The translations under genes and the position numbers were made by a program. Source: Natrinema salinisoli (GTDB taxonomy: Archaea > Halobacteriota > Halobacteria > Halobacteriales > Natrialbaceae). From it: a stretch of DNA of 64,000 nucleotides. The notes under the pieces were generated by a model. That model was given only the letters and a program-made list of their open reading frames with translations. It was not told the origin of the DNA and ran no database searches. The stretch covers positions 2,790,001-2,854,000 of the forward strand of contig NZ_CP084469.1 of assembly GCF_020405205.1 (NCBI RefSeq). The letters run 5' to 3'. Of the stretch, positions 1 to 64,000 are shown piece after piece (the first letter of the stretch is position 1; each line of letters opens with the position of its first letter).

Positions 1-63
1 CGAGAGACCCCGATGACGTACTAATGAACAGGTCCCCGGGTGCACGGAGAGCGTCTCGAGATC

Positions 64-1041
64 ATGACTGACGCGAGTTCGACACCGAAGCGGAGTAGCG
101 ATTCGACGGGTGAGGACACTCTCCAGGTCTCGACCGTCGAGCGGTTGTGTGCCGACATCGAGGCGAACGTCTCGCGCGTGATCGTCGGTCACGACGAGGT
201 GATCGAACACGTCATTACCGCCGTCCTCGGACGCGGGCACGTCCTGCTCGACGACGTCCCCGGCGTCGGGAAGACGATGCTCGCGCGCGCGATCGCCAGG
301 TCGGTCGACTGTACGTTCAGCCGCGTTCAGTTCACGCCGGATCTGCTCCCGAGCGACGTCACCGGCGTGAACGTCTTCAACCAGAAGACCCGCGAGTTCG
401 ACTTCCAGTCCGGTCCCATCTTCGGCAACATCGTGCTGGGCGACGAGATCAACCGCGCGCCCCCGAAGACGCAGGCGGCGCTGCTCGAGGCCATGGAGGA
501 AGGACAGGTCACGACCGACGGCACGACCCGCGACCTCCCGACGCCCTTTACCGTGATCGCGACCCAGAACGCCGTCGAGCCGAACCGGACCTACGACCTG
601 CCCTTCGCCGAGCTCGATCGCTTCATGAAGAAACTGCATCTGGGCTACCCCGATCCCGACGAGGAGGCCGAACTGCTCGGCCGGACGGTCGGCGACCACC
701 CGATCGAATCGCTCGAGTCCGTCACCGATCGCGAAACGCTCGTCGCCGCCCGCGAGACGGTTTCGAGGGTGCAGGTCGCGGAACCGGTTCGAACGTACGC
801 GACGCGACTCGCGGCGTATACGCGCGAGAACGCACACATCGGCGTGAGCCCCCGCGGTACGATCTCGCTCCTCCGGGCGGCACAGGCACGCGCCGTCACG
901 AACGGGCGAGACTACGTCATTCCGGACGATCTCCAGGTCGAAGCGCCCGTGGTGATGAGCCACCGAATCAAGACGACCGGCCACGACCGGGACGGCGCCA
1001 CGGTGGTCGAAAACGCACTCCAGCACGTCGCCGTCGAATGA
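64..1041 (+). CDS. MoxR-family AAA+ ATPase
   Basis: A 325-residue MoxR-type AAA+ ATPase. It shows a Walker A motif (GVGKT, residues about 67-71), a Walker B region (LGDEINRAPPKTQAALLEAMEEGQ) that is very typical of MoxR, a sensor-1 segment (VIATQN) and an arginine-finger region (ELDRF). MoxR ATPases act as chaperones that remodel or activate partner proteins, often ones with VWA domains. The ATG at 64 is chosen over an in-frame GTG at 40 because the extra residues are not typical. Its TGA overlaps the ATG of the next gene (ATGA), so the DUF58 partner is translationally coupled. The substrate cannot be read from sequence. Confidence 0.95.
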   Translation: MTDASSTPKRSSDSTGEDTLQVSTVERLCADIEANVSRVIVGHDEVIEHVITAVLGRGHVLLDDVPGVGKTMLARAIARSVDCTFSRVQFTPDLLPSDVTGVNVFNQKTREFDFQSGPIFGNIVLGDEINRAPPKTQAALLEAMEEGQVTTDGTTRDLPTPFTVIATQNAVEPNRTYDLPFAELDRFMKKLHLGYPDPDEEAELLGRTVGDHPIESLESVTDRETLVAARETVSRVQVAEPVRTYATRLAAYTRENAHIGVSPRGTISLLRAAQARAVTNGRDYVIPDDLQVEAPVVMSHRIKTTGHDRDGATVVENALQHVAVE

Positions 1042-2114
1042 GACTCACGCGCCGCGGCTGGACCGTCGTCGCCGTCGCCTCCGGGGCCGTCGCGCTGAGC
1101 TGGCAGTCCGGCCCCCGGGCGCTGAACGCCGTCGTCGTTCCCCTGATCGTCGTCCTGCTGGCCGGCCTGCTCACGGTCGCTCGAGCGGACCGGCCGCGCG
1201 TCGTTCGCCAGCCGGTCACCGAAGGGTTCATTCGCGAGGAGAGATCCGTCGAGGTCGCGATCGAAACCGACGGAGCTGCTGCCGCAACCGTCCGCGATAC
1301 CGTCGCTGACGGCCTCTCGGCGACGACCGATCCGCACGTAGACACCACGCTCCACGGCGAGGAGACGTTCGCGTACGACGTGCAACTCGAGGCGCGGGGC
1401 GAGCGCCGGGTCGGCCCGCTATCGATCACCGTCACGGACATCCTCGGACTCGTCGAGCGGCGATTCGCGTACGAGGAAACGACCCCCGTTCTCGTCTATC
1501 CGCGGGTTCGGGACCTGAGCCGCGGGCCCGCAGCCGACGTGGAGGCGCTCGCCAGCGTCGCCGACCGCCTCGTGAACGAGGAGTTCGACCACCTCCGGGA
1601 GTACCGGCGCGGAGATCCGTTGCGCGACGTCCACTGGAAGACCGCGGCCAAGCGACCCGAGGACGACCTGGTCGTCACGGAGTACACCGACGACGACGAA
1701 ACCGGCGCAGTCACGGTCGCCGCCGACTGCCTCGTCGACCGCAGCGACGAGATGGCCTCGGCCGCTGCCAGCGTCGCGACCTACCTCCTCGAGCGTGGTG
1801 CAACGGTCGGACTCGCGACGCCCGAGGGAACACAGCCACCGGGATCGGGCCGGGCCCACCACCGCGAGCTGCTCCAATTGTTAGCGGTCGCTGGCCCCGG
1901 GGAACTCGCGGATCGAACCCGTCAGAACGCGGACGTGCTGGTCCGAACCGACGAAGCCGGGACGACAGTCGTCGTCGACGATCGCGAGTTGGCCTTCGAT
2001 CGACTCTGCGGGCCCGAGCAAGCGGAACGGGAGAAACCGGAGGGCCGAAACCGGACCGGGAACGACGGCCACGGTGACCACGACACCAACAGACGGCCAG
2101 GGATGACCGCATGA
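1038..2114 (+). CDS. DUF58 domain protein
   Basis: A 358-residue protein with two hydrophobic N-terminal segments (residues about 8-45) followed by a domain carrying the DUF58 signature at residues about 188-204 (EYRRGDPLRDVHWKTAAK). DUF58 proteins are VWA-like and are regularly found beside MoxR ATPases and transglutaminases, where they are thought to be membrane-anchored partners. The gene starts inside the stop codon of the MoxR gene and its own TGA overlaps the next ATG, giving a three-gene coupled operon. The C-terminal 30 residues are low-complexity and charged. The molecular role is not established. Confidence 0.93.
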   Translation: MRLTRRGWTVVAVASGAVALSWQSGPRALNAVVVPLIVVLLAGLLTVARADRPRVVRQPVTEGFIREERSVEVAIETDGAAAATVRDTVADGLSATTDPHVDTTLHGEETFAYDVQLEARGERRVGPLSITVTDILGLVERRFAYEETTPVLVYPRVRDLSRGPAADVEALASVADRLVNEEFDHLREYRRGDPLRDVHWKTAAKRPEDDLVVTEYTDDDETGAVTVAADCLVDRSDEMASAAASVATYLLERGATVGLATPEGTQPPGSGRAHHRELLQLLAVAGPGELADRTRQNADVLVRTDEAGTTVVVDDRELAFDRLCGPEQAEREKPEGRNRTGNDGHGDHDTNRRPGMTA

Positions 2115-4405
2115 GCACGAAATCGTCCAGTCACGCCGGTGATCGAACGGTATCGTTGAACGCGGAGGGGACCGTCAGTACCGATGTCGTCCGTCTGCTC
2201 GCCCTCGGGTGCGTGTTGGTCCTGACGGCGTCGTACGTGAGCGTCCTCTACGGGATCACGAAGGTCGTCGGCGGCAGCGGATCGCTGTTCGCACTCGTCG
2301 GGCTCATGCTGCTCGCGGCGACGGTACTCGCGCGGCTGATCCGCCCCCGAACCGCGGGAACGCTCGCGCTGACGGCGGCCGGACTCGGGTTCGCCTACTA
2401 CCTCACTTCGGCCGGCGTCGAGCTGGGCGTCGTCCTCACCGGAACGAACGCGATCGTTTCCGACACCGTCGCGCTCGCGACCGGTCTCCCGGTGCTCCGA
2501 ATGGTTCAGGCAGGGATCTGGACGCTCGGATTCGCGCCCGCTCCCGTCTTCCTCTCGTGGTATCTCGCCGTTCGCGGCCGGTACGGGCTCAGCGTCGTCC
2601 CCGGCGGCCTCGCGCTGGGCTTTCTCGTGTTGACCGGCGACGCGGGGACGCTCGTCACCCTGACCGGGACCCTCGCCGCCGTCGGGGCCGTCGCCGGCGG
2701 CGAACTCGAGCGCCGCGGCGGCTCGATCGCACAGGCGGATCTGCTCGCGGTCCTGTTCGCGGTGATCGTCGTCCTCTCGCTGTCGGTGACGATCGTTCCC
2801 GGCGAGCCGACGGGGCCGACGCACCTCGTCCAGGGCGAATCCGGCACGCTCGAGGCGACGATCGACTCCGCTCCCCAGCGATCGGGGATCTCCGGGCAGG
2901 TGGATCTCTCGCCGGAGGTTCGGTTTACGGTCGAGTCCGATCGGCCATCGTACTGGCGGACCGGCGTCTACGACCGGTTCACCGGTGACGAGTGGGTCCG
3001 GACGGGGCAGGATCGCCGGTACGACGGCCGGCTCGCGGACCCACCCAGCAGCAGTGGGACCGTCCGACAGACCGTCACCGCCGAGACGGAGCTCGGAATC
3101 ATGCCCGTCGCGCCCCAGCCGCTGGCGCTCGATGGCGACGTGACGCGAGCGACGACCGTCTCCAGACACGACCAACCGCGACCCGAGACGCCACTACAAG
3201 AGGGGGACAGCTACGCCGTCGAGAGCGCGGTCGTCGATCCCGAGCCGGACGCGCTCCGAATAGCCGGAACGAGTTACCCCGACGAGGTGACCGACCACTA
3301 CCTCCAGACGCCCGAAGACACCTCGAGCGAGTTCCGGGAGCGGACCGACGAAATTACGGCCGGTAGCGACACGCCGCACGGGAAGGCGGTCGCGATTCGG
3401 GACCACCTCCGGTCCTCGAAGGGGTACTCGCTCGACGTCTCCCAGCCCGCCGGAAACGTCGCCGAAGGGTTTCTGCTCGAGATGGACGAGGGCTACTGCG
3501 TCTACTTCGCGACGACGATGACGCAGATGCTCCGCGAAGAGGGAGTCCCGGCCCGATACGTCACCGGCTACACGACCGGTCAACAGGTCGATAACGGCGA
3601 GTACGTCGTCCGCGGACTCGACGCCCACTCCTGGGTCGAGGTCTACTTCCCGGGTCACGGCTGGGTCCAGTTCGATCCGACGCCGGGCGGCAGCCGCGCC
3701 GACGTCCACACCGACCGGCTGCAGGAGGCACGCGAGAACGGTACCGAGGACGTAGACACCGAGGACAGCGAGGACGTGCCGATCGGCGACGAAAGCGATC
3801 CCGGCGAGCCGCCCGCGTCCGATCCCGACGACTCGAACGAGTCGCCGTCCGACGACCCCACCGACGAGACGGATCCGGACGACGGAACCGATCCTGACGA
3901 TCCCGATAACGAAACCGATCCGAGCACGTCGGATGAGGGCACGGGCGGGGAAGCGGCCGGGGACGACGACTCGCTCACCGATCGCCTCGTCGCGATCGGG
4001 TACGAGACGGGTGCGCTCGGGCTCGTCCTCCTCGTCGGCCTCGCTGCAGGTGCCCGCCGGACCGACGCGACGACGCGTCTCGGTCGTGCAATCGGCATCT
4101 ACTGGCACGGGTTCCGGGGCGAGCCCGACCGGGACGCCCGACGCGCGTTCCACCGCCTCGAGCGACTGTTCGCCCGGCAGTACCGACCCCGCCGTCCCTC
4201 GGAGTCGCCGCGAGCCTATCTGCAGGCGGTATCGACGACGACCGCCGCGGAGGAGTCGCTCGATCCGGGGGTCGAGCGGGTCCTCGAGTACTACGAACGC
4301 GCGACCTACGGCGACGGAGTCGGCCGGGCGGAAGCCGACGACGCGATCGAGATCGTCGACGATCTCGCCCGAAGTCGGCTCCCGGTAGTCGGTCGCCTTC
4401 GTTGA
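2111..4405 (+). CDS. Membrane transglutaminase-like protein (TgpA/DUF3488 type)
   Basis: A 764-residue membrane protein. The first 240 residues form several transmembrane helices. An extracytoplasmic transglutaminase-like domain follows with an apparent Cys463/His506/Asp522 triad (GYCVYF, DAHSWVEV, QFDPTPG). Next come an acidic Asp/Glu/Ser/Pro linker (residues about 540-620), one more helix and a cytoplasmic DUF4129-like tail. The order matches TgpA-type proteins. It is the last gene of the MoxR-DUF58-TGase operon. Such operons occur in bacteria and archaea and may modify or cleave surface proteins, but the substrate is unknown. The long acidic linker is a normal haloarchaeal adaptation. Confidence 0.93.
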   Translation: MSTKSSSHAGDRTVSLNAEGTVSTDVVRLLALGCVLVLTASYVSVLYGITKVVGGSGSLFALVGLMLLAATVLARLIRPRTAGTLALTAAGLGFAYYLTSAGVELGVVLTGTNAIVSDTVALATGLPVLRMVQAGIWTLGFAPAPVFLSWYLAVRGRYGLSVVPGGLALGFLVLTGDAGTLVTLTGTLAAVGAVAGGELERRGGSIAQADLLAVLFAVIVVLSLSVTIVPGEPTGPTHLVQGESGTLEATIDSAPQRSGISGQVDLSPEVRFTVESDRPSYWRTGVYDRFTGDEWVRTGQDRRYDGRLADPPSSSGTVRQTVTAETELGIMPVAPQPLALDGDVTRATTVSRHDQPRPETPLQEGDSYAVESAVVDPEPDALRIAGTSYPDEVTDHYLQTPEDTSSEFRERTDEITAGSDTPHGKAVAIRDHLRSSKGYSLDVSQPAGNVAEGFLLEMDEGYCVYFATTMTQMLREEGVPARYVTGYTTGQQVDNGEYVVRGLDAHSWVEVYFPGHGWVQFDPTPGGSRADVHTDRLQEARENGTEDVDTEDSEDVPIGDESDPGEPPASDPDDSNESPSDDPTDETDPDDGTDPDDPDNETDPSTSDEGTGGEAAGDDDSLTDRLVAIGYETGALGLVLLVGLAAGARRTDATTRLGRAIGIYWHGFRGEPDRDARRAFHRLERLFARQYRPRRPSESPRAYLQAVSTTTAAEESLDPGVERVLEYYERATYGDGVGRAEADDAIEIVDDLARSRLPVVGRLR

Positions 4406-4533
4406 TGCCTGAGCCGAACCGGCGGGTAATTCGGTCAACCGAGACGTGAGTTCGTTCGAGAGCGGTTAGCGAGCGGTACTCTCGCCGGACACATTAAAAA
4501 AGAACCACGCGAGGGCATGCGGGTCCCGATAGT

Positions 4534-4541
4534 GTTTAATA
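4534..4541 (+). promoter_or_regulatory. Probable TATA box of the SUI1/eIF1-like gene
   Basis: The sequence TTTAATAT lies about 26 bases before the ATG at 4567. This is the spacing expected if transcription starts at or just before the start codon, as in the leaderless mRNAs common in haloarchaea. Confidence 0.5.
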
Positions 4542-4566
4542 TGCCCGTTTCATACCTACGAACGTA

Positions 4567-4860
4567 ATGTCGGAAGTCTGCTCGACGTGCGGGCTGCCCC
4601 AGGAACTCTGCGTCTGCGAAGACGTGGCGAAGGGCCAACAACAGCTCAACATCCGCATTGACGAGCGCAGATACGGGAAAGAGGTAACGATCGTCGAAGG
4701 ATTCGACCCGAAGGACGTCGATCTGGACAGTCTCTCGTCGGATCTCAAGTCCAAATTCGCCTGTGGTGGGACCGTCGAGGACGACCAGATCGAGCTCCAG
4801 GGGAACCACACCGGCCGCATCGAAGAGTTCCTTCGGGACCGCGGCTTCAACGTCGCCTAA
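4567..4860 (+). CDS. SUI1/eIF1-like translation factor (YciH family)
   Basis: A 97-residue protein of the SUI1/eIF1 fold. The C-terminal half carries the conserved [18 protein letters not shown] block and ends with a helix ([12 protein letters not shown]), as in archaeal aIF1 and bacterial YciH. The N-terminus has four cysteines ([15 protein letters not shown]) that look like a small metal site. In archaea the family helps select the correct start codon on the small ribosomal subunit. Length is normal and a TATA-like element sits at leaderless distance. It is a monocistronic gene followed by a T-run. Confidence 0.95.
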
Positions 4861-4919
4861 TGCCCGCGATGCTCTGAGACGACTTCCGAACCCACGATCG
4901 CGCACGACGCTACGATCGG

Positions 4920-4925
4920 TTTTTT
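4920..4925 (+). terminator. Oligo-T terminator after the SUI1 gene
   Basis: A run of six T residues (4920-4925) lies 60 bases after the stop codon. Oligo-T runs without a strong hairpin are the usual archaeal termination signal. Confidence 0.45.
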
Positions 4926-5027
4926 GCGACAGTCATCGACCAGTGGCGTCACTACCGGCTCTCACTCGTCGGCATCGAGCCACCGCTCGTCGACTCGAGT
5001 TCGTTTCGAAAACGGCTCCCGCAACGA

Positions 5028-5390
5028 TCAGAACGGGGATTCCTGTTCGGTCGTTTCCGCTTCGTCGTCCTCGCGGACGAGCCCGTGCTTCATCCCGTAC
5101 TTGTCGAGTCCACCCTCCATGCTCTCGACGCGCGCGTCGGCAGTCCCCTCGTAGGACCCGATGAGCTGTGCAGCCTGTACGCTCGCCTTTCCGTGGGGAC
5201 AGACCGTGACGATGTGATCCTCACCATCGAGTTCGTCGATGCGGTCCATGAGCTGGTTGAAGGGAATGTTCTCGCTGTCCGGGATGTGGCTGTGTTCGAA
5301 ACTCCGCTCGTCGCGAATGTCGACGATACGAACGTCCGCATCGTCCTCGAGGAGCTCTTTGACTTCGTCAGTAGAGATTTCGCCGTCCAT
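5028..5390 (-). CDS. Rhodanese-like domain protein
   Basis: A single-domain rhodanese of 120 residues. The ATG at 5390 starts the domain directly (MDGEISTDEVKELL); the longer frame upstream is not rhodanese-like. The active-site loop is CPHGKAS with the catalytic Cys at residue 64, and the family motif DIRDERSFEHSHIPDSENIP is present. Such proteins carry sulfane sulfur as a persulfide, for example in thiouridine or molybdopterin pathways, but no neighbour reveals the partner. The C-terminus is acidic and disordered. Confidence 0.92.
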   Translation of the reverse strand: MDGEISTDEVKELLEDDADVRIVDIRDERSFEHSHIPDSENIPFNQLMDRIDELDGEDHIVTVCPHGKASVQAAQLIGSYEGTADARVESMEGGLDKYGMKHGLVREDDEAETTEQESPF

Positions 5391-5536
5391 TATCGTCGGA
5401 TTGGATGTCGACTCGAATAAGATCAGGGGTTTGGAACGGTCACCGAACCCGCTCGCGATCCTGTCTGGGACACTTTTTCTGAGACTAAAAGATAGGAACA
5501 AAAGACATATAATATAGCTATTTGCTGGTCCCAGTA

Positions 5537-5782
5537 ATGGCTACTGCGATAGTTCCGATGGGAGCCGCTGGAACGGCATTCGTCATCGGCTTGCCGGTGT
5601 TGTTCGTCGCCTGGATCGCCGCAGTGATCTGGGTATACAGTGATTGTCAGACGAACAGCCCCCACAGTCCGACGGTCTGGGCGTTCATCGTGTTCTTCGG
5701 TGGAATCGTTGGCCTCGTACTCTATTTCCGAATCGGTAGAGGGGAACCGGCCGCGCGTTCCAATCGGCAGCTCCGGGTGTAG
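5537..5782 (+). CDS. Small membrane protein, PLDc_N-like
   Basis: An 81-residue protein with two transmembrane helices (residues about 8-32 and 45-65) separated by a short loop, followed by a basic tail. The pattern WVYSDC...W..IVFFGGIVGLVLY resembles the two-helix unit found at the N-terminus of cardiolipin synthases (PLDc_N), which also occurs alone in many haloarchaea. The ATG at 5537 is preferred to an upstream TTG at 5522. It is divergent from the rhodanese gene and they share a 146-bp promoter region. No catalytic domain is attached, so it is not itself an enzyme. Confidence 0.8.
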   Translation: MATAIVPMGAAGTAFVIGLPVLFVAWIAAVIWVYSDCQTNSPHSPTVWAFIVFFGGIVGLVLYFRIGRGEPAARSNRQLRV

Positions 5783-5794
5783 GTCACTATAGCA

Positions 5795-6388
5795 TTACAA
5801 CAACCCGTCCTCTTTCGCCAGCAACAGCCCCCCCAGCGTCGCGTCGTTCGTCGGCTGCTCGCGAGCCCGCTCGAGCGCCTCGTCGACCGGCACCGTCGTC
5901 ACCTCGAGGAACTCGTTGCTGTCGAGTTCCCGCTCGCCGGGTTCGAGTCCCTCGGCGTAGACGATCGCGCGGTCGTGTCGGAGGACGCCGGTTGCGACCG
6001 CATACTCCTGCAACAGGGCCGTACTCGAGGGTCGGAAGCCGGTTTCCTCCTCGAGTTCGCGCGTCGCCGCCCCCGTGTAGGACTCGCCGTCCTCGACGAT
6101 TCCCGCGGGGAGCTCGAGGTGGGTCTCGCGGATGGTGGGGCGGTACTGTTCGACGAACAGAATGCGATCGTCGCTGCCGCTCGCACCCTCACCGGCAACA
6201 CCGTCCATATCCGCGAGGACGCCGCCGTCGATCCGCGCGACCACGACGACCGCGGGCGGCAGATCCGCCCAGTAGTATCGCTTCTGCGTCCCGTCGGGCT
6301 GTTCGAGCAGATCGTATCCGCCGTCGTACCAGCCCGTCTCGTACTCGGTTCGCTCCTCGAGCAGGTCCCACTCGTCGGGTGTCGTCAT
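5795..6388 (-). CDS. NUDIX hydrolase (ADP-ribose pyrophosphatase-like)
   Basis: A 197-residue NUDIX hydrolase. The NUDIX box is complete (G96, E102, then RELEEETGF at 110-118), matching Gx5Ex7REUxEExGU, with a metal-binding glutamate cluster. The upstream strand FVEQYRPTIRETHLELPAG is typical of ADP-ribose pyrophosphatases, so ADP-ribose or a related nucleotide sugar is the likely substrate. The ATG at 6388 is preferred to the TTG three codons earlier. It is tail-to-tail with the small membrane protein gene. Confidence 0.92.
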   Translation of the reverse strand: MTTPDEWDLLEERTEYETGWYDGGYDLLEQPDGTQKRYYWADLPPAVVVVARIDGGVLADMDGVAGEGASGSDDRILFVEQYRPTIRETHLELPAGIVEDGESYTGAATRELEEETGFRPSSTALLQEYAVATGVLRHDRAIVYAEGLEPGERELDSNEFLEVTTVPVDEALERAREQPTNDATLGGLLLAKEDGLL

Positions 6389-6475
6389 CGTGAGCAAGTG
6401 GGCGCTCGAGCGGATAATAGGTGGTGGTCGCTACGAACCGGTTACTCGTCGAGCAGATCGGATAGTCGAGTTCGG

Positions 6476-6886
6476 CTACACGAGGTCCCGATACAACCGG
6501 CCGAACGCCTGCCGGCGGAGCGTCGCCACCGCCGCGTCCTCCTCGTTCTGGAAAGTCGCCGCGACGGCCTCGGCGTCCGGCCCCGCGTGCCAGACGACGT
6601 GGTCGACGTCCTCGTGGCCGGTTTCCGTCACCTCGCCGTCGTAGGACTCGCGCCAGTCCTCGAACTCCTCGCGGCTCCCGACGCGAACCGCGAGCAGACT
6701 CGCAAATAGCGCATCGCGAGCGGTCTCGACGACGTCGCCGGTGACGCGTTCGTCGTACTCCTCGCGATCGAACGCCATGGCCTTCGCGACTTCCCGGACG
6801 ACCGTCTGCGCCGCGGGACCGACCGACTCGTACTGTGTGCGTGCGTCTTCGGCCGACTCGAAGGAAAACGTTCCCACCGTGTGCAT
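6476..6886 (-). CDS. Conserved haloarchaeal protein (DUF5809-like)
   Basis: A 136-residue cytosolic protein that begins MHTVGTFSFESAEDARTQYE and is largely helical and acidic. I recognise it as a haloarchaea-specific family, probably the one catalogued as DUF5809, but could not check. It lies 25 bp after the zinc-finger-like gene below on the same strand, a pairing I remember from other haloarchaea, so the two probably share an mRNA. No catalytic motif is visible and the function is unknown. Confidence 0.75.
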   Translation of the reverse strand: MHTVGTFSFESAEDARTQYESVGPAAQTVVREVAKAMAFDREEYDERVTGDVVETARDALFASLLAVRVGSREEFEDWRESYDGEVTETGHEDVDHVVWHAGPDAEAVAATFQNEEDAAVATLRRQAFGRLYRDLV

Positions 6887-6911
6887 ATCCGGATCCTCGG
6901 CCGACTGGCAG

Positions 6912-7361
6912 TTACGCGTTTCCGTTCCCGTCGACGTCGCTGTCCGCGTCGTCGGGACTCGAGACCGGTTCATCACCGTCTCCATCGCCGTCGCTCTCGC
7001 TCGAGGACTGCATCTCGCGAGTCAGCTCCGCGGCCTCCCGAAGCACGTCCTTCGCTTCGGCGGTCATCGCTCCGCGACCGGGCTGGCGGCTCTGGCGGGC
7101 GATCCCCTCCTCGAGCGATCCCGGGCGGCCGCGCTCGTGACCGTGGCCGGAGTCCTCGAAGTCGGGGGTGTCGATCTCCTCGGCGTGTGGCGCGACGATC
7201 TCGCCGAGTTCCTCGGGGCTCCGGTCGCTCCAGTCGGGCGCGTGCTCCGCGAGCCACTCGCGGTGTTCCTCGCGACCGAGCGACGCGGTGATCGCGAGGT
7301 GGTTCGCGAGATGAACCGCGTCGGCCTCCTCGACGTCACAGACCGGACAGGCGTATCCCAT
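6912..7361 (-). CDS. Zinc-finger-like haloarchaeal protein (DUF5810-like)
   Basis: A 149-residue protein with an N-terminal C2H2-like site: CPVC at residues 5-8 followed by the histidines of HLANHLAI. The middle is a helical WL.EHAPDW region and the C-terminus is a disordered acidic tail. It resembles the haloarchaeal family I know as DUF5810. It is first of a two-gene unit with the DUF5809-like gene. The finger suggests binding of nucleic acid or protein, but this is inference only. Confidence 0.75.
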   Translation of the reverse strand: MGYACPVCDVEEADAVHLANHLAITASLGREEHREWLAEHAPDWSDRSPEELGEIVAPHAEEIDTPDFEDSGHGHERGRPGSLEEGIARQSRQPGRGAMTAEAKDVLREAAELTREMQSSSESDGDGDGDEPVSSPDDADSDVDGNGNA

Positions 7362-7406
7362 GCGTGACGATACCGGTTGCGAACGGTAAAACGTCTCGCA
7401 AACCCG

Positions 7407-7880
7407 CTACTCGAGTTTCCGGATCATCACGATCGCGTCCTCGCCGTTGCCGTAGTACTCGGGGACTCGCCGAAGCGGATCGAATCCGAACTCACGATAG
7501 AGGCGTTTTGCGTCGTCGTTCGACCGTCGAACCTCGAGTTTGACCGTCTCCGCACCGCGGGCCGCGAGCACGCCGAGCGATCGCGACAGGAGCGTCGAAC
7601 CGACACCGTCCCCGCGATGCTCGGGGTGGACGGCGATGTCCTTGACGTGCCCCAGCGCGCGGCCGATCTGCTGGGTCACGTCGGCGACGACGTAGCCGGC
7701 GATCTGCCCGTTCGTTTCGGCGACCAGAAACCCGGGTTCGCCGAGGAACCGCTCGAACGCGTCGTAGGGCCAGGGCTGGGAAAACGAGGCGTTCTCGATG
7801 CGAACGACCGCGAGCAGATCCGCGCGCTCCGCCGATCGGATCCGCACTTCCTCGCCGTCCTCCGGCGCGGGCGTTGTCAC
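7407..7880 (-). CDS. rimI: Ribosomal protein alanine N-acetyltransferase, GNAT family
   Basis: A GNAT acetyltransferase of 157 residues starting at a GTG (7880) just before the domain. The acetyl-CoA loop is RGDGVG (residues 89-94), preceded by the RimI-like segment IAVHPEHR, and the C-terminal EYYGNGEDAIVM strand is typical of RimI/ArdI-like N-alpha-acetyltransferases. In archaea these acetylate many protein N-termini. A longer start at 8006 would add 42 residues unlike the family. It is 46 bp from its neighbour and is probably transcribed alone. Confidence 0.88.
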   Translation of the reverse strand: MTTPAPEDGEEVRIRSAERADLLAVVRIENASFSQPWPYDAFERFLGEPGFLVAETNGQIAGYVVADVTQQIGRALGHVKDIAVHPEHRGDGVGSTLLSRSLGVLAARGAETVKLEVRRSNDDAKRLYREFGFDPLRRVPEYYGNGEDAIVMIRKLE

Positions 7881-7974
7881 ACGTCCGACTAAGACCCCGG
7901 ATACTAAAAGCCGTACGCGTCTCGGCAGATATACTCGCGTTCGGGGCCGGTCATCGGATCGAGTGATGTAGCGG

Positions 7975-8295
7975 TTACACCGTCTCGAGGCGGTCGATTT
8001 CCGCATCCGACCAGTCGTAGAAGTGGTTATCAGTCTGCCGGAGGACGGTTACACACTCGTTGTGCTGGCGGCGAGCCTGGTCGACCAGCGGATCGTCCGG
8101 GTTGGTTTCGATCCAGTCGCGCAGTTCCGCGAGCGCCTCCGGCGAGTAGGTTTCCATCCGATCCTGGTAGTTGAGGATTTCGACCTTTCGGCTCTCCTGA
8201 CGCAGGGTTCGAACGAGTGCCCATCCGGCAACACCGTAGAAGGCGAGCAGGGTGAACGCGAGCATCCCGAGCACCTCGGGCGTGAGCGCCGCCAT
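7975..8295 (-). CDS. Small single-TM protein coupled to the NSS transporter
   Basis: A 106-residue protein with one N-terminal transmembrane helix (residues about 8-30) and a soluble helical tail (YQDRMETYSPEALAELRDWI). Its ATG overlaps the TGA of the transporter gene (TGATG), so it is translationally coupled. Bacterial NSS transporters of the MetPS type need a small one-helix subunit encoded next to them; this protein has the same position and topology but a longer tail. A MetS-like accessory role is therefore inferred from context, not from sequence identity. Confidence 0.7.
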   Translation of the reverse strand: MAALTPEVLGMLAFTLLAFYGVAGWALVRTLRQESRKVEILNYQDRMETYSPEALAELRDWIETNPDDPLVDQARRQHNECVTVLRQTDNHFYDWSDAEIDRLETV

Positions 8296-9758
8296 CAGTC
8301 GTCACCTCCGGGTACTTCGCCACCCTCCGGTTGCCTACCCCGTCCCTCGAGGACGGACATGAAGACGTAGCCGACGAGGGGGAAGACCACGAGGACGAAC
8401 ATACCGCCGATCATCTCGGGGGTTCCGAAATTATCGTAGGCGAAGTAGGCCACGATGAATATCATCACCGACGGGATGACGTACTTGATAACGGGATCCC
8501 ACCAGCGACCGACGTAGATCCCTGCGTTTCGGTTGACCGAGAGTAGCCGCAGGCGCTGTGGTCCCATCACCCAGCCGATGACGCCGATGATGGCGATCGT
8601 CGCGAGGGGCAGTCCCCAGTTGCCGAAGACGAAGTCGAGATAGTCGAGGATAGCCACGGAGTAGGCGCTGGGCAGCCCAAGCAGCCAGATCGCACCGCAG
8701 ACGCCGAGCGTCGTCTGGGTCCGATCGAACCGGGTCTCCTCGCTGAGCGTCGTGACGCTCACCTCGGTGATGAGCAGTCCCGACGTGAACGTCGCGAGGA
8801 AGAACCCGAGGAAAAAGAGGATCGCGACGATTCCCCCGAGCGGAATCTCGGGGAACACCTGTACGAGCGAGACGAAGGCGAGCCCCGCGCCGGCGTCCGG
8901 TTCGACCCCTTCGACCGCGAAGACGATGGGGAAGATCGCGAGCGCCGCGAGGATGCCGACGCTCGACTCCCCGATCGCAGTGAAGAGGCCACCGCCCAGC
9001 GGGACGTCGTCGTACTCCCGGAGGTAGCTGCCGACTGTCAGCGCGATCCCCCAGCCGAGGCCGGTCGAGAACAGCGCCTGCCCGAGCGCGGTAATCCAGG
9101 TGTCGCTCTCGGCCAGGTACTCCCACTGAATCCCGAAGGCGAAGGCGAGCCCCTCGCTCGCTCCGGGCAGAGTGAGTCCCCTGATCGCCATGACGACGAG
9201 CGAGAGAAAGAGGGCGGGCACCGCGTAGACGACGATCCGCTCGACGCCCCGGCGAATGCCGAGCACGAGAATCGCCGCGATCGACCCCATCACGATCGTG
9301 TGGAGGGCGATCACGAGCAGCGAACTCGCAAAGAACTCGTTCATGAACGGCTCGGCCTGGAAGCCACTCGACGTAAAGGTGAATAGCAGCGAGTGAACGG
9401 CGTAGTACAGCGTCCAACCGACCACCGGCGAGTAGTACGACATCAACGCGATGTTCACCAACAACACGACGACGCCGAGGCCGACCAGTCCGCCCCGCCC
9501 GACCACCTCCCGAAACGCGCCGATCACCCCCTTGTTCGCGTACCGGCCCAGCGCGACCTCCGCCATCAACCCCGGCACCGCGAGGACGACCAGTAACGTG
9601 AGAAACGCGAGGACGAACGCGCCACCGCCGTTGTTCCCCATCACGTACGGGAACCGCCAGATGTTCCCGGCCCCCACCATAGCGCCGATCATCGCCATCA
9701 AGAACCCGAATCGACTTCCCCACTCCGCTCGAGCCGTTTTCGTCGGAACGTCACCCAT
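8295..9758 (-). CDS. Sodium-dependent transporter, NSS/SNF family
   Basis: A 487-residue Na+-coupled transporter of the neurotransmitter:sodium symporter family with about 11-12 helices. The N-terminus holds the family signature (WGSRFGFLMAMIGAMVGAGN, then IWRFPYVMGNNGGGAF), which forms the sodium and substrate site. Archaeal and bacterial members carry amino acids; the exact substrate is not readable. It is followed with overlap by a small one-helix protein gene, as in two-component methionine/alanine importers. The upstream region (9759-9840) is AT-rich and holds its promoter. Confidence 0.93.
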   Translation of the reverse strand: MGDVPTKTARAEWGSRFGFLMAMIGAMVGAGNIWRFPYVMGNNGGGAFVLAFLTLLVVLAVPGLMAEVALGRYANKGVIGAFREVVGRGGLVGLGVVVLLVNIALMSYYSPVVGWTLYYAVHSLLFTFTSSGFQAEPFMNEFFASSLLVIALHTIVMGSIAAILVLGIRRGVERIVVYAVPALFLSLVVMAIRGLTLPGASEGLAFAFGIQWEYLAESDTWITALGQALFSTGLGWGIALTVGSYLREYDDVPLGGGLFTAIGESSVGILAALAIFPIVFAVEGVEPDAGAGLAFVSLVQVFPEIPLGGIVAILFFLGFFLATFTSGLLITEVSVTTLSEETRFDRTQTTLGVCGAIWLLGLPSAYSVAILDYLDFVFGNWGLPLATIAIIGVIGWVMGPQRLRLLSVNRNAGIYVGRWWDPVIKYVIPSVMIFIVAYFAYDNFGTPEMIGGMFVLVVFPLVGYVFMSVLEGRGRQPEGGEVPGGDD

Positions 9759-9888
9759 CGTCGATCATCACGACCGTCACCACTCGTGGCATCGTATAAC
9801 CATGTCATATGTTAGCAAGAATGAGTCGTGTAACAACTAATTTATGCCCCCGAAGAACCGCCGCATCGGCAGCGATCGGTCCAACCGA

Positions 9889-10185
9889 TTACTCAGTAGC
9901 GTCCGTCTCCGTAGCATCCTCGACTCGGTCCGCGTGTTTCTCGAGGTCGGCGGCCAGCGCACGCGCCTGCTCCGGTGTTAACTCGAGATCTTCCATGTGT
10001 TTAGGAAGGTGTTCCTCGGATAGATTGTCGAACTCGAGTTGGAGGCGAACGCTGTCGGGATCCTCACGGTCGGCGGTCGCGTTCACGACGGCAACTGACT
10101 CCCATTCGAACGTCTCGCCCACTGCTTTCCCCTCGACGTAATCCAGCGTCGTGTACGCGTTAACCGTCATCAGTCGATCGGACAT
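9889..10185 (-). CDS. Conserved haloarchaeal protein (DUF6360-like)
   Basis: A 98-residue protein (MSDRLMTVNAYTTLDYVEG start) with a beta-rich first half and a helical C-terminal half containing LTPEQARALAADLEKHA. I recognise it as a small family widespread in haloarchaea, probably DUF6360; the identification is from memory. It stands alone, tail towards the NSS gene. There are no cysteines, membrane segments or catalytic motifs, and the function is unknown. Confidence 0.75.
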   Translation of the reverse strand: MSDRLMTVNAYTTLDYVEGKAVGETFEWESVAVVNATADREDPDSVRLQLEFDNLSEEHLPKHMEDLELTPEQARALAADLEKHADRVEDATETDATE

Positions 10186-11025
10186 TCAGTTCGATCCTCA
10201 CGCCCCGCTCACTTATACTGGTGGCTGTCACGAGCCAGATACCGCTCCCGGTTCCGGATTGTAGGGTATCCGTACGGTCCACCCGTAGACACAGCTATCC
10301 AGCACCACAACGGGGATCAAACCCCTCGTGATCGATCACAGCCGCGAGCAGTACTTCGGTGAATTCGAGTCCGTACCGACGACGAGCATCCGAAATCCGA
10401 GACTCCAAGACGGATCCGAACGGCCCGGCCACGCACACGAGTTCCAGCGATCGTGACGAACGGCCGATAGTACGCCGAAACGAGCGCCACACCTAGCGGC
10501 CGATTTTGCCACAACTTGATCGCAGTGAAACCCTTGCTGACTCGAGCCGATGGCGGAAATAATTATTTACCAGCGGACAATTCGTTGCTACACAGCCATC
10601 GATCGACGATAGCGATCTATTACGGACCCGCACGACCCGTCTCCATCACTGTATTTTGTCTTTCCAACTCTCATACAGGAATCAAATCGACGGGACAGCT
10701 CGAACGAGAGAGAAAGCGACACGCCAGAGAACCCGACAGCTGTCGATCCTGCGGCTTCGACCATCTTGGCAGCCCTTTGGTAGCTGTGCCTCGATCGGTG
10801 ACCATTACTCTGTTACCGTGACAGTCCGTATCCGATAGTCCCCCATTCTGCTACAGTGCTGCCACCTTTTTCGTATGATACGTTTCGACGGTATCCGTTT
10901 GGAAAAAGTACGTATCGAGAGCGTTGTCCGTCAGAGATACCGGCATAATACTCCCGTAAGACAGAGCACGGGTATCGCTTGCGGCCGAAGCGATACTTAT
11001 GACGGTAGGGTTCCAAGGGGCAGGC
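10186..11025. other. 840-bp stretch without a convincing gene
   Basis: Possible reading frames here (for example 10297-10492 on the minus strand) are short and lack the acidic composition and codon bias of neighbouring genes. The DNA is more AT-rich around 10550-10700. The last 150 bases are probably the promoter region of the small gene at 11026. I see no RNA gene or clear repeat. Confidence 0.5.
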
Positions 11026-11166
11026 ATGACTGACGCAGCCGAATGCAAACCAGAGCCGGTCGAGCAGGACGCGGAGGAGCGCGACGACGCCCACCTCGAC
11101 GATATCGAAGAAGGGGCCGGTTGTACGGAGATCTGGGAGCATCTCGCCGAACAACGCGACGAGTAA
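11026..11166 (+). CDS. 46-residue acidic haloarchaeal protein
   Basis: A short gene of 47 codons starting at ATG 11026 and ending at TAA 11164-11166. The product is strongly acidic, with two cysteines (AECKPEP near the N-terminus and GAGCTEIW near the C-terminus) and the core DAHLDDIEEGAGCTEIWEHL. Codon use is typical of the genome, with GC-rich third positions, and I recall close relatives in other haloarchaea. It lies 57 bp before the DUF7119-like gene on the same strand and may share its transcript. The function is unknown. Confidence 0.7.
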   Translation: MTDAAECKPEPVEQDAEERDDAHLDDIEEGAGCTEIWEHLAEQRDE

Positions 11167-11223
11167 CGCGAGAATTTCGCCACGGCAACGACCTTTTTGG
11201 CGGCGAGACTCGTACCGAGGTTC

Positions 11224-11919
11224 ATGACTGATAATCGGCCCGGTGATCGGACACAGCGCCGCGGCGAGAACGGGCGATCGATCCCGACGGACCGCGAGTC
11301 GCCCGTTGGGACACCAGTTATCCGGGGCGACGAATCGGTCGCCGGGACGCGCGCTCGCGAAGCCGTTCAGTTCGATCCCACCGACCCCGAGAGCCTCTCG
11401 GACGCCGCCGAAACCGTCCGTCAGTTCGCCGCTGGCAACACCAACGACGACCACCTCTATATGCTCCGTGGCGCAGCCGCCTGTGCCGCCCTCGTTCGCG
11501 GTGAAGGCTCCTACAAAGCCGCCGCCGAACGCGCCGGGGGTGACGCTACCGTCTCCTTCATCCGGAAGTGGGCCCGTGTCCACGATCTCCCGCGGTCGGT
11601 CCGCAAACAGGTCGCACTCGGTCAGATCGCGCCGACCGCCGCCAAACACATCGCCCGAGTTGGCGGCGAAGCGCGTCTCCTCCTCGCATGGGCCACCCTC
11701 GACGGCGACCTCACCGTCCGCGACGTCCGTAGCGTCGCCAGCGCCATCAACGACGGTACTCCGATCGAGGAGGCCCTCGCGGACCACGGCGTCACCGTCG
11801 GCCAACTCGAAGTCACGCTCTCACCGACCACCTACCGCGATCTCCGTCGACGCGCCTCCATCGAAGGTGTCGACCCCGGCCAGCTCGTTACCGACGCACT
11901 CGATAACCATCTGGAATAA
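11224..11919 (+). CDS. HTH-containing haloarchaeal protein (DUF7119-like)
   Basis: A 231-residue protein. After a disordered basic N-terminus (about 45 residues) comes a helical region with features like ParB/KorB-type HTH domains: repeated short helices around FIRKWARVHDLPRSVRKQVA, then LGQIAPTAAKHIARVG, which resembles the helix that reads DNA or RNA in such proteins. The C-terminal 60 residues (LSPTTYRDLRRRASIEGVDP) look like a ribbon or helical dimer module. I associate it with a haloarchaeal family, possibly DUF7119. A nucleic-acid-binding regulator is the best guess. It is immediately followed by tRNA-Lys. Confidence 0.7.
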   Translation: MTDNRPGDRTQRRGENGRSIPTDRESPVGTPVIRGDESVAGTRAREAVQFDPTDPESLSDAAETVRQFAAGNTNDDHLYMLRGAAACAALVRGEGSYKAAAERAGGDATVSFIRKWARVHDLPRSVRKQVALGQIAPTAAKHIARVGGEARLLLAWATLDGDLTVRDVRSVASAINDGTPIEEALADHGVTVGQLEVTLSPTTYRDLRRRASIEGVDPGQLVTDALDNHLE

Positions 11920-12002
11920 AACGGACACCGCTCGCCGGCAGCTCCCTATCGGCGGCGGAGAAAGAAACGTTTAACCGCCACTCACCGGAATAGGAAAACA
12001 CA

Positions 12003-12076
<74 letters not shown>

Positions 12077-12419
12077 CTTCCTGACGGCGAACGAACTCGT
12101 GAGTCGGCAGTAACGGATCCGAAGCGATTTGAAGGAGACGAGTCCCAGCTCATGCAGTGAACGAAGCGAACGAGCAGGACCATCTTGGGATGGTTCAAAT
12201 CGCGCTCGACCCGCATTTTCGGTGAGCAGATTCACGAGCGGCAAAACAGTTATCGAGATTTGAACGTCAAGAGCGAGAGGCTCACGATAACATGTCTACT
12301 CAGTGTCGATCGAAAGTAGCGTTCTAGCGAAATATCGAGGATTGGGCGTCGGGATCACAGAGACGAGCTCCTAGGTAGAGTGAAAATTGTTGTCACTTCC
12401 CCTGATTGAAAACTATAGA
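12077..12419. other. Intergenic DNA between tRNA-Lys and tRNA-Cys
   Basis: No gene is visible in this 343-bp stretch. It holds a 21-base imperfect copy of the tRNA-Lys 3' end (12193-12213, listed separately) and, after it, unremarkable A/T-richer DNA. Confidence 0.6.
12193..12213 (+). repeat. Partial copy of the tRNA-Lys 3' end (att-like relic)
   Basis: Twenty-one bases from the T-arm through the discriminator of tRNA-Lys (12056-12076) recur here with 19 identities, 137 bp downstream. Integrative elements that use tRNA 3' ends leave such direct repeats. No integrase is left, so this looks like the scar of a lost or decayed element. Confidence 0.6.
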
Positions 12420-12495
12420 AGCCAAGGGCCGGATTTGAACCGGCGGTGGGCGGCTCTGCAGGCCGCTGCGTTCGGCCGGACTCTGCCACCTTGGC
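12420..12495 (-). tRNA. tRNA-Cys (GCA)
   Basis: A complete tRNA of 76 bases with acceptor stem GCCAAGG/CCTTGGC, anticodon stem GCGGC/GCCGC, anticodon GCA and a discriminator U, which is the identity base for tRNA-Cys. It is the distal gene of the rRNA operon, the usual position in haloarchaea. CCA is not encoded. Confidence 0.96.
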
Positions 12496-12585
12496 GCATC
12501 TTACCGTTGTTACTGCGTTCGTTTAAGCATAGCGGTACGGCACAATCGCCGTCATTGTCACTATACTCGGTATATACGCAGAAAA

Positions 12586-12623
12586 CCCCACAGGGCCACT
12601 GCAATGCAGTGGCTCTGTAGGGT
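12586..12623 (-). terminator. Hairpin plus T-run downstream of 5S rRNA
   Basis: An imperfect inverted repeat (CCCTACAGAGCCACTGC, loop ATT, GCAGTGGCCCTGTGGGG on the transcribed strand) is followed by TTTT. It lies 14 bases after the 5S gene. It may terminate or process the rRNA transcript ahead of tRNA-Cys. Confidence 0.55.
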
Positions 12624-12636
12624 TGTGAGTATGAAT

Positions 12637-12758
12637 GGTGGCGGCGAAACGAATTTCCCAGAGGGTCGCCCACTCCAGTACTGATCGTAACGCAGGCGAG
12701 CTTATCTTCCGTGTTCGGGATGGGTACGGGAGGAACCTCGCCGCTGTGGCCGCCGTAA
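12637..12758 (-). rRNA. rrf: 5S ribosomal RNA
   Basis: About 122 bases on the minus strand with the haloarchaeal 5S core CCCGTACCCATCCCGAACAC and the segment CAGTACTGGAGTGGGCGA. The ends pair (GGCGGCCAC near the 5' end with GCGCCGCCACC-like bases at the 3' end). End positions are uncertain by a few bases. It follows the 23S gene after a 126-bp spacer. Confidence 0.93.
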
Positions 12759-12824
12759 TGCCGATCAACGGGATCGAACCGTTGTGATACCAATATCGGT
12801 CGGTGTGTCCAAGACCGTAATATA

Positions 12825-12854
12825 CGTGTAGTCCAGTTTGCGTCCGGACCCGTT
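12825..12854 (-). other. 3' strand of the 23S processing stem
   Basis: These bases are complementary to 15855-15884, bracketing the 23S gene. Helix 12825-12836/15873-15884, a 3-base bulge (12837-12839), helix 12840-12845/15867-15872, an opposite 3-base bulge (15864-15866) and helix 12846-12854/15855-15863 form a bulge-helix-bulge, the substrate of the archaeal splicing endonuclease. Confidence 0.8.
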
Positions 12855-12884
12855 CTCGCGTCACGGATCCAATGCGATGTAGTA

Positions 12885-15803
<2,919 letters not shown>

Positions 15804-15854
15804 TTCATCGGATCGGCAGTCGTAACGGATGTTACGACCACGTAGTGACCCGGG

Positions 15855-15884
15855 AACGGGTCCAGTGGACGCCTGGACTACACG
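15855..15884 (-). other. 5' strand of the 23S processing stem
   Basis: Complementary to 12825-12854. It includes the 3-base bulge at 15864-15866 that, with the bulge at 12837-12839 on the other strand, frames a 6-bp helix. Cutting at both bulges releases pre-23S rRNA in archaea. Confidence 0.8.
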
Positions 15885-16033
15885 TACACACGGTCTCATC
15901 TGCACGCCGTAGACGCGGCATGCATTAACCCTTCCCACCCGCGTTTACACGGGGTGGTGCATCGGTTCGTTCGGATTCAATCGTCGGGCCGTCTCCCACT
16001 TAAGGGGCACGATCCGAGATTTCCTCCGAGACA

Positions 16034-16105
16034 TGGACCCACAGGGATTCGAACCCTGGGCATCCTCCTTGCAAAGGAGGCACTCTACCACTGAGCTATG
16101 GGCCC
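16034..16105 (-). tRNA. tRNA-Ala (TGC) in the 16S-23S spacer
   Basis: A 72-base tRNA with acceptor stem GGGCCCA/TGGGTCC, anticodon stem CTCCT/AGGAG around anticodon TGC, T-loop GGTTCGAATCC and discriminator A. Its place between 16S and 23S is standard for euryarchaeal rRNA operons. Confidence 0.97.
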
Positions 16106-16187
16106 ACGTCCGCCCACGATGGGCGGACAGAGCGTATTGTGTTAGCCTCGGTAGTTCAAAGGTGCCCGATCGGCCGAACGCTGGTCG

Positions 16188-16200
16188 ATCGAACGTGGAC
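16188..16200 (-). other. 3' strand of the 16S processing stem
   Basis: Thirteen bases complementary to 17805-17817 across the 16S gene. A second outer pairing joins 16164-16173 with 17835-17844. Together they form the precursor stem from which 16S rRNA is excised. I could not draw a canonical bulge-helix-bulge between the two helices with confidence. Confidence 0.65.
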
Positions 16201-16261
16201 TGCGTGGCGCAAAGCGCCACGAGTCAAGGTGGGTCAGGCACGACGGCCTGATCCCGGTCTG

Positions 16262-17735
<1,474 letters not shown>

Positions 17736-18040
17736 GCTATATGTTACTCCCCGTGAGGGGAGGGTCTGTTGGCGGTGAATGTTGATACACACTCACACAT
17801 AATGGTCCACGTTCGATGACACGTTGATCGTCGACCGATCGGGCGTCACCGAACTACCAAGGCTAACATCAGATCCCATCTGTACGGCGGACCGCAGGGG
17901 TGGAATCCTCATCTCTTGCGGATGTATTCGTAGTCTGTCTGGGGTACATAACCCCTTCGGACTCGAGCCATCCGAGATGACGGGACGAGTTGAACGTCCC
18001 GTCGATCACGTCTTCTTTCGCGTTCATATCCAACTGCCCT

Positions 18041-18060
18041 CGTACATATAAGGGCATCGG
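18041..18060 (-). promoter_or_regulatory. rRNA promoter, copy nearest 16S
   Basis: Reads CCGATGCCCTTATATGTACG on the transcribed strand. It contains the core CTTATATGTAC, the TATA-like element of haloarchaeal rRNA promoters. It is about 310 bases from the 16S start. Confidence 0.75.
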
Positions 18061-18123
18061 ATCACAACCGCGCCGGAAATCGCATCCGGCGAGGGTGTTC
18101 ACGACCACAACTGAACGCCCAGT

Positions 18124-18141
18124 CACGTATAAGGGCTCCGG
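18124..18141 (-). promoter_or_regulatory. rRNA promoter, second copy
   Basis: Reads CCGGAGCCCTTATACGTG on the transcribed strand and aligns with the other three copies around CCTTATACGT. It is 82 bases upstream of the first copy. Confidence 0.72.
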
Positions 18142-18190
18142 ATCGTCGTAGCCGGGATCACCGACCACGAACACATCCATAGTGGAGCTC

Positions 18191-18213
18191 TCGTATACGG
18201 ATAAGACCGTCGG
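18191..18213 (-). promoter_or_regulatory. rRNA promoter, third copy (variant)
   Basis: Begins CCGACGGTCTTATCCGTATA on the transcribed strand. The CCGACGG and CTTAT parts match the other copies, but the TATA-like core is changed (CTTATCCGTA), so it may be weaker. Confidence 0.6.
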
Positions 18214-18330
18214 AACGAACCGACGGAACCTTCGAGGGTGGATATGATGCCTACCTCCGTGCCGGGTCGCGGCCGGAGGGAACGTGGCGGTGTGCGCCAC
18301 GTCGTTCGCATTACAATCGAATGCCCGGTT

Positions 18331-18348
18331 CACATATAAGGCCGTCGG
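18331..18348 (-). promoter_or_regulatory. rRNA promoter, most distal copy
   Basis: Reads CCGACGGCCTTATATGTG on the transcribed strand. This is the farthest upstream copy, about 600 bases from 16S, and one of the two best matches to the shared core. Confidence 0.72.
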
Positions 18349-18634
18349 ACGAGATCCATATCGAAACCCGGTACCATGGCACGGTTTTTCACGAGAACGT
18401 AGCGTTGGTGACAGTAATAAACCAACAGCTACTCGAGCTCGTCGAGACATCGGTCCGAGAATGTCACGCGGGCGGAGGTCGGCCGGTCATCCCACCCTTG
18501 TAGGGAGTCGGACCGAATGATACCCGCGTGCTCGCACTCGAGCGTGTACGCGCAAGAAGCCTTCGTATTGCGGGTCGGTAAGGCGGAGGACGCATCGATG
18601 GCGATAAACCACGTGCGTCGTAAGAGGGAGACGA

Positions 18635-19012
18635 ATGGTCCGGGACCCGTTCGCTTCGGAGTCGACGCCGTCTGCAGAGGAGATCTGCTCTGCGCTGGAC
18701 GATCCCGACTGTCGTGAGATAATTCGGACTCTCGAGGAACCACTGACGGCCTCGGAGTTATCGAAGCGGTGTGAGATCCCGCAGTCGACGCTGTACCGGA
18801 AACTCGAGGTGTTGACAGAGTCGACGTTGCTCGAGGAATCGACCGAGATTCGACAGGACGGGCATCACGCGAGCAAGTATTCGATCGCGTTCGACGAGAT
18901 CACGCTCGGGTTGGACGAGAATCGAGAGCTCGCGGTCGAGATCGAGCGGCCGGCCCGAACTGCGGACGAACGGCTCGCGGAACTGTGGTCGGAGGTACGA
19001 AAGGAAACATGA
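18635..19012 (+). CDS. Winged-helix transcriptional regulator (ArsR-like)
   Basis: A 125-residue protein with an N-terminal winged helix (residues about 15-80: SAEEICSALDDPDCREIIRT, then LTASELSKRCEIPQSTLYRKLEVL). The recognition helix is likely PQSTLYRKLEVLTE. The C-terminal part is a charged helix (ERPARTADERLAELWSEVR), probably for dimerisation. Its TGA overlaps the ATG of a small membrane protein gene (ATGA). This regulator plus membrane protein pairing is common in haloarchaea, but its signal and targets are unknown. Confidence 0.88.
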   Translation: MVRDPFASESTPSAEEICSALDDPDCREIIRTLEEPLTASELSKRCEIPQSTLYRKLEVLTESTLLEESTEIRQDGHHASKYSIAFDEITLGLDENRELAVEIERPARTADERLAELWSEVRKET

Positions 19013-19305
19013 ATCCGCTTCCAGCAGGCCCGACAGAGATGGCACTCGCCCTCGCAGTCGTCAAAACGCTCGTTCTCGTCGTCGGGGGCGTCATTACGTA
19101 TTTCGCGTTCAAAGCGTACCGTCGGACGAGGCAGCCAGCGCTTGGCTATCTCGCGCTCGGGTTCGGGCTCGTCACACTCGGGTTGGTGCTCGCCGGGATG
19201 CTCACCGAAGTGTTTCAGTTACACCTCGTGACCGGGATTTTGCTCGAGAGCCTGCTCGTCCTGGCTGGCTTCCTCGTGATCGCGTACTCACTGTACGTGC
19301 AATAA
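19009..19305 (+). CDS. Small membrane protein coupled to the HTH regulator (DUF7521-like)
   Basis: A 98-residue protein with three transmembrane helices (residues about 10-32, 45-65, 72-95) and a short basic loop (FKAYRRTRQ) between the first two. It starts inside the stop codon of the winged-helix gene, so the two are co-translated. It resembles a haloarchaeal family that I know as DUF7521, always found next to such regulators. It could sense a membrane signal for the regulator; this is inference from context. Confidence 0.75.
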   Translation: MNPLPAGPTEMALALAVVKTLVLVVGGVITYFAFKAYRRTRQPALGYLALGFGLVTLGLVLAGMLTEVFQLHLVTGILLESLLVLAGFLVIAYSLYVQ

Positions 19306-19319
19306 AACGAGACGACGGG

Positions 19320-20786
19320 TTACCGGTTCAGCGTGTGAATCGCATGTCCGAGTGCGTTTTCGGCGGCTTCCATGACGGATTCCGAGAGCGTCGGGTGGGT
19401 GTGGACCGTCGCAGCGACGTCCTCGAGCGTCGCTCCGAGTTCGATCGCGAGGGTCAGTTCGGCGATCAGCTCGGAGGCTTCGGGGCCGACGATGGAGGCG
19501 CCGAGGACGTAGCCGTCCGCCTCGTCGGCGACGATTTTGACGAAGCCGTCGGACTCGCCCGTCGTGAGCGCGCGGCCGCTGGCCCGGAACGGGAACTGTC
19601 CGACGACGGTCTCGAATCCGGCCTCCTCGGCGTCGGATTCGGTCATGCCGACGGTGCCGATTTCGGGGTCCGTGAAGACGGCTGCGGGCATGGCCTGGTA
19701 GTCGATCGCCGCGGGTTCGCCGGCGATCACCTCGGCCGCGACCTGGCCCTCCATACTGCCCTTGTGGGCGAGCATCGGTTCGCCCGCGACGTCGCCCACG
19801 GCGAAGATGTGGTCGACGTTCGTGCGCGCACGCGAGTCAGTGGTGATGAATCCGCGGTCGTCCGTCTCGATGCCGGCTTCCGCGAGGTCGAGCGTGTCCG
19901 AGACGGGCTGACGGCCGACGGCTACCAGTACCTTCTCGGCGTCGAGTTCGAGGCGTTCGTCTTCGACGGGTTCCGCGCTTCCGCCGTCGGCGGCGGCCCG
20001 ATCCGCGGGTTCGGCGACGACGCGGATCCCGCCGTCGTCGCGCTCGTGCCAGTCCGATGCCGTGTAGCCGAACTCGAAGTCGATCCCCAGATCGTTCGCG
20101 CGTTGCTTCACGGGTCGTTTGAGGTCGTCGTCGTATCCGGGGAGGATCGAATCGAGCATTTCGACGACGGTCACGTCGGTCCCGAGTTTGGCGTAGACGC
20201 CGGCGAGCTCCATCCCGATGTACCCCGCCCCGACGATGACGAGCGAGTCGGGAACGGACTCGAGCGCGAGCGCCCCTTTCGAGTCGAGTACAGGCTCGTC
20301 GCCGTACTCGAAGTTCGGAATTTGAATCGGGCGCGAGCCGGTCGCGATGATCGCGTGTTCGAACTCGAGGGTCTCCGACCCCTGTCCGTCACCGCTGTGG
20401 GAGACGCGGGCGGTGTGGTCGTCCGCGAAGCGGGCCGTGCCCTCGAGCAGATTGACCTGATTCGCCTTGCAGAGTTTCTCGACGCCGCTGGTGAGCTGGT
20501 CGACGACGCCGTCCTTCCAGTCCATCATTCCGGCGAGGTCGATCGCCGGATCGGCGTGGATGCCCATCTCCTCGGCGGTAGCCGCCTCGTGTGCGACGTC
20601 GGTGGCGGAGATCAATGCTTTCGAAGGGATACAACCGTAGTTCAGGCAGGTCCCGCCGTAGGCGTCTCTCTCGACGAGCGTGACGTCGAGATCGAGCTGG
20701 CCCGCGCGGATCGCGGCCACGTAGCCGGCGGGGCCTGCACCGATGACCAGTACGTCCGTGCCGGTGGTGACGTCTCCGACGACCAT
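19320..20786 (-). CDS. lpdA: Dihydrolipoyl dehydrogenase (E3)
   Basis: A 488-residue flavoprotein, the E3 subunit that reoxidises dihydrolipoamide and reduces NAD+. It has an N-terminal FAD Rossmann motif (VIGAGPAGYVAA, residues 14-25), the redox disulfide Cys47/Cys52 (GGTCLNYGCIPSKAL), a central NAD site (VIVGAGYIGMELAG) and the C-terminal HTHPTLSES with the active-site His. One insertion rich in Asp/Glu/Ala (residues about 255-285) is a haloarchaeal feature. It is the last gene of the dehydrogenase operon, 62 bp after E2. Confidence 0.97.
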   Translation of the reverse strand: MVVGDVTTGTDVLVIGAGPAGYVAAIRAGQLDLDVTLVERDAYGGTCLNYGCIPSKALISATDVAHEAATAEEMGIHADPAIDLAGMMDWKDGVVDQLTSGVEKLCKANQVNLLEGTARFADDHTARVSHSGDGQGSETLEFEHAIIATGSRPIQIPNFEYGDEPVLDSKGALALESVPDSLVIVGAGYIGMELAGVYAKLGTDVTVVEMLDSILPGYDDDLKRPVKQRANDLGIDFEFGYTASDWHERDDGGIRVVAEPADRAAADGGSAEPVEDERLELDAEKVLVAVGRQPVSDTLDLAEAGIETDDRGFITTDSRARTNVDHIFAVGDVAGEPMLAHKGSMEGQVAAEVIAGEPAAIDYQAMPAAVFTDPEIGTVGMTESDAEEAGFETVVGQFPFRASGRALTTGESDGFVKIVADEADGYVLGASIVGPEASELIAELTLAIELGATLEDVAATVHTHPTLSESVMEAAENALGHAIHTLNR

Positions 20787-20848
20787 CAGTCATCCACCTC
20801 CATCGTGTGTAATAGTGTTGCGCTCATGTTCAGTAGCTTCTTCTTCGA

Positions 20849-22507
20849 TCACTCGAGCAATAGGAGGCTCGGGTTCTCGAGGTACTCCATGACGGTGTTC
20901 GTAAACTGCGCACCGACGGCGCCGTCGATCAGCCGGTGGTCGAACGACAGGGAGAGCGTCATCACGGATCGCGGTTCGATCGACTCGGTCCCGTCTTCGT
21001 CGGGTACGACGCGCGGTTTGCGCTTTATCTCGCCGATCGCGAGGATCCCCGCTTCGGGGTAGTTGATGATCGGCGTGGCGTACTCACCGCCGATGCCGCC
21101 GACGTTGGTGATCGTGAACGTCGATCCCTGCAGTTCGCCGGGACTGATCGTTCGATCCCGGGCCTTCTGGACGACCTCGTTCATTTCCGAGGACAGCTGT
21201 AACAGCCCCTTTCGATCGGCGTCCTCGACCACCGGCACCATCAGTCCGACGTCCGTCGCGGTCGCGACCCCGATGTTGTAGTAATCGCGGTAGACGATTT
21301 CGTCGTTCTCCTCGTCGATGACCGCGTTCATCTCGGGATACTCTTTCAGCGCCGCGACGACGGCTTTCATGATGAACGGCATGTAGGTCAGCCGGATCCC
21401 GCGCTCCTCGGCGCGCGGTTTGAGGTCGTCGCGGGCGTCGACGAGTGCCGTCACGTCGACCTCGTCGTGGTGGGTGACGTGTGGCGCGCTGTACTTCGAT
21501 TCGACCATCGCCTCGGCGATGCGCTTGCGGACGCCCCGGAACGGTTCTCGGCGTTCGCGTTCGCCCTCGGCGAACTCCGCTCCCTTCGTTCCGACCTGTT
21601 CGCCGGCTTCGACCGCCTCCCTGTCCGCTTCCTGTGCCCGTCGCTGCATCTCGGCGTACTCCTGGACCGCTTCGGGCGTGACGAACGCCTCGCCGTCGCG
21701 CTCCTCGGTGGCCGGGACTGCGTCGATATCGACGCCTTCCTCCTCGGCGAGTCGCCGGGTGGCTGGCGCGGCGAGCGTCCTGTCGCGGTCTGCGGAATCG
21801 ACCTGTGCCGGTGGCTCGGTCGTCGATTCGCTCGGACTCGAGCTCTCGACTTGGGCTGGCGGTTCGGCCCCGGCGGCGGCCGTCTCGCTCGAGTCGTCGC
21901 CTCCCGACGCCACGGATTCGGCCGCTGTTTCCGTCTCCGCGGACGGCTGGGCCTGCGCGCCGCCGGCCGCTCCGCCGCTCGCGGCAGCCTGCACGTCGGC
22001 CGCGGTGATCCGACCGCCGGGACCGCTGCCCTCGATACTCGAGAGGTCGATCCCCTCCTCGCGCGCCATTCGTCGCACGCGCGGGGGCGCGAAGATCCGA
22101 CCCTCGGGCGTCTCGATCTCCTCGGTCTCGGCGCCGGTCGCACCGGGACTGCCGGCGGGCTCGCCATCCCCTGCTTCGGTCCCGGTCGTCCCGTCGGACG
22201 CATCGGCGCCTTCGGCCTCGCTCGCCCGCTCCCCCGTTTCGTCGGGCGTCGGTTCCTCGTCCGCTTCGCCCTCCACGTTGAACGAGATGATCACCGTCCC
22301 GACCGGGACCATCTCGCCCGCTTCGACGTGCAGTTCGCGGACCGTCCCGTCGACCGGTGCAGGGACCTCCACGAGCGCCTTGTCTGTCTCGACCTCCGCG
22401 ACCGGCTGGTCCTCGGAAACCGTCTCGCCTTCCTCGACCAGCCACGAAACCAGTTCGCCCTCCGCGACGCCCTCGCCGACGTCCGGCAGTTCGAACTCTC
22501 TGACCAT
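20849..22507 (-). CDS. pdhC: 2-oxoacid dehydrogenase E2 (dihydrolipoyl acyltransferase)
   Basis: A 552-residue E2 core protein. One lipoyl domain is N-terminal with the lipoylated lysine at residue 43 (ETDKALVEV). A peripheral-subunit-binding domain follows at about 140-174 (APPRVRRMAREEGIDLSSIE). A second, similar segment lies at about 247-281 (APATRRLAEEEGVDIDAV). The catalytic acyltransferase domain ends in SFDHRLIDGAVG with His524 and Asp528. Long acidic Ala/Glu/Ser linkers join the domains. The start is the ATG at 22507, one base from the E1beta stop. Lipoate would come from lipA at 28793. Confidence 0.96.
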   Translation of the reverse strand: MVREFELPDVGEGVAEGELVSWLVEEGETVSEDQPVAEVETDKALVEVPAPVDGTVRELHVEAGEMVPVGTVIISFNVEGEADEEPTPDETGERASEAEGADASDGTTGTEAGDGEPAGSPGATGAETEEIETPEGRIFAPPRVRRMAREEGIDLSSIEGSGPGGRITAADVQAAASGGAAGGAQAQPSAETETAAESVASGGDDSSETAAAGAEPPAQVESSSPSESTTEPPAQVDSADRDRTLAAPATRRLAEEEGVDIDAVPATEERDGEAFVTPEAVQEYAEMQRRAQEADREAVEAGEQVGTKGAEFAEGERERREPFRGVRKRIAEAMVESKYSAPHVTHHDEVDVTALVDARDDLKPRAEERGIRLTYMPFIMKAVVAALKEYPEMNAVIDEENDEIVYRDYYNIGVATATDVGLMVPVVEDADRKGLLQLSSEMNEVVQKARDRTISPGELQGSTFTITNVGGIGGEYATPIINYPEAGILAIGEIKRKPRVVPDEDGTESIEPRSVMTLSLSFDHRLIDGAVGAQFTNTVMEYLENPSLLLLE

Positions 22508-22508
22508 G

Positions 22509-23501
22509 TTAGAACCCCACGGCGTCTCGAATCCCGTCCTCGATGCGCGCCGGCTCGGGCAGGTAGTAGTCCTCGAGCGCGTACAGCGGGAACGGCGTGT
22601 CGAAGCCGGTGATGCGCTCGACCGGCGCTTCCTGGTACAGGAGCGCTTCCTCCTGGATGGTGGCGGCGATTTCGGCACCGAGACCGCCCGTCTTGGGTGC
22701 CTCGTGGACGACCGCCGCCCGGCCGGTCTTCTTGAACGATTCGACGATCGTCTCCTCATCGAGCGGCGACACCGTTCGCAGGTCGACCACCTCGACGTCG
22801 ATCTCGTCTTCGAGGTTCTCCGCGGCCTCGAGCGTCGGCCGGGTCATCGCGCCCCAGGTGAAGACCGAAATGTCGCTCCCTTCGCGGCGGACGGCGGCCT
22901 CGCCGATCGGTACCTCGTAGGATTCGTCCGGCACTTCTTCCCGGAAGGCCCGGTAGATGAGCTTTGGCTCAAGGAAAATAACCGGGTCCGGACTCCGAAT
23001 GGCGCTAGCCAACAGCCCCTTGGTGTCGTATGGCGTCGAGGGGATGACGACCTTGAGTCCGGGCTGGTGGACGAACATCGCCTCCGTCGACTCGGAGTGG
23101 TGTTCCGGCGCGCGGATGCCGCCGCCGTAGGGGGCCCGGATGACCATCGGACACGTATATCGGCCACGGGAGCGCGTCCGCAGGCGCGCCGCGTGCGAGA
23201 CGATCTGATCGAACGCGGGGTAGATAAAGCCCAGGAACTGCATCTCGGGCACCGGCCGCATGCCGTAGGCGGCCATCCCGATCGCCGTTCCGACGATGCC
23301 GGACTCCGCGAGCGGCGTGTCGATGACGCGATTTTCGCCGAACTCGTCGTAGAGCCCTTCGGTCGCGCGGAAGACGCCGCCGTTCTTGCCGACGTCCTCG
23401 CCCATGACGACGACGTCGTCGTCGCGTTCCATCTCCGTGTGCAATCCGTCCCGTACCGCCTGTACCAGCGTGAGGTTCTCTGATCCTGATTCTGCAGCCA
23501 T
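22509..23501 (-). CDS. pdhB: 2-oxoacid dehydrogenase E1 beta subunit
   Basis: A 330-residue transketolase-like E1beta. Typical segments are VMGEDVGKNGGVFRATEGLY, DTPLAESGIVGTAIGMAAYG and MPEMQFLGFIYPAFDQIVSH, and the C-terminal swivel domain includes VVDLRTVSPLDEETI. It pairs with E1alpha to bind thiamine diphosphate and decarboxylate a branched-chain or pyruvate-like 2-oxoacid. It lies one base after E1alpha and one base before E2, a tight operon. In haloarchaea pyruvate is oxidised mainly by ferredoxin-dependent enzymes, so the natural substrate is uncertain. Confidence 0.96.
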   Translation of the reverse strand: MAAESGSENLTLVQAVRDGLHTEMERDDDVVVMGEDVGKNGGVFRATEGLYDEFGENRVIDTPLAESGIVGTAIGMAAYGMRPVPEMQFLGFIYPAFDQIVSHAARLRTRSRGRYTCPMVIRAPYGGGIRAPEHHSESTEAMFVHQPGLKVVIPSTPYDTKGLLASAIRSPDPVIFLEPKLIYRAFREEVPDESYEVPIGEAAVRREGSDISVFTWGAMTRPTLEAAENLEDEIDVEVVDLRTVSPLDEETIVESFKKTGRAAVVHEAPKTGGLGAEIAATIQEEALLYQEAPVERITGFDTPFPLYALEDYYLPEPARIEDGIRDAVGF

Positions 23502-23502
23502 G

Positions 23503-24612
23503 TTATCCCTCTAGTAACGCGTCGTCACCGTAATCCTCCCGGATCGATTCGAAGTACTCGAGCTGTTGCTGTAACCGTTTGGGCATCCCTTCGTACACGT
23601 GTGCGAAGATTTCCTCCGGCTCGGGTCGTTCGACGGATTCGGCCGAGTCGACGGCGTCGGCGACCGTCTCCTCGATCCGGGATTCGATCGCGTCGACCCG
23701 TTCCTCGTAGAGGATCCCGTTCGACCGCAGATACGTCTCGAGGCGCGGGATGGGATCCTTCTGTTTCCAGCGTTCGACCTCGTCGTCGTCCCGGTAGACT
23801 GACGGGTCGTCGGCGGTGGTGTGAGCACCGAACCGGTACTGGACCGCTTCGATCAGCGTCGGCCGCAGTTCGTCCTCGTCGGGGTCTTTCGCCTTTTCGA
23901 CGGCCTCCCTGGTGACTTTGTACACCGCCAGCGGGTCCATTCCGTCGACCTGCACGCCCTCGAATCCGTAGGCGGTGGCCTTCTGTGCGAGGGTCGCACT
24001 GGCCGTCTGGCGCTCGCGGGGCACCGAGATGGCCCACTGGTTGTTGTTACAGAAGAAGACGTTCGGGGTGTCGAAGACGCCCGCGAAGTTCAGGCCCTCG
24101 TGGAAGTCACCCTCGGAAGTCGCCCCGTCGCCGAAGTAACAGATGAAGGCCCTGTCCTCGTCGCGGAGTTTCGAGGCCCAGGCCGCACCGGTCGCGTGGG
24201 GGATCTGCGTCGCGATGGGGACGGCGACCGAGAAGATGTTGACGTCCTCGGGCACGTAGTTGCCCTGCTCGTGGCCCATCCAGTACAGCAGGGTTCGCTC
24301 GAGGGAGAGTCCGCGAACCAGCCCGACGCCGTGTTCGCGGTAACTGGGGAAGACCCAGTCCTCCGCGTCGAGCGCGTGGGCGCTGCCGACCTGTGCGCCC
24401 TCCTGTCCCGACAGCGGCGGATAGGTGCCCATCCGCCCCTGGCGCTGGAGGCTGACGGCCCGCTCGTCGAACCGGCGCACGAGCCGCATCTGTTCGTACA
24501 TCTCGACGAGCCGGTCTTCGGAGAGGTCCGGCACGTCGGCACCCTCTCGAACCCGACCCGCCTCGTCGAGTACCTGTACTCGTTCACGGGGATCGCGCTG
24601 TAGCGTACTCAC
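23503..24612 (-). CDS. pdhA: 2-oxoacid dehydrogenase E1 alpha subunit
   Basis: A 369-residue thiamine diphosphate enzyme subunit. The cofactor motif runs from GDG (residues 161-163, in [20 protein letters not shown]) to NNN (189-191, in [11 protein letters not shown]). Phosphorylation-loop-like [14 protein letters not shown] is present. I chose the GTG at 24612 ([10 protein letters not shown]), because the 30 residues before it do not resemble the family. It is the first gene of the E1alpha-E1beta-E2-E3 operon and its promoter must lie within the 376-bp gap upstream. Confidence 0.95.
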
Positions 24613-24988
24613 GGGAAGACCCACCTGTACATACTCGGGGTAACTATCGCTCAAGGTAAAGGAGTTTCCCAAATAGTTTACTATCAATGAGATTCTTGCC
24701 AAGCAGTCGGGAACCCACTGTACGATAGCGTACGGACCTGGACAGGAATGAGTGAAACTGACTGTTTCTATTTGTTTGTCTAATTCCGGGCGCTAAATCG
24801 ACGCGGAGACTGGACAAAAGTGAAGTTCGATGACATTCAGTCGACGGCGGACACGGAAGATCGAGAGGACACGCCGCCGTTGTTGCCATAGGGACCAGCT
24901 TCGGGACACATTTCGGTCACGACAGCGATAGCGGATCACGCTATGGCGTCCCGCTCGAGGAGAGGAGCGGTCGAGTACTCGACTCCAG
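24613..24988. other. 376-bp gap upstream of the dehydrogenase operon
   Basis: No gene is visible. The part next to pdhA contains AT-rich segments (24655-24690) that probably hold its promoter. The rest marks the left edge of the lower-GC accessory island. Confidence 0.45.
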
Positions 24989-25312
24989 TCAGACCCAGCC
25001 TCGCTCGCGGAACCAGGCACGGAAGCGCATGAGATACGCCCAGTAGTACACGAGTAGAACGATACTGCCAACGAGAAGCAAAAGCTGCGTGCGTGCTGTT
25101 GCCCAGACCGAACTGTATTTTCCAGCACCCCAGTTGATTTGTTCGGCGAAAGCGGGATGAAGTGCGACGAGTGCATCGCCGAGTACGAACCGGAACAAGA
25201 GCGCGAGTCCGATAATCGTCACCGACGCCGGGATAAAAAAGGAGATGAGCAACTCGTTCCGGAGTTTTTCCTCGTCGTCCTGATCGTAGATGGGATACTT
25301 CGGTTCGCGCAT
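24989..25312 (-). CDS. Small two-helix membrane protein
   Basis: A 107-residue protein with a charged N-terminus (MREPKYPIYDQDDEEKLRNE), a first helix at about 22-48, a loop with NWGAGKYSSVW, a second helix at about 75-96 and a basic C-terminal end (RFRAWFRERGW). I do not recognise the family. It lies at the border of the duplicated accessory region and is transcribed away from the first copy of the membrane protein gene. Codon use is less GC-biased than in housekeeping genes. Confidence 0.65.
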   Translation of the reverse strand: MREPKYPIYDQDDEEKLRNELLISFFIPASVTIIGLALLFRFVLGDALVALHPAFAEQINWGAGKYSSVWATARTQLLLLVGSIVLLVYYWAYLMRFRAWFRERGWV

Positions 25313-25433
25313 GGGGACTATTCCATTACCGGATATCTATAACATTTTCCGAGAATAGAAGAGATAGTAGGATTGGCCTTGGTTCGATAAGATCCGGGAC
25401 AGGAAAGATAGGTAACCGAAAGAATAGTTAATT

Positions 25434-26216
25434 ATGACAATAACAGCACTGTCGATGGTTTCGAACGTCTATCAGGGGTTTTGTCCGTTCCGTCGGTACC
25501 ACCGTGTCGTTCACTGGGTGGGATATCTCTCCGGGTTCGGCGTCTGGATCTGTTGCTATCTGATCGCCGGGTTCATCATTCCATCAGTCGGTGTCGTCTC
25601 CGTGGCAGTCACGACCGTAGTCGCATCCGTACCAACTGGAATCTACATGGGACTACTCTACAGTCGGGCCGTCGGGAGTCCATGGGGAAACATGTTACTC
25701 CCGATAGGTGTTCCGGTAATGACCCCAGAGTTGCTGTTGACTCGTCCGTTTCCGGGGACAGCGATGCCCGAAAGCGATTACGGTACCCTCGTGATTATCG
25801 GCGGCGGGATGATCGGGGGAACACTCGTTGCACTCCGAACGATCCAGAACAAGTACGCGACGATGGACGACGTGTTCGCGTGGGAACAAACAGTCATGCC
25901 CTACAGCGTCCGTGTCGTCGACGACGATTGGGTCGCGAAACAGCCGTCGTACGACCGCGAGTACAAAACTGATCGACCGCTCCTCGATCCACGCAGTACA
26001 GAGTTGTACGACCTCCATTTCGACTTCAAAAAGAGTCTGTTCGGAATGGTCGTCGCTGCACCCGCGGTCGCCGCGAGTTTATACGGATCAGCGACGTACG
26101 ATGACCTCGCATTCGAAGTGGCAATGATGTTTGCGTTCCTCTATCTGTTCCACAACTCACTGCAGGTGGACCAGCGAGATACCGAGCGTTCGACAGGCGT
26201 CACGACCCAGCAGTGA
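25434..26216 (+). CDS. Unknown membrane protein, duplicate copy 1
   Basis: A 260-residue protein whose N-terminal half has about four helices (first from residue 27, WVGYLSGFGVWICCYLIAGF) and whose C-terminal half is a soluble segment (EQTVMPYSVRVVDDDWV) followed by two more helices. I do not recognise the family. A paralog at 27182 is nearly identical over the first 35 residues and about two-thirds identical overall. If the start is homologous to the paralog, it would be the ATG at 25455 (MVSNVYQG). It converges with a broken gene at 26444-26940. Confidence 0.75.
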   Translation: MTITALSMVSNVYQGFCPFRRYHRVVHWVGYLSGFGVWICCYLIAGFIIPSVGVVSVAVTTVVASVPTGIYMGLLYSRAVGSPWGNMLLPIGVPVMTPELLLTRPFPGTAMPESDYGTLVIIGGGMIGGTLVALRTIQNKYATMDDVFAWEQTVMPYSVRVVDDDWVAKQPSYDREYKTDRPLLDPRSTELYDLHFDFKKSLFGMVVAAPAVAASLYGSATYDDLAFEVAMMFAFLYLFHNSLQVDQRDTERSTGVTTQQ

Positions 26217-26284
26217 CCCCCTCTTGGCGCTGGTGGCAGACGCAGCACTCTCGAGGTGATCCCCCGCAGATCACAGTGGGTGTG

Positions 26285-26390
26285 AGGAATGGGTTGTGAC
26301 ACGGTTTCACAGTACAGGAATCCGAGATTCGTGTCGGCGATGAAACGTCCCGTCTCGTACTCGTCTACCTGATCGCAGCGGGAACCGTTT
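26285..26390 (-). pseudogene. Relic 1 of the lipA 3' end
   Basis: On the minus strand this stretch can be read as YETGRFIADTNLGFLYCE, matching YETWRRVAEEELGFLYCA near the C-terminus of the intact LipA (28912-29015). At DNA level an ungapped 73-base comparison gives about two-thirds identity. There is no reading frame for the rest of LipA, so it is a decayed fragment left by duplication. Confidence 0.7.
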
Positions 26391-26443
26391 GCTGCACTGA
26401 ATGGCTGGATTCCAGCCGATTACCGAATTGAGAATCGACGTTC

Positions 26444-26940
26444 CTATTCGGTCTCTTGCTCGTTTCGAGTCTCCTCGAAGAAGGCTGGCGGAAAATGCTC
26501 TCGATTCCAGTCGTCGATCCGCCCGGGGCCGAGTATGCCGAACCACACGAGCAGACAGCCAAAGGCGGAAAAGAACGCGGGGCAGGTGAGCGCAAGGACC
26601 ACGCTAGCCGTGTAGAGACGATCGATTTGGATGTCTCCGGCGAGAACCATTCCACCTCCGAAGAGAAATGGCCAGCCCGCACTCAGTATGAGATTCAAGA
26701 CGGGGCCGCCGAGTGCGCGAGTGAATGCGATGCCGAGAACGAGTCCACAGAGTGCGCCGCCAGCAGAAATCGCTGTCACTGTGCCACCGCCACCGAGCGA
26801 GACGTATCCAACTATCCAGGCCACACCTGCATAAACATCGCTGCAAAGTGCGAGAGTGTGGATCCCCCCTCGAACAGGGAGAGTATCCCTGAAACCGTCT
26901 GTGGCACGGTTATTTCATACTCGGGCTTAAATTTCGGCAT
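26444..26940 (-). pseudogene. Broken membrane protein gene, paralog of 28171-28668
   Basis: This copy starts at ATG 26940 (MPKFKPEYEI) and reads in step with its paralog (MPKSKSRRKV) through SLFEGGSTLSHFAA, then meets a stop (TAG) after WPG. A one-base deletion near 26835 explains this: the following frame continues AGVAWIVGYVSLGGGGTV and runs to 26444, matching the paralog to its end. The total length, 497 bases, is one short of the paralog's 498. The downstream frame could be translated from an internal GTG at 26824 (126 residues, three helices), so residual function is not excluded. Confidence 0.8.
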
Positions 26941-27009
26941 CGGGCGAGAGGTTGAATATTTTCACTGATAGCTTTTGTGTCACTGGCCAATAGTGCACCA
27001 TCGGCCGCA

Positions 27010-27154
27010 ATGAGTCTGTTTTTGCCATTTACGCCCTCCAGTACCGGCTCTTCCTTTTCCACGATAGTCAGGCTGACTAGCTTTCTTCTCGATGCGGGCA
27101 CGTAGTCTAGCAAGTCGTTTCTGTAGCTTTCGGATTCGACGACCGAAAAGATCG
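27010..27154 (-). other. Possible transposase-derived fragment
   Basis: One frame on the minus strand reads GRRIRKLQKRLARLRARIEK and goes on with a lysine- and glycine-rich stretch. This basic helical pattern recalls the N-terminal part of TnpB/OrfB proteins of IS200/IS605 elements. No other part of a transposase is seen. The basic composition contrasts with the acidic proteome, which supports foreign origin, but the identification is weak. Confidence 0.3.
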
Positions 27155-27181
27155 TGTACTCTAGCAATAACAGCACTGTCG

Positions 27182-27931
27182 ATGGTTTCGAACGTCTATC
27201 AGGGGTTTTGTCCGTTCCGTCGGTACCACCGGGTCGTTCACTGGGCGGGATACCTCTCCGGGTTCGGCGTCTGGATCTGTTGCTATCTAGTCGCCGGGTT
27301 CGTTGTTCCTTCGGTCGGTCTCATCTCCGTTGCAGTCACTACCGCAGTTGCGGCCGTCCCGACTGGGATCTACATGGGGCTGCTCTACAGTCGGGCTGTC
27401 GGGAGTCCGTGGGGGAACATATTGTTCCCGACGGCTGTACCGCTACTGATCCCAGGGCTGTTTCTCACTCACCCGTTCCCGGGGACGACGATGCCCGAGA
27501 GCTGGTTTGGAACACATATTACTGTCGCCGGTGGGATGATCGTAGGGTTAGCCGTCGTACACAGGACGATCCAGAACGGATACGCGAAGATGGACGACAT
27601 CCTCGCGTGGGAGCGAACCGTCATGCCCCACAGCGTCCGTGTCGTCGACGACGAGTGGCTCGCCGAACAACCGGCGTACGACCGCGAGTACAAAACTGTC
27701 CGACCGGTCCTCAATCCTCGCATTACAGCGTGGTACGACGTCAGCTTCGATCTCAAAGGCGGCCTGTTCGGGATGGTCCTCGCTGCGCCCGCGGTCGCGC
27801 TCGGTGCGTACGGAGTAGCGACGTACGATGACGTCGCATTCAACGTGGCGATGACGGTCGCGCTCTGCTATCTGCTTCACAACACCCACCAGATCGATCG
27901 ACAGGATACCGAGGCTCACCGAACGGGTTGA
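27182..27931 (+). CDS. Unknown membrane protein, duplicate copy 2
   Basis: A 249-residue paralog of the protein at 25434-26216. Both share MVSNVYQGFCPFRRYHRVVH and the soluble motif SVRVVDD.W.A.QP.YDREYKT, with several helices on each side. DNA identity is close to complete over the first 110 bases, starting just before the ATG, and lower later. The sequence before the ATG differs from copy 1 and has no start codon at the place of copy 1's ATG (25434), so 27182 is the only good start. It is followed by a lipA relic and an intact partner gene. No function is known to me. Confidence 0.75.
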   Translation: MVSNVYQGFCPFRRYHRVVHWAGYLSGFGVWICCYLVAGFVVPSVGLISVAVTTAVAAVPTGIYMGLLYSRAVGSPWGNILFPTAVPLLIPGLFLTHPFPGTTMPESWFGTHITVAGGMIVGLAVVHRTIQNGYAKMDDILAWERTVMPHSVRVVDDEWLAEQPAYDREYKTVRPVLNPRITAWYDVSFDLKGGLFGMVLAAPAVALGAYGVATYDDVAFNVAMTVALCYLLHNTHQIDRQDTEAHRTG

Positions 27932-27987
27932 AGCAACACTGGCCCCTTTGAACGACCCAGCGATCTCGAGGGAATATCTCACAAATA

Positions 27988-28125
27988 ACGGCTGACAGGT
28001 AGTCGAAGTCGGCGCGAGGAATGCACCATGACCCGCTCGCACAGTAAAATCCTAGACACTCTTTGATAACGGAACGCCACGTCTCGGATTCGTCCGACTG
28101 ATCGGAGCGCTGGAAGCTGTACTGG
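27988..28125 (-). pseudogene. Relic 2 of the lipA 3' end
   Basis: On the minus strand this reads ETWRSVIKECLGFYCASGSW, close to ETWRRVAEEELGFLYCASGP in intact LipA, with one small deletion. The DNA match runs from GCACCATGACCCGCT to GAGCGCTGG. The rest of lipA is absent. It occupies the same place in the second duplicated unit as relic 1 does in the first. Confidence 0.75.
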
Positions 28126-28170
28126 CTAACGAGGACCCCAGCCAATCACCGAATCGAAAGCTGACAGTTT

Positions 28171-28668
28171 CTATTCGGCATCTGGCGTGTTCTCAGTTTC
28201 CTCGAGGAAGGCTGGCGGGTGTGTCTGTCGAGCCCAGTCGTCAGCACGACTAGAACCGAGGATAGTGAACCACACGAGCATACAGCCGACGGTCGAAAAG
28301 AGCGCAGGCCAGAGAAGCGCGACTCCCATACTAAATGCGTCTAAACGCTCGATCTGAGCGTTTTCGACAATGATGATGGCACCCAAAAAAAGGGACGGCC
28401 AGACGAGACTCATCATGAGATTTAATCCGGGTCCGCCAAGTGCCCGAGTAAAGGCGATACCGAGAACGAGCCCACAGAGGGTACCGCCAGCAGCGAGAGC
28501 AAGCAGTGTCCCGCCACCGCCGAACGAGATGTATCCGACTAGCCAGGCTCCACCGGCAGCGAATAGTACTGCCATGTGCAAGAGTGTCGAGCCACCCCTG
28601 AACAGCGAACTTGCTCCTTTAATTGTCTGCGGGAAGACAACTTTGCGCCGGGATTTAGATTTCGGCAT
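28171..28668 (-). CDS. Unknown four-helix membrane protein (intact paralog)
   Basis: A 165-residue protein with a basic N-terminal tail (MPKSKSRRKVVFPQTIKGAS), four transmembrane helices (residues about 38-56, 60-85, 92-110, 116-142) and an acidic C-terminus. Glycine-rich loops (SFGGGGT, ALGGPG) separate the helices. The ATG at 28668 is chosen because it aligns with the start of the broken copy at 26940. It converges with the membrane protein gene at 27182, with a lipA relic between them. I do not recognise the family. Confidence 0.72.
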   Translation of the reverse strand: MPKSKSRRKVVFPQTIKGASSLFRGGSTLLHMAVLFAAGGAWLVGYISFGGGGTLLALAAGGTLCGLVLGIAFTRALGGPGLNLMMSLVWPSLFLGAIIIVENAQIERLDAFSMGVALLWPALFSTVGCMLVWFTILGSSRADDWARQTHPPAFLEETENTPDAE

Positions 28669-28792
28669 TGAGTGAGTGATTGAATGTTTCATTAATAGTT
28701 TTTATGTCATAGAATATGACACATCATCAGCTTCAGTGAGTTGCTGTTTCTGCCGTTTCGTTTCCCCGTTCGTCTGTGAGACGTAACACTGG

Positions 28793-29758
28793 TCAGTCCG
28801 ACGCGCTCGCCTCGTCCGGACCGGTACGTGCTTCCCGTCTGGCCTCCGTAACGCTCTTGCCCTCGCGCAGGACCGCATCGACGAACAGCTCGCCGGCCTT
28901 GTACGACGATCGCACCATCGGCCCGCTGGCACAGTAGAGGAACCCTAACTCCTCTTCGGCGACCCGTCGCCACGTCTCGTACTTGTCCGGCGGGTCGTAG
29001 CGCTGGACCTTGAGGTGGTCCCGCGACGGCCGCAGGTACTGCCCCAGCGTGACGATGTCGACGCCGCGCTCGCGGCAGTCGGCCAGCGTCTGGTAGACCT
29101 CGTGGTCGTACTCGCCGTGGCCGAGCATAACCGAGGTCTTGGTGTAAATGTCGCTTTCCCGATCGACCTGCTCGAGCACCGAGAGGCTCTGGTCGTAGCC
29201 GGCACGGCGGTCCCGGACGGGGAATTGAAGCCGTTCGACGGTCTCGACGTTGTGGGCGATCACGTCCGGATCGGCGTCGATGATTTTCCGGACGAGTCGT
29301 TCTTCGCCCTGAAAGTCGGGAATGAGGACCTCGACGAGAATGCCCGGGTGTCTGTCCTTGATTTCGCGGATCGTTTCCGCGAAGTGGCCCGCACCCTGGT
29401 CGGGCAGGTCGTCCCGGTCGACGCTCGTCAGGACGACGTAATCGAGCCCGATCTCGGCGACTGCGTCGGCGACGTTCGCCGGCTCGTCGGGGTCGAGCGC
29501 CTCCATGCCGCCGGTCCGGACGTCACAGAAGTTACACGCTCGAGAGCACCGATCGCCCATCAGCATGAACGTGGCCGTGCCGCCGTCGCCATCACCCGTG
29601 CCGGCACCACCGGACCAGCATTCGCCCAGATTCGGGCAGTTGGCCTCTTCGCAGACGGTGTGTAGGTTCCGGTCGCGCAGCGTCTCTCGAATGTCGGTGA
29701 ACTCCTGGCCCGACGGCGGCCGCATCTTCAGCCAGTCGGGCTTGCGCGCGCGGCTCAT
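28793..29758 (-). CDS. lipA: Lipoyl synthase
   Basis: A 321-residue radical SAM enzyme that inserts two sulfur atoms into octanoyl-E2. The auxiliary cluster cysteines are 36, 41 and 47 (CEEANCPNLGEC) and the SAM cluster cysteines are 71, 75 and 78 (CSRACNFC). The C-terminal YCASGPMVRSSYKA segment is characteristic. The start at 29758 (MSRARKPDW) fits the family; the upstream extension does not. It lies about 4 kb from the dehydrogenase operon whose E2 is its expected substrate. Two decayed copies of its 3' end lie downstream. Confidence 0.97.
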   Translation of the reverse strand: MSRARKPDWLKMRPPSGQEFTDIRETLRDRNLHTVCEEANCPNLGECWSGGAGTGDGDGGTATFMLMGDRCSRACNFCDVRTGGMEALDPDEPANVADAVAEIGLDYVVLTSVDRDDLPDQGAGHFAETIREIKDRHPGILVEVLIPDFQGEERLVRKIIDADPDVIAHNVETVERLQFPVRDRRAGYDQSLSVLEQVDRESDIYTKTSVMLGHGEYDHEVYQTLADCRERGVDIVTLGQYLRPSRDHLKVQRYDPPDKYETWRRVAEEELGFLYCASGPMVRSSYKAGELFVDAVLREGKSVTEARREARTGPDEASASD

Positions 29759-29924
29759 ACGCGTCTCGTCGGGCCGCGCAGTGAAAAACCGTGGTGGTCC
29801 CCGGCTCGCCTCGCAGTAGCGACAGCGGGACGAGCCATTGGAACGGCCGAAAAACACCCTCATCGCGGATAACCGGCCCATTCTCCCGATAGCTTTACGG
29901 ACGGGAACGGAATAGGCTGGGCCG

Positions 29925-30440
29925 ATGGCCCTCGGCTCGACCCCCGATTGGTTTCACATCAGCGACGACGAGGACGTCGTCTGGGAGAGCCGTCCCCACC
30001 CGGTTACGATGGGGAGTGGCTTACCGATCGGGATCGGACTCGCGCTCGCCGGCTTCGTCGTCGCCGGCTGGAGCGGGACGGACGGCGTCGGCCCGCTGAC
30101 GATCTTCGGCGTCCTCGTGACGGTCGCCGGCGGAATCGTCGCGTTCGCCCGCTATCTCGTCTGGACGAACACTCGCTACGTCATCACCACCTCGGAGCTC
30201 TACAAGAAACGGGGGATCGTTTCGAGGGACGTCACCCAGTTTCGCCTCGAGCGCGTCCAGAACATCAGCCTGTCCCAGTCCGGGATCGGCCGCCTGCTGG
30301 GGTACGGCGATCTGACCGTCTACACCGCCGGGTCGGGCGATCCCGAACTGGTCTTCCAGCGCGTTCCCAAGCCCGATCGAGCCAGCAGCCGACTCAGCGA
30401 CCAGCTCGAGAGCGTCGCGACCGACGAAACTGCCGTCTGA
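29925..30440 (+). CDS. PH-domain (bPH2/YdbS-like) membrane protein
   Basis: A 171-residue protein with a short N-terminal segment (DWFHISDDEDVVWESRPHP), two transmembrane helices (residues about 25-45 and 50-72) and a bacterial-type PH domain, shown by YVITTSELYKKRGIVSRDV, FRLERVQNISLSQSG and RLLGYGDLTVYTAG. Such proteins occur as YdbS-like membrane proteins of uncertain function. It is divergent from lipA. The next gene lies 130 bp downstream and probably has its own promoter. Confidence 0.88.
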   Translation: MALGSTPDWFHISDDEDVVWESRPHPVTMGSGLPIGIGLALAGFVVAGWSGTDGVGPLTIFGVLVTVAGGIVAFARYLVWTNTRYVITTSELYKKRGIVSRDVTQFRLERVQNISLSQSGIGRLLGYGDLTVYTAGSGDPELVFQRVPKPDRASSRLSDQLESVATDETAV

Positions 30441-30569
30441 TCTATCAGTTCCGAAATCGGCTCCTCACCCCGCCGAACGAACCACTCGAGGGCGAATCGG
30501 TTCTCAAACGGGTTGCGCAGGGTTAAACCACAAGACCCATTATATCAACACACTTCTAGAGTCTCTACA

Positions 30570-31172
30570 ATGTCTTCACAGCTGGCAACGTCCGAAGAGA
30601 GCGCGGTACCGGGTGCCTCGAGAGTCGCGGCGAGTGCGGGGCTCGGCGTCTTCGCAGCCATGATCGGGTACCTACTTACGTATCTACTGATCGGTGCCGA
30701 GGTTCGTCGGAACTCCGACGGCGACGTCGCCGATTGGAAGGGCGTCGCGTGGTACTTTTACGAAGCCCACCTGGTCGATATCGAGGTCACCAGTCAGGTC
30801 GGCTCGTTCGGTGGAACGCGTCTCCTCAACCTCATCGCCGAGTCGAGCAGCGCAAGCGCCGACGTGTTGTACGTGCTTCCGCCGCTGGTGTTGATCGCAG
30901 TCGGTGTGTTCCTGGCCGTGCGATGGGACGTTACTGATCTCGGCGACGCTGTCATGGCCGGTGCGCCGGTAACGATTGGGTACGCCGTGGTTATCGGCCT
31001 CGGTGCGGTCGTCACCGAAGCGAACACCCAGGGGTCCGCGTTCGGGATCGATGCGAGTACTTCGGCCGGGCCGACGCTCCAGACCGCGATCGGGCTCGCC
31101 GGAATCCTCTATCCGCTGGTGTTCGCCACCGTTGGAGCTGTGATTACCGCCGTCGTTGTCAACCGACGATAG
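30570..31172 (+). CDS. Haloarchaeal four-helix membrane protein (DUF7978-like)
   Basis: A 200-residue protein with an N-terminal cytoplasmic tail, then helices at about 22-45, 103-122, 132-155 and 175-197. The loop after the first helix (residues 46-100) is polar and probably extracytoplasmic. The overall pattern matches a haloarchaeal membrane family that I recall as DUF7978. The ATG at 30570 is chosen because the upstream extension is basic and poorly biased. TATATCA at 30541-30547 lies at promoter distance. The function is unknown. Confidence 0.72.
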   Translation: MSSQLATSEESAVPGASRVAASAGLGVFAAMIGYLLTYLLIGAEVRRNSDGDVADWKGVAWYFYEAHLVDIEVTSQVGSFGGTRLLNLIAESSSASADVLYVLPPLVLIAVGVFLAVRWDVTDLGDAVMAGAPVTIGYAVVIGLGAVVTEANTQGSAFGIDASTSAGPTLQTAIGLAGILYPLVFATVGAVITAVVVNRR

Positions 31173-31225
31173 CTACTACGACTCGAAGGAAACGCCTTTG
31201 ACTCGGCACTTCCCCTTTCCGTGTG

Positions 31226-33607
31226 ATGGAGGTCGCCGAGGTTCTCCCCGAATTCGCCGACGCCTTCGCCTTCGAGGAGTTCAACCGGATGCAACGCGAG
31301 GCACTGCCCGCATTACTCGAGTCCGAGGACAACGTGGTCGCGAGCGCGCCGACCGCCTCGGGGAAGACGGCGCTCGCGGAACTGGCGATCTGTAAGTCGC
31401 TCGCCGAGGGGGGCACCGCGCTCTTTATCGCCCCGATGCGAGCGCTCACGAACGAGAAGGAAGACGACTGGGACCGCTTCGAGGACCTGGACTATTCGGT
31501 CTACGTCGTCACCGGCGAGCGCGACCTGAACCCGCGCCGCGCGCGCCGGGCGGACATCCTCGTGATGACCCCCGAGAAGCTCGACTCGGCGACCCGCAAA
31601 CACGATTCGCGACGGTACGACTTCGTCACCGATATCGACGTCTGCGTCATCGACGAGGTTCACCTGCTGGACGCGGATCGGCGCGGATCGGTGCTCGAGG
31701 TGACGATCTCCCGCCTGCGACGGCTCTGTGACCCCCGGATCGTCGCGCTCTCGGCGACGATGCCCAATATCGACGACGTCGCGGCGTGGCTGGACGCCCC
31801 CGAGGAGACGACCTTCGAGTTCGGCGAGGAGTATCGGCCGGTCGAACTCAACGCCGGCGTCAGGACCTACACCCACGGCGACAACTCCTTCGCCGACAAG
31901 TACCGCCGCCTCTACCGGGCGCTGGACCTCGCGGAACCGCACCTCCGGGAGGACGGCCAGTCGCTCGTCTTCGTCTCCTCCCGACAGGACACCGTCCAGG
32001 CGGCCAAGAAGGCCCGCGACGAGATCGCCGAGCGCGACATCCCGATGGGCGCTCGCGGCGACTACGATTTCCACACCGAATCGAAAGACGAGATCGACCA
32101 TGCCACGCTCCGCAAGTCGGTGCTCGACGGCGTCGCCTTCCACCACGCGGGGCTCTCGAAGAACGACCGCGACCTCGTCGAGGAGTGGTTCAAAGAGGGC
32201 CACATCGAACTGCTGTTCTCGACCTCGACGCTGGCCTGGGGCGTCAACCTCCCCGCTCGCTGCGTCGTGATCCGGGACACGAAGCACCACGACCCGCTCG
32301 AGGGCGAAGTCGACATGAGCCCCCTCGACGTGCTCCAGATGCTCGGCCGGGCCGGCCGGCCGGGCTACGACGACGTTGGCTACGGCTGGGTCGTCTGCGA
32401 CAACGCCGAGGCGGACAAGTACCGGCGACTGCTCCGCGACGGGAAAGAGATCGAGTCCCGGCTGGCCGAGAGTCTCGAGACCCACCTCAACGCCGAGATC
32501 GCGATGGGGACGATCACCGATCTCGAGGACGTGATGGACTGGCTCGAGACGACCTTCTACTACGTTCGCGGCCAGTCCAAACCCGACGAGTACGATTTCC
32601 CGAATCTCCGACAGCGGGTCCGTGACTGTCTCGAGGGGCTGGTCGAACGGGGCTTCGTCGAAACGGGCGAGGACCTCTCGATCGAGGCGACGCCGCGGGG
32701 CGTGTTGACCTCGAAGTACTATCTCAGGCTCGATACCGCAGCCCGGTTCGCGGCCCTGTGCGACCGCGTCGAGAGCGAGGGCGACGACGGCGACGCCGGA
32801 CGGGACGAACTGACGACCGACGACGTGCTGCGAGTAGTCGCGACCGCGGCGGAGTTCGACTCGGTGTCGGCTCGGCAGGACGAACGCGACGCGATCGACG
32901 CGGTCCTCGTCGGCGACGAGACGGACGACCTCGAGGCGGGCGAGCGGAAGGTGCTCGCGATCCTCCGGAGTGCGGCCAGCGGGACGACGCCGTCGGAACT
33001 CCGGAGCGACGCGTGGGTCATCCGGCAGAACGCGACGCGACTCCTGTCGGCGCTCGGCGCTTTCCTCGACCGGTTCGTCGGCCCCCACGCCGCGAACCTC
33101 GCACGTCGGGTCGAGGCCCGCATCGAGAACGGCGTCGCGGAGGACGCGGTCGGACTGACCGCCATCGACGGCGTCGGGGCCGGCCGAGCGAGCAAACTCG
33201 CGAAGGAAGGGCTGTCGACCCCCGGCGACGTCGTCGACGCCGGCGTCGCGGGGCTCGTCGACGCTGGACTCTCGGAAGGGGTCGCCGAACGCGTCTACGA
33301 GGGCGCACAGTCGCTTCCCGCGATCGAAATCGAGTGGGGCCAGTTCCCCGAGACCGTCGCGACGGGCGAGAACGAGGTCCGTGAAGTCACGGTACGTAAC
33401 GTCGGCGAACCGGCTCGCGCCGGCATCCGGGTGACGGTCAACGGCGTGGAGATGACGACCACGAATAGCTATTTGCGCGACACGGAGACCGTTCCGGTCG
33501 GCGTCTTCGGCGCGGATGCCGAGGCACTCGAGTATACGATCAGCGTGGCGTTCCCCGAGGAGCCGCTGATTCCGATCGAAGCGGGTCGGACGGTTCGGGT
33601 TCGGTAG
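31226..33607 (+). CDS. Ski2-like DEAD/DEAH helicase
   Basis: A 793-residue superfamily 2 helicase of the Ski2/Hel308-like group. It has motif I (APTASGKTAL, 41-50), motif II (DEVH, 143-146), motif III (SATMPN, 176-181), motif V (STLAWGVNLPA) and motif VI (QMLGRAGRPGY). A helix-hairpin-helix near residues 640-680 (LTAIDGVGAGRASKLAKEG) and a C-terminal beta-rich domain (VATGENEVREVTVRNVG) follow. It is longer than Hel308 and lacks its exact C-terminal arrangement, so a distinct haloarchaeal helicase is likely. The ATG at 31226 directly follows an in-frame GTG. Confidence 0.93.
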   Translation: MEVAEVLPEFADAFAFEEFNRMQREALPALLESEDNVVASAPTASGKTALAELAICKSLAEGGTALFIAPMRALTNEKEDDWDRFEDLDYSVYVVTGERDLNPRRARRADILVMTPEKLDSATRKHDSRRYDFVTDIDVCVIDEVHLLDADRRGSVLEVTISRLRRLCDPRIVALSATMPNIDDVAAWLDAPEETTFEFGEEYRPVELNAGVRTYTHGDNSFADKYRRLYRALDLAEPHLREDGQSLVFVSSRQDTVQAAKKARDEIAERDIPMGARGDYDFHTESKDEIDHATLRKSVLDGVAFHHAGLSKNDRDLVEEWFKEGHIELLFSTSTLAWGVNLPARCVVIRDTKHHDPLEGEVDMSPLDVLQMLGRAGRPGYDDVGYGWVVCDNAEADKYRRLLRDGKEIESRLAESLETHLNAEIAMGTITDLEDVMDWLETTFYYVRGQSKPDEYDFPNLRQRVRDCLEGLVERGFVETGEDLSIEATPRGVLTSKYYLRLDTAARFAALCDRVESEGDDGDAGRDELTTDDVLRVVATAAEFDSVSARQDERDAIDAVLVGDETDDLEAGERKVLAILRSAASGTTPSELRSDAWVIRQNATRLLSALGAFLDRFVGPHAANLARRVEARIENGVAEDAVGLTAIDGVGAGRASKLAKEGLSTPGDVVDAGVAGLVDAGLSEGVAERVYEGAQSLPAIEIEWGQFPETVATGENEVREVTVRNVGEPARAGIRVTVNGVEMTTTNSYLRDTETVPVGVFGADAEALEYTISVAFPEEPLIPIEAGRTVRVR

Positions 33608-33697
33608 CAGTACCCGTCGATCGCCGTCAGCACAACGACTCAGTTCGTCGAACGTGGCCCGAGGAACGGTGAGGGAGATTTCGCGGGGGCGACGTCG

Positions 33698-34360
33698 CTA
33701 CGCGCGCTGATTCTTTGCCACCGAAAGGACGCGGTCGCGGAGTTCCGCGGCCGAATCGACGATCTCGTCCGCGGACGACCGGTCGATATCGCCGTGGGCG
33801 TCGATCCGATAGGCGACGACGATCGTCCCCGCTCGAGCAGCCGCCTCGATCCCGTTTTCCGAATCTTCGACGACGATGCACTCCGCCGCCGGAACGCCGA
33901 GCTCGTCGGCCGCGTACTCGAAGACGTCGGGGGCCGGCTTGCTCGCCGCGTCGATGTCGTCGGCGCTGATGACGCGATCGAACGTTCCCTCGAGATCGAA
34001 GCGCTCGAGGACCATGCCGATCCAGTCGTGGGGCGAGGAAGAGACGAGCGCCGTCGGGACGCCGCGATCGTCCAGTTCGGCGAGAAGTTCGTGGAGTCCG
34101 TCGAGCAAGTCCGCACGTTCGGTGTAGATCTCCTCCGCAGCCTCGTTGAATCGCCGGACGAACTCCTCGCGGGTGATCGCGGCTCCGTACGTCTCCTCGA
34201 GGTAGTCGTAGATTTCGCGGAAGTTCATCCCGCTCGTCTCGGCGACGGCGACGTCTTCGTCGGGGACGGTCGCGGGAAGGATCTCCTCGCGCTGGAATTC
34301 CACCCAGTAGTCCTCGCTGTCGACCAGGACGCCGTCCATGTCGAATAGTACAGCGGTCAT
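33698..34360 (-). CDS. HAD-family phosphatase (beta-phosphoglucomutase-like)
   Basis: A 220-residue HAD hydrolase. The nucleophile and acid are Asp7 and Asp9 (LFDMDGVLVDSE), motif II is SSSPHDW, and motif IV is VVEDSENGIEAAARAG. A helical cap occupies residues about 20-90. This subgroup covers phosphoglycolate phosphatase, beta-phosphoglucomutase and sugar phosphate phosphatases, so the substrate is open. It lies tail-to-tail with the helicase gene and 62 bp after the PfpI-like gene on the same strand. Confidence 0.92.
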   Translation of the reverse strand: MTAVLFDMDGVLVDSEDYWVEFQREEILPATVPDEDVAVAETSGMNFREIYDYLEETYGAAITREEFVRRFNEAAEEIYTERADLLDGLHELLAELDDRGVPTALVSSSPHDWIGMVLERFDLEGTFDRVISADDIDAASKPAPDVFEYAADELGVPAAECIVVEDSENGIEAAARAGTIVVAYRIDAHGDIDRSSADEIVDSAAELRDRVLSVAKNQRA

Positions 34361-34422
34361 GTACGGCGGCGTATTCGACGGCGCCGTATAGCCGTTTGGC
34401 AGGCGCCCGGGTCGGTCGCCCC

Positions 34423-35019
34423 TCAGCTGACGACCTCGCCGCGCCGTTCGTGTTCCATCTCCGTCTCGACCGACGCTGCGATCTCCGCACCGAACTCGCG
34501 CTCGAGCAGCCACAGCGCCAGATCGATCCCCGCGGTAACGCCGCCCGCGGTGAGTACGTCGCCGTCGTCCACCACGCGCGCATCGGACCGAGTCGTCGCG
34601 AAGGCCTCGAGATCGTCCATCGCGACGGCGTGGGTGGTCGCGGGCCGTCCCTCGAGCACGCCCGCGTCGGCGAGGACCATCGCACCGGTACAGACTGAAG
34701 CGATCGTCGCGCTGTTCGCGAACCGTTCGGCGACGGCGTCCGCGAGGGCGCCGTCGTTTACTACGGCCCGGACGCCGCCGTCCTCGGTCGTCCAGCCGCC
34801 TCCGGGAACGATCAGGATGTCCGGCTCGCCGAGGGGTCCGTCCGGTTCGACCCGGAGGCCGTGACTCGCCGTCACCAGATCGGTCGGCTCGAGCGTGACC
34901 AGCCGCGTCTCGAGCGACGCACCGGCTCGGGCGCCGTTCTCGAGGACCTCGTAGGGGCCGATCGCGTCGAGTTCGTCGAAGCCGTCGAACAGCACGATTT
35001 CGGCGGTCGTCGTGTCCAT
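34423..35019 (-). CDS. DJ-1/PfpI family protein
   Basis: A 198-residue protein of the DJ-1/PfpI superfamily. The nucleophile elbow is ASVCTGAMVLADAG with Cys110, and the N-terminal FDGFDELDAIGPYEVL is typical of the subgroup near isonitrile hydratase and AraC-type amidase domains. A conserved glycine-rich loop (VPGGGWTTED) is present. The exact reaction is not known; members include glyoxalases, hydratases and chaperones. Transcribed upstream of the HAD gene. Confidence 0.9.
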   Translation of the reverse strand: MDTTTAEIVLFDGFDELDAIGPYEVLENGARAGASLETRLVTLEPTDLVTASHGLRVEPDGPLGEPDILIVPGGGWTTEDGGVRAVVNDGALADAVAERFANSATIASVCTGAMVLADAGVLEGRPATTHAVAMDDLEAFATTRSDARVVDDGDVLTAGGVTAGIDLALWLLEREFGAEIAASVETEMEHERRGEVVS

Positions 35020-35295
35020 ACTGGACGACTCTCGCCGGTGGAGAAATCCGTTGTGCTCGCGCCGGATCGTGAAACGGGCCGTCGGCCTCGCGGTACCCTG
35101 TGACGACGCGCGCGCCGCGTTGGTTCGGTCGGAGACGTCGCCCGGCCCGTTTCACTAACCGACAGCCAGGGGACCCGTTCGATCCCCGTTGAACGGGACA
35201 CAAACCGACGAAAACGACCGTCAAATAGATTCAAACGTGCGAAAACCGGGTTCACGGCATCCCCCCTTCAAGACCATCCGGCCACCGAGAGTCGG

Positions 35296-35865
35296 ATGCA
35301 AGCTATGAACCGAACAACGCTCATCGCAGTCGCGCTCGCTGCACTGATCGCGGCGACCGGCTTCGCCGCCGCCGCACCCGGAAACGCTCCCGTGTCCGTG
35401 GACGCGAACGCGGACAGTCCCGACGAACAGCACGCGAACGAACACAGTCCCGACGAACAGCACGCGAACGAACACGCAGCCGACGATCAGCAGGCCGACG
35501 ACGATCAGAATCGGAGCGAGAACGGAGCCGCTGCCGCTAACGCTGCTGACGAACGCAACGGACAGGGGCCGAACGTCGACCTCCCTGAGCAAGTCCCCGA
35601 CCACGTCTCGCAAATTCACGACCGAATCTCGTCGTTCCTGAACGACGACCTCGACGGCTCGCTCGGCGATGCGGTCAGTGACGTGACGCCTGACGACGAC
35701 GAAAGCGACGAGGCTGACGATACTGACGAAGGCGACGCTGAGGACGAGCAGACTGAGGAAGACGCTGACGATACCGACGGAGACGACACCGACGACGAGC
35801 AGACTACCGAAGACGCTGACGATACCGACGAAGACGACACCGACGACGAACAGACCGACGCATAA
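35296..35865 (+). CDS. Secreted acidic protein, 'LPE-VP' family member 1
   Basis: A 189-residue protein with a signal peptide (residues about 1-27, AALIAATGFAAAA) and no later helix. After it come two 10-residue repeats (SPDEQHANEH), then the motif GPNVDLPEQVPDHVSQIHDR and ISSFLNDDLDGSLGDAVSDV (residues 94-133), and a long Asp/Glu/Thr tail with repeated DADDTD and DDTDDEQT units. The central motif recurs in the proteins at 37866 and 41037. It is followed after 9 bp by a membrane protein gene. A second in-frame ATG lies at 35305. Function is unknown. Confidence 0.8.
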   Translation: MQAMNRTTLIAVALAALIAATGFAAAAPGNAPVSVDANADSPDEQHANEHSPDEQHANEHAADDQQADDDQNRSENGAAAANAADERNGQGPNVDLPEQVPDHVSQIHDRISSFLNDDLDGSLGDAVSDVTPDDDESDEADDTDEGDAEDEQTEEDADDTDGDDTDDEQTTEDADDTDEDDTDDEQTDA

Positions 35866-35874
35866 CTGACTCCC

Positions 35875-36249
35875 ATGCCAACACCCGCTCCGTCGATGGC
35901 GATCGGTCTCGAGGACCGGCTGCTGGCGTTCGCCGTCAGCCTGCTGGTCGGCGGCGTGGCCCTCCACGCCGCCACCCACGTCGTCGCGGACACCCGCGAC
36001 TACGCCCACGCGGTGTTGACCGCGCTGCTCGGCGCGCTGGCCTGGGCCGTCCTCGAGTGGGTTCCGTTGCTCGGCGGCGTGCTGGCTGCCATCGCGTGGG
36101 TCGCCGTCGTCAAGTGGCGCTACCGGCTCGGCTGGATTCGCTCCGGTGCAGTCGGGATCGCCGCATGGGCGGCCGCCGTGGTCGTCCTCGCGGCCCTCGA
36201 GTTGGTCGGGATCGGTTCGGTCTCGGCACTCGGCGTGCCGGGTGCCTGA
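35875..36249 (+). CDS. Four-helix membrane protein, paralog 1
   Basis: A 124-residue membrane protein with about four helices. Helices fall at residues about 17-38, 46-62, 65-82 and 92-116. Conserved features shared with the paralog at 37410 are SLLVGG, DYAHAV, TALLGALAWA, EWVPLLG, WV.VVKWRY and the identical C-terminal end GVPGA. It starts 9 bp after the secreted protein gene, so both probably lie in one operon. I recognise no named family with a function. Confidence 0.8.
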   Translation: MPTPAPSMAIGLEDRLLAFAVSLLVGGVALHAATHVVADTRDYAHAVLTALLGALAWAVLEWVPLLGGVLAAIAWVAVVKWRYRLGWIRSGAVGIAAWAAAVVVLAALELVGIGSVSALGVPGA

Positions 36250-36568
36250 ATCACCTCCCCGTTGACGCACCCCTCCTCGATCCCCCGCTGACGCGTTCCT
36301 CGCTGACGCACCCGTCCTCGATCGACGATCCTCCCGGTGCCACCGTCCCCGCTGACGTTCCCCTCCGCAGGATCACTCGTTCTGCGACGGACCGGTAGCG
36401 ATCGACGGAATGAATGCTATCGTTCTAGGCGTTTCTGTTTTGAGACTGTTTTTGCCGAAATACGCGGACAGTGGCGGGTATTGAACTGACAGAAACGAAA
36501 TCAACGATGGAAAATCGGACGGATCATCGGCGGGGTATATCAGCCGGTGATGATTGTGGGTAATCGTA
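36250..36568. other. 319-bp gap with degenerate direct repeats
   Basis: Between the membrane protein and lipoprotein genes. 36262-36330 holds three imperfect copies of a GCTGACGC.CCC.TCCTCGATC-like unit. A T-run at 36446-36452 could end upstream transcription, and a TATA-like GGTATATC at 36534-36541 lies about 30 bp before the ATG at 36569. There is no gene. Confidence 0.5.
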
Positions 36569-37315
36569 ATGGATTCAATCGACGACGTCGATCGACGCGA
36601 TTATCTCAAGCTAGCTAGTGGTGCTGTTGCCGGCAGTACCGTTGGACTCAGTGGCTGTCTCGGCGGGAACGAAGGTAGCGACGCCGGTACCGGAACGCTC
36701 GGGACGCAGATCACCGACCAGCCCGGCGACATCGCCGACTTCGAGTCGTGCGTCGTCACGATCCAGGGGATCTGGATCAAACCGCGTACCGAGGAGGACA
36801 GCGACGACGAGGACGACGGGTCTACAGACGACGAGAACGCGACCGAGAACGACAGTGAGACCGACGATCAGAGCGAATCGGACGTCGACGAGGGCGATGG
36901 CAGGGAGTACTACGAGTTCGACGAATCACAGGAGGCTGACCTCGTCGACCTACAGGGAGAGAACACGCAGCTCATCGACGAGCGGGAGCTGACGGCACAG
37001 GAGTACGAGTACCTGCAGCTGGACGTCACCGACGTCACCGGAGAGCTGAAGGATGGCAGCGAGGCCGAAGTGTCCACGCCCGGAAACGCGCCGCTACAGT
37101 TCAAGGAGCGCTTCGAGATTCGAGAGGATCAGCGGACGACGTTCGTCGGCGACTTCACGCCCGTTCGCCAGGGACAGCGAGATCGGTACCTCTTGCAACC
37201 GGTCGCCAAAGGAACACGAGTCATCTACGAGGATAGCGAGGACGCTACCAACGACTCCGATGCTGACACCAACGACTCCGAGACCGATACCAACGATTCG
37301 GAAGACGGAATGTGA
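36569..37315 (+). CDS. Tat lipoprotein with DUF4382 domain, paralog 1
   Basis: A 248-residue exported lipoprotein. The N-terminus has a twin-arginine motif (DRRDYLKLAS) and a lipobox ending LSGC (Cys at about residue 30). The DUF4382 domain starts at GTLGTQITDQPGDIADFESC and ends at YLLQPVAKGTRVIYED, interrupted by an acidic Asp/Glu/Asn insert (about residues 75-115). The protein ends with repeated NDS(D/E)TD units. It would be folded before export and anchored outside the membrane. DUF4382 has no known activity; its beta-rich form suggests a binding or surface role. Paralog at 41508. Confidence 0.88.
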   Translation: MDSIDDVDRRDYLKLASGAVAGSTVGLSGCLGGNEGSDAGTGTLGTQITDQPGDIADFESCVVTIQGIWIKPRTEEDSDDEDDGSTDDENATENDSETDDQSESDVDEGDGREYYEFDESQEADLVDLQGENTQLIDERELTAQEYEYLQLDVTDVTGELKDGSEAEVSTPGNAPLQFKERFEIREDQRTTFVGDFTPVRQGQRDRYLLQPVAKGTRVIYEDSEDATNDSDADTNDSETDTNDSEDGM

Positions 37316-37409
37316 TCGCCGTTCAGTTCTCCGGCCGGTAGGAACGGGGAAATCGTCTCGAGGAAGTATGACACAATCTATATCTGTCCGGGAAAGAGAG
37401 ACGGAGGAA

Positions 37410-37760
37410 ATGGCTCCGTTCACCGGATCACTCGTCGCCTTCCTCGTCGCGCTACTTGTCGGCGGTCTGGCAATTTTCATTAGCGCGAAGCTAGTCGTCG
37501 GCGTCGACGACTATTCACACGCAGTCATTACGGGTCTCCTCGGGGCCGTCGCGTGGGCGCTGACCTCCTGGATACCGCTGCTCGGTCCGATCGTCGCACT
37601 GATCGCCTGGGTCTGGGTCATCAAGTGGCGCTACCCGGGCGATTGGGGGACAGCCGCAGTCATCGGACTCGTCGCCTGGCTCGCCGCGCTCGGCATCCTC
37701 TTCGTTCTCAACAGCGTCCTCGGGCTCGGTGTCGGCGCGTTCGGCGTCCCCGGCGCATAG
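37410..37760 (+). CDS. Four-helix membrane protein, paralog 2
   Basis: A 116-residue paralog of the protein at 35875. It has the same four helices, the segments LVGGLAIFIS, DDYSHAVITGLLGAVAWALT, SWIPLLGP and WVIKWRYPG, and the same end (FGVPGA). The ATG at 37410 is chosen because a strong Shine-Dalgarno-like GGAGG lies just before it (ACGGAGGAAATGG); an ATG at 37368 is in frame and possible. It lies 94 bp after the lipoprotein gene. Confidence 0.8.
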   Translation: MAPFTGSLVAFLVALLVGGLAIFISAKLVVGVDDYSHAVITGLLGAVAWALTSWIPLLGPIVALIAWVWVIKWRYPGDWGTAAVIGLVAWLAALGILFVLNSVLGLGVGAFGVPGA

Positions 37761-37865
37761 CGGGCTCCAGTCAAGGGCAGCCGAACGATATTCGGCGCAA
37801 ATCGAGGAAAACCCAGTCGACCGACTACCCAGTTAATGGGGGCAGGCCGTCACTGATCGATCGTG

Positions 37866-38114
37866 ATGCAGAGACAAACGATACTGACCATCGCGATCGC
37901 GGTTACGCTCCTCGTCAGCGCGACGGGCGCTGCGACGGCACAGCCAGCACAGGGACCCCCGGACGACCTGCCGGAGCCGGTGCCGGAGTTCGTCTCCGAT
38001 ATTCTCGGGGCGATAAGCGACTTCGTCGGCGGCACCGTCGACTCGCTGGGTGACGTCGTTCGAGGATTCACCCCCGGTAGTGACGCAGCCGGATCGAACG
38101 GATCCGGGCAGTGA
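37866..38114 (+). CDS. Secreted protein, 'LPE-VP' family member 2 (short)
   Basis: An 82-residue protein with a signal peptide (residues 1-25, IAVTLLVSATGAATA) and then little else than the family motif GPPDDLPEPVPEFVSDILGA followed by ISDFVGGTVDSLGDVVRGF. It lacks the acidic tails of members 1 and 3, so the motif itself seems to be the functional core. It lies 105 bp after the second four-helix gene, which repeats the association between the two families in the reverse order. Confidence 0.78.
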   Translation: MQRQTILTIAIAVTLLVSATGAATAQPAQGPPDDLPEPVPEFVSDILGAISDFVGGTVDSLGDVVRGFTPGSDAAGSNGSGQ

Positions 38115-38225
38115 CGACTGTTTGACTATTTCTGAGAGGACTCGTCGAATATGACGCTATAGTGCCCACACAGCACCATATACGACTTCCGCATGTTTTA
38201 AGCGAGGTGGAAAGTACGAATTCGT

Positions 38226-39350
38226 ATGAACGGTCGCGTCCGCTTGACGGCCGTCGTCGCGGTACTCCTCCTCGGAACGGGACCGGTGGGAGCCGCCACC
38301 GGGGCCGCGACCACTGCTCAATCACAGTCGAACCCGTTTGCAGTCCAGCAGGACCAGATCGACGCGGACGAGGTCCGAATGGACGTCGCGGTCCAGCCGA
38401 ACGGAACCGCCGAGTGGACCCTCGAGTTCTGGGTTCACCTGGACGACGACGAGAGCGAGACGGCGTTCGAATCGCTGCAGTCGGACGTCCGAGACGATCC
38501 CGACAATTACACGCAGAACTTCGCCGACCGGATGGACGAGACGGTCAGCGCGGCGAGCGACGCGACGGGCCGAGAGATGTCCGCCGACGGATTTACGGTG
38601 ACGACCGAGCGCCAGTCGCTCGCGCGCGAGTACGGCGTCGTCAGGTACACGTTCCGCTGGGACGGGTTCGCAGCGGTCGACGGCGACGAACTCCGAGCCG
38701 GCGACGCCATCGAGGGGATCTACCTCGACGACGGCACGCGGTTGTTGATCGAGTGGCCGGAGGAATACGAACGGACGTCAGTCACGCCCGAGCCGGACGA
38801 CGAACGGGATCGCGCGGTGATCTGGCGGGGCGGCGAGACCGATTTCGTCTCCGGCGAGCCCCGCGTCGTCGTTACCGCCGGCGGACTCGGGACGGCGACC
38901 CTCGCGGGAACCGCGGTCGTCGTCGTGGGACTCGCCGCCGCCGGCGCGTGGTGGTACCGCAACCGCGAGTCGACGGCTGGTCAGACGGCCAGCGGGGAGG
39001 ACACACCCGCGCCCAGTACCGAATCCGAGCCGACGGACGGATCGGGCACCGCGACGGCGGCCCCGGCGACAGACGGTTCGGCGGCCGTGAGCGCGGCGGG
39101 AGCGGCCGATACCGAGCTCCTCAGCAACGAGGAGCAGGTCCTCCAGCTCCTCGAGGATCAGGGCGGCCGGATGAAGCAACAGGCGGTCGTCGAGGAGCTC
39201 GGCTGGACCGACGCCAAGACCAGCAAGGTCGTCAGCGGCCTCCGCGAGGACGGTAAACTCGAGTCGTTCCGTCTGGGTCGCGAGAACGTCCTCTCGCTGC
39301 CGGACGAGGACGAGGGGGCGAACGAGGTCGACGGTGACGGACCGGCGTGA
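38226..39350 (+). CDS. Membrane-anchored winged-helix protein (DUF7345-like)
   Basis: A 374-residue protein in three parts. A signal peptide (1-25) and an extracytoplasmic domain (to about 210, with EVRMDVAVQPNGTAEWTLEF) come first. One transmembrane helix follows (about 214-244, ending GAWWYRNRE). A cytoplasmic linker rich in Ala, Thr and Ser leads to a winged helix (298-357: LLSNEEQVLQLLEDQGGRMK, then QQAVVEELGWTDAKTSKVVS). It could bind DNA in answer to an envelope signal without a kinase. A TATA-like TTTTAAG lies at 38195-38201. Similar haloarchaeal proteins are known only as DUF7345/7343-type. Confidence 0.85.
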   Translation: MNGRVRLTAVVAVLLLGTGPVGAATGAATTAQSQSNPFAVQQDQIDADEVRMDVAVQPNGTAEWTLEFWVHLDDDESETAFESLQSDVRDDPDNYTQNFADRMDETVSAASDATGREMSADGFTVTTERQSLAREYGVVRYTFRWDGFAAVDGDELRAGDAIEGIYLDDGTRLLIEWPEEYERTSVTPEPDDERDRAVIWRGGETDFVSGEPRVVVTAGGLGTATLAGTAVVVVGLAAAGAWWYRNRESTAGQTASGEDTPAPSTESEPTDGSGTATAAPATDGSAAVSAAGAADTELLSNEEQVLQLLEDQGGRMKQQAVVEELGWTDAKTSKVVSGLREDGKLESFRLGRENVLSLPDEDEGANEVDGDGPA

Positions 39351-39517
39351 CTCGAGGTGACGGATACCGCATTCGCCGGGGCGGATGGGCGGATCGATCG
39401 AAACCGCCGAAACCGACGGACGGCGACGGATCGAAAACGGCGTTGAATGGCGTTAACCGTCGGTGAACCCAAGTCATCGTCTCGAGTATATATTACCCAA
39501 CGAAGCAATTGACATCC

Positions 39518-40183
39518 ATGAATCGAACCACGTCGATAACGCTGGCAGTAATGCTCGTCGTCGCGATGGTCGCGGTTCCGCTCGCCGCGGCGAGCGTCGC
39601 CTCGAACGGAAGCGCACAGGACGATACCGAGTCAGGAAACGAGTCGATCAAACCCGGCGAACAGTTCGCCGCCGCCGTCGGCGTCCAGAACGCCGAGGTC
39701 GAGGGCGACGTCTCGGAACGGGCCTTCGGCGTCAGGATCGCGAACGCCGAAACGAACGAGACGAAAGCCGCCGTCGTCGCCGAGCAGTACGAGGAAAGCG
39801 AAGCGCGTCTCGCGGAGCTCGAGGACAGACTCGAGGCGTTAAACGAGTCGCGCGAGGCCGGTGAGATCAGCGAGGGCCGCTATCGCGCGGAAGTCGCGAA
39901 GACCACCGCCGAGATGCGAACGATCGAGCGACAGGCCGCGACGGCCGAGACGACCGCGGCCGGATTGCCCGACGACGTGCTCGCCGACCGCGGCGTCGAC
40001 GTCGACTCCATCCGAGCGCTGCGAGACCGCGCCGGTGACCTCGGCGGGCCGGACACGGCGGCGATCGCCCGTTCGATCGCCGGTAACGATGTCGGACAGT
40101 CGATGGGCGACGACCGCGCCGCCCACGGACCGGGTGGCGGTGGCAACGAATCCCGGACGGACGGGAACGGAACGAGCGACTAA
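39518..40183 (+). CDS. Secreted coiled-coil protein (DUF7096-like)
   Basis: A 221-residue exported protein with a signal peptide (residues 1-27). A globular part (GEQFAAAVGVQNAEVEGDVS) precedes a coiled coil (about 85-150: EESEARLAELEDRLEALNES, then EGRYRAEVAKTTAEMRTIER). The C-terminus is rich in Gly, Asp and Asn. It resembles a haloarchaeal family I recall as DUF7096. Its neighbour upstream is the membrane-anchored winged-helix protein with an external domain, so a ligand or partner relation is possible but not shown. TATATATTA at 39486-39494 is a likely promoter. Confidence 0.8.
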   Translation: MNRTTSITLAVMLVVAMVAVPLAAASVASNGSAQDDTESGNESIKPGEQFAAAVGVQNAEVEGDVSERAFGVRIANAETNETKAAVVAEQYEESEARLAELEDRLEALNESREAGEISEGRYRAEVAKTTAEMRTIERQAATAETTAAGLPDDVLADRGVDVDSIRALRDRAGDLGGPDTAAIARSIAGNDVGQSMGDDRAAHGPGGGGNESRTDGNGTSD

Positions 40184-40273
40184 CGACCCGGGACGAGCGG
40201 CTAACGGACCGGCCGGCTGCACCGAACCTGACGACGAGTCGTTCGCAGTGCGAGGCGATCGCGGCGCACTTTC

Positions 40274-40280
40274 GTTTTTT
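40274..40280 (+). terminator. T-run between the DUF7096-like and Lrp-like genes
   Basis: A run of T residues (CGTTTTTTACGG) 90 bp after the coiled-coil protein gene and 26 bp before the next ATG. It could end upstream transcription. It overlaps the position where a TATA element for the next gene would be expected. Confidence 0.35.
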
Positions 40281-40306
40281 ACGGGACGGGATCGTAGCTG
40301 GGTGAG

Positions 40307-40537
40307 ATGGTCCACGCGTACGCGATGATCGACACCGCAGCGGGAACCGCCGAAGAGGTGTGTCAGTCCCTTCGCGACGATGCGGGCGTCACAGAGGCAC
40401 ACGTCATCACGGGCGATTTCGACATCATGGTCGAGTTGACCGGCGAGGAGCCCCGCGACATACTCCAGACGGTTACCGAATCCGTTCGACCGCTCGAGGG
40501 CGTCGGGGCGACCCGAACGTACCTCTGTATCGACTGA
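40307..40537 (+). CDS. Stand-alone Lrp/AsnC ligand-binding domain
   Basis: A 76-residue protein that is only the effector-binding (RAM/ACT-like) half of an Lrp/AsnC regulator: MVHAYAMIDTAAGTAEEVCQ, then VTEAHVITGDFDIMVELTGE, with the usual TRTYLCID end. There is no HTH. Such free domains form ring-shaped oligomers that bind amino acids and modulate partner regulators. It is next to the membrane-anchored winged-helix operon, but no direct link is shown. The length is normal for this group. Confidence 0.9.
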   Translation: MVHAYAMIDTAAGTAEEVCQSLRDDAGVTEAHVITGDFDIMVELTGEEPRDILQTVTESVRPLEGVGATRTYLCID

Positions 40538-41036
40538 CACCGGAGGTCGATCGGATCGTCAGGAAGGGGGAGCAGTTACCGACGGGTCCGTTCGGACGAA
40601 CGCAATCGGGTGAGAGATCGTGGGACATCACGGGAGTCATGGATACCGGATCGATATCCCGCCGATCGGAGCCGGCTACGGGACGCGATGGACGGGTTCG
40701 AATCGCTCGCTTCGAAAGGAGAGCCGTCCGTACACCGACAGCGGGTGACGTCTCGAGGGACGATATGACGGCGATCGAATCAAATCGGACGCCGACCGGG
40801 TCGGGTGGGTGGGTAATCGACGGATCGAGCTCCGACCCACCGTCGCGTACCGGCAGCTCCTCGACGGTGTGGTGACCGATCGAGGTTCACTTCTAGCGAG
40901 CCCGTATCAGCACGAATTTTGAGACACCAATTGGGACCCATAGAACCGTTATACCCGGGTAAATGCGGTCAAATCGGCGAAACTCGTCGCTATCAACTAT
41001 CCGGATTAAGTGATTGTCCGAGGAGGACCAGATGCG
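40538..41036. other. 499-bp gap before the second envelope module
   Basis: I see no convincing gene; a frame at about 40639-40875 is basic and unlike neighbouring proteins. A purine-rich Shine-Dalgarno-like AGGAGG at 41021-41026 belongs to the next gene. Confidence 0.45.
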
Positions 41037-41444
41037 ATGAACGGAACGAAACTACTCACGGCGGCGATGGCGGCGCTGGTGTTGGTCGGCGGCCTGACCG
41101 CCGTCGGCGCGGCGACGCCCGCGGACGTATCGAACGCGAACAGCGGCGAAGCGGAGGCGACGAACGCGAGCGAGGCGGACGACGACACGGCCGAGACAAC
41201 CAACGCGAGCGAGAACGCGGACACCGCTGACGATCGGGCTGGTACCGTCGGACCGGCTGACGGGCTGCCCGAACGGATGCCCGATCACGTGAGCGAGATT
41301 CACGACACGATCGAGTCGTTCCTCGACGGATCGATCGATTCCCTCGGCGAGTCGGTGAGCGACCTCCGATCCGACGATAGCGGCGAAGAGACCAGTGACG
41401 ATGAAAACGGCGGAGACGGCGACGCTGCAGCCCATAGCAGCTAA
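41037..41444 (+). CDS. Secreted acidic protein, 'LPE-VP' family member 3
   Basis: A 135-residue protein with a signal peptide (1-26, ALVLVGGLTAVGAATP), an Asn/Ala/Glu-rich acidic segment, the family motif GPADGLPERMPDHVSEIHDT followed by IESFLDGSIDSLGESVSDLR (residues 75-114) and an acidic end. The motif is closest to member 1 (DHVS.IHD.I.SFL). The ATG at 41037 follows AGGAGG at 41021-41026. It is followed after 63 bp by a DUF4382 lipoprotein gene, so the secreted protein/lipoprotein pairing recurs. Confidence 0.8.
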   Translation: MNGTKLLTAAMAALVLVGGLTAVGAATPADVSNANSGEAEATNASEADDDTAETTNASENADTADDRAGTVGPADGLPERMPDHVSEIHDTIESFLDGSIDSLGESVSDLRSDDSGEETSDDENGGDGDAAAHSS

Positions 41445-41507
41445 CACACGGAAACGGACATCTCGTACCGGACGAAGATCGAATCCAGATCACACGGATT
41501 CAAATCC

Positions 41508-42200
41508 ATGACAGAACTCAATCGACGGACGTATCTCAAATCGGCAGGCATCGCAACGGTAGGAACGATCGGACTGGCTGGCTGTACCGGCGCGAACGCA
41601 GCGACCGGGACGCTCGCGACGCAGGTCACGGACCAGCCGGGAGACATCGCTGACTTCGAGTCGTGCATCGTCACGATCCAGGGAATCTGGGTCAAACCGA
41701 GCGGCGACGGCAGCGATGGCGAAGACGCGGAGGCAACGGACAACGAAACGGACGACCAGCAAGACGGGAACGAAACCGACGATCAGCAGGACGGGAACGA
41801 GACGGTCGACGAGCAGGACGAAAGCGACGTCGACGAAAGCGACGGGCGCGAGTACCACGAGTTCGACGAGCCCCAGGAAGCGGACCTCGTGCAACTGCAG
41901 AACGGGAACACCCAGCTGGTCGACGAACGCGAACTCGAGGCCGGGGCCTACGAGTTCCTCCAGCTCGACGTGACGGGCGTCGAGGGCGTGCTCGAGGACG
42001 GCGGGCAGGCCGAGGTCGGGACGCCCGGGAACGCACCGCTCCAGTTCAAGCACCGGTTCGAGATCCGCGAGGACCAGACGACGACCTTCGTAGGAGACTT
42101 CACGCCCGTTCACCGAGGCCAGACCGAACAGTACCTCCTCCAGCCCGTCGCGAACGGAACGCAGGTCGAGTACGAGGACACGACGCAGGATGACGGGTAG
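41508..42200 (+). CDS. Tat lipoprotein with DUF4382 domain, paralog 2
   Basis: A 230-residue paralog of the lipoprotein at 36569. It has a twin-arginine motif (NRRTYLKSAG), a lipobox LAGC (Cys at about residue 26) and the DUF4382 domain starting GTLATQVTDQPGDIADFESC and ending YLLQPVANGTQVEYED. The acidic insert between strands is made of repeated DDQQDGNET units, differing from the insert in paralog 1, while the flanking domain is about three-quarters identical. Its stop codon overlaps the start of a tiny membrane protein gene. Confidence 0.88.
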   Translation: MTELNRRTYLKSAGIATVGTIGLAGCTGANAATGTLATQVTDQPGDIADFESCIVTIQGIWVKPSGDGSDGEDAEATDNETDDQQDGNETDDQQDGNETVDEQDESDVDESDGREYHEFDEPQEADLVQLQNGNTQLVDERELEAGAYEFLQLDVTGVEGVLEDGGQAEVGTPGNAPLQFKHRFEIREDQTTTFVGDFTPVHRGQTEQYLLQPVANGTQVEYEDTTQDDG

Positions 42201-42387
42201 CGCAGCGGTGCTGTTCGCCGGCCCGATCAGCTCGCCGTTGATGCTCGTCGTGGCGGCGATCCTGGTGGTCCTCGTCCTGGTGTTCGGCCGGGGCCTGTTG
42301 GCGCTGACGTGGCGGGTCGTTCTCAACGCCCTCGCCATCGTCCTCGCCCTCTGGATACTCGCTGCGCTCGGGATCGGCCCGTTTTGA
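42190..42387 (+). CDS. 65-residue membrane protein overlapping the lipoprotein gene
   Basis: A 65-residue very hydrophobic protein with two transmembrane helices (residues about 13-35 and 40-60: LVVAAILVVLVLVFGRGLLA, then WRVVLNALAIVLALWILAAL). It starts at ATG 42190, 11 bases inside the lipoprotein gene, in a different frame, so it is likely co-translated. It takes the place held by the four-helix protein gene after the first lipoprotein gene. Family unknown. A later ATG at 42241 is less likely because it would remove the overlap. Confidence 0.65.
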   Translation: MTGSAAVLFAGPISSPLMLVVAAILVVLVLVFGRGLLALTWRVVLNALAIVLALWILAALGIGPF

Positions 42388-42552
42388 GCCGCAGCGATTC
42401 TGAAAACGCGTTCCGGTCGACGACAGTAAGCCAAACGAGTTCCAGTACCGCGTGATCGGCCAGCTGTTTTTGCGACCGGATTCGAGCGATCGATACCGAG
42501 CCACCGGTTACTCGTCCGCGGGTTTAAGTACGAAACCGCGGCCAACGACCCC

Positions 42553-43329
42553 ATGATCGACGACTCGATCCGCGTTCTTGCGGGCGACTGCACCGTTATT
42601 GCCGAAGATACCGACCGCGAGGAGTACCGCGGCCGAGTGACCACGATCGTCAAACCAGACAACACCGTCCTCGTCCACGACATCGATGGCTACCAGCCCG
42701 TCGCGTGGCTGACGCGGGCCGATAGCGTCTCGAGCGACCGACAGGACGGCTTCACGCTCGTCGCGAAGAAAGACACCCAGACGCTGCGGATCGCCGCCCA
42801 TGAACGGGACGGGTTCGCACACTATCCCTCCTCGGCGGCCGGAACGCCCGTCGGTACGTGTCCCGACTGCGGGGGCGCGCTCGTCCGCTCGAGCGGCGTT
42901 CACTGCGTCGGCTGTGGCGACCGCTACGGCGTGCCGGCGGACGCGACGGTCCGGGACGAACACTGCGATTGCGACTGCGGGCTCCCGAAGATGCGCGTCG
43001 AGCGCGGCCTCGCGTTCAACGTCTGCCTCGATAGGGGCTGTGAGTCCCTCGACGCGGCGGTCAAACAGGTGTTCGACCGCGAGTGGGCGTGCCCGGAACC
43101 GAACTGCGACGGCGACCTTCGGATCCTCCGCCGCGGCGGCCTCATCGCCGGCTGCGAGCACTACCCCGACTGCGACACCGGCTTCGCCGTCCCCGCCGGC
43201 GTCGTCGACGGCGAGTGCGACTGCGGGCTCCCGACCTTCGAAACACGGAGTGGTATCCGCTGTCTCGACGCGACCTGCGATCGGGCACTCGAGGGGGCGC
43301 TCGAGGCCGAATCGACGGCCGACGACTGA
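42553..43329 (+). CDS. NucS-like (DUF91) and zinc-ribbon protein
   Basis: A 258-residue protein. The N-terminal 75 residues (VLAGDCTVIAEDTDREEYRG, then TTIVKPDNTVLVHDIDGYQP) resemble the DNA-binding N-terminal domain of NucS/DUF91 nucleases. The rest holds several Cys-rich ribbons: CPDCGG...CVGCG, CDCDCGLP...CLDRGC, CPEPNCDGDL...CEHYPDC and CDCGLP...CLDATC, like topoisomerase I C4 fingers. The NucS nuclease domain itself is missing. It probably binds single-stranded or branched DNA in repair, but activity is unknown. It lies upstream of endA. Confidence 0.85.
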   Translation: MIDDSIRVLAGDCTVIAEDTDREEYRGRVTTIVKPDNTVLVHDIDGYQPVAWLTRADSVSSDRQDGFTLVAKKDTQTLRIAAHERDGFAHYPSSAAGTPVGTCPDCGGALVRSSGVHCVGCGDRYGVPADATVRDEHCDCDCGLPKMRVERGLAFNVCLDRGCESLDAAVKQVFDREWACPEPNCDGDLRILRRGGLIAGCEHYPDCDTGFAVPAGVVDGECDCGLPTFETRSGIRCLDATCDRALEGALEAESTADD

Positions 43330-43663
43330 ACGAACCGCCGTGTCTAAACGTGGTGACTGCCACCCCGCGAGAGCATCCCGACCAGCCGGCGTTGCGGTGG
43401 GTGGGACTGAAAGGGGCTGACTCGGTCCGGGACGCCGGACGACGCAAGGACCGCAACCGAACGAAGTGAGGTGAGGACCACAGCGAGTCCTGCGACCGGA
43501 GCGAGTCAGGGGCTTTCAAGGTGTTCGAATCGGAGACAATTCAGAATCCGATCACGGTTCTCGGATCGGATATCACCGAAGCGATAGTTCAATGATAACG
43601 TACGGCACTCCCGAATAAGAATCGATCCGCAGCCACTTAGTGCCGGCCGGCAAAGCCACGGGT
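43330..43663. other. 334-bp gap with a haloarchaeal intergenic repeat
   Basis: No gene. It contains a mosaic element at 43396-43530 (separate entry). The last 100 bases are AT-richer and hold the likely endA promoter. Confidence 0.55.
43396..43530. repeat. Intergenic GGTGGGACTGAAAGGGGC-type element
   Basis: The element begins GGTGGGTGGGACTGAAAGGG, contains GAACGAAGTGAGGTGAGGAC and GGAGCGAGTC modules and ends GGGGCTTTCAAGGTGTTCG. I remember the same order of blocks between genes of other haloarchaea, but only one copy is present in this window. No function is known to me. Confidence 0.55.
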
Positions 43664-44740
43664 ATGTCACTCGAGGGGCGGTTCGACGCGGACGAGGGTC
43701 TCGTCCGCGTGGGCAGCGACGCTCGCCAGCGGTATCACGACTCGCGGGGCTACGGCTATCCGCTCGAGGGGAACGAGATCGCCCTCGCGCCAGTCGAGGC
43801 GGCGCACCTGCTCTATCGCGGTGATCTCGAGGTGGTTACCGACGCGGCGAGCGGCGACCGACTGGGGTTCCGCGAGTTCATCGCACGCGAACCCGGCGAC
43901 GATTTCGGCGTCCGGTTCCTCGTCTACGCAGACCTGCGCTCGCGGGGCTTTTACCTCTCGCCGGCCGCGGAGCCGTGGGTACCGAACCCGCCCGGCGGCG
44001 AGGCCGACTTCGCGGTCTTTCCGCGGGGGAAGGGACCGCGCGACGGCGAAATCGCCTACGCGTTGCGGGTCATCGGCGAGCGGACCGACATTCCCGCCGC
44101 CGAGCTCGCCGAGGGCGTGCTGGCCGTCGTCGACGAAGAGAGCGAGATCACCTACTTCGAGGTCGATCGCCGGGATCCGACCGGCACGTCAGGTGCTGAC
44201 ACCGCACTGCCCGAGGGCTGCGAGGCCGACCTCCTCGCCGATCGCGTCGTCGTCTGGGAACCGCCCCTCGACCTCTACGAGCGGACGTTCTACGGGCAAC
44301 CGCTCGAGGGACGGGAGTACGACGAGCCGACGCTGCAGTGTTCGCTGCTCGAAGCGACGTACCTCGCCGAGCGGGGCGCGATCGACCTCGAATCGTCGAC
44401 GGTTTGTGCGCGCGGTCGCGAGGTCGAGGGCGAGCGCTTCGATCGGCGGCTGACCGTCTACACGGAACTCCGAGAACGCGGCGTCGTCCCCAAAACGGGC
44501 TACAAGTTCGGCGCGGACTTCCGGACCTACGCCGACGTGGAGTCCGTCGAGAACCTCGGCCACTCCGAGCTGCTCGTTCGCGTGCATCCGGCGGAGTACG
44601 TCTTCGAACCGCGGGATCTGGCGCTTGACGTCCGGCTCGCCCACGGCGTCCGGAAGACGATGGTGTTCGCGCTCGTCGGTGACGGGTCGGACCGGAGCGA
44701 AGGAATCGAGTGGTGGTCGCTCGAGCGCCTGACGCCGTAG
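43664..44740 (+). CDS. endA: tRNA-splicing (bulge-helix-bulge) endonuclease
   Basis: A 358-residue homodimeric-type splicing endonuclease with a duplicated fold, as in other haloarchaea. The C-terminal active site is intact: Tyr280 (TGYKFGADF), His308 (RVHPAEYVF) and Lys331 (HGVRKTMVFA). The N-terminal repeat has lost this triad but keeps ELAEG and YFEVDRRDP-like segments. It cuts bulge-helix-bulge structures in pre-tRNA (for example tRNA-Trp) and pre-rRNA. Start chosen at 43664 (MSLEGRFD). TrpS is encoded 3.5 kb downstream. Confidence 0.95.
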   Translation: MSLEGRFDADEGLVRVGSDARQRYHDSRGYGYPLEGNEIALAPVEAAHLLYRGDLEVVTDAASGDRLGFREFIAREPGDDFGVRFLVYADLRSRGFYLSPAAEPWVPNPPGGEADFAVFPRGKGPRDGEIAYALRVIGERTDIPAAELAEGVLAVVDEESEITYFEVDRRDPTGTSGADTALPEGCEADLLADRVVVWEPPLDLYERTFYGQPLEGREYDEPTLQCSLLEATYLAERGAIDLESSTVCARGREVEGERFDRRLTVYTELRERGVVPKTGYKFGADFRTYADVESVENLGHSELLVRVHPAEYVFEPRDLALDVRLAHGVRKTMVFALVGDGSDRSEGIEWWSLERLTP

Positions 44741-44831
44741 CGAACCAGTGTTACACGCGAACTGGTAGTCCGACTGAAATTTATTTATCCACAACGGAAA
44801 CGTAAAAGTTCCGACCGGAGAGTGTGAGCGT

Positions 44832-45992
44832 ATGCAACTCGAGGTGATCGGCGTCGGGGGGGCGGGTTGTCGAATCGCCGATGCGATCAGAGCCGCGGAG
44901 CCGGCGGAACACTCGTTTCTCACCGACGTGTTCGCGTTCGATACCGACGAATCGGATCTGGAGCGCGTCGTCGTTCCCGAATCGCATCGCCACCGGTACG
45001 GTGGGGGAACCGGACTCGAAGATGGGGACGATCTCGAGGGGAACTTCGAACAGGGATTCGAGATCGGTCGGGCGGCGTCCGACGAGCTCCTGGCAGTACT
45101 GGATCGCGGGACGCCGTCCGCTGCCGACGCGTTTCTCGTCGCCGTCGGTCTCGGCGGTGCAACGGGCGGCGGAACGGCACCGGCGCTCGTCACCGCACTA
45201 CAGCGACAGTACGACGTCCCGGTGTACGTCCTCGCGACGCTCCCGGCCGACCGGGAGTTCGATCCCGACGCCGACACGGCCGGAACCGGACCGCACGCGG
45301 GGACGACCGCGAGGAACGACGGCAGCGGGGTCCCGCGACCGAACGCCGCGACGAACGCGATCATCGCGCTCGACCGACTCGACGGGCTCGCGAACGCGAT
45401 CATCCTCTTCGACAACGAGGCGTGGCTTCAGCCCGGCGAGACGGTCGCCGACGCCCGCAACCGCTGTAATCGGGAGCTGGCGGCGCGAGTGGGAGCCATC
45501 TTCGCCGGCGGGGGAGCCGGATCGGGCGAGACGACCGCCCAGAACGTCGTCGACGCGGCCGATATCAACCGGATCCTCGGCAACGAATCAGCCATCGTCA
45601 CACTCGGGTACGGAGACCAGGACGCCGACACGGGCGGCTCGCGGTTCGGCCTCGGCCTCGTCTCCTCGGAGCCGGACGTCGACACGGGTGAGGCAGTCAG
45701 CGCCATCGAAACCGTCGTCCAGAAGGGGATTCGCGGCAAGCTCACCCTCCAGTGCGACCCCGAGACGGCCGAGCGCGGGCTGTTGATCGTCGGCGGCCCC
45801 CCGGCGTGGCTCAACCGCCGGGCGATCGCGGAGGGGCGCGGGACGCTCGAGTCGACCGTGGGTGAGAACGGCGTCCTCGGCGGCGATGCGCCGCGACCCG
45901 ACGGTGAGTCGGTCTTCGCGGCGGTGGTACTGGCCGACGTCGAGTCCGATCGAGTCGCGGAACTGCGGGCGGCAGCAGACGCGGCGCGGTAG
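44832..45992 (+). CDS. CetZ-like tubulin/FtsZ superfamily GTPase
   Basis: A 386-residue tubulin-superfamily GTPase. The N-terminal GVGGAGCRIADAIR loop binds nucleotide. The tubulin signature loop is VGLGGATGGGTAPAL (residues about 105-119), a variant of GGGTGTG. The T7-like segment is VVDAADINRIL with acidic residues in the usual place. It is shorter and more divergent than FtsZ1/FtsZ2 and falls nearest to the archaeal CetZ group, whose known members control cell shape and motility. It lies between endA and an ornithine cyclodeaminase family gene with no division genes nearby. Confidence 0.85.
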   Translation: MQLEVIGVGGAGCRIADAIRAAEPAEHSFLTDVFAFDTDESDLERVVVPESHRHRYGGGTGLEDGDDLEGNFEQGFEIGRAASDELLAVLDRGTPSAADAFLVAVGLGGATGGGTAPALVTALQRQYDVPVYVLATLPADREFDPDADTAGTGPHAGTTARNDGSGVPRPNAATNAIIALDRLDGLANAIILFDNEAWLQPGETVADARNRCNRELAARVGAIFAGGGAGSGETTAQNVVDAADINRILGNESAIVTLGYGDQDADTGGSRFGLGLVSSEPDVDTGEAVSAIETVVQKGIRGKLTLQCDPETAERGLLIVGGPPAWLNRRAIAEGRGTLESTVGENGVLGGDAPRPDGESVFAAVVLADVESDRVAELRAAADAAR

Positions 45993-46004
45993 TGCGGGCT
46001 CGTA

Positions 46005-46937
46005 CTACGCGTCGAACTCCTCAAGGAACCGCTTTCCTAACACGACCTCCGTTCCGGCGAGCCCGACCGAACAGAACAGCGTGAGATCGTTCTCGTCCGT
46101 GCGGCCCTGGTCCGGATTCTCGAGCACGTCGGCGAGTTCGACCATCCGCTCGCGGTCCTCGCCCGACGCGACGTACGGCCGGTCGTAGGCGTCGACCTGC
46201 GGCAGCGAGTCGGTCGCGACGACGTCGGCGCGGTCGACGACCGCGAGCGGGAGTTCGTGGCCGTCTTCGAACCGCGGCCCGATCGTCGTGACGTGGGTCC
46301 CCGGCTCGAGCCAGTCGGGATCGAACACCGGGTCCTCGCTGTTCGTCGCACAAACGAGCGCGTCGGCCTCTCGGACGACCGGTTCGGGGTCGTCGACCGC
46401 GCGGACGGCGGAGTCGACGTCGGCATCGACCGTTTCTGCGAAGGACGCGCGGCTCTCGGCGGTCGGACTATACACCAGCACCTCCGCGAAGTCCCGAGCG
46501 GCACACGCCGCGCCGACCTGCGCTCGAGCCTGGAACCCCGACCCGAGAATGCCGAGCGTCTCGCTGTCCGCGCGTGCGAGGCAGTCGATCGCGACGCCGC
46601 CGATCCCACCGGTCCGGAGGCCGCCGATCGCGTAACCGGCGAATAACCCCTCGAACGTCCCGGTGCCCGCGTCGAAGACCGCGACCAGTTCCGTGTGGCC
46701 GTCGCCGTCATCGGGGTGCGTTTCGTAGACCCGAAACCCCGCCGCGCTGGTCGGCCCGGTGGCCGCCCCCGCAGTGAAGACCAGGTCCCCCTCGCCGGCG
46801 CCGACGCGCCAGCGCGGCGGGGCCTCAAGCGTTCCCGCGGCCCGTTCCGCGAAGGCGTCGCGCATGGCGTCGACGACCATTCCGTAGTCGAACTGCGAGT
46901 AGACGTCGCCGTCCGTCAGAATCGGAAAATCGATCAT
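46005..46937 (-). CDS. Ornithine cyclodeaminase/mu-crystallin family protein
   Basis: A 310-residue NAD(P)-dependent protein. The Rossmann motif is GILGSGFQARAQVGA, and the N-terminal domain has FDYGMVVDAMRDAF and the glycine-rich loop YAIGGLRTGGIGGVA. The family includes ornithine cyclodeaminase, alanine dehydrogenase and ketimine reductases; the substrate cannot be assigned. The two-domain architecture and length are normal. It is tail-to-tail with the CetZ-like gene with 12 bp between them. Confidence 0.9.
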   Translation of the reverse strand: MIDFPILTDGDVYSQFDYGMVVDAMRDAFAERAAGTLEAPPRWRVGAGEGDLVFTAGAATGPTSAAGFRVYETHPDDGDGHTELVAVFDAGTGTFEGLFAGYAIGGLRTGGIGGVAIDCLARADSETLGILGSGFQARAQVGAACAARDFAEVLVYSPTAESRASFAETVDADVDSAVRAVDDPEPVVREADALVCATNSEDPVFDPDWLEPGTHVTTIGPRFEDGHELPLAVVDRADVVATDSLPQVDAYDRPYVASGEDRERMVELADVLENPDQGRTDENDLTLFCSVGLAGTEVVLGKRFLEEFDA

Positions 46938-47003
46938 AGGCGGATATCTGTCGGAGCGGCCATAACAGTACGCGACTTCGAAGCGATCGCCGGAACCGTC
47001 GAA

Positions 47004-47609
47004 TCAGGGAATTTCGTCCACGGCACTTCGTAGCTCATCGGTATCGACCCATTCGTAGGCGCGGTCACCGGTCAGGAGGAGTTCGACGTACGAGGCTGCC
47101 ATCCCGTTGGCGTAGCGCTCGCGCTCGGTCTCCTCGTCCGAATACCGTCGTTTCAACACCCACGCTTTGTCGCGGTAGGAGGGAGAAAACAACAATCCGA
47201 GCTCCCAGACGTAACCGCCATCGAAGTCCTCGATAACGGCGACGATGTGTGTCGCCCGTCCGCAGAGTATATCGAACACGCGAGTCCACAGCTCTATTTC
47301 TTCGGGCGTCAGCCCGAACTCCTCGAGTTGCATGGCGACCGCCGGTGGATCACTCCGGGAATCGAGGCGGTCGTACACGATCTCGCGTCGCGTTGCGGCG
47401 CCCGTTTCACCGCCCGCTCCCACGACCAGATAGCGACGGTCGTAGCCCCTGATGCGATCCATCTGCGCGCCGTTCAGCAGATCTTTGATCCGCTGGTGCT
47501 CGCTCGGGGTGAGGCTCACTCCCTCGATTTCGGCCATCAGTTCGTCTTCGCCCGGAATATCGCCTGCATCAGCCTCACCAGTGTCGAATCCGCCGTCACC
47601 GGAATCCAT
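47004..47609 (-). CDS. Nucleoside deoxyribosyltransferase-like protein of unknown function
   Basis: A 201-residue protein. After an acidic N-terminus it has a Rossmann-like start (YLVVGAGGETGAATRREIVY) and a later strand-helix unit (ATHIVAVIEDFDGGYVWELG) that recalls the E-x3-G site region of nucleoside 2-deoxyribosyltransferases and of related TIR-like folds. It resembles haloarchaeal proteins I know under DUF7509. The start at 47609 (MDSGDGGFD) follows a 127-bp intergenic region shared with a divergent HTH gene. Enzyme activity is inference only. Confidence 0.6.
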   Translation of the reverse strand: MDSGDGGFDTGEADAGDIPGEDELMAEIEGVSLTPSEHQRIKDLLNGAQMDRIRGYDRRYLVVGAGGETGAATRREIVYDRLDSRSDPPAVAMQLEEFGLTPEEIELWTRVFDILCGRATHIVAVIEDFDGGYVWELGLLFSPSYRDKAWVLKRRYSDEETERERYANGMAASYVELLLTGDRAYEWVDTDELRSAVDEIP

Positions 47610-47736
47610 TATCGAGACATCGTGTTGCAAACAATATCAATTATCCGATTACCGTTCGTTTAATCACGCATCTATTTGTGGTACTAACCTCATCTGAATG
47701 CGAGTGTTTATGCCGATGGCGCTCGAAGGAACACGT

Positions 47737-48174
47737 ATGAGGCCTGAGACAACGGTAGCCGACCCGTCCCAGGGAACGCAACAAGCCACCGACGAGGGGT
47801 TCGATACGTGGCGGGCGCTCCAGAAGGCCACCGACAAAAAACGGGCCGATATCCTCGCGGATATCGTCGGGCATCCCGAGGGAGCCCCGAGCGTCGAGGA
47901 ACTGGATTACATGAATCCGCCGCTCAGTGACGACGCGATCCGCCGGCATCTCACCGCGCTGAAATCGGTCGGTGTCGTTCGAGAACTCGAGTTCGAACCG
48001 GGCGAGCGGCTTCGAGACTATCCTTACAAGTTCTACGAACTCACCGACGCGGCCCGCGACCTGTTCGATCGGAACGGTCTGTTTCCGGTAGACGCGTGGC
48101 AACGTCAGTATCAGGCCGTCGAGAAGACGGCGCGGATTCGCGAACTCGAAGAGATGCCTCGTCCCGACGCCTGA
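47737..48174 (+). CDS. ArsR-like winged-helix regulator
   Basis: A 145-residue regulator. The winged helix covers residues about 20-110: TWRALQKATDKKRADILADI, LTALKSVGVVRELEFEPGER, then a long loop and YKFYELTDAARDLFDR. The tail (YQAVEKTARIRELEEM) is helical and may dimerise. The ATG at 47737 is chosen on codon use and domain start. It is divergent from the deoxyribosyltransferase-like gene, which it may control. 79 bp separate it from trpS. Confidence 0.85.
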   Translation: MRPETTVADPSQGTQQATDEGFDTWRALQKATDKKRADILADIVGHPEGAPSVEELDYMNPPLSDDAIRRHLTALKSVGVVRELEFEPGERLRDYPYKFYELTDAARDLFDRNGLFPVDAWQRQYQAVEKTARIRELEEMPRPDA

Positions 48175-48253
48175 ACGACTCGGTTCGTCGACAGTGCCGC
48201 TCCAGAGCGACGAAGCCGAAGGCTTTTGCGCGCTGCCGAGCCAAAACGGAATA

Positions 48254-49849
48254 ATGACCGGAGACGACCCACTCGAGGAACCCGAGTCAGGGGAACCGAC
48301 GACTGGTGAACCGCTGACAGACGGCGGGGCTGCAGGTGCCGACGATGTCGCGCTGGACCCCTGGGGATCCTCGAGCGTCTCCGACTACCGGAAGCTGTTC
48401 GAGGAGTTCGGCATCGAGGAGTTCGACGAGGTCCTCGAGCAAGTGCCGAACCCACACTACCTGATGCGCCGGGGCGTCATCTTCGGCCACCGCGACTACC
48501 GACCGGTCGCCCGGGCGCTACAGAACGACGACCCGGCGGCCGTCCTCTCGGGGTTCATGCCCACCGGCGATCCTCACATCGGCCACAAGCTGGTCTTCGA
48601 CGAGATCATCTGGCATCAAGAGCAGGGGGCCGACGCCTACGGGCTGATCGCCGACCTCGAGGCCAACTCCGCCCGCGGGCTGAGCTGGGTCGAGATCGAC
48701 GAGCACGCGCGAAATTACCTGCTCTCCCTGCTCGCTCTCGGCTTCGATCCGGAGGAGGGCGAACTCTACCGCCAGTCGACAAACCGCGAGGTCCAGGATC
48801 TGGCCTTCGATCTCGGCGCGGAAGCCAACTTCTCGGAGTTCCAGGCGATCTACGGCTTCGACGGCGAGACCGACGTCTCCCACATGCAGTCGGTCGTCAC
48901 CCAGATGGCCGACATCCTCTACCCGCAACTCGAGGAACCGAAGCCGACCGTGATCCCCGTCGGCCCGGATCAGGATCCCCACGTCCGACTCGCCCGGGAC
49001 CTCGCCGAGCGGATGCGCTTTTTCAAGGTCTCGGAGGCCTACGCGAGCTTCGAGCTCGAGGACGACGAGCGCGCCCTCGTGGCCGAGTTCTACGAGCGGC
49101 TCGACCCGGCCGAGTTCGACGACGACGACCTGCGCTGCGTCCACGTCGCGGAGGCGCTCGAGGAGACGCCGCTATCGGAACTCGAGGCCAGCGCCGACAC
49201 GCTGAGTTCGGTGCTGACGAAGCTGAACGAGGCCGGTATGGAGCCGATCCGACCGCGAACCCGCTTTTTCGACCGGCGAGCGACCGACGACGCGTTCGAC
49301 GCCCTCATCGACACCATCGAGGGCGAAAAGCGGGTCTACGAGAGCCACGTCGACGCGTTCGAAATCGACCGCGCCGAGGCCGAGGAACTCGCTCGCCAGG
49401 TCGAGGTCGACAACGGTGGCTACGGGTTCCAGCCCCCCTCTTCGATCTACCACCGATTCATGACCGGGCTGACCGGGGGCAAGATGTCCTCCTCGATCCC
49501 CGCGAGTCACATCTCGCTGCTGGACGACCCGGAGGACGGCTACGACAAGGTGAAGGCGGCGACGACCGGCGGCCGGGAAACCGCCGAGGAACAACGCGAG
49601 AAAGGCGGGAAGGCCGACGAGTGTCCCGTCTACGAACTCTACGCCTACCTGCTGGCCGGCGACGACGACGAGTTCGCCAAGCGCGTCTACGACGAGTGCG
49701 TCGGCGGCGAACGCCTCTGTGGTGACTGCAAGGAACAGGCCGCGCAGTTGATGAAGGACTTCCTCGCGGAACACCAGGAGAAACGCGAGGAAGTCGAAGA
49801 CCTGCTCGAGAACGCGGACATCGAACTCGAGTCGCCGCGGCGTCGCTGA
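48254..49849 (+). CDS. trpS: Tryptophanyl-tRNA synthetase
   Basis: A 531-residue class I aminoacyl-tRNA synthetase. The HIGH motif is PTGDPHIGHK (residues 103-112) and the KMSKS motif is KMSSS (410-414). The segment FHTDSK-like GPDQDPHVRLARDLAERM is typical of archaeal/eukaryotic TrpRS, which is longer than the bacterial enzyme. An acidic N-terminal extension of about 40 residues precedes the core. The start at 48254 is an ATG just after an A-rich segment. It charges tRNA-Trp, whose precursor intron is removed by EndA. Confidence 0.96.
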   Translation: MTGDDPLEEPESGEPTTGEPLTDGGAAGADDVALDPWGSSSVSDYRKLFEEFGIEEFDEVLEQVPNPHYLMRRGVIFGHRDYRPVARALQNDDPAAVLSGFMPTGDPHIGHKLVFDEIIWHQEQGADAYGLIADLEANSARGLSWVEIDEHARNYLLSLLALGFDPEEGELYRQSTNREVQDLAFDLGAEANFSEFQAIYGFDGETDVSHMQSVVTQMADILYPQLEEPKPTVIPVGPDQDPHVRLARDLAERMRFFKVSEAYASFELEDDERALVAEFYERLDPAEFDDDDLRCVHVAEALEETPLSELEASADTLSSVLTKLNEAGMEPIRPRTRFFDRRATDDAFDALIDTIEGEKRVYESHVDAFEIDRAEAEELARQVEVDNGGYGFQPPSSIYHRFMTGLTGGKMSSSIPASHISLLDDPEDGYDKVKAATTGGRETAEEQREKGGKADECPVYELYAYLLAGDDDEFAKRVYDECVGGERLCGDCKEQAAQLMKDFLAEHQEKREEVEDLLENADIELESPRRR

Positions 49850-49981
49850 CCCGACGGCGGGACCACGGTACCGACGAGTGCCGACGACCGGTGACCGATC
49901 CGAATTCTTTCGGCACCTATTGGAGTTAGGTTTAGCGGCTGGAGAAGATATTTACGCCCTCTCACGAAACGGTGGGTCACG

Positions 49982-51229
49982 ATGGCCCGGCACCCCCGTG
50001 ACCCGGACGACGAGCGATTGGTCTGTGCCGACGTGCTCGGCGCGTTCGGCGTCACGGCGGCGGACATCAGGCGGGAAGAGGTCAGCGACGAGCGCCTCGA
50101 GGCAGTGCTGGCCGAGGTGCTCGCGGACGAGGTCGACCGGACGTCGGTGCTCCGCCGGACGATCACCTGGGGCGACCGCGGCTTCGCCTGTCCGCCGCGG
50201 TACTCGCGAGCCGACCTCGCCGGCGAACTCGAGGCCGTCTTCGACGCGATTGGCTGGTCGTTCACGGTCGATCCGGCGGCGGAGGGACTGGAACTCACCG
50301 GGACCGATCCGCGCGGTCGGACCCGCGAGGCGACGGTCACCTACCCCGACACGCCGCTGGGAGATCACAACCTCCCCGCCGTCCTGTGGACGATCAACGA
50401 GACGATTCTCGCGGGGACGGGTGCCCGATTCGCCCTCCTCTCACCGGGTCGGAAGCGCTGGCGTGCCGGGCTGATCGAAGAGAGCGAACTCGAGCGACTC
50501 CGCGATCACTACGGCCCGCGGATCGCGGCGTTCGATCGGCCGCTGTGTCCCGAGGGCGGACTGGCGGCATACGTTTCGACGGAGATAGCCGACGACGCGA
50601 CCGGGACCGCCGGCGAGAGTCCCGAAAACGGAGGCGATGACGGCGATCCGTGGCCGTCGTGGGCGCTCGAGCGGGACGCTCCTCGATCGGCGGACGCGAC
50701 CGGGAACGATGAATCAGTCAGCGACGAATCGGGAAGACGAGCGCCGACAGTGCGAAGTATAGGGTCGACGAGCGACGGCTCGAGCGCCCACGACGGCTTC
50801 GAACTTCGAGGTTCTCCCTCGGTGTCGCGGAGCGACGACGAGGGCGAGGACGAGAGCGACGTCAGGACGGAGACTGACGACCGAACATCGACCGCGGACG
50901 AGTTCGGATCCCTCTCGGGGACCAGTACGACCGCCCGCGTCACGAACGACTCGTTCGGGACCGACGTCGACTGGCAGTCCGAAGACGACCGCTATCAGGC
51001 GCTCGGCGCAGCGCTCGGCGCGGGCGGCAGGGTCTCCGTGCGCGGGCTGCTCGAGGACGACGAGTTCCTCCCCGAATTGCCCGCCGTCGAGCCCGAGGAG
51101 ACCCGCATCGAGTTCGAAGACGAGTTCGATCCCGAGGCCGTTTCCGAGGCGGCCGCAACCGCCGAGGAGTCCGGGTTCGAGTGGGTCGACACCGGGTCGG
51201 TCGAGCGGACGCGGGTCTCGAACGGGTAG
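49982..51229 (+). CDS. Long acidic haloarchaeal protein of unknown function
   Basis: A 415-residue protein. The N-terminal 200 residues form a globular, mixed alpha/beta region (DERLVCADVLGAFGVTAADI, then GDHNLPAVLWTINETILAGT). The rest is an acidic disordered stretch with Ser, Asp and Thr that ends in a conserved-looking short segment (FEDEFDPEAVSEAAATAEES and the following residues). I recall similar haloarchaeal proteins but cannot name the family. It starts 132 bp after trpS and converges with the histidine kinase gene, 2 bp away. Confidence 0.7.
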   Translation: MARHPRDPDDERLVCADVLGAFGVTAADIRREEVSDERLEAVLAEVLADEVDRTSVLRRTITWGDRGFACPPRYSRADLAGELEAVFDAIGWSFTVDPAAEGLELTGTDPRGRTREATVTYPDTPLGDHNLPAVLWTINETILAGTGARFALLSPGRKRWRAGLIEESELERLRDHYGPRIAAFDRPLCPEGGLAAYVSTEIADDATGTAGESPENGGDDGDPWPSWALERDAPRSADATGNDESVSDESGRRAPTVRSIGSTSDGSSAHDGFELRGSPSVSRSDDEGEDESDVRTETDDRTSTADEFGSLSGTSTTARVTNDSFGTDVDWQSEDDRYQALGAALGAGGRVSVRGLLEDDEFLPELPAVEPEETRIEFEDEFDPEAVSEAAATAEESGFEWVDTGSVERTRVSNG

Positions 51230-51231
51230 TG

Positions 51232-52947
51232 TTACTGGCCGTCCGGGGGAGTCTCGGTCGATCGGCTTCCTGACGCGTCGGACGGGGTCAACACCGGTAC
51301 CTCGACAGTGACGACCGAACCGCTCGGTTCGTTCGCTGCGAACGTCACGGAACCGCCGGCGAGTTCGGCACCCCACTTGGCCAGCCAGAGGCCGAGCCCG
51401 CTCCCGTGTTCCAGCGGCGTCTCGGTCCCGCGTTCGAGCGGCGACCGTTCGTAGTCGTCGATACCGGGGCCGTCGTCCGCGATCCGGACTCGGACCCAGT
51501 CGCCGTCCCGCTCGGCCTCGATCCGAACGGAGGGTGCCGAGCCGGAGTTGTGTTCGACGCCGTTTTCGATGAGATTCTCGAAGACGGGCTCGAGGACGGT
51601 AGTAACGTAAATCTCGTCCAGATCCCGCTCCCGGTCGATGCGGGCAGCCGGATACTGCTCGCGGACGGTCGCGATGCCATCGTCGAGAAGCGATGCGAGC
51701 GGGACGGGATCGGCCGGTTCCCGTCCGCGTTCGAAGAGTTCGATGGTTTCGCGGGCTTTCGTCGCCAGTTCGTCGATCCGACTCGCACTGGCCGTGATTT
51801 CGTCGGCCACGCCCCGACTCTCCTCGTCCGCGAGGAGTTCGGCGTAGCTGCTGATGACGTTCGTTTCGGTCCGGATGTTGTGCCTGAAGACGCGGTTCAG
51901 GACTTCGTGGCGCTGTTGCTGTCGGACGTGTTCGCTGACGTCGTGAAACGTGATGACGTGACCGATCGTTCGATCGTGAACGTCGGTAATACGAGTCGCC
52001 GTCACGTCGTACAGCCGGTCGTCGTGCGGACTCCGGAAGAGGCGTTGTTCCGAAACCGATCCGTCCGTCGGGACGAGCGACTCATCCGGGACGACCTCCC
52101 GAAGCGGCCGACCGAGCGCGCACCGGGGCTCCGTTCCGAGAAGCGCTGCACCGGTTTCGTTGCTATCGACGATATGATCGTGTCCGTCCGTGACGATGGC
52201 ACCGTCGGGCATCCGCTCGAAGAGCAGTCGGCGCGCCCGCGGGTTCGGCGACGGACTCATTCCGAAGAGTCGGAACCGAGTGAGAGCCCCGAGATAGGCG
52301 ACGCCGGAGATCGAGAACGCGACCGGCGTGGGATCGAGCCCCGGAAGCGGAACGGCGTCCATCAGAAAGAGGACGTTGCTCACCCACGGTGCCAGGATGC
52401 CGACGAGGAGCGCCGCGCTCTGGCCCCGGAACGGCAGGGAATCGTTCCAGATCAACCCGAGGAGCGGAACGGACCCGAGCAGTCCGAGCAGGTACGTGTA
52501 GGCGGTGATGACCCAGAACCAGGGACCGGGGCTCCGATCGAGCAACGACAGCCCGCCCTCGGTGACCAGCCTCGAGTCGGTATAGAGCAGTGGATTATCG
52601 GTGAGTGCGAAGACGACGGTGAGCAGCGGCACGAGCGAGAGGAGCGCCACGTAGCGCGGCCGGACGTACCGATCGCGACCGGTGTACTCCAGGGAAAAAA
52701 GCACCCAGCCGACCGGAATGGTCACGACGCCGATCCACCGGAGGTTCGCCCAGAAGACTTTCGCGCCGAGCGTCGACGCCTCGAGGTCGAAGATCAGGAA
52801 GGCCGACCACCAGCATTGACCGGCGAGCAGTACGACGAGCGGCACTGCCCCCGGTTCGGGTCGTTCCCGCCAGGCGATGAGTGCCGCTGCCGTTCCGATC
52901 GCAATTGTTACAAGTAAGACACCAGACAGAATAGGAACGAATGCCAC
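51232..52947 (-). CDS. Sensor histidine kinase with 7TM N-terminal domain
   Basis: A 571-residue kinase. Seven transmembrane helices (residues about 5-225) correspond to the histidine kinase N-terminal 7TM sensor domain. A PAS-like region follows (about 235-335: RRLLFERMPDGAIVTDGHDH). The phosphoacceptor is His356 (VFRHNIRTETNVISSYAELL). The ATP-binding part has the N box (VFENLIENGVEHN), G1 (IADDGPGIDDYE) and G2 (GSGLGLWLAKWGAE). This H-box type is usual in haloarchaea. No response regulator is adjacent, so the partner is unknown. Confidence 0.93.
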   Translation of the reverse strand: MAFVPILSGVLLVTIAIGTAAALIAWRERPEPGAVPLVVLLAGQCWWSAFLIFDLEASTLGAKVFWANLRWIGVVTIPVGWVLFSLEYTGRDRYVRPRYVALLSLVPLLTVVFALTDNPLLYTDSRLVTEGGLSLLDRSPGPWFWVITAYTYLLGLLGSVPLLGLIWNDSLPFRGQSAALLVGILAPWVSNVLFLMDAVPLPGLDPTPVAFSISGVAYLGALTRFRLFGMSPSPNPRARRLLFERMPDGAIVTDGHDHIVDSNETGAALLGTEPRCALGRPLREVVPDESLVPTDGSVSEQRLFRSPHDDRLYDVTATRITDVHDRTIGHVITFHDVSEHVRQQQRHEVLNRVFRHNIRTETNVISSYAELLADEESRGVADEITASASRIDELATKARETIELFERGREPADPVPLASLLDDGIATVREQYPAARIDRERDLDEIYVTTVLEPVFENLIENGVEHNSGSAPSVRIEAERDGDWVRVRIADDGPGIDDYERSPLERGTETPLEHGSGLGLWLAKWGAELAGGSVTFAANEPSGSVVTVEVPVLTPSDASGSRSTETPPDGQ

Positions 52948-53031
52948 CGATATACGGTAGATATCGCTGATAGATATTAAGCGTACGGGGAAGCCGCTTC
53001 ACCTCGAAATATGTTCGATATCCGATATATG

Positions 53032-53973
53032 TCAGGGGGACAGTACGACGACCGTAACGACCACGAAGACGACGAGATACTCGCACTCGGCTGCCTTCGC
53101 CAGTAGTCGCGCGTTTTCCGACCGGTCGAGCAGCGACGTGACGCCGATCGAGTAGGCGATTCCGGCGAGCAGTGCGATCCCTAGTTGGGCGGGAACGTGT
53201 CCGAAATGGACTGCGAGCATCACGAGTACGGCCGTACTGCAATCGATCCCGAAGAGGATCCACCGCGTTCGATCCACACCGACGACGACCGGAATCGTCA
53301 GTACGCCGATCGCCCGGTCGCCCTCGACGTCGCGGACGTTCGGGATTTCCGTGTTCGTGAACACCCGGAGGAAGAAGTACGCGAAGACGATCAGCGTCCG
53401 AGTCGTCACGACGCCGTCGGCGAACGCGAGGGGAAGGAAGGTCAGCGTCACCGCCCACGCGAGCGCGACGACGATCGTGTTGACGAGAAAGACGTCTTTC
53501 AACCGCCGGACGCGCGCACCGGTTCCGGGAATCCAGTCCGTGGCATAGCACACCCAGAGTGCGGCCGGAAACAGGGTTATCGCGAGTGCGACGGGCCCAC
53601 CGAGCACGGAGAGCGCGACGGCGAGTCCGTACGCGACCGACGCCGACACGTAGAGCACGTCCCGATGACTGTCGACGAACGCTGCCTGTTCCGGATTCGA
53701 CACCGCGTCGGTATCGGCGTCCGCGAGCCTGTCGTTGGTATAGACGGCGAAGACGATCAGTCCGACGACGAGCGCCGCGGGACTCGGCGGCAGCGAGAGG
53801 AGTACCGAAACGACGACCACCTCGGCCATCGCGATCAGCGACAGATACGCCGAACTGTACACCAGCGCGTTCCACGCGCGTTTCGAACTCGAGGGAAGCC
53901 GAGCGAGTACCGCGCCGAGGAGCGCGGCCGTCGTGCTACCCTCGTCTGCGAGCGTGTAATTTTTTCTACTCAT
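53032..53973 (-). CDS. UbiA-family prenyltransferase
   Basis: A 313-residue integral membrane prenyltransferase with about nine helices. The first Asp-rich motif is NDRLADADTD (residues 80-89) and the second is VRDVEGDRAIG (about 213-224); both bind the Mg2+-diphosphate. Such enzymes make quinones, archaeal lipids or, in haloarchaea, elongate carotenoids towards bacterioruberin. No carotenoid or menaquinone genes are near, so the product is not assigned. It is upstream of the kinase gene on the same strand, 84 bp away. Confidence 0.88.
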   Translation of the reverse strand: MSRKNYTLADEGSTTAALLGAVLARLPSSSKRAWNALVYSSAYLSLIAMAEVVVVSVLLSLPPSPAALVVGLIVFAVYTNDRLADADTDAVSNPEQAAFVDSHRDVLYVSASVAYGLAVALSVLGGPVALAITLFPAALWVCYATDWIPGTGARVRRLKDVFLVNTIVVALAWAVTLTFLPLAFADGVVTTRTLIVFAYFFLRVFTNTEIPNVRDVEGDRAIGVLTIPVVVGVDRTRWILFGIDCSTAVLVMLAVHFGHVPAQLGIALLAGIAYSIGVTSLLDRSENARLLAKAAECEYLVVFVVVTVVVLSP

Positions 53974-54492
53974 TTTTCATTAATATTTTGAAGTGACCGT
54001 CTACCGGCCACTCCGCGCCGAATGTTCTGCAGTACTGACCGATGTAAGTGCGGGCTACAGCGTCGCTACATAACCAGTCGTGAGCGTTCGGACCACCGGT
54101 CGGGAACGATTCGGAACGGACTCGTCGATGTCGAGAGACCCCAGTTCGAGCACGTCGCACGACGCAATCGGGCTGAGAGAGCGCAGTAACGGGTCGCAAC
54201 CGATACCGACGGTTCGCGCACGGGAGCCGTCTCGAACATAAGGTTTTTGCGCTATCGTCGAGACGCGAGACGTATGACACCCGGATCCCACGGAGTCGGT
54301 GTCGACATCCAAAGACAGCGAACGCGGTCGGGATTCGGCTTCTTCTTCGCCCGGTAACCCGGGCCGGTGGATCCGCGAGCGCTCACACCGGGCGCTCGCG
54401 GCGAAACCGACCGTTCGAGGTCACGGCGGGACTCGGTCCCGCGCAGTATCGGAACCGCTAACTGACCGACACGCAGGCATACGAACAAGCGA
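53974..54492. other. 519-bp gap upstream of pheS
   Basis: No protein or tRNA gene seen. It holds promoters for the divergent UbiA and pheS genes, and a perfect 10-bp inverted repeat at 54373-54401 (separate entry). Confidence 0.5.
54373..54401 (+). promoter_or_regulatory. Perfect inverted repeat upstream of pheS
   Basis: CCGCGAGCGC at 54373-54382 and GCGCTCGCGG at 54392-54401 form a 10-bp stem with a 9-base loop, about 90 bases before the pheS ATG. It could be an RNA hairpin in the leader or a site for a dimeric regulator. Confidence 0.4.
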
Positions 54493-56019
54493 ATGCAACT
54501 TCCAGCACAACAGGTCGCGGTCCTCGAGGCCGCGAACGCGGACGAGGCACTGTCCGTCGACGCCCTCGCCGCGGCGACCGATCTCCCCCCGGAAACCGTC
54601 ACCGGGGCTGTCTTCGAACTCGAGGACGAGGGACTGGTCGCCGTCAGCGAGCGGACCGACGAAACGGTCGCACTGACCGACGAAGGGCGCGAGTACGTCA
54701 CCGACGGGCTCCCCGAAGTTCGGCTCTACGAGGCCGCGCTCGAGGCCGGCGCCGACGACGACCCCGTCTCGATGGGGCAGGTCATCGGCGCGTCGGGACT
54801 CGAGGGCGGCGCGGTCGACATCGCGCTCTCGAACTACGCGCGCAAGGGGTACGGTTCCATCGACAGCGGCGAGATCACCGCCGATTCCGACGCGGATCCG
54901 GACGCCGATGCGGAGGCGAACGCGCTCGAGGCGCTCGCAGACGTCGACGACGCACCCATCGACAGCGTCAACGCGGATTCGGAGACGCTCGAGTCGCTCG
55001 AGCGGCGCGGGCTGCTCGATCGACACGAGTCGACAGTTCGGGAGGTTACCTTGACCGAGCGCGCGGTTACGGAGCTGATGGCGGGGATCGAGACGGCCGA
55101 GACGGTCGGACAGGTGACCCCCGAACTGCTTACCAGCGGAGAGTGGGAGGACGTCGAGTTCGCCGAGTACAACGTCGAGGCCGACGCCGAGCGGTTCGAC
55201 GGCGGCAAGGTCCACATCCTGCGACAGACCGCCGAGCGGGTCAAAGACACCCTCGTCGGGATGGGGTTCCAGGAGATGGACGGCCCCCACGTGGACGCGG
55301 ACTTCTGGATCAACGACTGCCTGTTCATGCCGCAGGATCATCCCGCGCGCACGCATTGGGACCGGTTCGCCCTCGAGCAGCCGACCCACATCGACGAGCT
55401 CCCCGCTGACCTCGTCGAGCGCGTCGAGCGCGCCCACAGGGAGGGCGTCGGCGAGGACGGCGAGGGCTACCACTCGCCGTGGGACGAGGACTTCGCCCGC
55501 GCGCTCGCGCTTCGGGGACACACCACCTCGCTGTCGACCCGGTACCTCTCGGGCGAGGAGATCGGCGACCTCGAGCCGCCACAGCGGTACTTCAGCGTCG
55601 AGAAGGTCTATCGAAACGACACGCTCGATCCGACGCACCTGCTCGAGTTCTTCCAGATCGAGGGCTGGGTGATGGCCGAAGACCTCTCCGTTCGCGACCT
55701 CATGGGAACTTTCGAGGAGTTCTACTCCCAGTTCGGGATCACGGACATCCAGTTCAAGCCCCACTACAACCCCTACACCGAGCCGAGCTTCGAGCTGTTC
55801 GGCACTCACCCGACGACCGGCGAACTCGTCGAAATCGGCAACTCCGGCATCTTCCGCGAGGAGATGCTCGAGCCCCTCGGCGTCGAGTGTGACGTGATGG
55901 CCTGGGGACTGGCCCTCGAGCGACTGCTCATGCTGATGTACGGCTTCGAGGACATCCGGGACATCCACGGGACGCTGTGTGACCTGGAACTGCTGCGCGA
56001 CACGGAGGTGACCTACTGA
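54493..56019 (+). CDS. pheS: Phenylalanyl-tRNA synthetase alpha subunit
   Basis: A 508-residue class II synthetase subunit of the archaeal/eukaryotic type. N-terminal winged-helix modules (residues 1-165, for example LPAQQVAVLEAANADEALSV) bind tRNA. The catalytic core shows motif 2-like KVYRNDTLDPTHLLEFFQIE and motif 3-like GLALERLLMLMYGFEDIRD. Its TGA overlaps the ATG of pheT (TGATG), so the two subunits are made together. The heterotetramer charges tRNA-Phe. Confidence 0.96.
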   Translation: MQLPAQQVAVLEAANADEALSVDALAAATDLPPETVTGAVFELEDEGLVAVSERTDETVALTDEGREYVTDGLPEVRLYEAALEAGADDDPVSMGQVIGASGLEGGAVDIALSNYARKGYGSIDSGEITADSDADPDADAEANALEALADVDDAPIDSVNADSETLESLERRGLLDRHESTVREVTLTERAVTELMAGIETAETVGQVTPELLTSGEWEDVEFAEYNVEADAERFDGGKVHILRQTAERVKDTLVGMGFQEMDGPHVDADFWINDCLFMPQDHPARTHWDRFALEQPTHIDELPADLVERVERAHREGVGEDGEGYHSPWDEDFARALALRGHTTSLSTRYLSGEEIGDLEPPQRYFSVEKVYRNDTLDPTHLLEFFQIEGWVMAEDLSVRDLMGTFEEFYSQFGITDIQFKPHYNPYTEPSFELFGTHPTTGELVEIGNSGIFREEMLEPLGVECDVMAWGLALERLLMLMYGFEDIRDIHGTLCDLELLRDTEVTY

Positions 56020-57731
56020 TGCCCACGGTCGATATCGACCCCGACGAACTGCGTGACCTGACCGGTCACGACGAGAAGAGCGACGACGAACTGATCGACG
56101 ACCTGTTCGGGCTCGGCCTCGAGTTCGAGGGTCGAACGGAGGAGGGCGAGTTCGAACTCGAGTTCGCGCCCGACCGGCTCGATCGGCTCTCCGTCGAGGG
56201 CGTCGCCCGCTCGATGCGCTACCAGTACGGCGACGCGCGCGGGGTTCACGTCCCCTCGCCGAACTCGCCGGAGTGGACGATCGAAGTCGCGGAGTCGGTC
56301 CCCGACGAGCGTCCGTACGTCACCGGCGCGGTCGTCCGCGACGTCAATCTGGACGAGGAGGCCCTCGAGTCCCTGATCCAGCTGCAGGAGAAGCTCCACG
56401 CGACGATGGGGCGCAAGCGCGCGAAGGGCGCGATCGGGATTCACGACCTGACGATGCTGAAGGGGACCGCCGCCACCGAAGGCAACCCGACAATTCAGTA
56501 CGTCGGCGTCGAACCCGACGAGGACCGGTTCGTCCCCCTCGACTCCGATCAGGAGATGACGCCGGCCGACGTGCTCGAGGACCACCAGACGGGCCAGACC
56601 TACGCCGATCTCGTCAGCGAGTACGAGCGGTATCCGGCGATATACGACAGCATCGGGCTGTTCTCGTTCCCGCCGGTGATCAACGGCCGGCGCACCGAGG
56701 TGTCGACGGACTCGAGAGACCTGTTCGTCGAGATGACGGGCACCGACCAGTGGACGATCGACAAGATGCTGAACATCGTCTGCTACGCACTGTCGGCTCG
56801 AGGGGCCACGCTCGAGGAAGTCAAAGTCGAGTACCCCGATCACGAGCTCGTCCGCCCCGACCTCTCGATGAAGACGAAGACGGTCGCCCACGACCGCATC
56901 GAGACCATCCTCGGCATCGGGCTCGATCCCGACGAAGTGATCGACCTCGCCGAGCGATCTGGGCTCGAGGCTGAAAAAGAAGAGAGCGAGGACGGAAATC
57001 TCGTCTACGAAGTGACGATCCCGCCCTACCGCGTCGACGTGCTCCACCCGCTGGACGTCATCGACGACCTCGGGCGGGCCTACGGCTTCAACGAACTCCA
57101 GCCCCGCTACCCCGACGTGGGGACCGTCGGCGGCCGCCACGAGCGCTCCCGGCTCGAGCGCTCGGTTCGCGAACAACTCGTCGGGCACGGGTTCGAGGAC
57201 ATGCTGAACTTCCACATGATCAGCGAGGAGGAGAACTACGACCGCCTCGACGTTTCGCCCGGCGGTGACGTCTACGGCGCCGGCGAGGCCGCGACGATCA
57301 AAGAGCCCTACAGCGAGGACTTCACCATGCTTCGGACGTGGGTCATGCCCTCGCTGTTGATGGTCCTCGAGCGGAACACGCACCGCTCGTACCCGCAGAA
57401 CCTCGCCGAGATCGGCTTCGCCGCCGAGGTCGACGAGAGCGAAAACACCGGCGTCGCCGAGAGCCGCCGCGTCGGGGCCGTCCTCGCACACCACGAGGCC
57501 GGCTACGAGGACGCCAAGGCCCGGCTGCAGGCGCTGGCCCGCAACTTCGACGTCGACCTCGAGACGCCTCCCACCGACCACCCGACCTTCATTTCGGGTC
57601 GAACCGCGGCGGTCGTCATCGACGGCGAGGAAGTCGGCGTCATCGGCGAGGTTCACCCGAAGGTGCTCGTCGAACACGACCTCGAGGTGCCGGTGTCGGC
57701 GTTCGAGTTCGACCTCGCGGCGCTGCAGTAG
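56019..57731 (+). CDS. pheT: Phenylalanyl-tRNA synthetase beta subunit
   Basis: A 570-residue beta subunit of the archaeal type, beginning MPTVDIDPDELRDLTG. It contains the B3/B4 editing domain (SMRYQYGDARGVHVPSPNSP, LIQLQEKLHATMGRKRAKGA) and the B5 and catalytic-like domains. It is translationally coupled to pheS. The last codons (AFEFDLAALQ) are repeated 191 bases downstream as AFEFDLEALR, see the tail duplication. Confidence 0.96.
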   Translation: MPTVDIDPDELRDLTGHDEKSDDELIDDLFGLGLEFEGRTEEGEFELEFAPDRLDRLSVEGVARSMRYQYGDARGVHVPSPNSPEWTIEVAESVPDERPYVTGAVVRDVNLDEEALESLIQLQEKLHATMGRKRAKGAIGIHDLTMLKGTAATEGNPTIQYVGVEPDEDRFVPLDSDQEMTPADVLEDHQTGQTYADLVSEYERYPAIYDSIGLFSFPPVINGRRTEVSTDSRDLFVEMTGTDQWTIDKMLNIVCYALSARGATLEEVKVEYPDHELVRPDLSMKTKTVAHDRIETILGIGLDPDEVIDLAERSGLEAEKEESEDGNLVYEVTIPPYRVDVLHPLDVIDDLGRAYGFNELQPRYPDVGTVGGRHERSRLERSVREQLVGHGFEDMLNFHMISEEENYDRLDVSPGGDVYGAGEAATIKEPYSEDFTMLRTWVMPSLLMVLERNTHRSYPQNLAEIGFAAEVDESENTGVAESRRVGAVLAHHEAGYEDAKARLQALARNFDVDLETPPTDHPTFISGRTAAVVIDGEEVGVIGEVHPKVLVEHDLEVPVSAFEFDLAALQ

Positions 57732-57737
57732 TACCGC

Positions 57738-57885
57738 GAGCGTAGCGAGCGGGTCTTTTTTGGTCCAGATTTTTGCGTCAGCGCGGGACCTTCGGTCCCG
57801 CGAGCCGTGCGAACGGACGCGAAGCGTCCGTGAGCAGAGAGTGGTGGCGAGCATCGCGAGCCACCCGAACGGAAAAAGGTGGGTG
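57738..57885. repeat. Palindrome-rich intergenic element
   Basis: A 148-bp element between pheT and a copy of its tail. It contains three hairpins: a 9-bp stem at 57782-57802, a 7-bp stem at 57814-57830 and a 6-bp stem (GGTGGC/GCCACC) at 57843-57865, plus GCGAGCGTAGCGAGC. It resembles small palindromic elements spread in haloarchaeal genomes. Confidence 0.55.
57755..57774 (+). terminator. Oligo-T terminator after pheT
   Basis: Two T-runs (CTTTTTTGG at 57755 and ATTTTTG at 57769) lie within 45 bases of the pheT stop codon, an arrangement typical of archaeal terminators. Confidence 0.5.
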
Positions 57886-57888
57886 CGC

Positions 57889-57922
57889 GGCGTTCGAGTT
57901 CGACCTCGAGGCGCTTCGGTAG
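57889..57922 (+). pseudogene. Duplicated 3' tail of pheT
   Basis: Thirty-four bases including the stop codon match 57698-57731 with three mismatches and would encode AFEFDLEALR. It is a remnant, not a gene. Confidence 0.75.
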
Positions 57923-57965
57923 GGCCCGATAGCTCCCGATCGGACAGCGAACGCGTCGTTTGCTT

Positions 57966-60854
57966 CTACCGAATCTCGCCGATAGTCTTCACGAGCTCGC
58001 CATCCTCGTAGCGGCGCTGCTGGAATCCGAGCGCGTTACACAGCAGCGTATGACCCATGAACGAGACGGCGTAGTCCGCCATTCCGAAGGGGTGGAGTTC
58101 GGTCTGTCGGGCGGGCGGCAGCACCGATCCGAGGACGGTGATCTCCGCGTCGCCCGCCGAGAGCGTGCCGGCACCGACGCCGTAGTCGGCCGGAACGGGC
58201 TCGCCGTCGTCGACCTCCCATCGCGGGTGGGTGCCGGCGACGGAGCCGCCGGCCTCCCGGAACGCGTCGGGATCGACGGTCGTCGCCGGCTGGTCGATTG
58301 CCGTCGTGTAGCCGAGCTGTGACCCCTTCCAGATCTCTCGCTGCCGGGGTCTGATTCCCGCGAGCAGGGGATGGTCGAAATCCCGGTCCTCGAGGGTCGC
58401 GAACTGCATGTCGCCGTCACTGACGTCCTCGGGCGCGATCGAGGCGGCGTCGCCTACCTCGAGTTCGCCGAGCAGGTTCACACCGGCGTCCGTGAGCACG
58501 AGGTCGCCACCGAGTTCGACGAAGGTCTCGATCGCGCGCATGTACAGCGGGTGTTCGATGCCGTCGTCGTGGGAGACGACGAGTGTGTCGTACCGACACT
58601 TCGAGAAGTCGTCCCAGAACAGGCGACCGATGGCGACGTCCAGGACGGTCATCGCCTCGATCTCGCCGTCCTCGAGGAACGGCTCGAGGTCGTCGAAGAA
58701 CCGCATCGGGTCGACGCTGTACTCGCGCTGTTCGTATCCGAGCACTTCCTCGGGGTCGGGAACGTCGCCGTCGGCGTCGATCATCGTCGTGGCGACACGA
58801 ATCTCGGCGTCCGATTCGACCTCGATCTGCCACCGGCCGGATTGCGGGCGGCGGACGAAGGCTTCCTCGTAGTCGTGAGTTCGTGCCGCCGAATCCGTCG
58901 GATCCGCCTTCGCGGTGAGATCGATCTCCCGAACGACGGTTTCGTTTGGATTCCTGAGACGTATGGAGCCCTCGGTGGCGTGCCGGACGCCGTCGAACTG
59001 GACAAAGAGAGAGTGCGAAGAGTCGAACGCCTCCACCGTTGCACTCGACTGAGCTGACGGACCGGTGCCCATCACTGCGTGACTCCGTCGCACTTCGGTC
59101 GCGCGTTCCTGCCCGTAGCCCCCCTGTCCGGACTCGTCGTCGGTGTGGGGAAGATCAGCCGACGAGCGCGTGAGTTCGTCGCTGGCGACGTACGCGGTGT
59201 CTTGCCCGCCGGTCGCGACGGTCGCGCTCGTCTCGCGTGCGGTCAGTTCCGCGCAGGTTCGCATCGAGATCCGGTAGGCCGTGACGTAGTGGCGCGAGGA
59301 GTACGGTTTCCACTCCTTCTGGGCGGCGACCAGGTGGTTCGAGAGAATTACCTCGGGCGATACCGCGGTCGCCCCGAGCCCGCCGAACGCTTCGGGTTGG
59401 CCCGCCCAGTCCGCGAAGCCGCCGGTCACCTGGTAGTTGATCGAATCGTACGTCGTTCCCCAGTCGAAGAGACCGTCGTAGCTATCGCCGTCCGGGACGG
59501 CCTCGCTGCCGTCCTCTACCCACTCGTACATCTCTTCGATGGCGGTCGCGACGTCGTCTTCGATCGCGTCGATGCCGCCCCACTGGGCCTGCATCGCCTC
59601 GCCGATTCCGACGTTGATCCCGTCGAGGTGGTGTGTCCCCCCGTGATCGAGCGGCGCGTTCGTCTCGAGGTTGAAGACCGCGTGATCCGCGGTGTACATC
59701 CCGTGGTAGTCACAGAAGAACGCTACGTCGTCGTAATCGCGCAGGTGGTCGACGATGGCGAGCGCGTCCGGTACGAGATCGGAGTAGTCGTCGGGTGCAC
59801 CGTCGGGTTCGGCCGGCCGGAAATTCGGATTCGTCCAGCCGATCGTCGGATACTGACGGTTGGTATCGATCGGCTGTTCCTCGAAAACGCTCGCGTTGCC
59901 GCGCTGGAAGTTGGTATCGTGGGCCTCGACCCACGGAATTTCGGTCTGGGGCTTCCGCGAAACCCAGCCGTCGGGGTTGGTGAACAGAAACACGAGGACG
60001 AGATCCTCGAGCAGCGGCTCGAAGTCGTCCGCTCGACCCGCTGCGACGTCCTCGAGCAGTCGGCACCCGCTCTCGGCCCCGGCGCGTTCGTCCCCGTGAA
60101 TCGAGAGGGAGTAAACGACTTTCTCCTTCGACGCGAACGATTCCTCGTCACGGACGTTCGCGGTCACTTCTGCGAGATGGATTGGTTGCGGATCCGGATC
60201 CTCGCCGGTGAATCGATTGGACCAGCCCGGCGACTCGCCGATCTCCCGGACGCGGACGCGGTCGGGATGTTCCGTTTCGAGGTGCTCGAGCCCCCGACCG
60301 AGTTCCCCGTGCGAGACGTAGTTCCGCGCCTCCTCGACCGGCGGGAAGACGCCGTCGTCGTAGGGCGACTCGAGTTTCCACCACGGGTTCGCCCCGGGGG
60401 AGAAGTCCAGCCGCTCGATCCCGTCTCGCTCGAGGACGTCGGCCACCTCGTCCGCAGTGAGATGAGCGTGCGCCGCGGGCGCGGGCGACTCGCGGACGAC
60501 CGCCTTCGGCGGCCGGCGAAGATCGGGGTCGGGGTCCGTCGGGTACGCGTCCGCGAAGGACTCGAGCGCGCCCTGGGTCGCGAACTCGACGACGGTCGCC
60601 GCCTCGTACTCCTCAGGCGTGTGGTTGACGACGAACGCGAGTTCGTCGGTCATCGCCTCGCCGCTGACGTCCGCGGTGGCGGACCCGGGGAGAGCGAGCG
60701 CGGCTCCCGTCGCCGCCGAGAGGGTCAGGAACGTCCGTCGATCGACGGCGCAGTCTGCGAACCTATCGTCCGAAGGGTCCTCGGTAGGATCTACAGTTCC
60801 GCTGCGACGATCATCAGACCGAGACTGTCCTGAATGGTTATTTTCAATAGGCAT
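57966..60854 (-). CDS. Tat-exported M14-family zinc carboxypeptidase
   Basis: A 962-residue secreted protein. A twin-arginine signal (DRRTFLTLSA, Arg39-Arg40, then AALALPGSATA) shows export in folded form. The metallopeptidase domain has the zinc motif His253-x-x-Glu256 (IHGDERAGAE), the DTNRQYPT substrate-binding segment and a downstream His in FCDYHGMYTADH. A beta-rich domain and a C-terminal domain resembling GATase-like folds (residues about 690-950) complete it. It likely removes C-terminal residues from extracellular proteins. It converges with pheT across the palindromic element. Confidence 0.9.
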   Translation of the reverse strand: MPIENNHSGQSRSDDRRSGTVDPTEDPSDDRFADCAVDRRTFLTLSAATGAALALPGSATADVSGEAMTDELAFVVNHTPEEYEAATVVEFATQGALESFADAYPTDPDPDLRRPPKAVVRESPAPAAHAHLTADEVADVLERDGIERLDFSPGANPWWKLESPYDDGVFPPVEEARNYVSHGELGRGLEHLETEHPDRVRVREIGESPGWSNRFTGEDPDPQPIHLAEVTANVRDEESFASKEKVVYSLSIHGDERAGAESGCRLLEDVAAGRADDFEPLLEDLVLVFLFTNPDGWVSRKPQTEIPWVEAHDTNFQRGNASVFEEQPIDTNRQYPTIGWTNPNFRPAEPDGAPDDYSDLVPDALAIVDHLRDYDDVAFFCDYHGMYTADHAVFNLETNAPLDHGGTHHLDGINVGIGEAMQAQWGGIDAIEDDVATAIEEMYEWVEDGSEAVPDGDSYDGLFDWGTTYDSINYQVTGGFADWAGQPEAFGGLGATAVSPEVILSNHLVAAQKEWKPYSSRHYVTAYRISMRTCAELTARETSATVATGGQDTAYVASDELTRSSADLPHTDDESGQGGYGQERATEVRRSHAVMGTGPSAQSSATVEAFDSSHSLFVQFDGVRHATEGSIRLRNPNETVVREIDLTAKADPTDSAARTHDYEEAFVRRPQSGRWQIEVESDAEIRVATTMIDADGDVPDPEEVLGYEQREYSVDPMRFFDDLEPFLEDGEIEAMTVLDVAIGRLFWDDFSKCRYDTLVVSHDDGIEHPLYMRAIETFVELGGDLVLTDAGVNLLGELEVGDAASIAPEDVSDGDMQFATLEDRDFDHPLLAGIRPRQREIWKGSQLGYTTAIDQPATTVDPDAFREAGGSVAGTHPRWEVDDGEPVPADYGVGAGTLSAGDAEITVLGSVLPPARQTELHPFGMADYAVSFMGHTLLCNALGFQQRRYEDGELVKTIGEIR

Positions 60855-61269
60855 TAGTTATCGTGGCACTACCCACGCCAGTGGACAATCATGTTTTCGT
60901 ATAAATAAGATGGGAAAGAAGATGATGTATCTGGAACGGGTATCGGTACTCGAGCGAACTGAATTTGCGCGAGATATCGCTCGAGGTCGGAGATCCGAAC
61001 CGTAACGTGACCACTGTCTACGGAATCAGTCTCGACCAAGTGGGACGGTCCCGTCACCGCGGTTCCCGAACTCAACCGACTCCGTGGGGTTTCTTGAGGG
61101 GTACTGGTCCGCGGCTGTGGTTCAGCGTGTGCTACCGCGAGCGAGTGAAACGAGCGAGCGGGCCGACGACTGACTCGGAGCGAACGAAGTGAGCGGAGAG
61201 GAAGGAGGAGTGCTTTTGATCGAAATTTTGCCGAGGGTCGCCGAAGGCGGCCCGCAGAGCAAAATTTCG
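60855..61269. other. 415-bp gap with a repeat element
   Basis: No gene seen. AT-rich 60855-60950 contains the promoter of the carboxypeptidase gene. The right part is a palindromic repeat (61131-61269). Confidence 0.55.
61131..61269. repeat. Intergenic repeat with an 11-bp perfect inverted repeat
   Basis: Modules GCGAGCGAGTGAAACGAGCG and GGAGCGAACGAAGTGAGCGG are followed by CGAAATTTTGC (61221-61231) and GCAAAATTTCG (61259-61269), a perfect 11-bp inverted repeat around a 27-base loop. It abuts the stop codon of the AbrB-like gene and could act as its transcript end. I recall the same blocks in other haloarchaea. Confidence 0.65.
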
Positions 61270-61467
61270 TTAGAACTCGTGTTCCACGTCGTCGTCGTCG
61301 GCTTTCTGGATGATTATTTTGCCGTCCCGGACTCGGACGAAGACTTCGTCGCCGATATCCATACCCGCGACCTCGAGTTCGTCCTCGTGGAGGTTGAGGT
61401 GGACGTTGTGGTAGTTACCGTCGTCGTCTTTCGCACCGCTTGGACTCAGCTTCTTTTTCCGTACCAT
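61270..61467 (-). CDS. AbrB/SpoVT-like small protein
   Basis: A 65-residue protein. The basic start MVRKKKLSPSGAK is followed by a short beta-rich domain (YHNVHLNLHEDELEVAGMDI, then GDEVFVRVRDGKIIIQKAD) that matches the swapped-hairpin AbrB fold, in which GD.V.VRV.DG.I.I is the hallmark. Such proteins bind DNA as dimers and often act as antitoxins or global regulators. No toxin gene is adjacent. It is widespread in haloarchaea as a stand-alone gene. Its promoter element lies at 61499-61510. Confidence 0.85.
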   Translation of the reverse strand: MVRKKKLSPSGAKDDDGNYHNVHLNLHEDELEVAGMDIGDEVFVRVRDGKIIIQKADDDDVEHEF

Positions 61468-61498
61468 CGCGGGATTCTATTGCGAACTTCGCCGTAGG

Positions 61499-61510
61499 AT
61501 ATACTTAAGT
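61499..61510 (-). promoter_or_regulatory. TATA box of the AbrB-like gene
   Basis: CACTTAAGTATA on the minus strand, ending about 32 bases before the ATG at 61467. The sequence and spacing fit a haloarchaeal TATA element and a near-leaderless mRNA. Confidence 0.6.
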
Positions 61511-61705
61511 GTTTTCGACGCCCCAAATGGTGACTTCGGTACGCACACACCGGCCCGACAATCACGCGACGGCGACGAGCGGTAACTGCAGATATTGCGG
61601 TGATATGGTGTTCGCCCGTTACTTAAAGATACCGGCGCAGTCGGTCGATTTCCGGGGATATCTTTATGTCGGATCGTGTGCTGGGCTGACACGGAGGCGA
61701 CAATC

Positions 61706-62014
61706 ATGGTACGCGAAGACGGTAAACGGAACTTTGCACTGCGCGAATCGGGCGGTGACGAGTCGAGTGTCTTCTCGGGCAACACGCCCCGGCAGGCCGC
61801 ACTCAAGGCCGCCCGCCGGCTCGAGCCGGGCTCGAGCGAAGAGGAAGCCGAACGAGTCGAACTGAAGCTCCGAGAGAAGGGGACGGATAAGGTGCACATC
61901 TACGACGGCTGGGCGTGGGAGGAGACGGCTCCCGACGACAAGCCCGACTGGATGCCAAACGAGATCACGGAGGCGAACGTCTCGAAAAAAGGAATCGACC
62001 ACCTCGAAGAGTAA
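61706..62014 (+). CDS. Chromosomal protein MC1
   Basis: A 102-residue architectural DNA-binding protein of the MC1 family, known from Methanosarcina and haloarchaea, which sharply bends DNA. Conserved family segments are all present: RNFALRESGGDESSVFSGNT, PRQAALKAARRL, LKLREKGTDKVHIYDGW and PDWMPNEI. The DNA-contacting Trp of WAWEET and the Pro-rich end are kept. The ATG at 61706 fits the family start. It stands alone with an AT-rich promoter region (61620-61700). Confidence 0.94.
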   Translation: MVREDGKRNFALRESGGDESSVFSGNTPRQAALKAARRLEPGSSEEEAERVELKLREKGTDKVHIYDGWAWEETAPDDKPDWMPNEITEANVSKKGIDHLEE

Positions 62015-62505
62015 GTCGTCCGATCGGTAGCTTTCTCCGGAGCAGGTTCGATCGCGAGCGATGTCGTTCTATCGCCCTCGAGGCGTTGGTACGGCTGGAG
62101 GGCCTCGAGTCGGTAGCAGTCAGAGAACGCGACCTCGAGCAGAGAGATGGTATCGAACAGGTGAGACGGAGTCTATCCGATCGATCGTTTGCAGACACGG
62201 ACCCTATTTTCAATAAGCAATATTTTTATGCGATATCTGCCCACATATACAAACATAATATGCGATAGTACTGGATGTATTTGGGAGTATTCTCCCACAG
62301 AGTTAGAAGATGCTAAGAAGTAGAGTTATACAGTAGTCGCCGGACCATCCGTGTGAGACATGTGGAAGAACGTCGAAGCAAGTCCCATAATACTGGTCAA
62401 GAACAGCTGTGTTTCTCGAGAAAAGAGAACGTTCAACTCGATCTTTTCGCTCGAGGTTTTAAAGGTAAAAGAAATTAGTTGTGGCGCGGTCGGAGGTGAA
62501 CAGTC
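62015..62505. other. 491-bp gap upstream of the NarK-like gene
   Basis: No gene seen. 62205-62300 is notably AT-rich. TTTTAAAG at 62456-62463 is a plausible TATA element for the transporter gene about 45-50 bases before the start. I found no recognisable regulator site. Confidence 0.45.
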
Positions 62506-63819
62506 GTGATAAAAATGACCAAGTGGCGGACGCTGGTGCTGGCGACGATCGGGTTCAACTTCTCGTTCCTGATCTGGTTCTCCTTCGCCCCGTTCACGGG
62601 GCCGATGGCCGAGGAGTTCGGGCTCTCGCTGGCGGAGATCGGGATCCTCGCGAGCGCGGCGATCTGGCTCGCACCGTTCGGTCGGATCCTGACCGGCTGG
62701 CTCTCCGATCGCTGGGGCGCGCCGGCGGTGTTCGCCATCGTCCTGGCGTACGTGGGCGTGTTCTCCATCGCGAGCGCCTTCGCTCAGTCGTACACCGTCT
62801 TCTTCGTCACGCGGCTGATCGTCGCGACGGCGGGGATTACCTTCGTCATCGGCATTCAGCACGTCTCGGAGTGGTTCGACGAGGAACAACTGGGTACGGC
62901 CGAAGGCATCTACGCCGGCGTCGGCAACGCCGGTGCCGCCGGCGGCGCGCTCGTCCTGCCGCGCGTGTTCACCGAGAACTGGAGCGGCCCGATCTTCGAG
63001 ACGAGCTGGCGAGCCGCCTTCTTCTACACCGGAATCGTCTCGATCCTGTTGGCGATCGTCTACTACACGATCGGCGAGGCTGCGAAGTCCGAGGAGCGCC
63101 GACGAGCGACCGCCGAGAGCGCGACGCTCAAACAGTGGCTCCACACCGCCACGCGATACGGGACGGTCGTACTCGCGCTGGCGTACGTGATGAGCTTCGG
63201 CCTCGAGCTCTCGATGAACGGCTGGCTCGCCACCTACTACCGCGAGGGATTCAACACGAACAACCTCGTCCTCGCGAGCACGTTCGCGGCGACGTTCTCG
63301 GTTGCGGCCGGTCTCCTGCGGCCGATTGGCGGCTACGTCAGTGACCTGCTGGCCCGCAAAGAAAAGAACATCCTGCCGGTCTTCACAGGTCGGTACCGCG
63401 AGCAGTGGACCTTCGTGACGCTGTGTTTCATCGTACTCGCGATGATCGGGATGAGCCTGGCGGGACTGACCGGCGAAGTTCTGCTAGCCGTCGCGGCCGG
63501 CTTCGTCGTCGGGATGGGCTGTGCGTTCGCCGAGGGCGCCATCTTCGCGCAGGTCCCGGCCATGTTTCCCGACAGTTCGGGAAGCGTCGCCGGCGTCGTC
63601 GGCGGCGTCGGCACGGTCGGCGGAATCGTCTACCCGCTCGTCTACGCCGTGCCGGTGATGCCGAGCCTCCACACCGGCTACTCCGTGGTCGCTGCGACGA
63701 TGATCCCGATCGTCTTGCTGTGTGCGTGGGTCTTCCAGCCCCACGTCGCGGCTCGAGCGACCGACGACGGCTTCGTCGTCTCGAGCGAGGACGCGGCCGG
63801 AGCGCCGGCCGACGACTGA
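62506..63819 (+). CDS. narK: Nitrate/nitrite transporter (NarK/NNP family MFS)
   Basis: A 437-residue major facilitator with 12 helices. The nitrate-porter signature of the NNP family is clear in helix 5 ([18 protein letters not shown]) and again in helix 11 ([20 protein letters not shown]), with the MFS loop motif [10 protein letters not shown] after helix 2. The long periplasmic-free loops are typical of NarK2-type proteins. It would import nitrate or export nitrite. The GTG at 62506 and the ATG at 62515 are both possible starts. No nitrate reductase genes are inside the window. Confidence 0.9.
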
Positions 63820-63927
63820 TCGCCCCGGTGCCGGTCGACGGCTAACCGACCCGGCGCCGACTGCGACTTGACTCACTCCTCGCGGGACCCGACGGTCTTT
63901 TGACCCGTTCCCTGTTACCGAGGGGTA

Positions 63928-64000
63928 ATGGCTGCAGTTACGCTCGGACCCGAAGGGACCTACTCTCACAGAGCGGCGAGTGCGGTCGCCGGCGACGACG
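63928..64000 (+). CDS. pheA: Prephenate dehydratase, 5' end only
   Basis: The first 24 codons are present: MAAVTLGPEGTYSHRAASAV and four more residues. The GPEGTYSH motif is the N-terminal signature of prephenate dehydratase, which makes phenylpyruvate in phenylalanine synthesis. The gene runs off the window edge, so the ACT domain cannot be seen. Confidence 0.85.
   Translation, partial: MAAVTLGPEGTYSHRAASAVAGDD

Follow-up and report, generated by a model that had tools for sequence, protein, structure and literature searches.

Two old and diverged membrane-gene units carrying relics of lipA lie between pdhA and lipA in Natrinema salinisoli

Homology-facilitated illegitimate recombination is able to stack genes at a site while leaving 3′ gene pieces behind, a process for which a precedent has been described (PMC5361080). 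In the Vibrio immunity arrays, duplication was rejected in favor of stacking by means of one test, namely, whether a copy is closer to that of another strain (PMC5361080). Among haloarchaea, gene-sized exchange across genera is common (PMC4500145). The locus described here lies in a stretch of 64,000 nucleotides of Natrinema salinisoli, referred to as the window (contig NZ_CP084469.1, positions 2,790,001 to 2,854,000 of the forward strand; the coordinates below count from its first letter).

The interval between pdhA (23503-24702, minus strand) and the intact lipoyl synthase gene lipA (28793-29755, minus strand) spans 3.9 kb and is composed of X107, a gene for a small membrane protein of 107 aa (24989-25312, minus strand), and two head-to-tail units, each comprising a membrane gene A on the plus strand followed by a decayed piece of lipA and a membrane gene B, both on the minus strand. 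The units (25415-27030 and 27142-28760) share 72% DNA identity. Comparison of the sequence with itself by BLAST yields one long off-diagonal (25415-27030 with 27142-28758; 71.8% identity over 1,643 columns), which upholds the description in the first-pass annotation of a tandemly repeated unit with a lipA fragment in each copy. The first unit contains A1 (25434-26216), relic 1 (26302-26385) and B1 (26444-26940), while the second contains A2 (27182-27931; 249 aa), relic 2 (28015-28114) and B2 (28171-28668; 165 aa). As that annotation had read them, B1 is disrupted, with its frameshift near 26837, and B2 is intact, and the non-coding DNA upstream of both genes also matches (26941-27030 with 28669-28760; score 49 versus a shuffle maximum of 26). 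The plus-strand A genes that it had placed at 25434 and 27182 are likewise present, but A1 alone has the ATG at 25434, the start common to all copies being 25455, with 27182 in A2. The spacer at the junction of the two units (27031-27131) is devoid of detectable homology; the idea that it might be another relic, either of lipA or of the DNA upstream of A, is unsupported, as it matches nothing. An 88-aa ORF in this area (26910-27176) lacks a family match and was treated as a chance ORF. The GC content of the tract is 0.50-0.60, versus about 0.65 in the flanks.

The same self-comparison, which had been proposed as a check on the repeat, displays diagonals for the units and their B copies and, as a second diagonal, for lipA and relic 2 (28904-29007 with 28015-28114; 71% identity, E 1.5e-7). 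Aligned to lipA, relic 2 reaches a score of 52, whereas the best of 1,000 shuffles gives 30. By itself relic 1, with 31 where the shuffles reach 30, would be marginal, but it lies collinear with relic 2 and carries the same derived bases. The relics are therefore real, although they had been assigned to the 3′ end of lipA and correspond instead to codons ~250-284 of 321 and not to the very end, the final ~37 codons being unrecognisable. At the sites where three lipA genes agree, 26 derived changes are common to both relics, 23 are found only in relic 1 and 8 only in relic 2, and at 11 sites all differ. The 26 shared changes suggest that both relics probably descend from a single relic that was already decaying before the unit existed twice, and that is thus older than the second unit. 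Second copies of lipA, with 74-76% protein identity, exist on other contigs in two genomes, at G073:C4:36876-37799 (L069), where the copy has two internal stops, and at G055:C2:432010-432924 (L070). They were discarded as the source of the relics, which are matched by the chromosomal lipA and not by these copies.

Neither A, B and X107 nor the proteins bridging A and B match any Pfam or NCBIfam family above cut-off. Profile searches of 391 genomes of the class retrieved relatives of A in 14 and of B in 19 (window genome counted), with three places (G107, G111 and G117) matched by both profiles; one ORF rescored with both of them gave 3e-10 and 2e-7. After such rescoring, many haloarchaeal membrane proteins of ~180 aa match both profiles. 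The direct comparison of A with B (E 1e-4, hhalign probability 58%) is weak taken alone; it is the ~180-aa proteins matching both profiles that indicate distant homology. Judged from sequence, then, A and B are distantly related multi-pass membrane proteins of one haloarchaeal family. Members of a set of haloarchaeal membrane proteins of ~180-250 aa with a GGPVLN or VGSP.GN motif (for example at loci L077-L106) are matched by both profiles, a set in comparison with which A and B are rare and have diverged; those of its members that were tested likewise had no match above cut-off in Pfam or NCBIfam. By hydropathy scan, A has three or four hydrophobic segments and B four, and structure prediction reached a mean pLDDT of 35 for A and 52 for B, too poor for a fold search. 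The dN/dS values, 0.17-0.35, indicate constraint. Our best guess is that A and B are most likely accessory proteins of the membrane, non-essential and tolerated in extra copies; the broken B1 fits this view. Elsewhere, a distant A homologue lies ~440 bp from a gene of the Fic/Doc family (Pfam PF02661) in G095 (L071 3588-3989 and 4432-5157), and in G150 and G231, from another family, an A-like gene is directly followed by a conserved gene for a membrane protein of ~107 aa (L077 2233-2556; L078 1105-1422).

lipA adjoins pdhA in all 28 of the other Natrinema genomes, and in 26 of them the gap between both genes is empty and measures 180-328 bp. These include the closest relative, G069, which displays 95% DNA identity for both pdhA and the body of lipA. 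The best match to gene A outside the window genome is found in Natrinema limicola (contig NZ_AOIT01000048), whose gap of 1,274 bp contains A alone, facing an intact lipA; neither B nor a lipA relic was found in this gap. The N. limicola gene is frameshifted near its C-terminus (L005 ~6930). In G068, the gap measures 1,177 bp and contains only a decayed homologue of X107 (L044 1650-1969), which indicates that this site has been used more than once. Identity to G069 stays at 98-100% until near the start of pdhA and then falls to about 55-60%; toward lipA, an identity of about 90-98% across the gene drops to about 55% in its last ~50 bases. In the short edge segments that were compared (58-143 bp), the 143 bp before pdhA (24703-24845), which form the left edge of the exchanged block, are 76% identical to N. 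limicola, 70-71% to G060/G061 and 62% to G069, while the lipA tail (28793-28850) is 74-75% identical to G060/G061 versus 60% to G069. From the sharp drops at both edges we infer that the intergenic region and its cargo were exchanged as one block.

The divergence between the copies provides a measure of their age. Copies of a recent duplication are expected to be nearest each other and younger than the split from a relative without the block. For A, the first pattern is confined to the 5′ segment 25465-25565: the A2 protein shares 90% identity with N. limicola A (over 217 aa) versus 71% with A1, and dS is 0.46 between A2 and N. limicola A, 0.50 between A1 and A2 and 0.54 between A1 and N. limicola A, distances that mix several histories given the mosaic pattern of the gene. 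As for the second, dS is 1.08 between B1 and B2 and 0.50 between A1 and A2, versus 0.23 for lipA between the window and G069 (0.70 between the window and N. limicola), so that the copies are older than the split from this empty relative. A relative of the alleles in another strain was recognized for A2, in N. limicola A; for A1 and B no donor was found, nor was any close homologue of B outside the window genome. Given the age and divergence of the units, and the closer relationship of A2 to N. limicola A than to A1, a recent local duplication is unlikely. The duplication proposed by the first-pass annotation holds in form, but its copies go far back (dS 0.5-1.1), and neither the closest relative nor 25 other congeners have the block, which suggests that the units were probably acquired already diverged and then stacked.

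The history of gene A is not uniform along its length. Informative sites among A1, A2 and N. limicola A split into three segments: a mixed one (25436-25708), with 22 sites uniting A1 and A2, 18 uniting A1 and N. limicola and 13 uniting A2 and N. limicola; a second one (25716-26036), where A2 agrees with N. limicola at 63 of 81 sites; and a third one (26045-26177), where it is A1 that does so, at 30 of 43. The three-segment model gains 40.5 log-likelihood units over a one-segment model, compared with at most 13.8 in 40 permutations. This significant mosaic agrees with the earlier proposal that the 5′ ends of A were later converted, and the sites in 25465-25565, which favor A1 with A2 by 11 versus 3 and 1, lend modest support to gene conversion between the two copies. 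On the other hand, a plus-strand block of 58 bp (25438-25495 in A1, 27165-27222 in A2) is shared unchanged by N. limicola A (L005 ~6245-6302), and is therefore not evidence for conversion within this genome. The block spans the shared start codon, and none of 5,000 permutations reaches such identity, which exceeds what the protein sequence needs in three genes that are otherwise diverged. It was not found elsewhere in 125 genomes of the family, and no RNA structure was detected in it (z +0.5 to +1.4). Conservation accounts for the identity at least as well as conversion. The 3′ segment of A (26045-26177) points to a second exchange that was absent from the earlier reading.

The empty site, the exchanged edges, the old divergence, the shared relic and the mosaicism of A constitute the observed base of the explanation that we prefer, with somewhat better than even confidence: that diverged alleles were imported and stacked, anchored in lipA. 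The 3.9-kb stretch would then consist of accessory genes brought into the lineage as a block through gene exchange. An incoming fragment carrying B and the 3′ end of lipA would have paired with the resident lipA, its other end being joined illegitimately; this pairing would have restored a full lipA and stranded the old 3′ piece between A and B. Later, a further, diverged A-relic-B allele would have been stacked in the same manner, and recombination among the copies would have turned A into a mosaic. The intact lipA at 28793 and the relic at 28015-28114, beyond B2, are the anchor gene and the fragment that stacking expects to flank inserted genes. The search of relatives turned up no genome with an A-relic-B unit in single copy, so that donor and intermediates alike are hypothetical.

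Ranked below import and stacking, and in our opinion possible rather than probable, is an older local origin, in which an ancestral A-relic-B unit was duplicated in tandem, its copies diverged with conversion in A, and the array was either lost widely or moved as a block. The head-to-tail arrangement, the common order and unit length, the inherited relic with its shared derived sites and the sites uniting A1 and A2 in the 5′ part of A all speak for it, and if such a duplication were ancient and the entire array were then transferred, a similar picture would result. It is harder to reconcile with the absence of the block from 26 of 28 congeners, the nearest one included, since vertical descent would require many losses, as well as with copies that predate the split from G069 and an A2 that resembles A1 less than it resembles N. 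limicola A.

Two further explanations borrow from known elements and appear far less probable. It is quite improbable that A and B serve protection, their diverged versions having been gathered against different threats, as in the T6SS arrays of Vibrio; the anatomy is the same, with diverged genes stacked beside 3′ pieces of an anchor gene, and purifying selection and patchy distribution agree with it, but neither a toxin nor an effector gene lies next to the block, a housekeeping gene acts as the anchor, B1 has decayed and a family match is lacking. By extension of this analogy, the Natrinema pdhA-lipA gap might be a collection point, anchored in lipA, for diverged alleles of a fast-evolving membrane-gene pair that protect against neighbours, an archaeal counterpart of immunity arrays, which we consider a long shot. 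Equally doubtful is the site-specific insertion of an element with its attachment site in the 3′ end of lipA, which would have restored the gene and displaced its 3′ fragment, in the manner of islands in tRNA genes. The order of intact lipA, cargo and lipA 3′ fragment is the expected one and the lipA tail was exchanged; however, the ORFs of 24700-28793 include no integrase, their only plausible genes being X107, A and B, relatives of A or B were detected neither in plasmids nor in viral contigs and those of A not in phages either, and N. limicola A adjoins lipA without any relic. Searches also revealed no recombination machinery or end sequence of the block, and no Rfam match in 24700-29000.

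If diverged alleles were indeed imported and stacked, the locus would be a clear record of how genes were stacked, step by step, beside a housekeeping gene in archaea, where a scrap of the anchor gene acts as a molecular fossil that helps to order the events, and it links two unannotated membrane proteins, A and B, to one haloarchaeal family. It is an example of an already known kind of process. As in the orphan immunity arrays of the Vibrio cholerae T6SS (PMC5361080), additions would have succeeded one another at one site anchored by a conserved gene, with diverged copies nearer to those of other strains, 3′ pieces of the displaced gene and recombination mosaics. Unlike in those arrays, the Natrinema anchor is the housekeeping gene lipA, no effector is present, and the relics share derived changes, which suggests that the unit brought the relic in with it. 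With the homologous replacements described between haloarchaeal genera (PMC4500145), the locus has in common that a short block lying between conserved genes was exchanged, whereas the Natrinema block adds extra genes and a duplicated piece of its flank.
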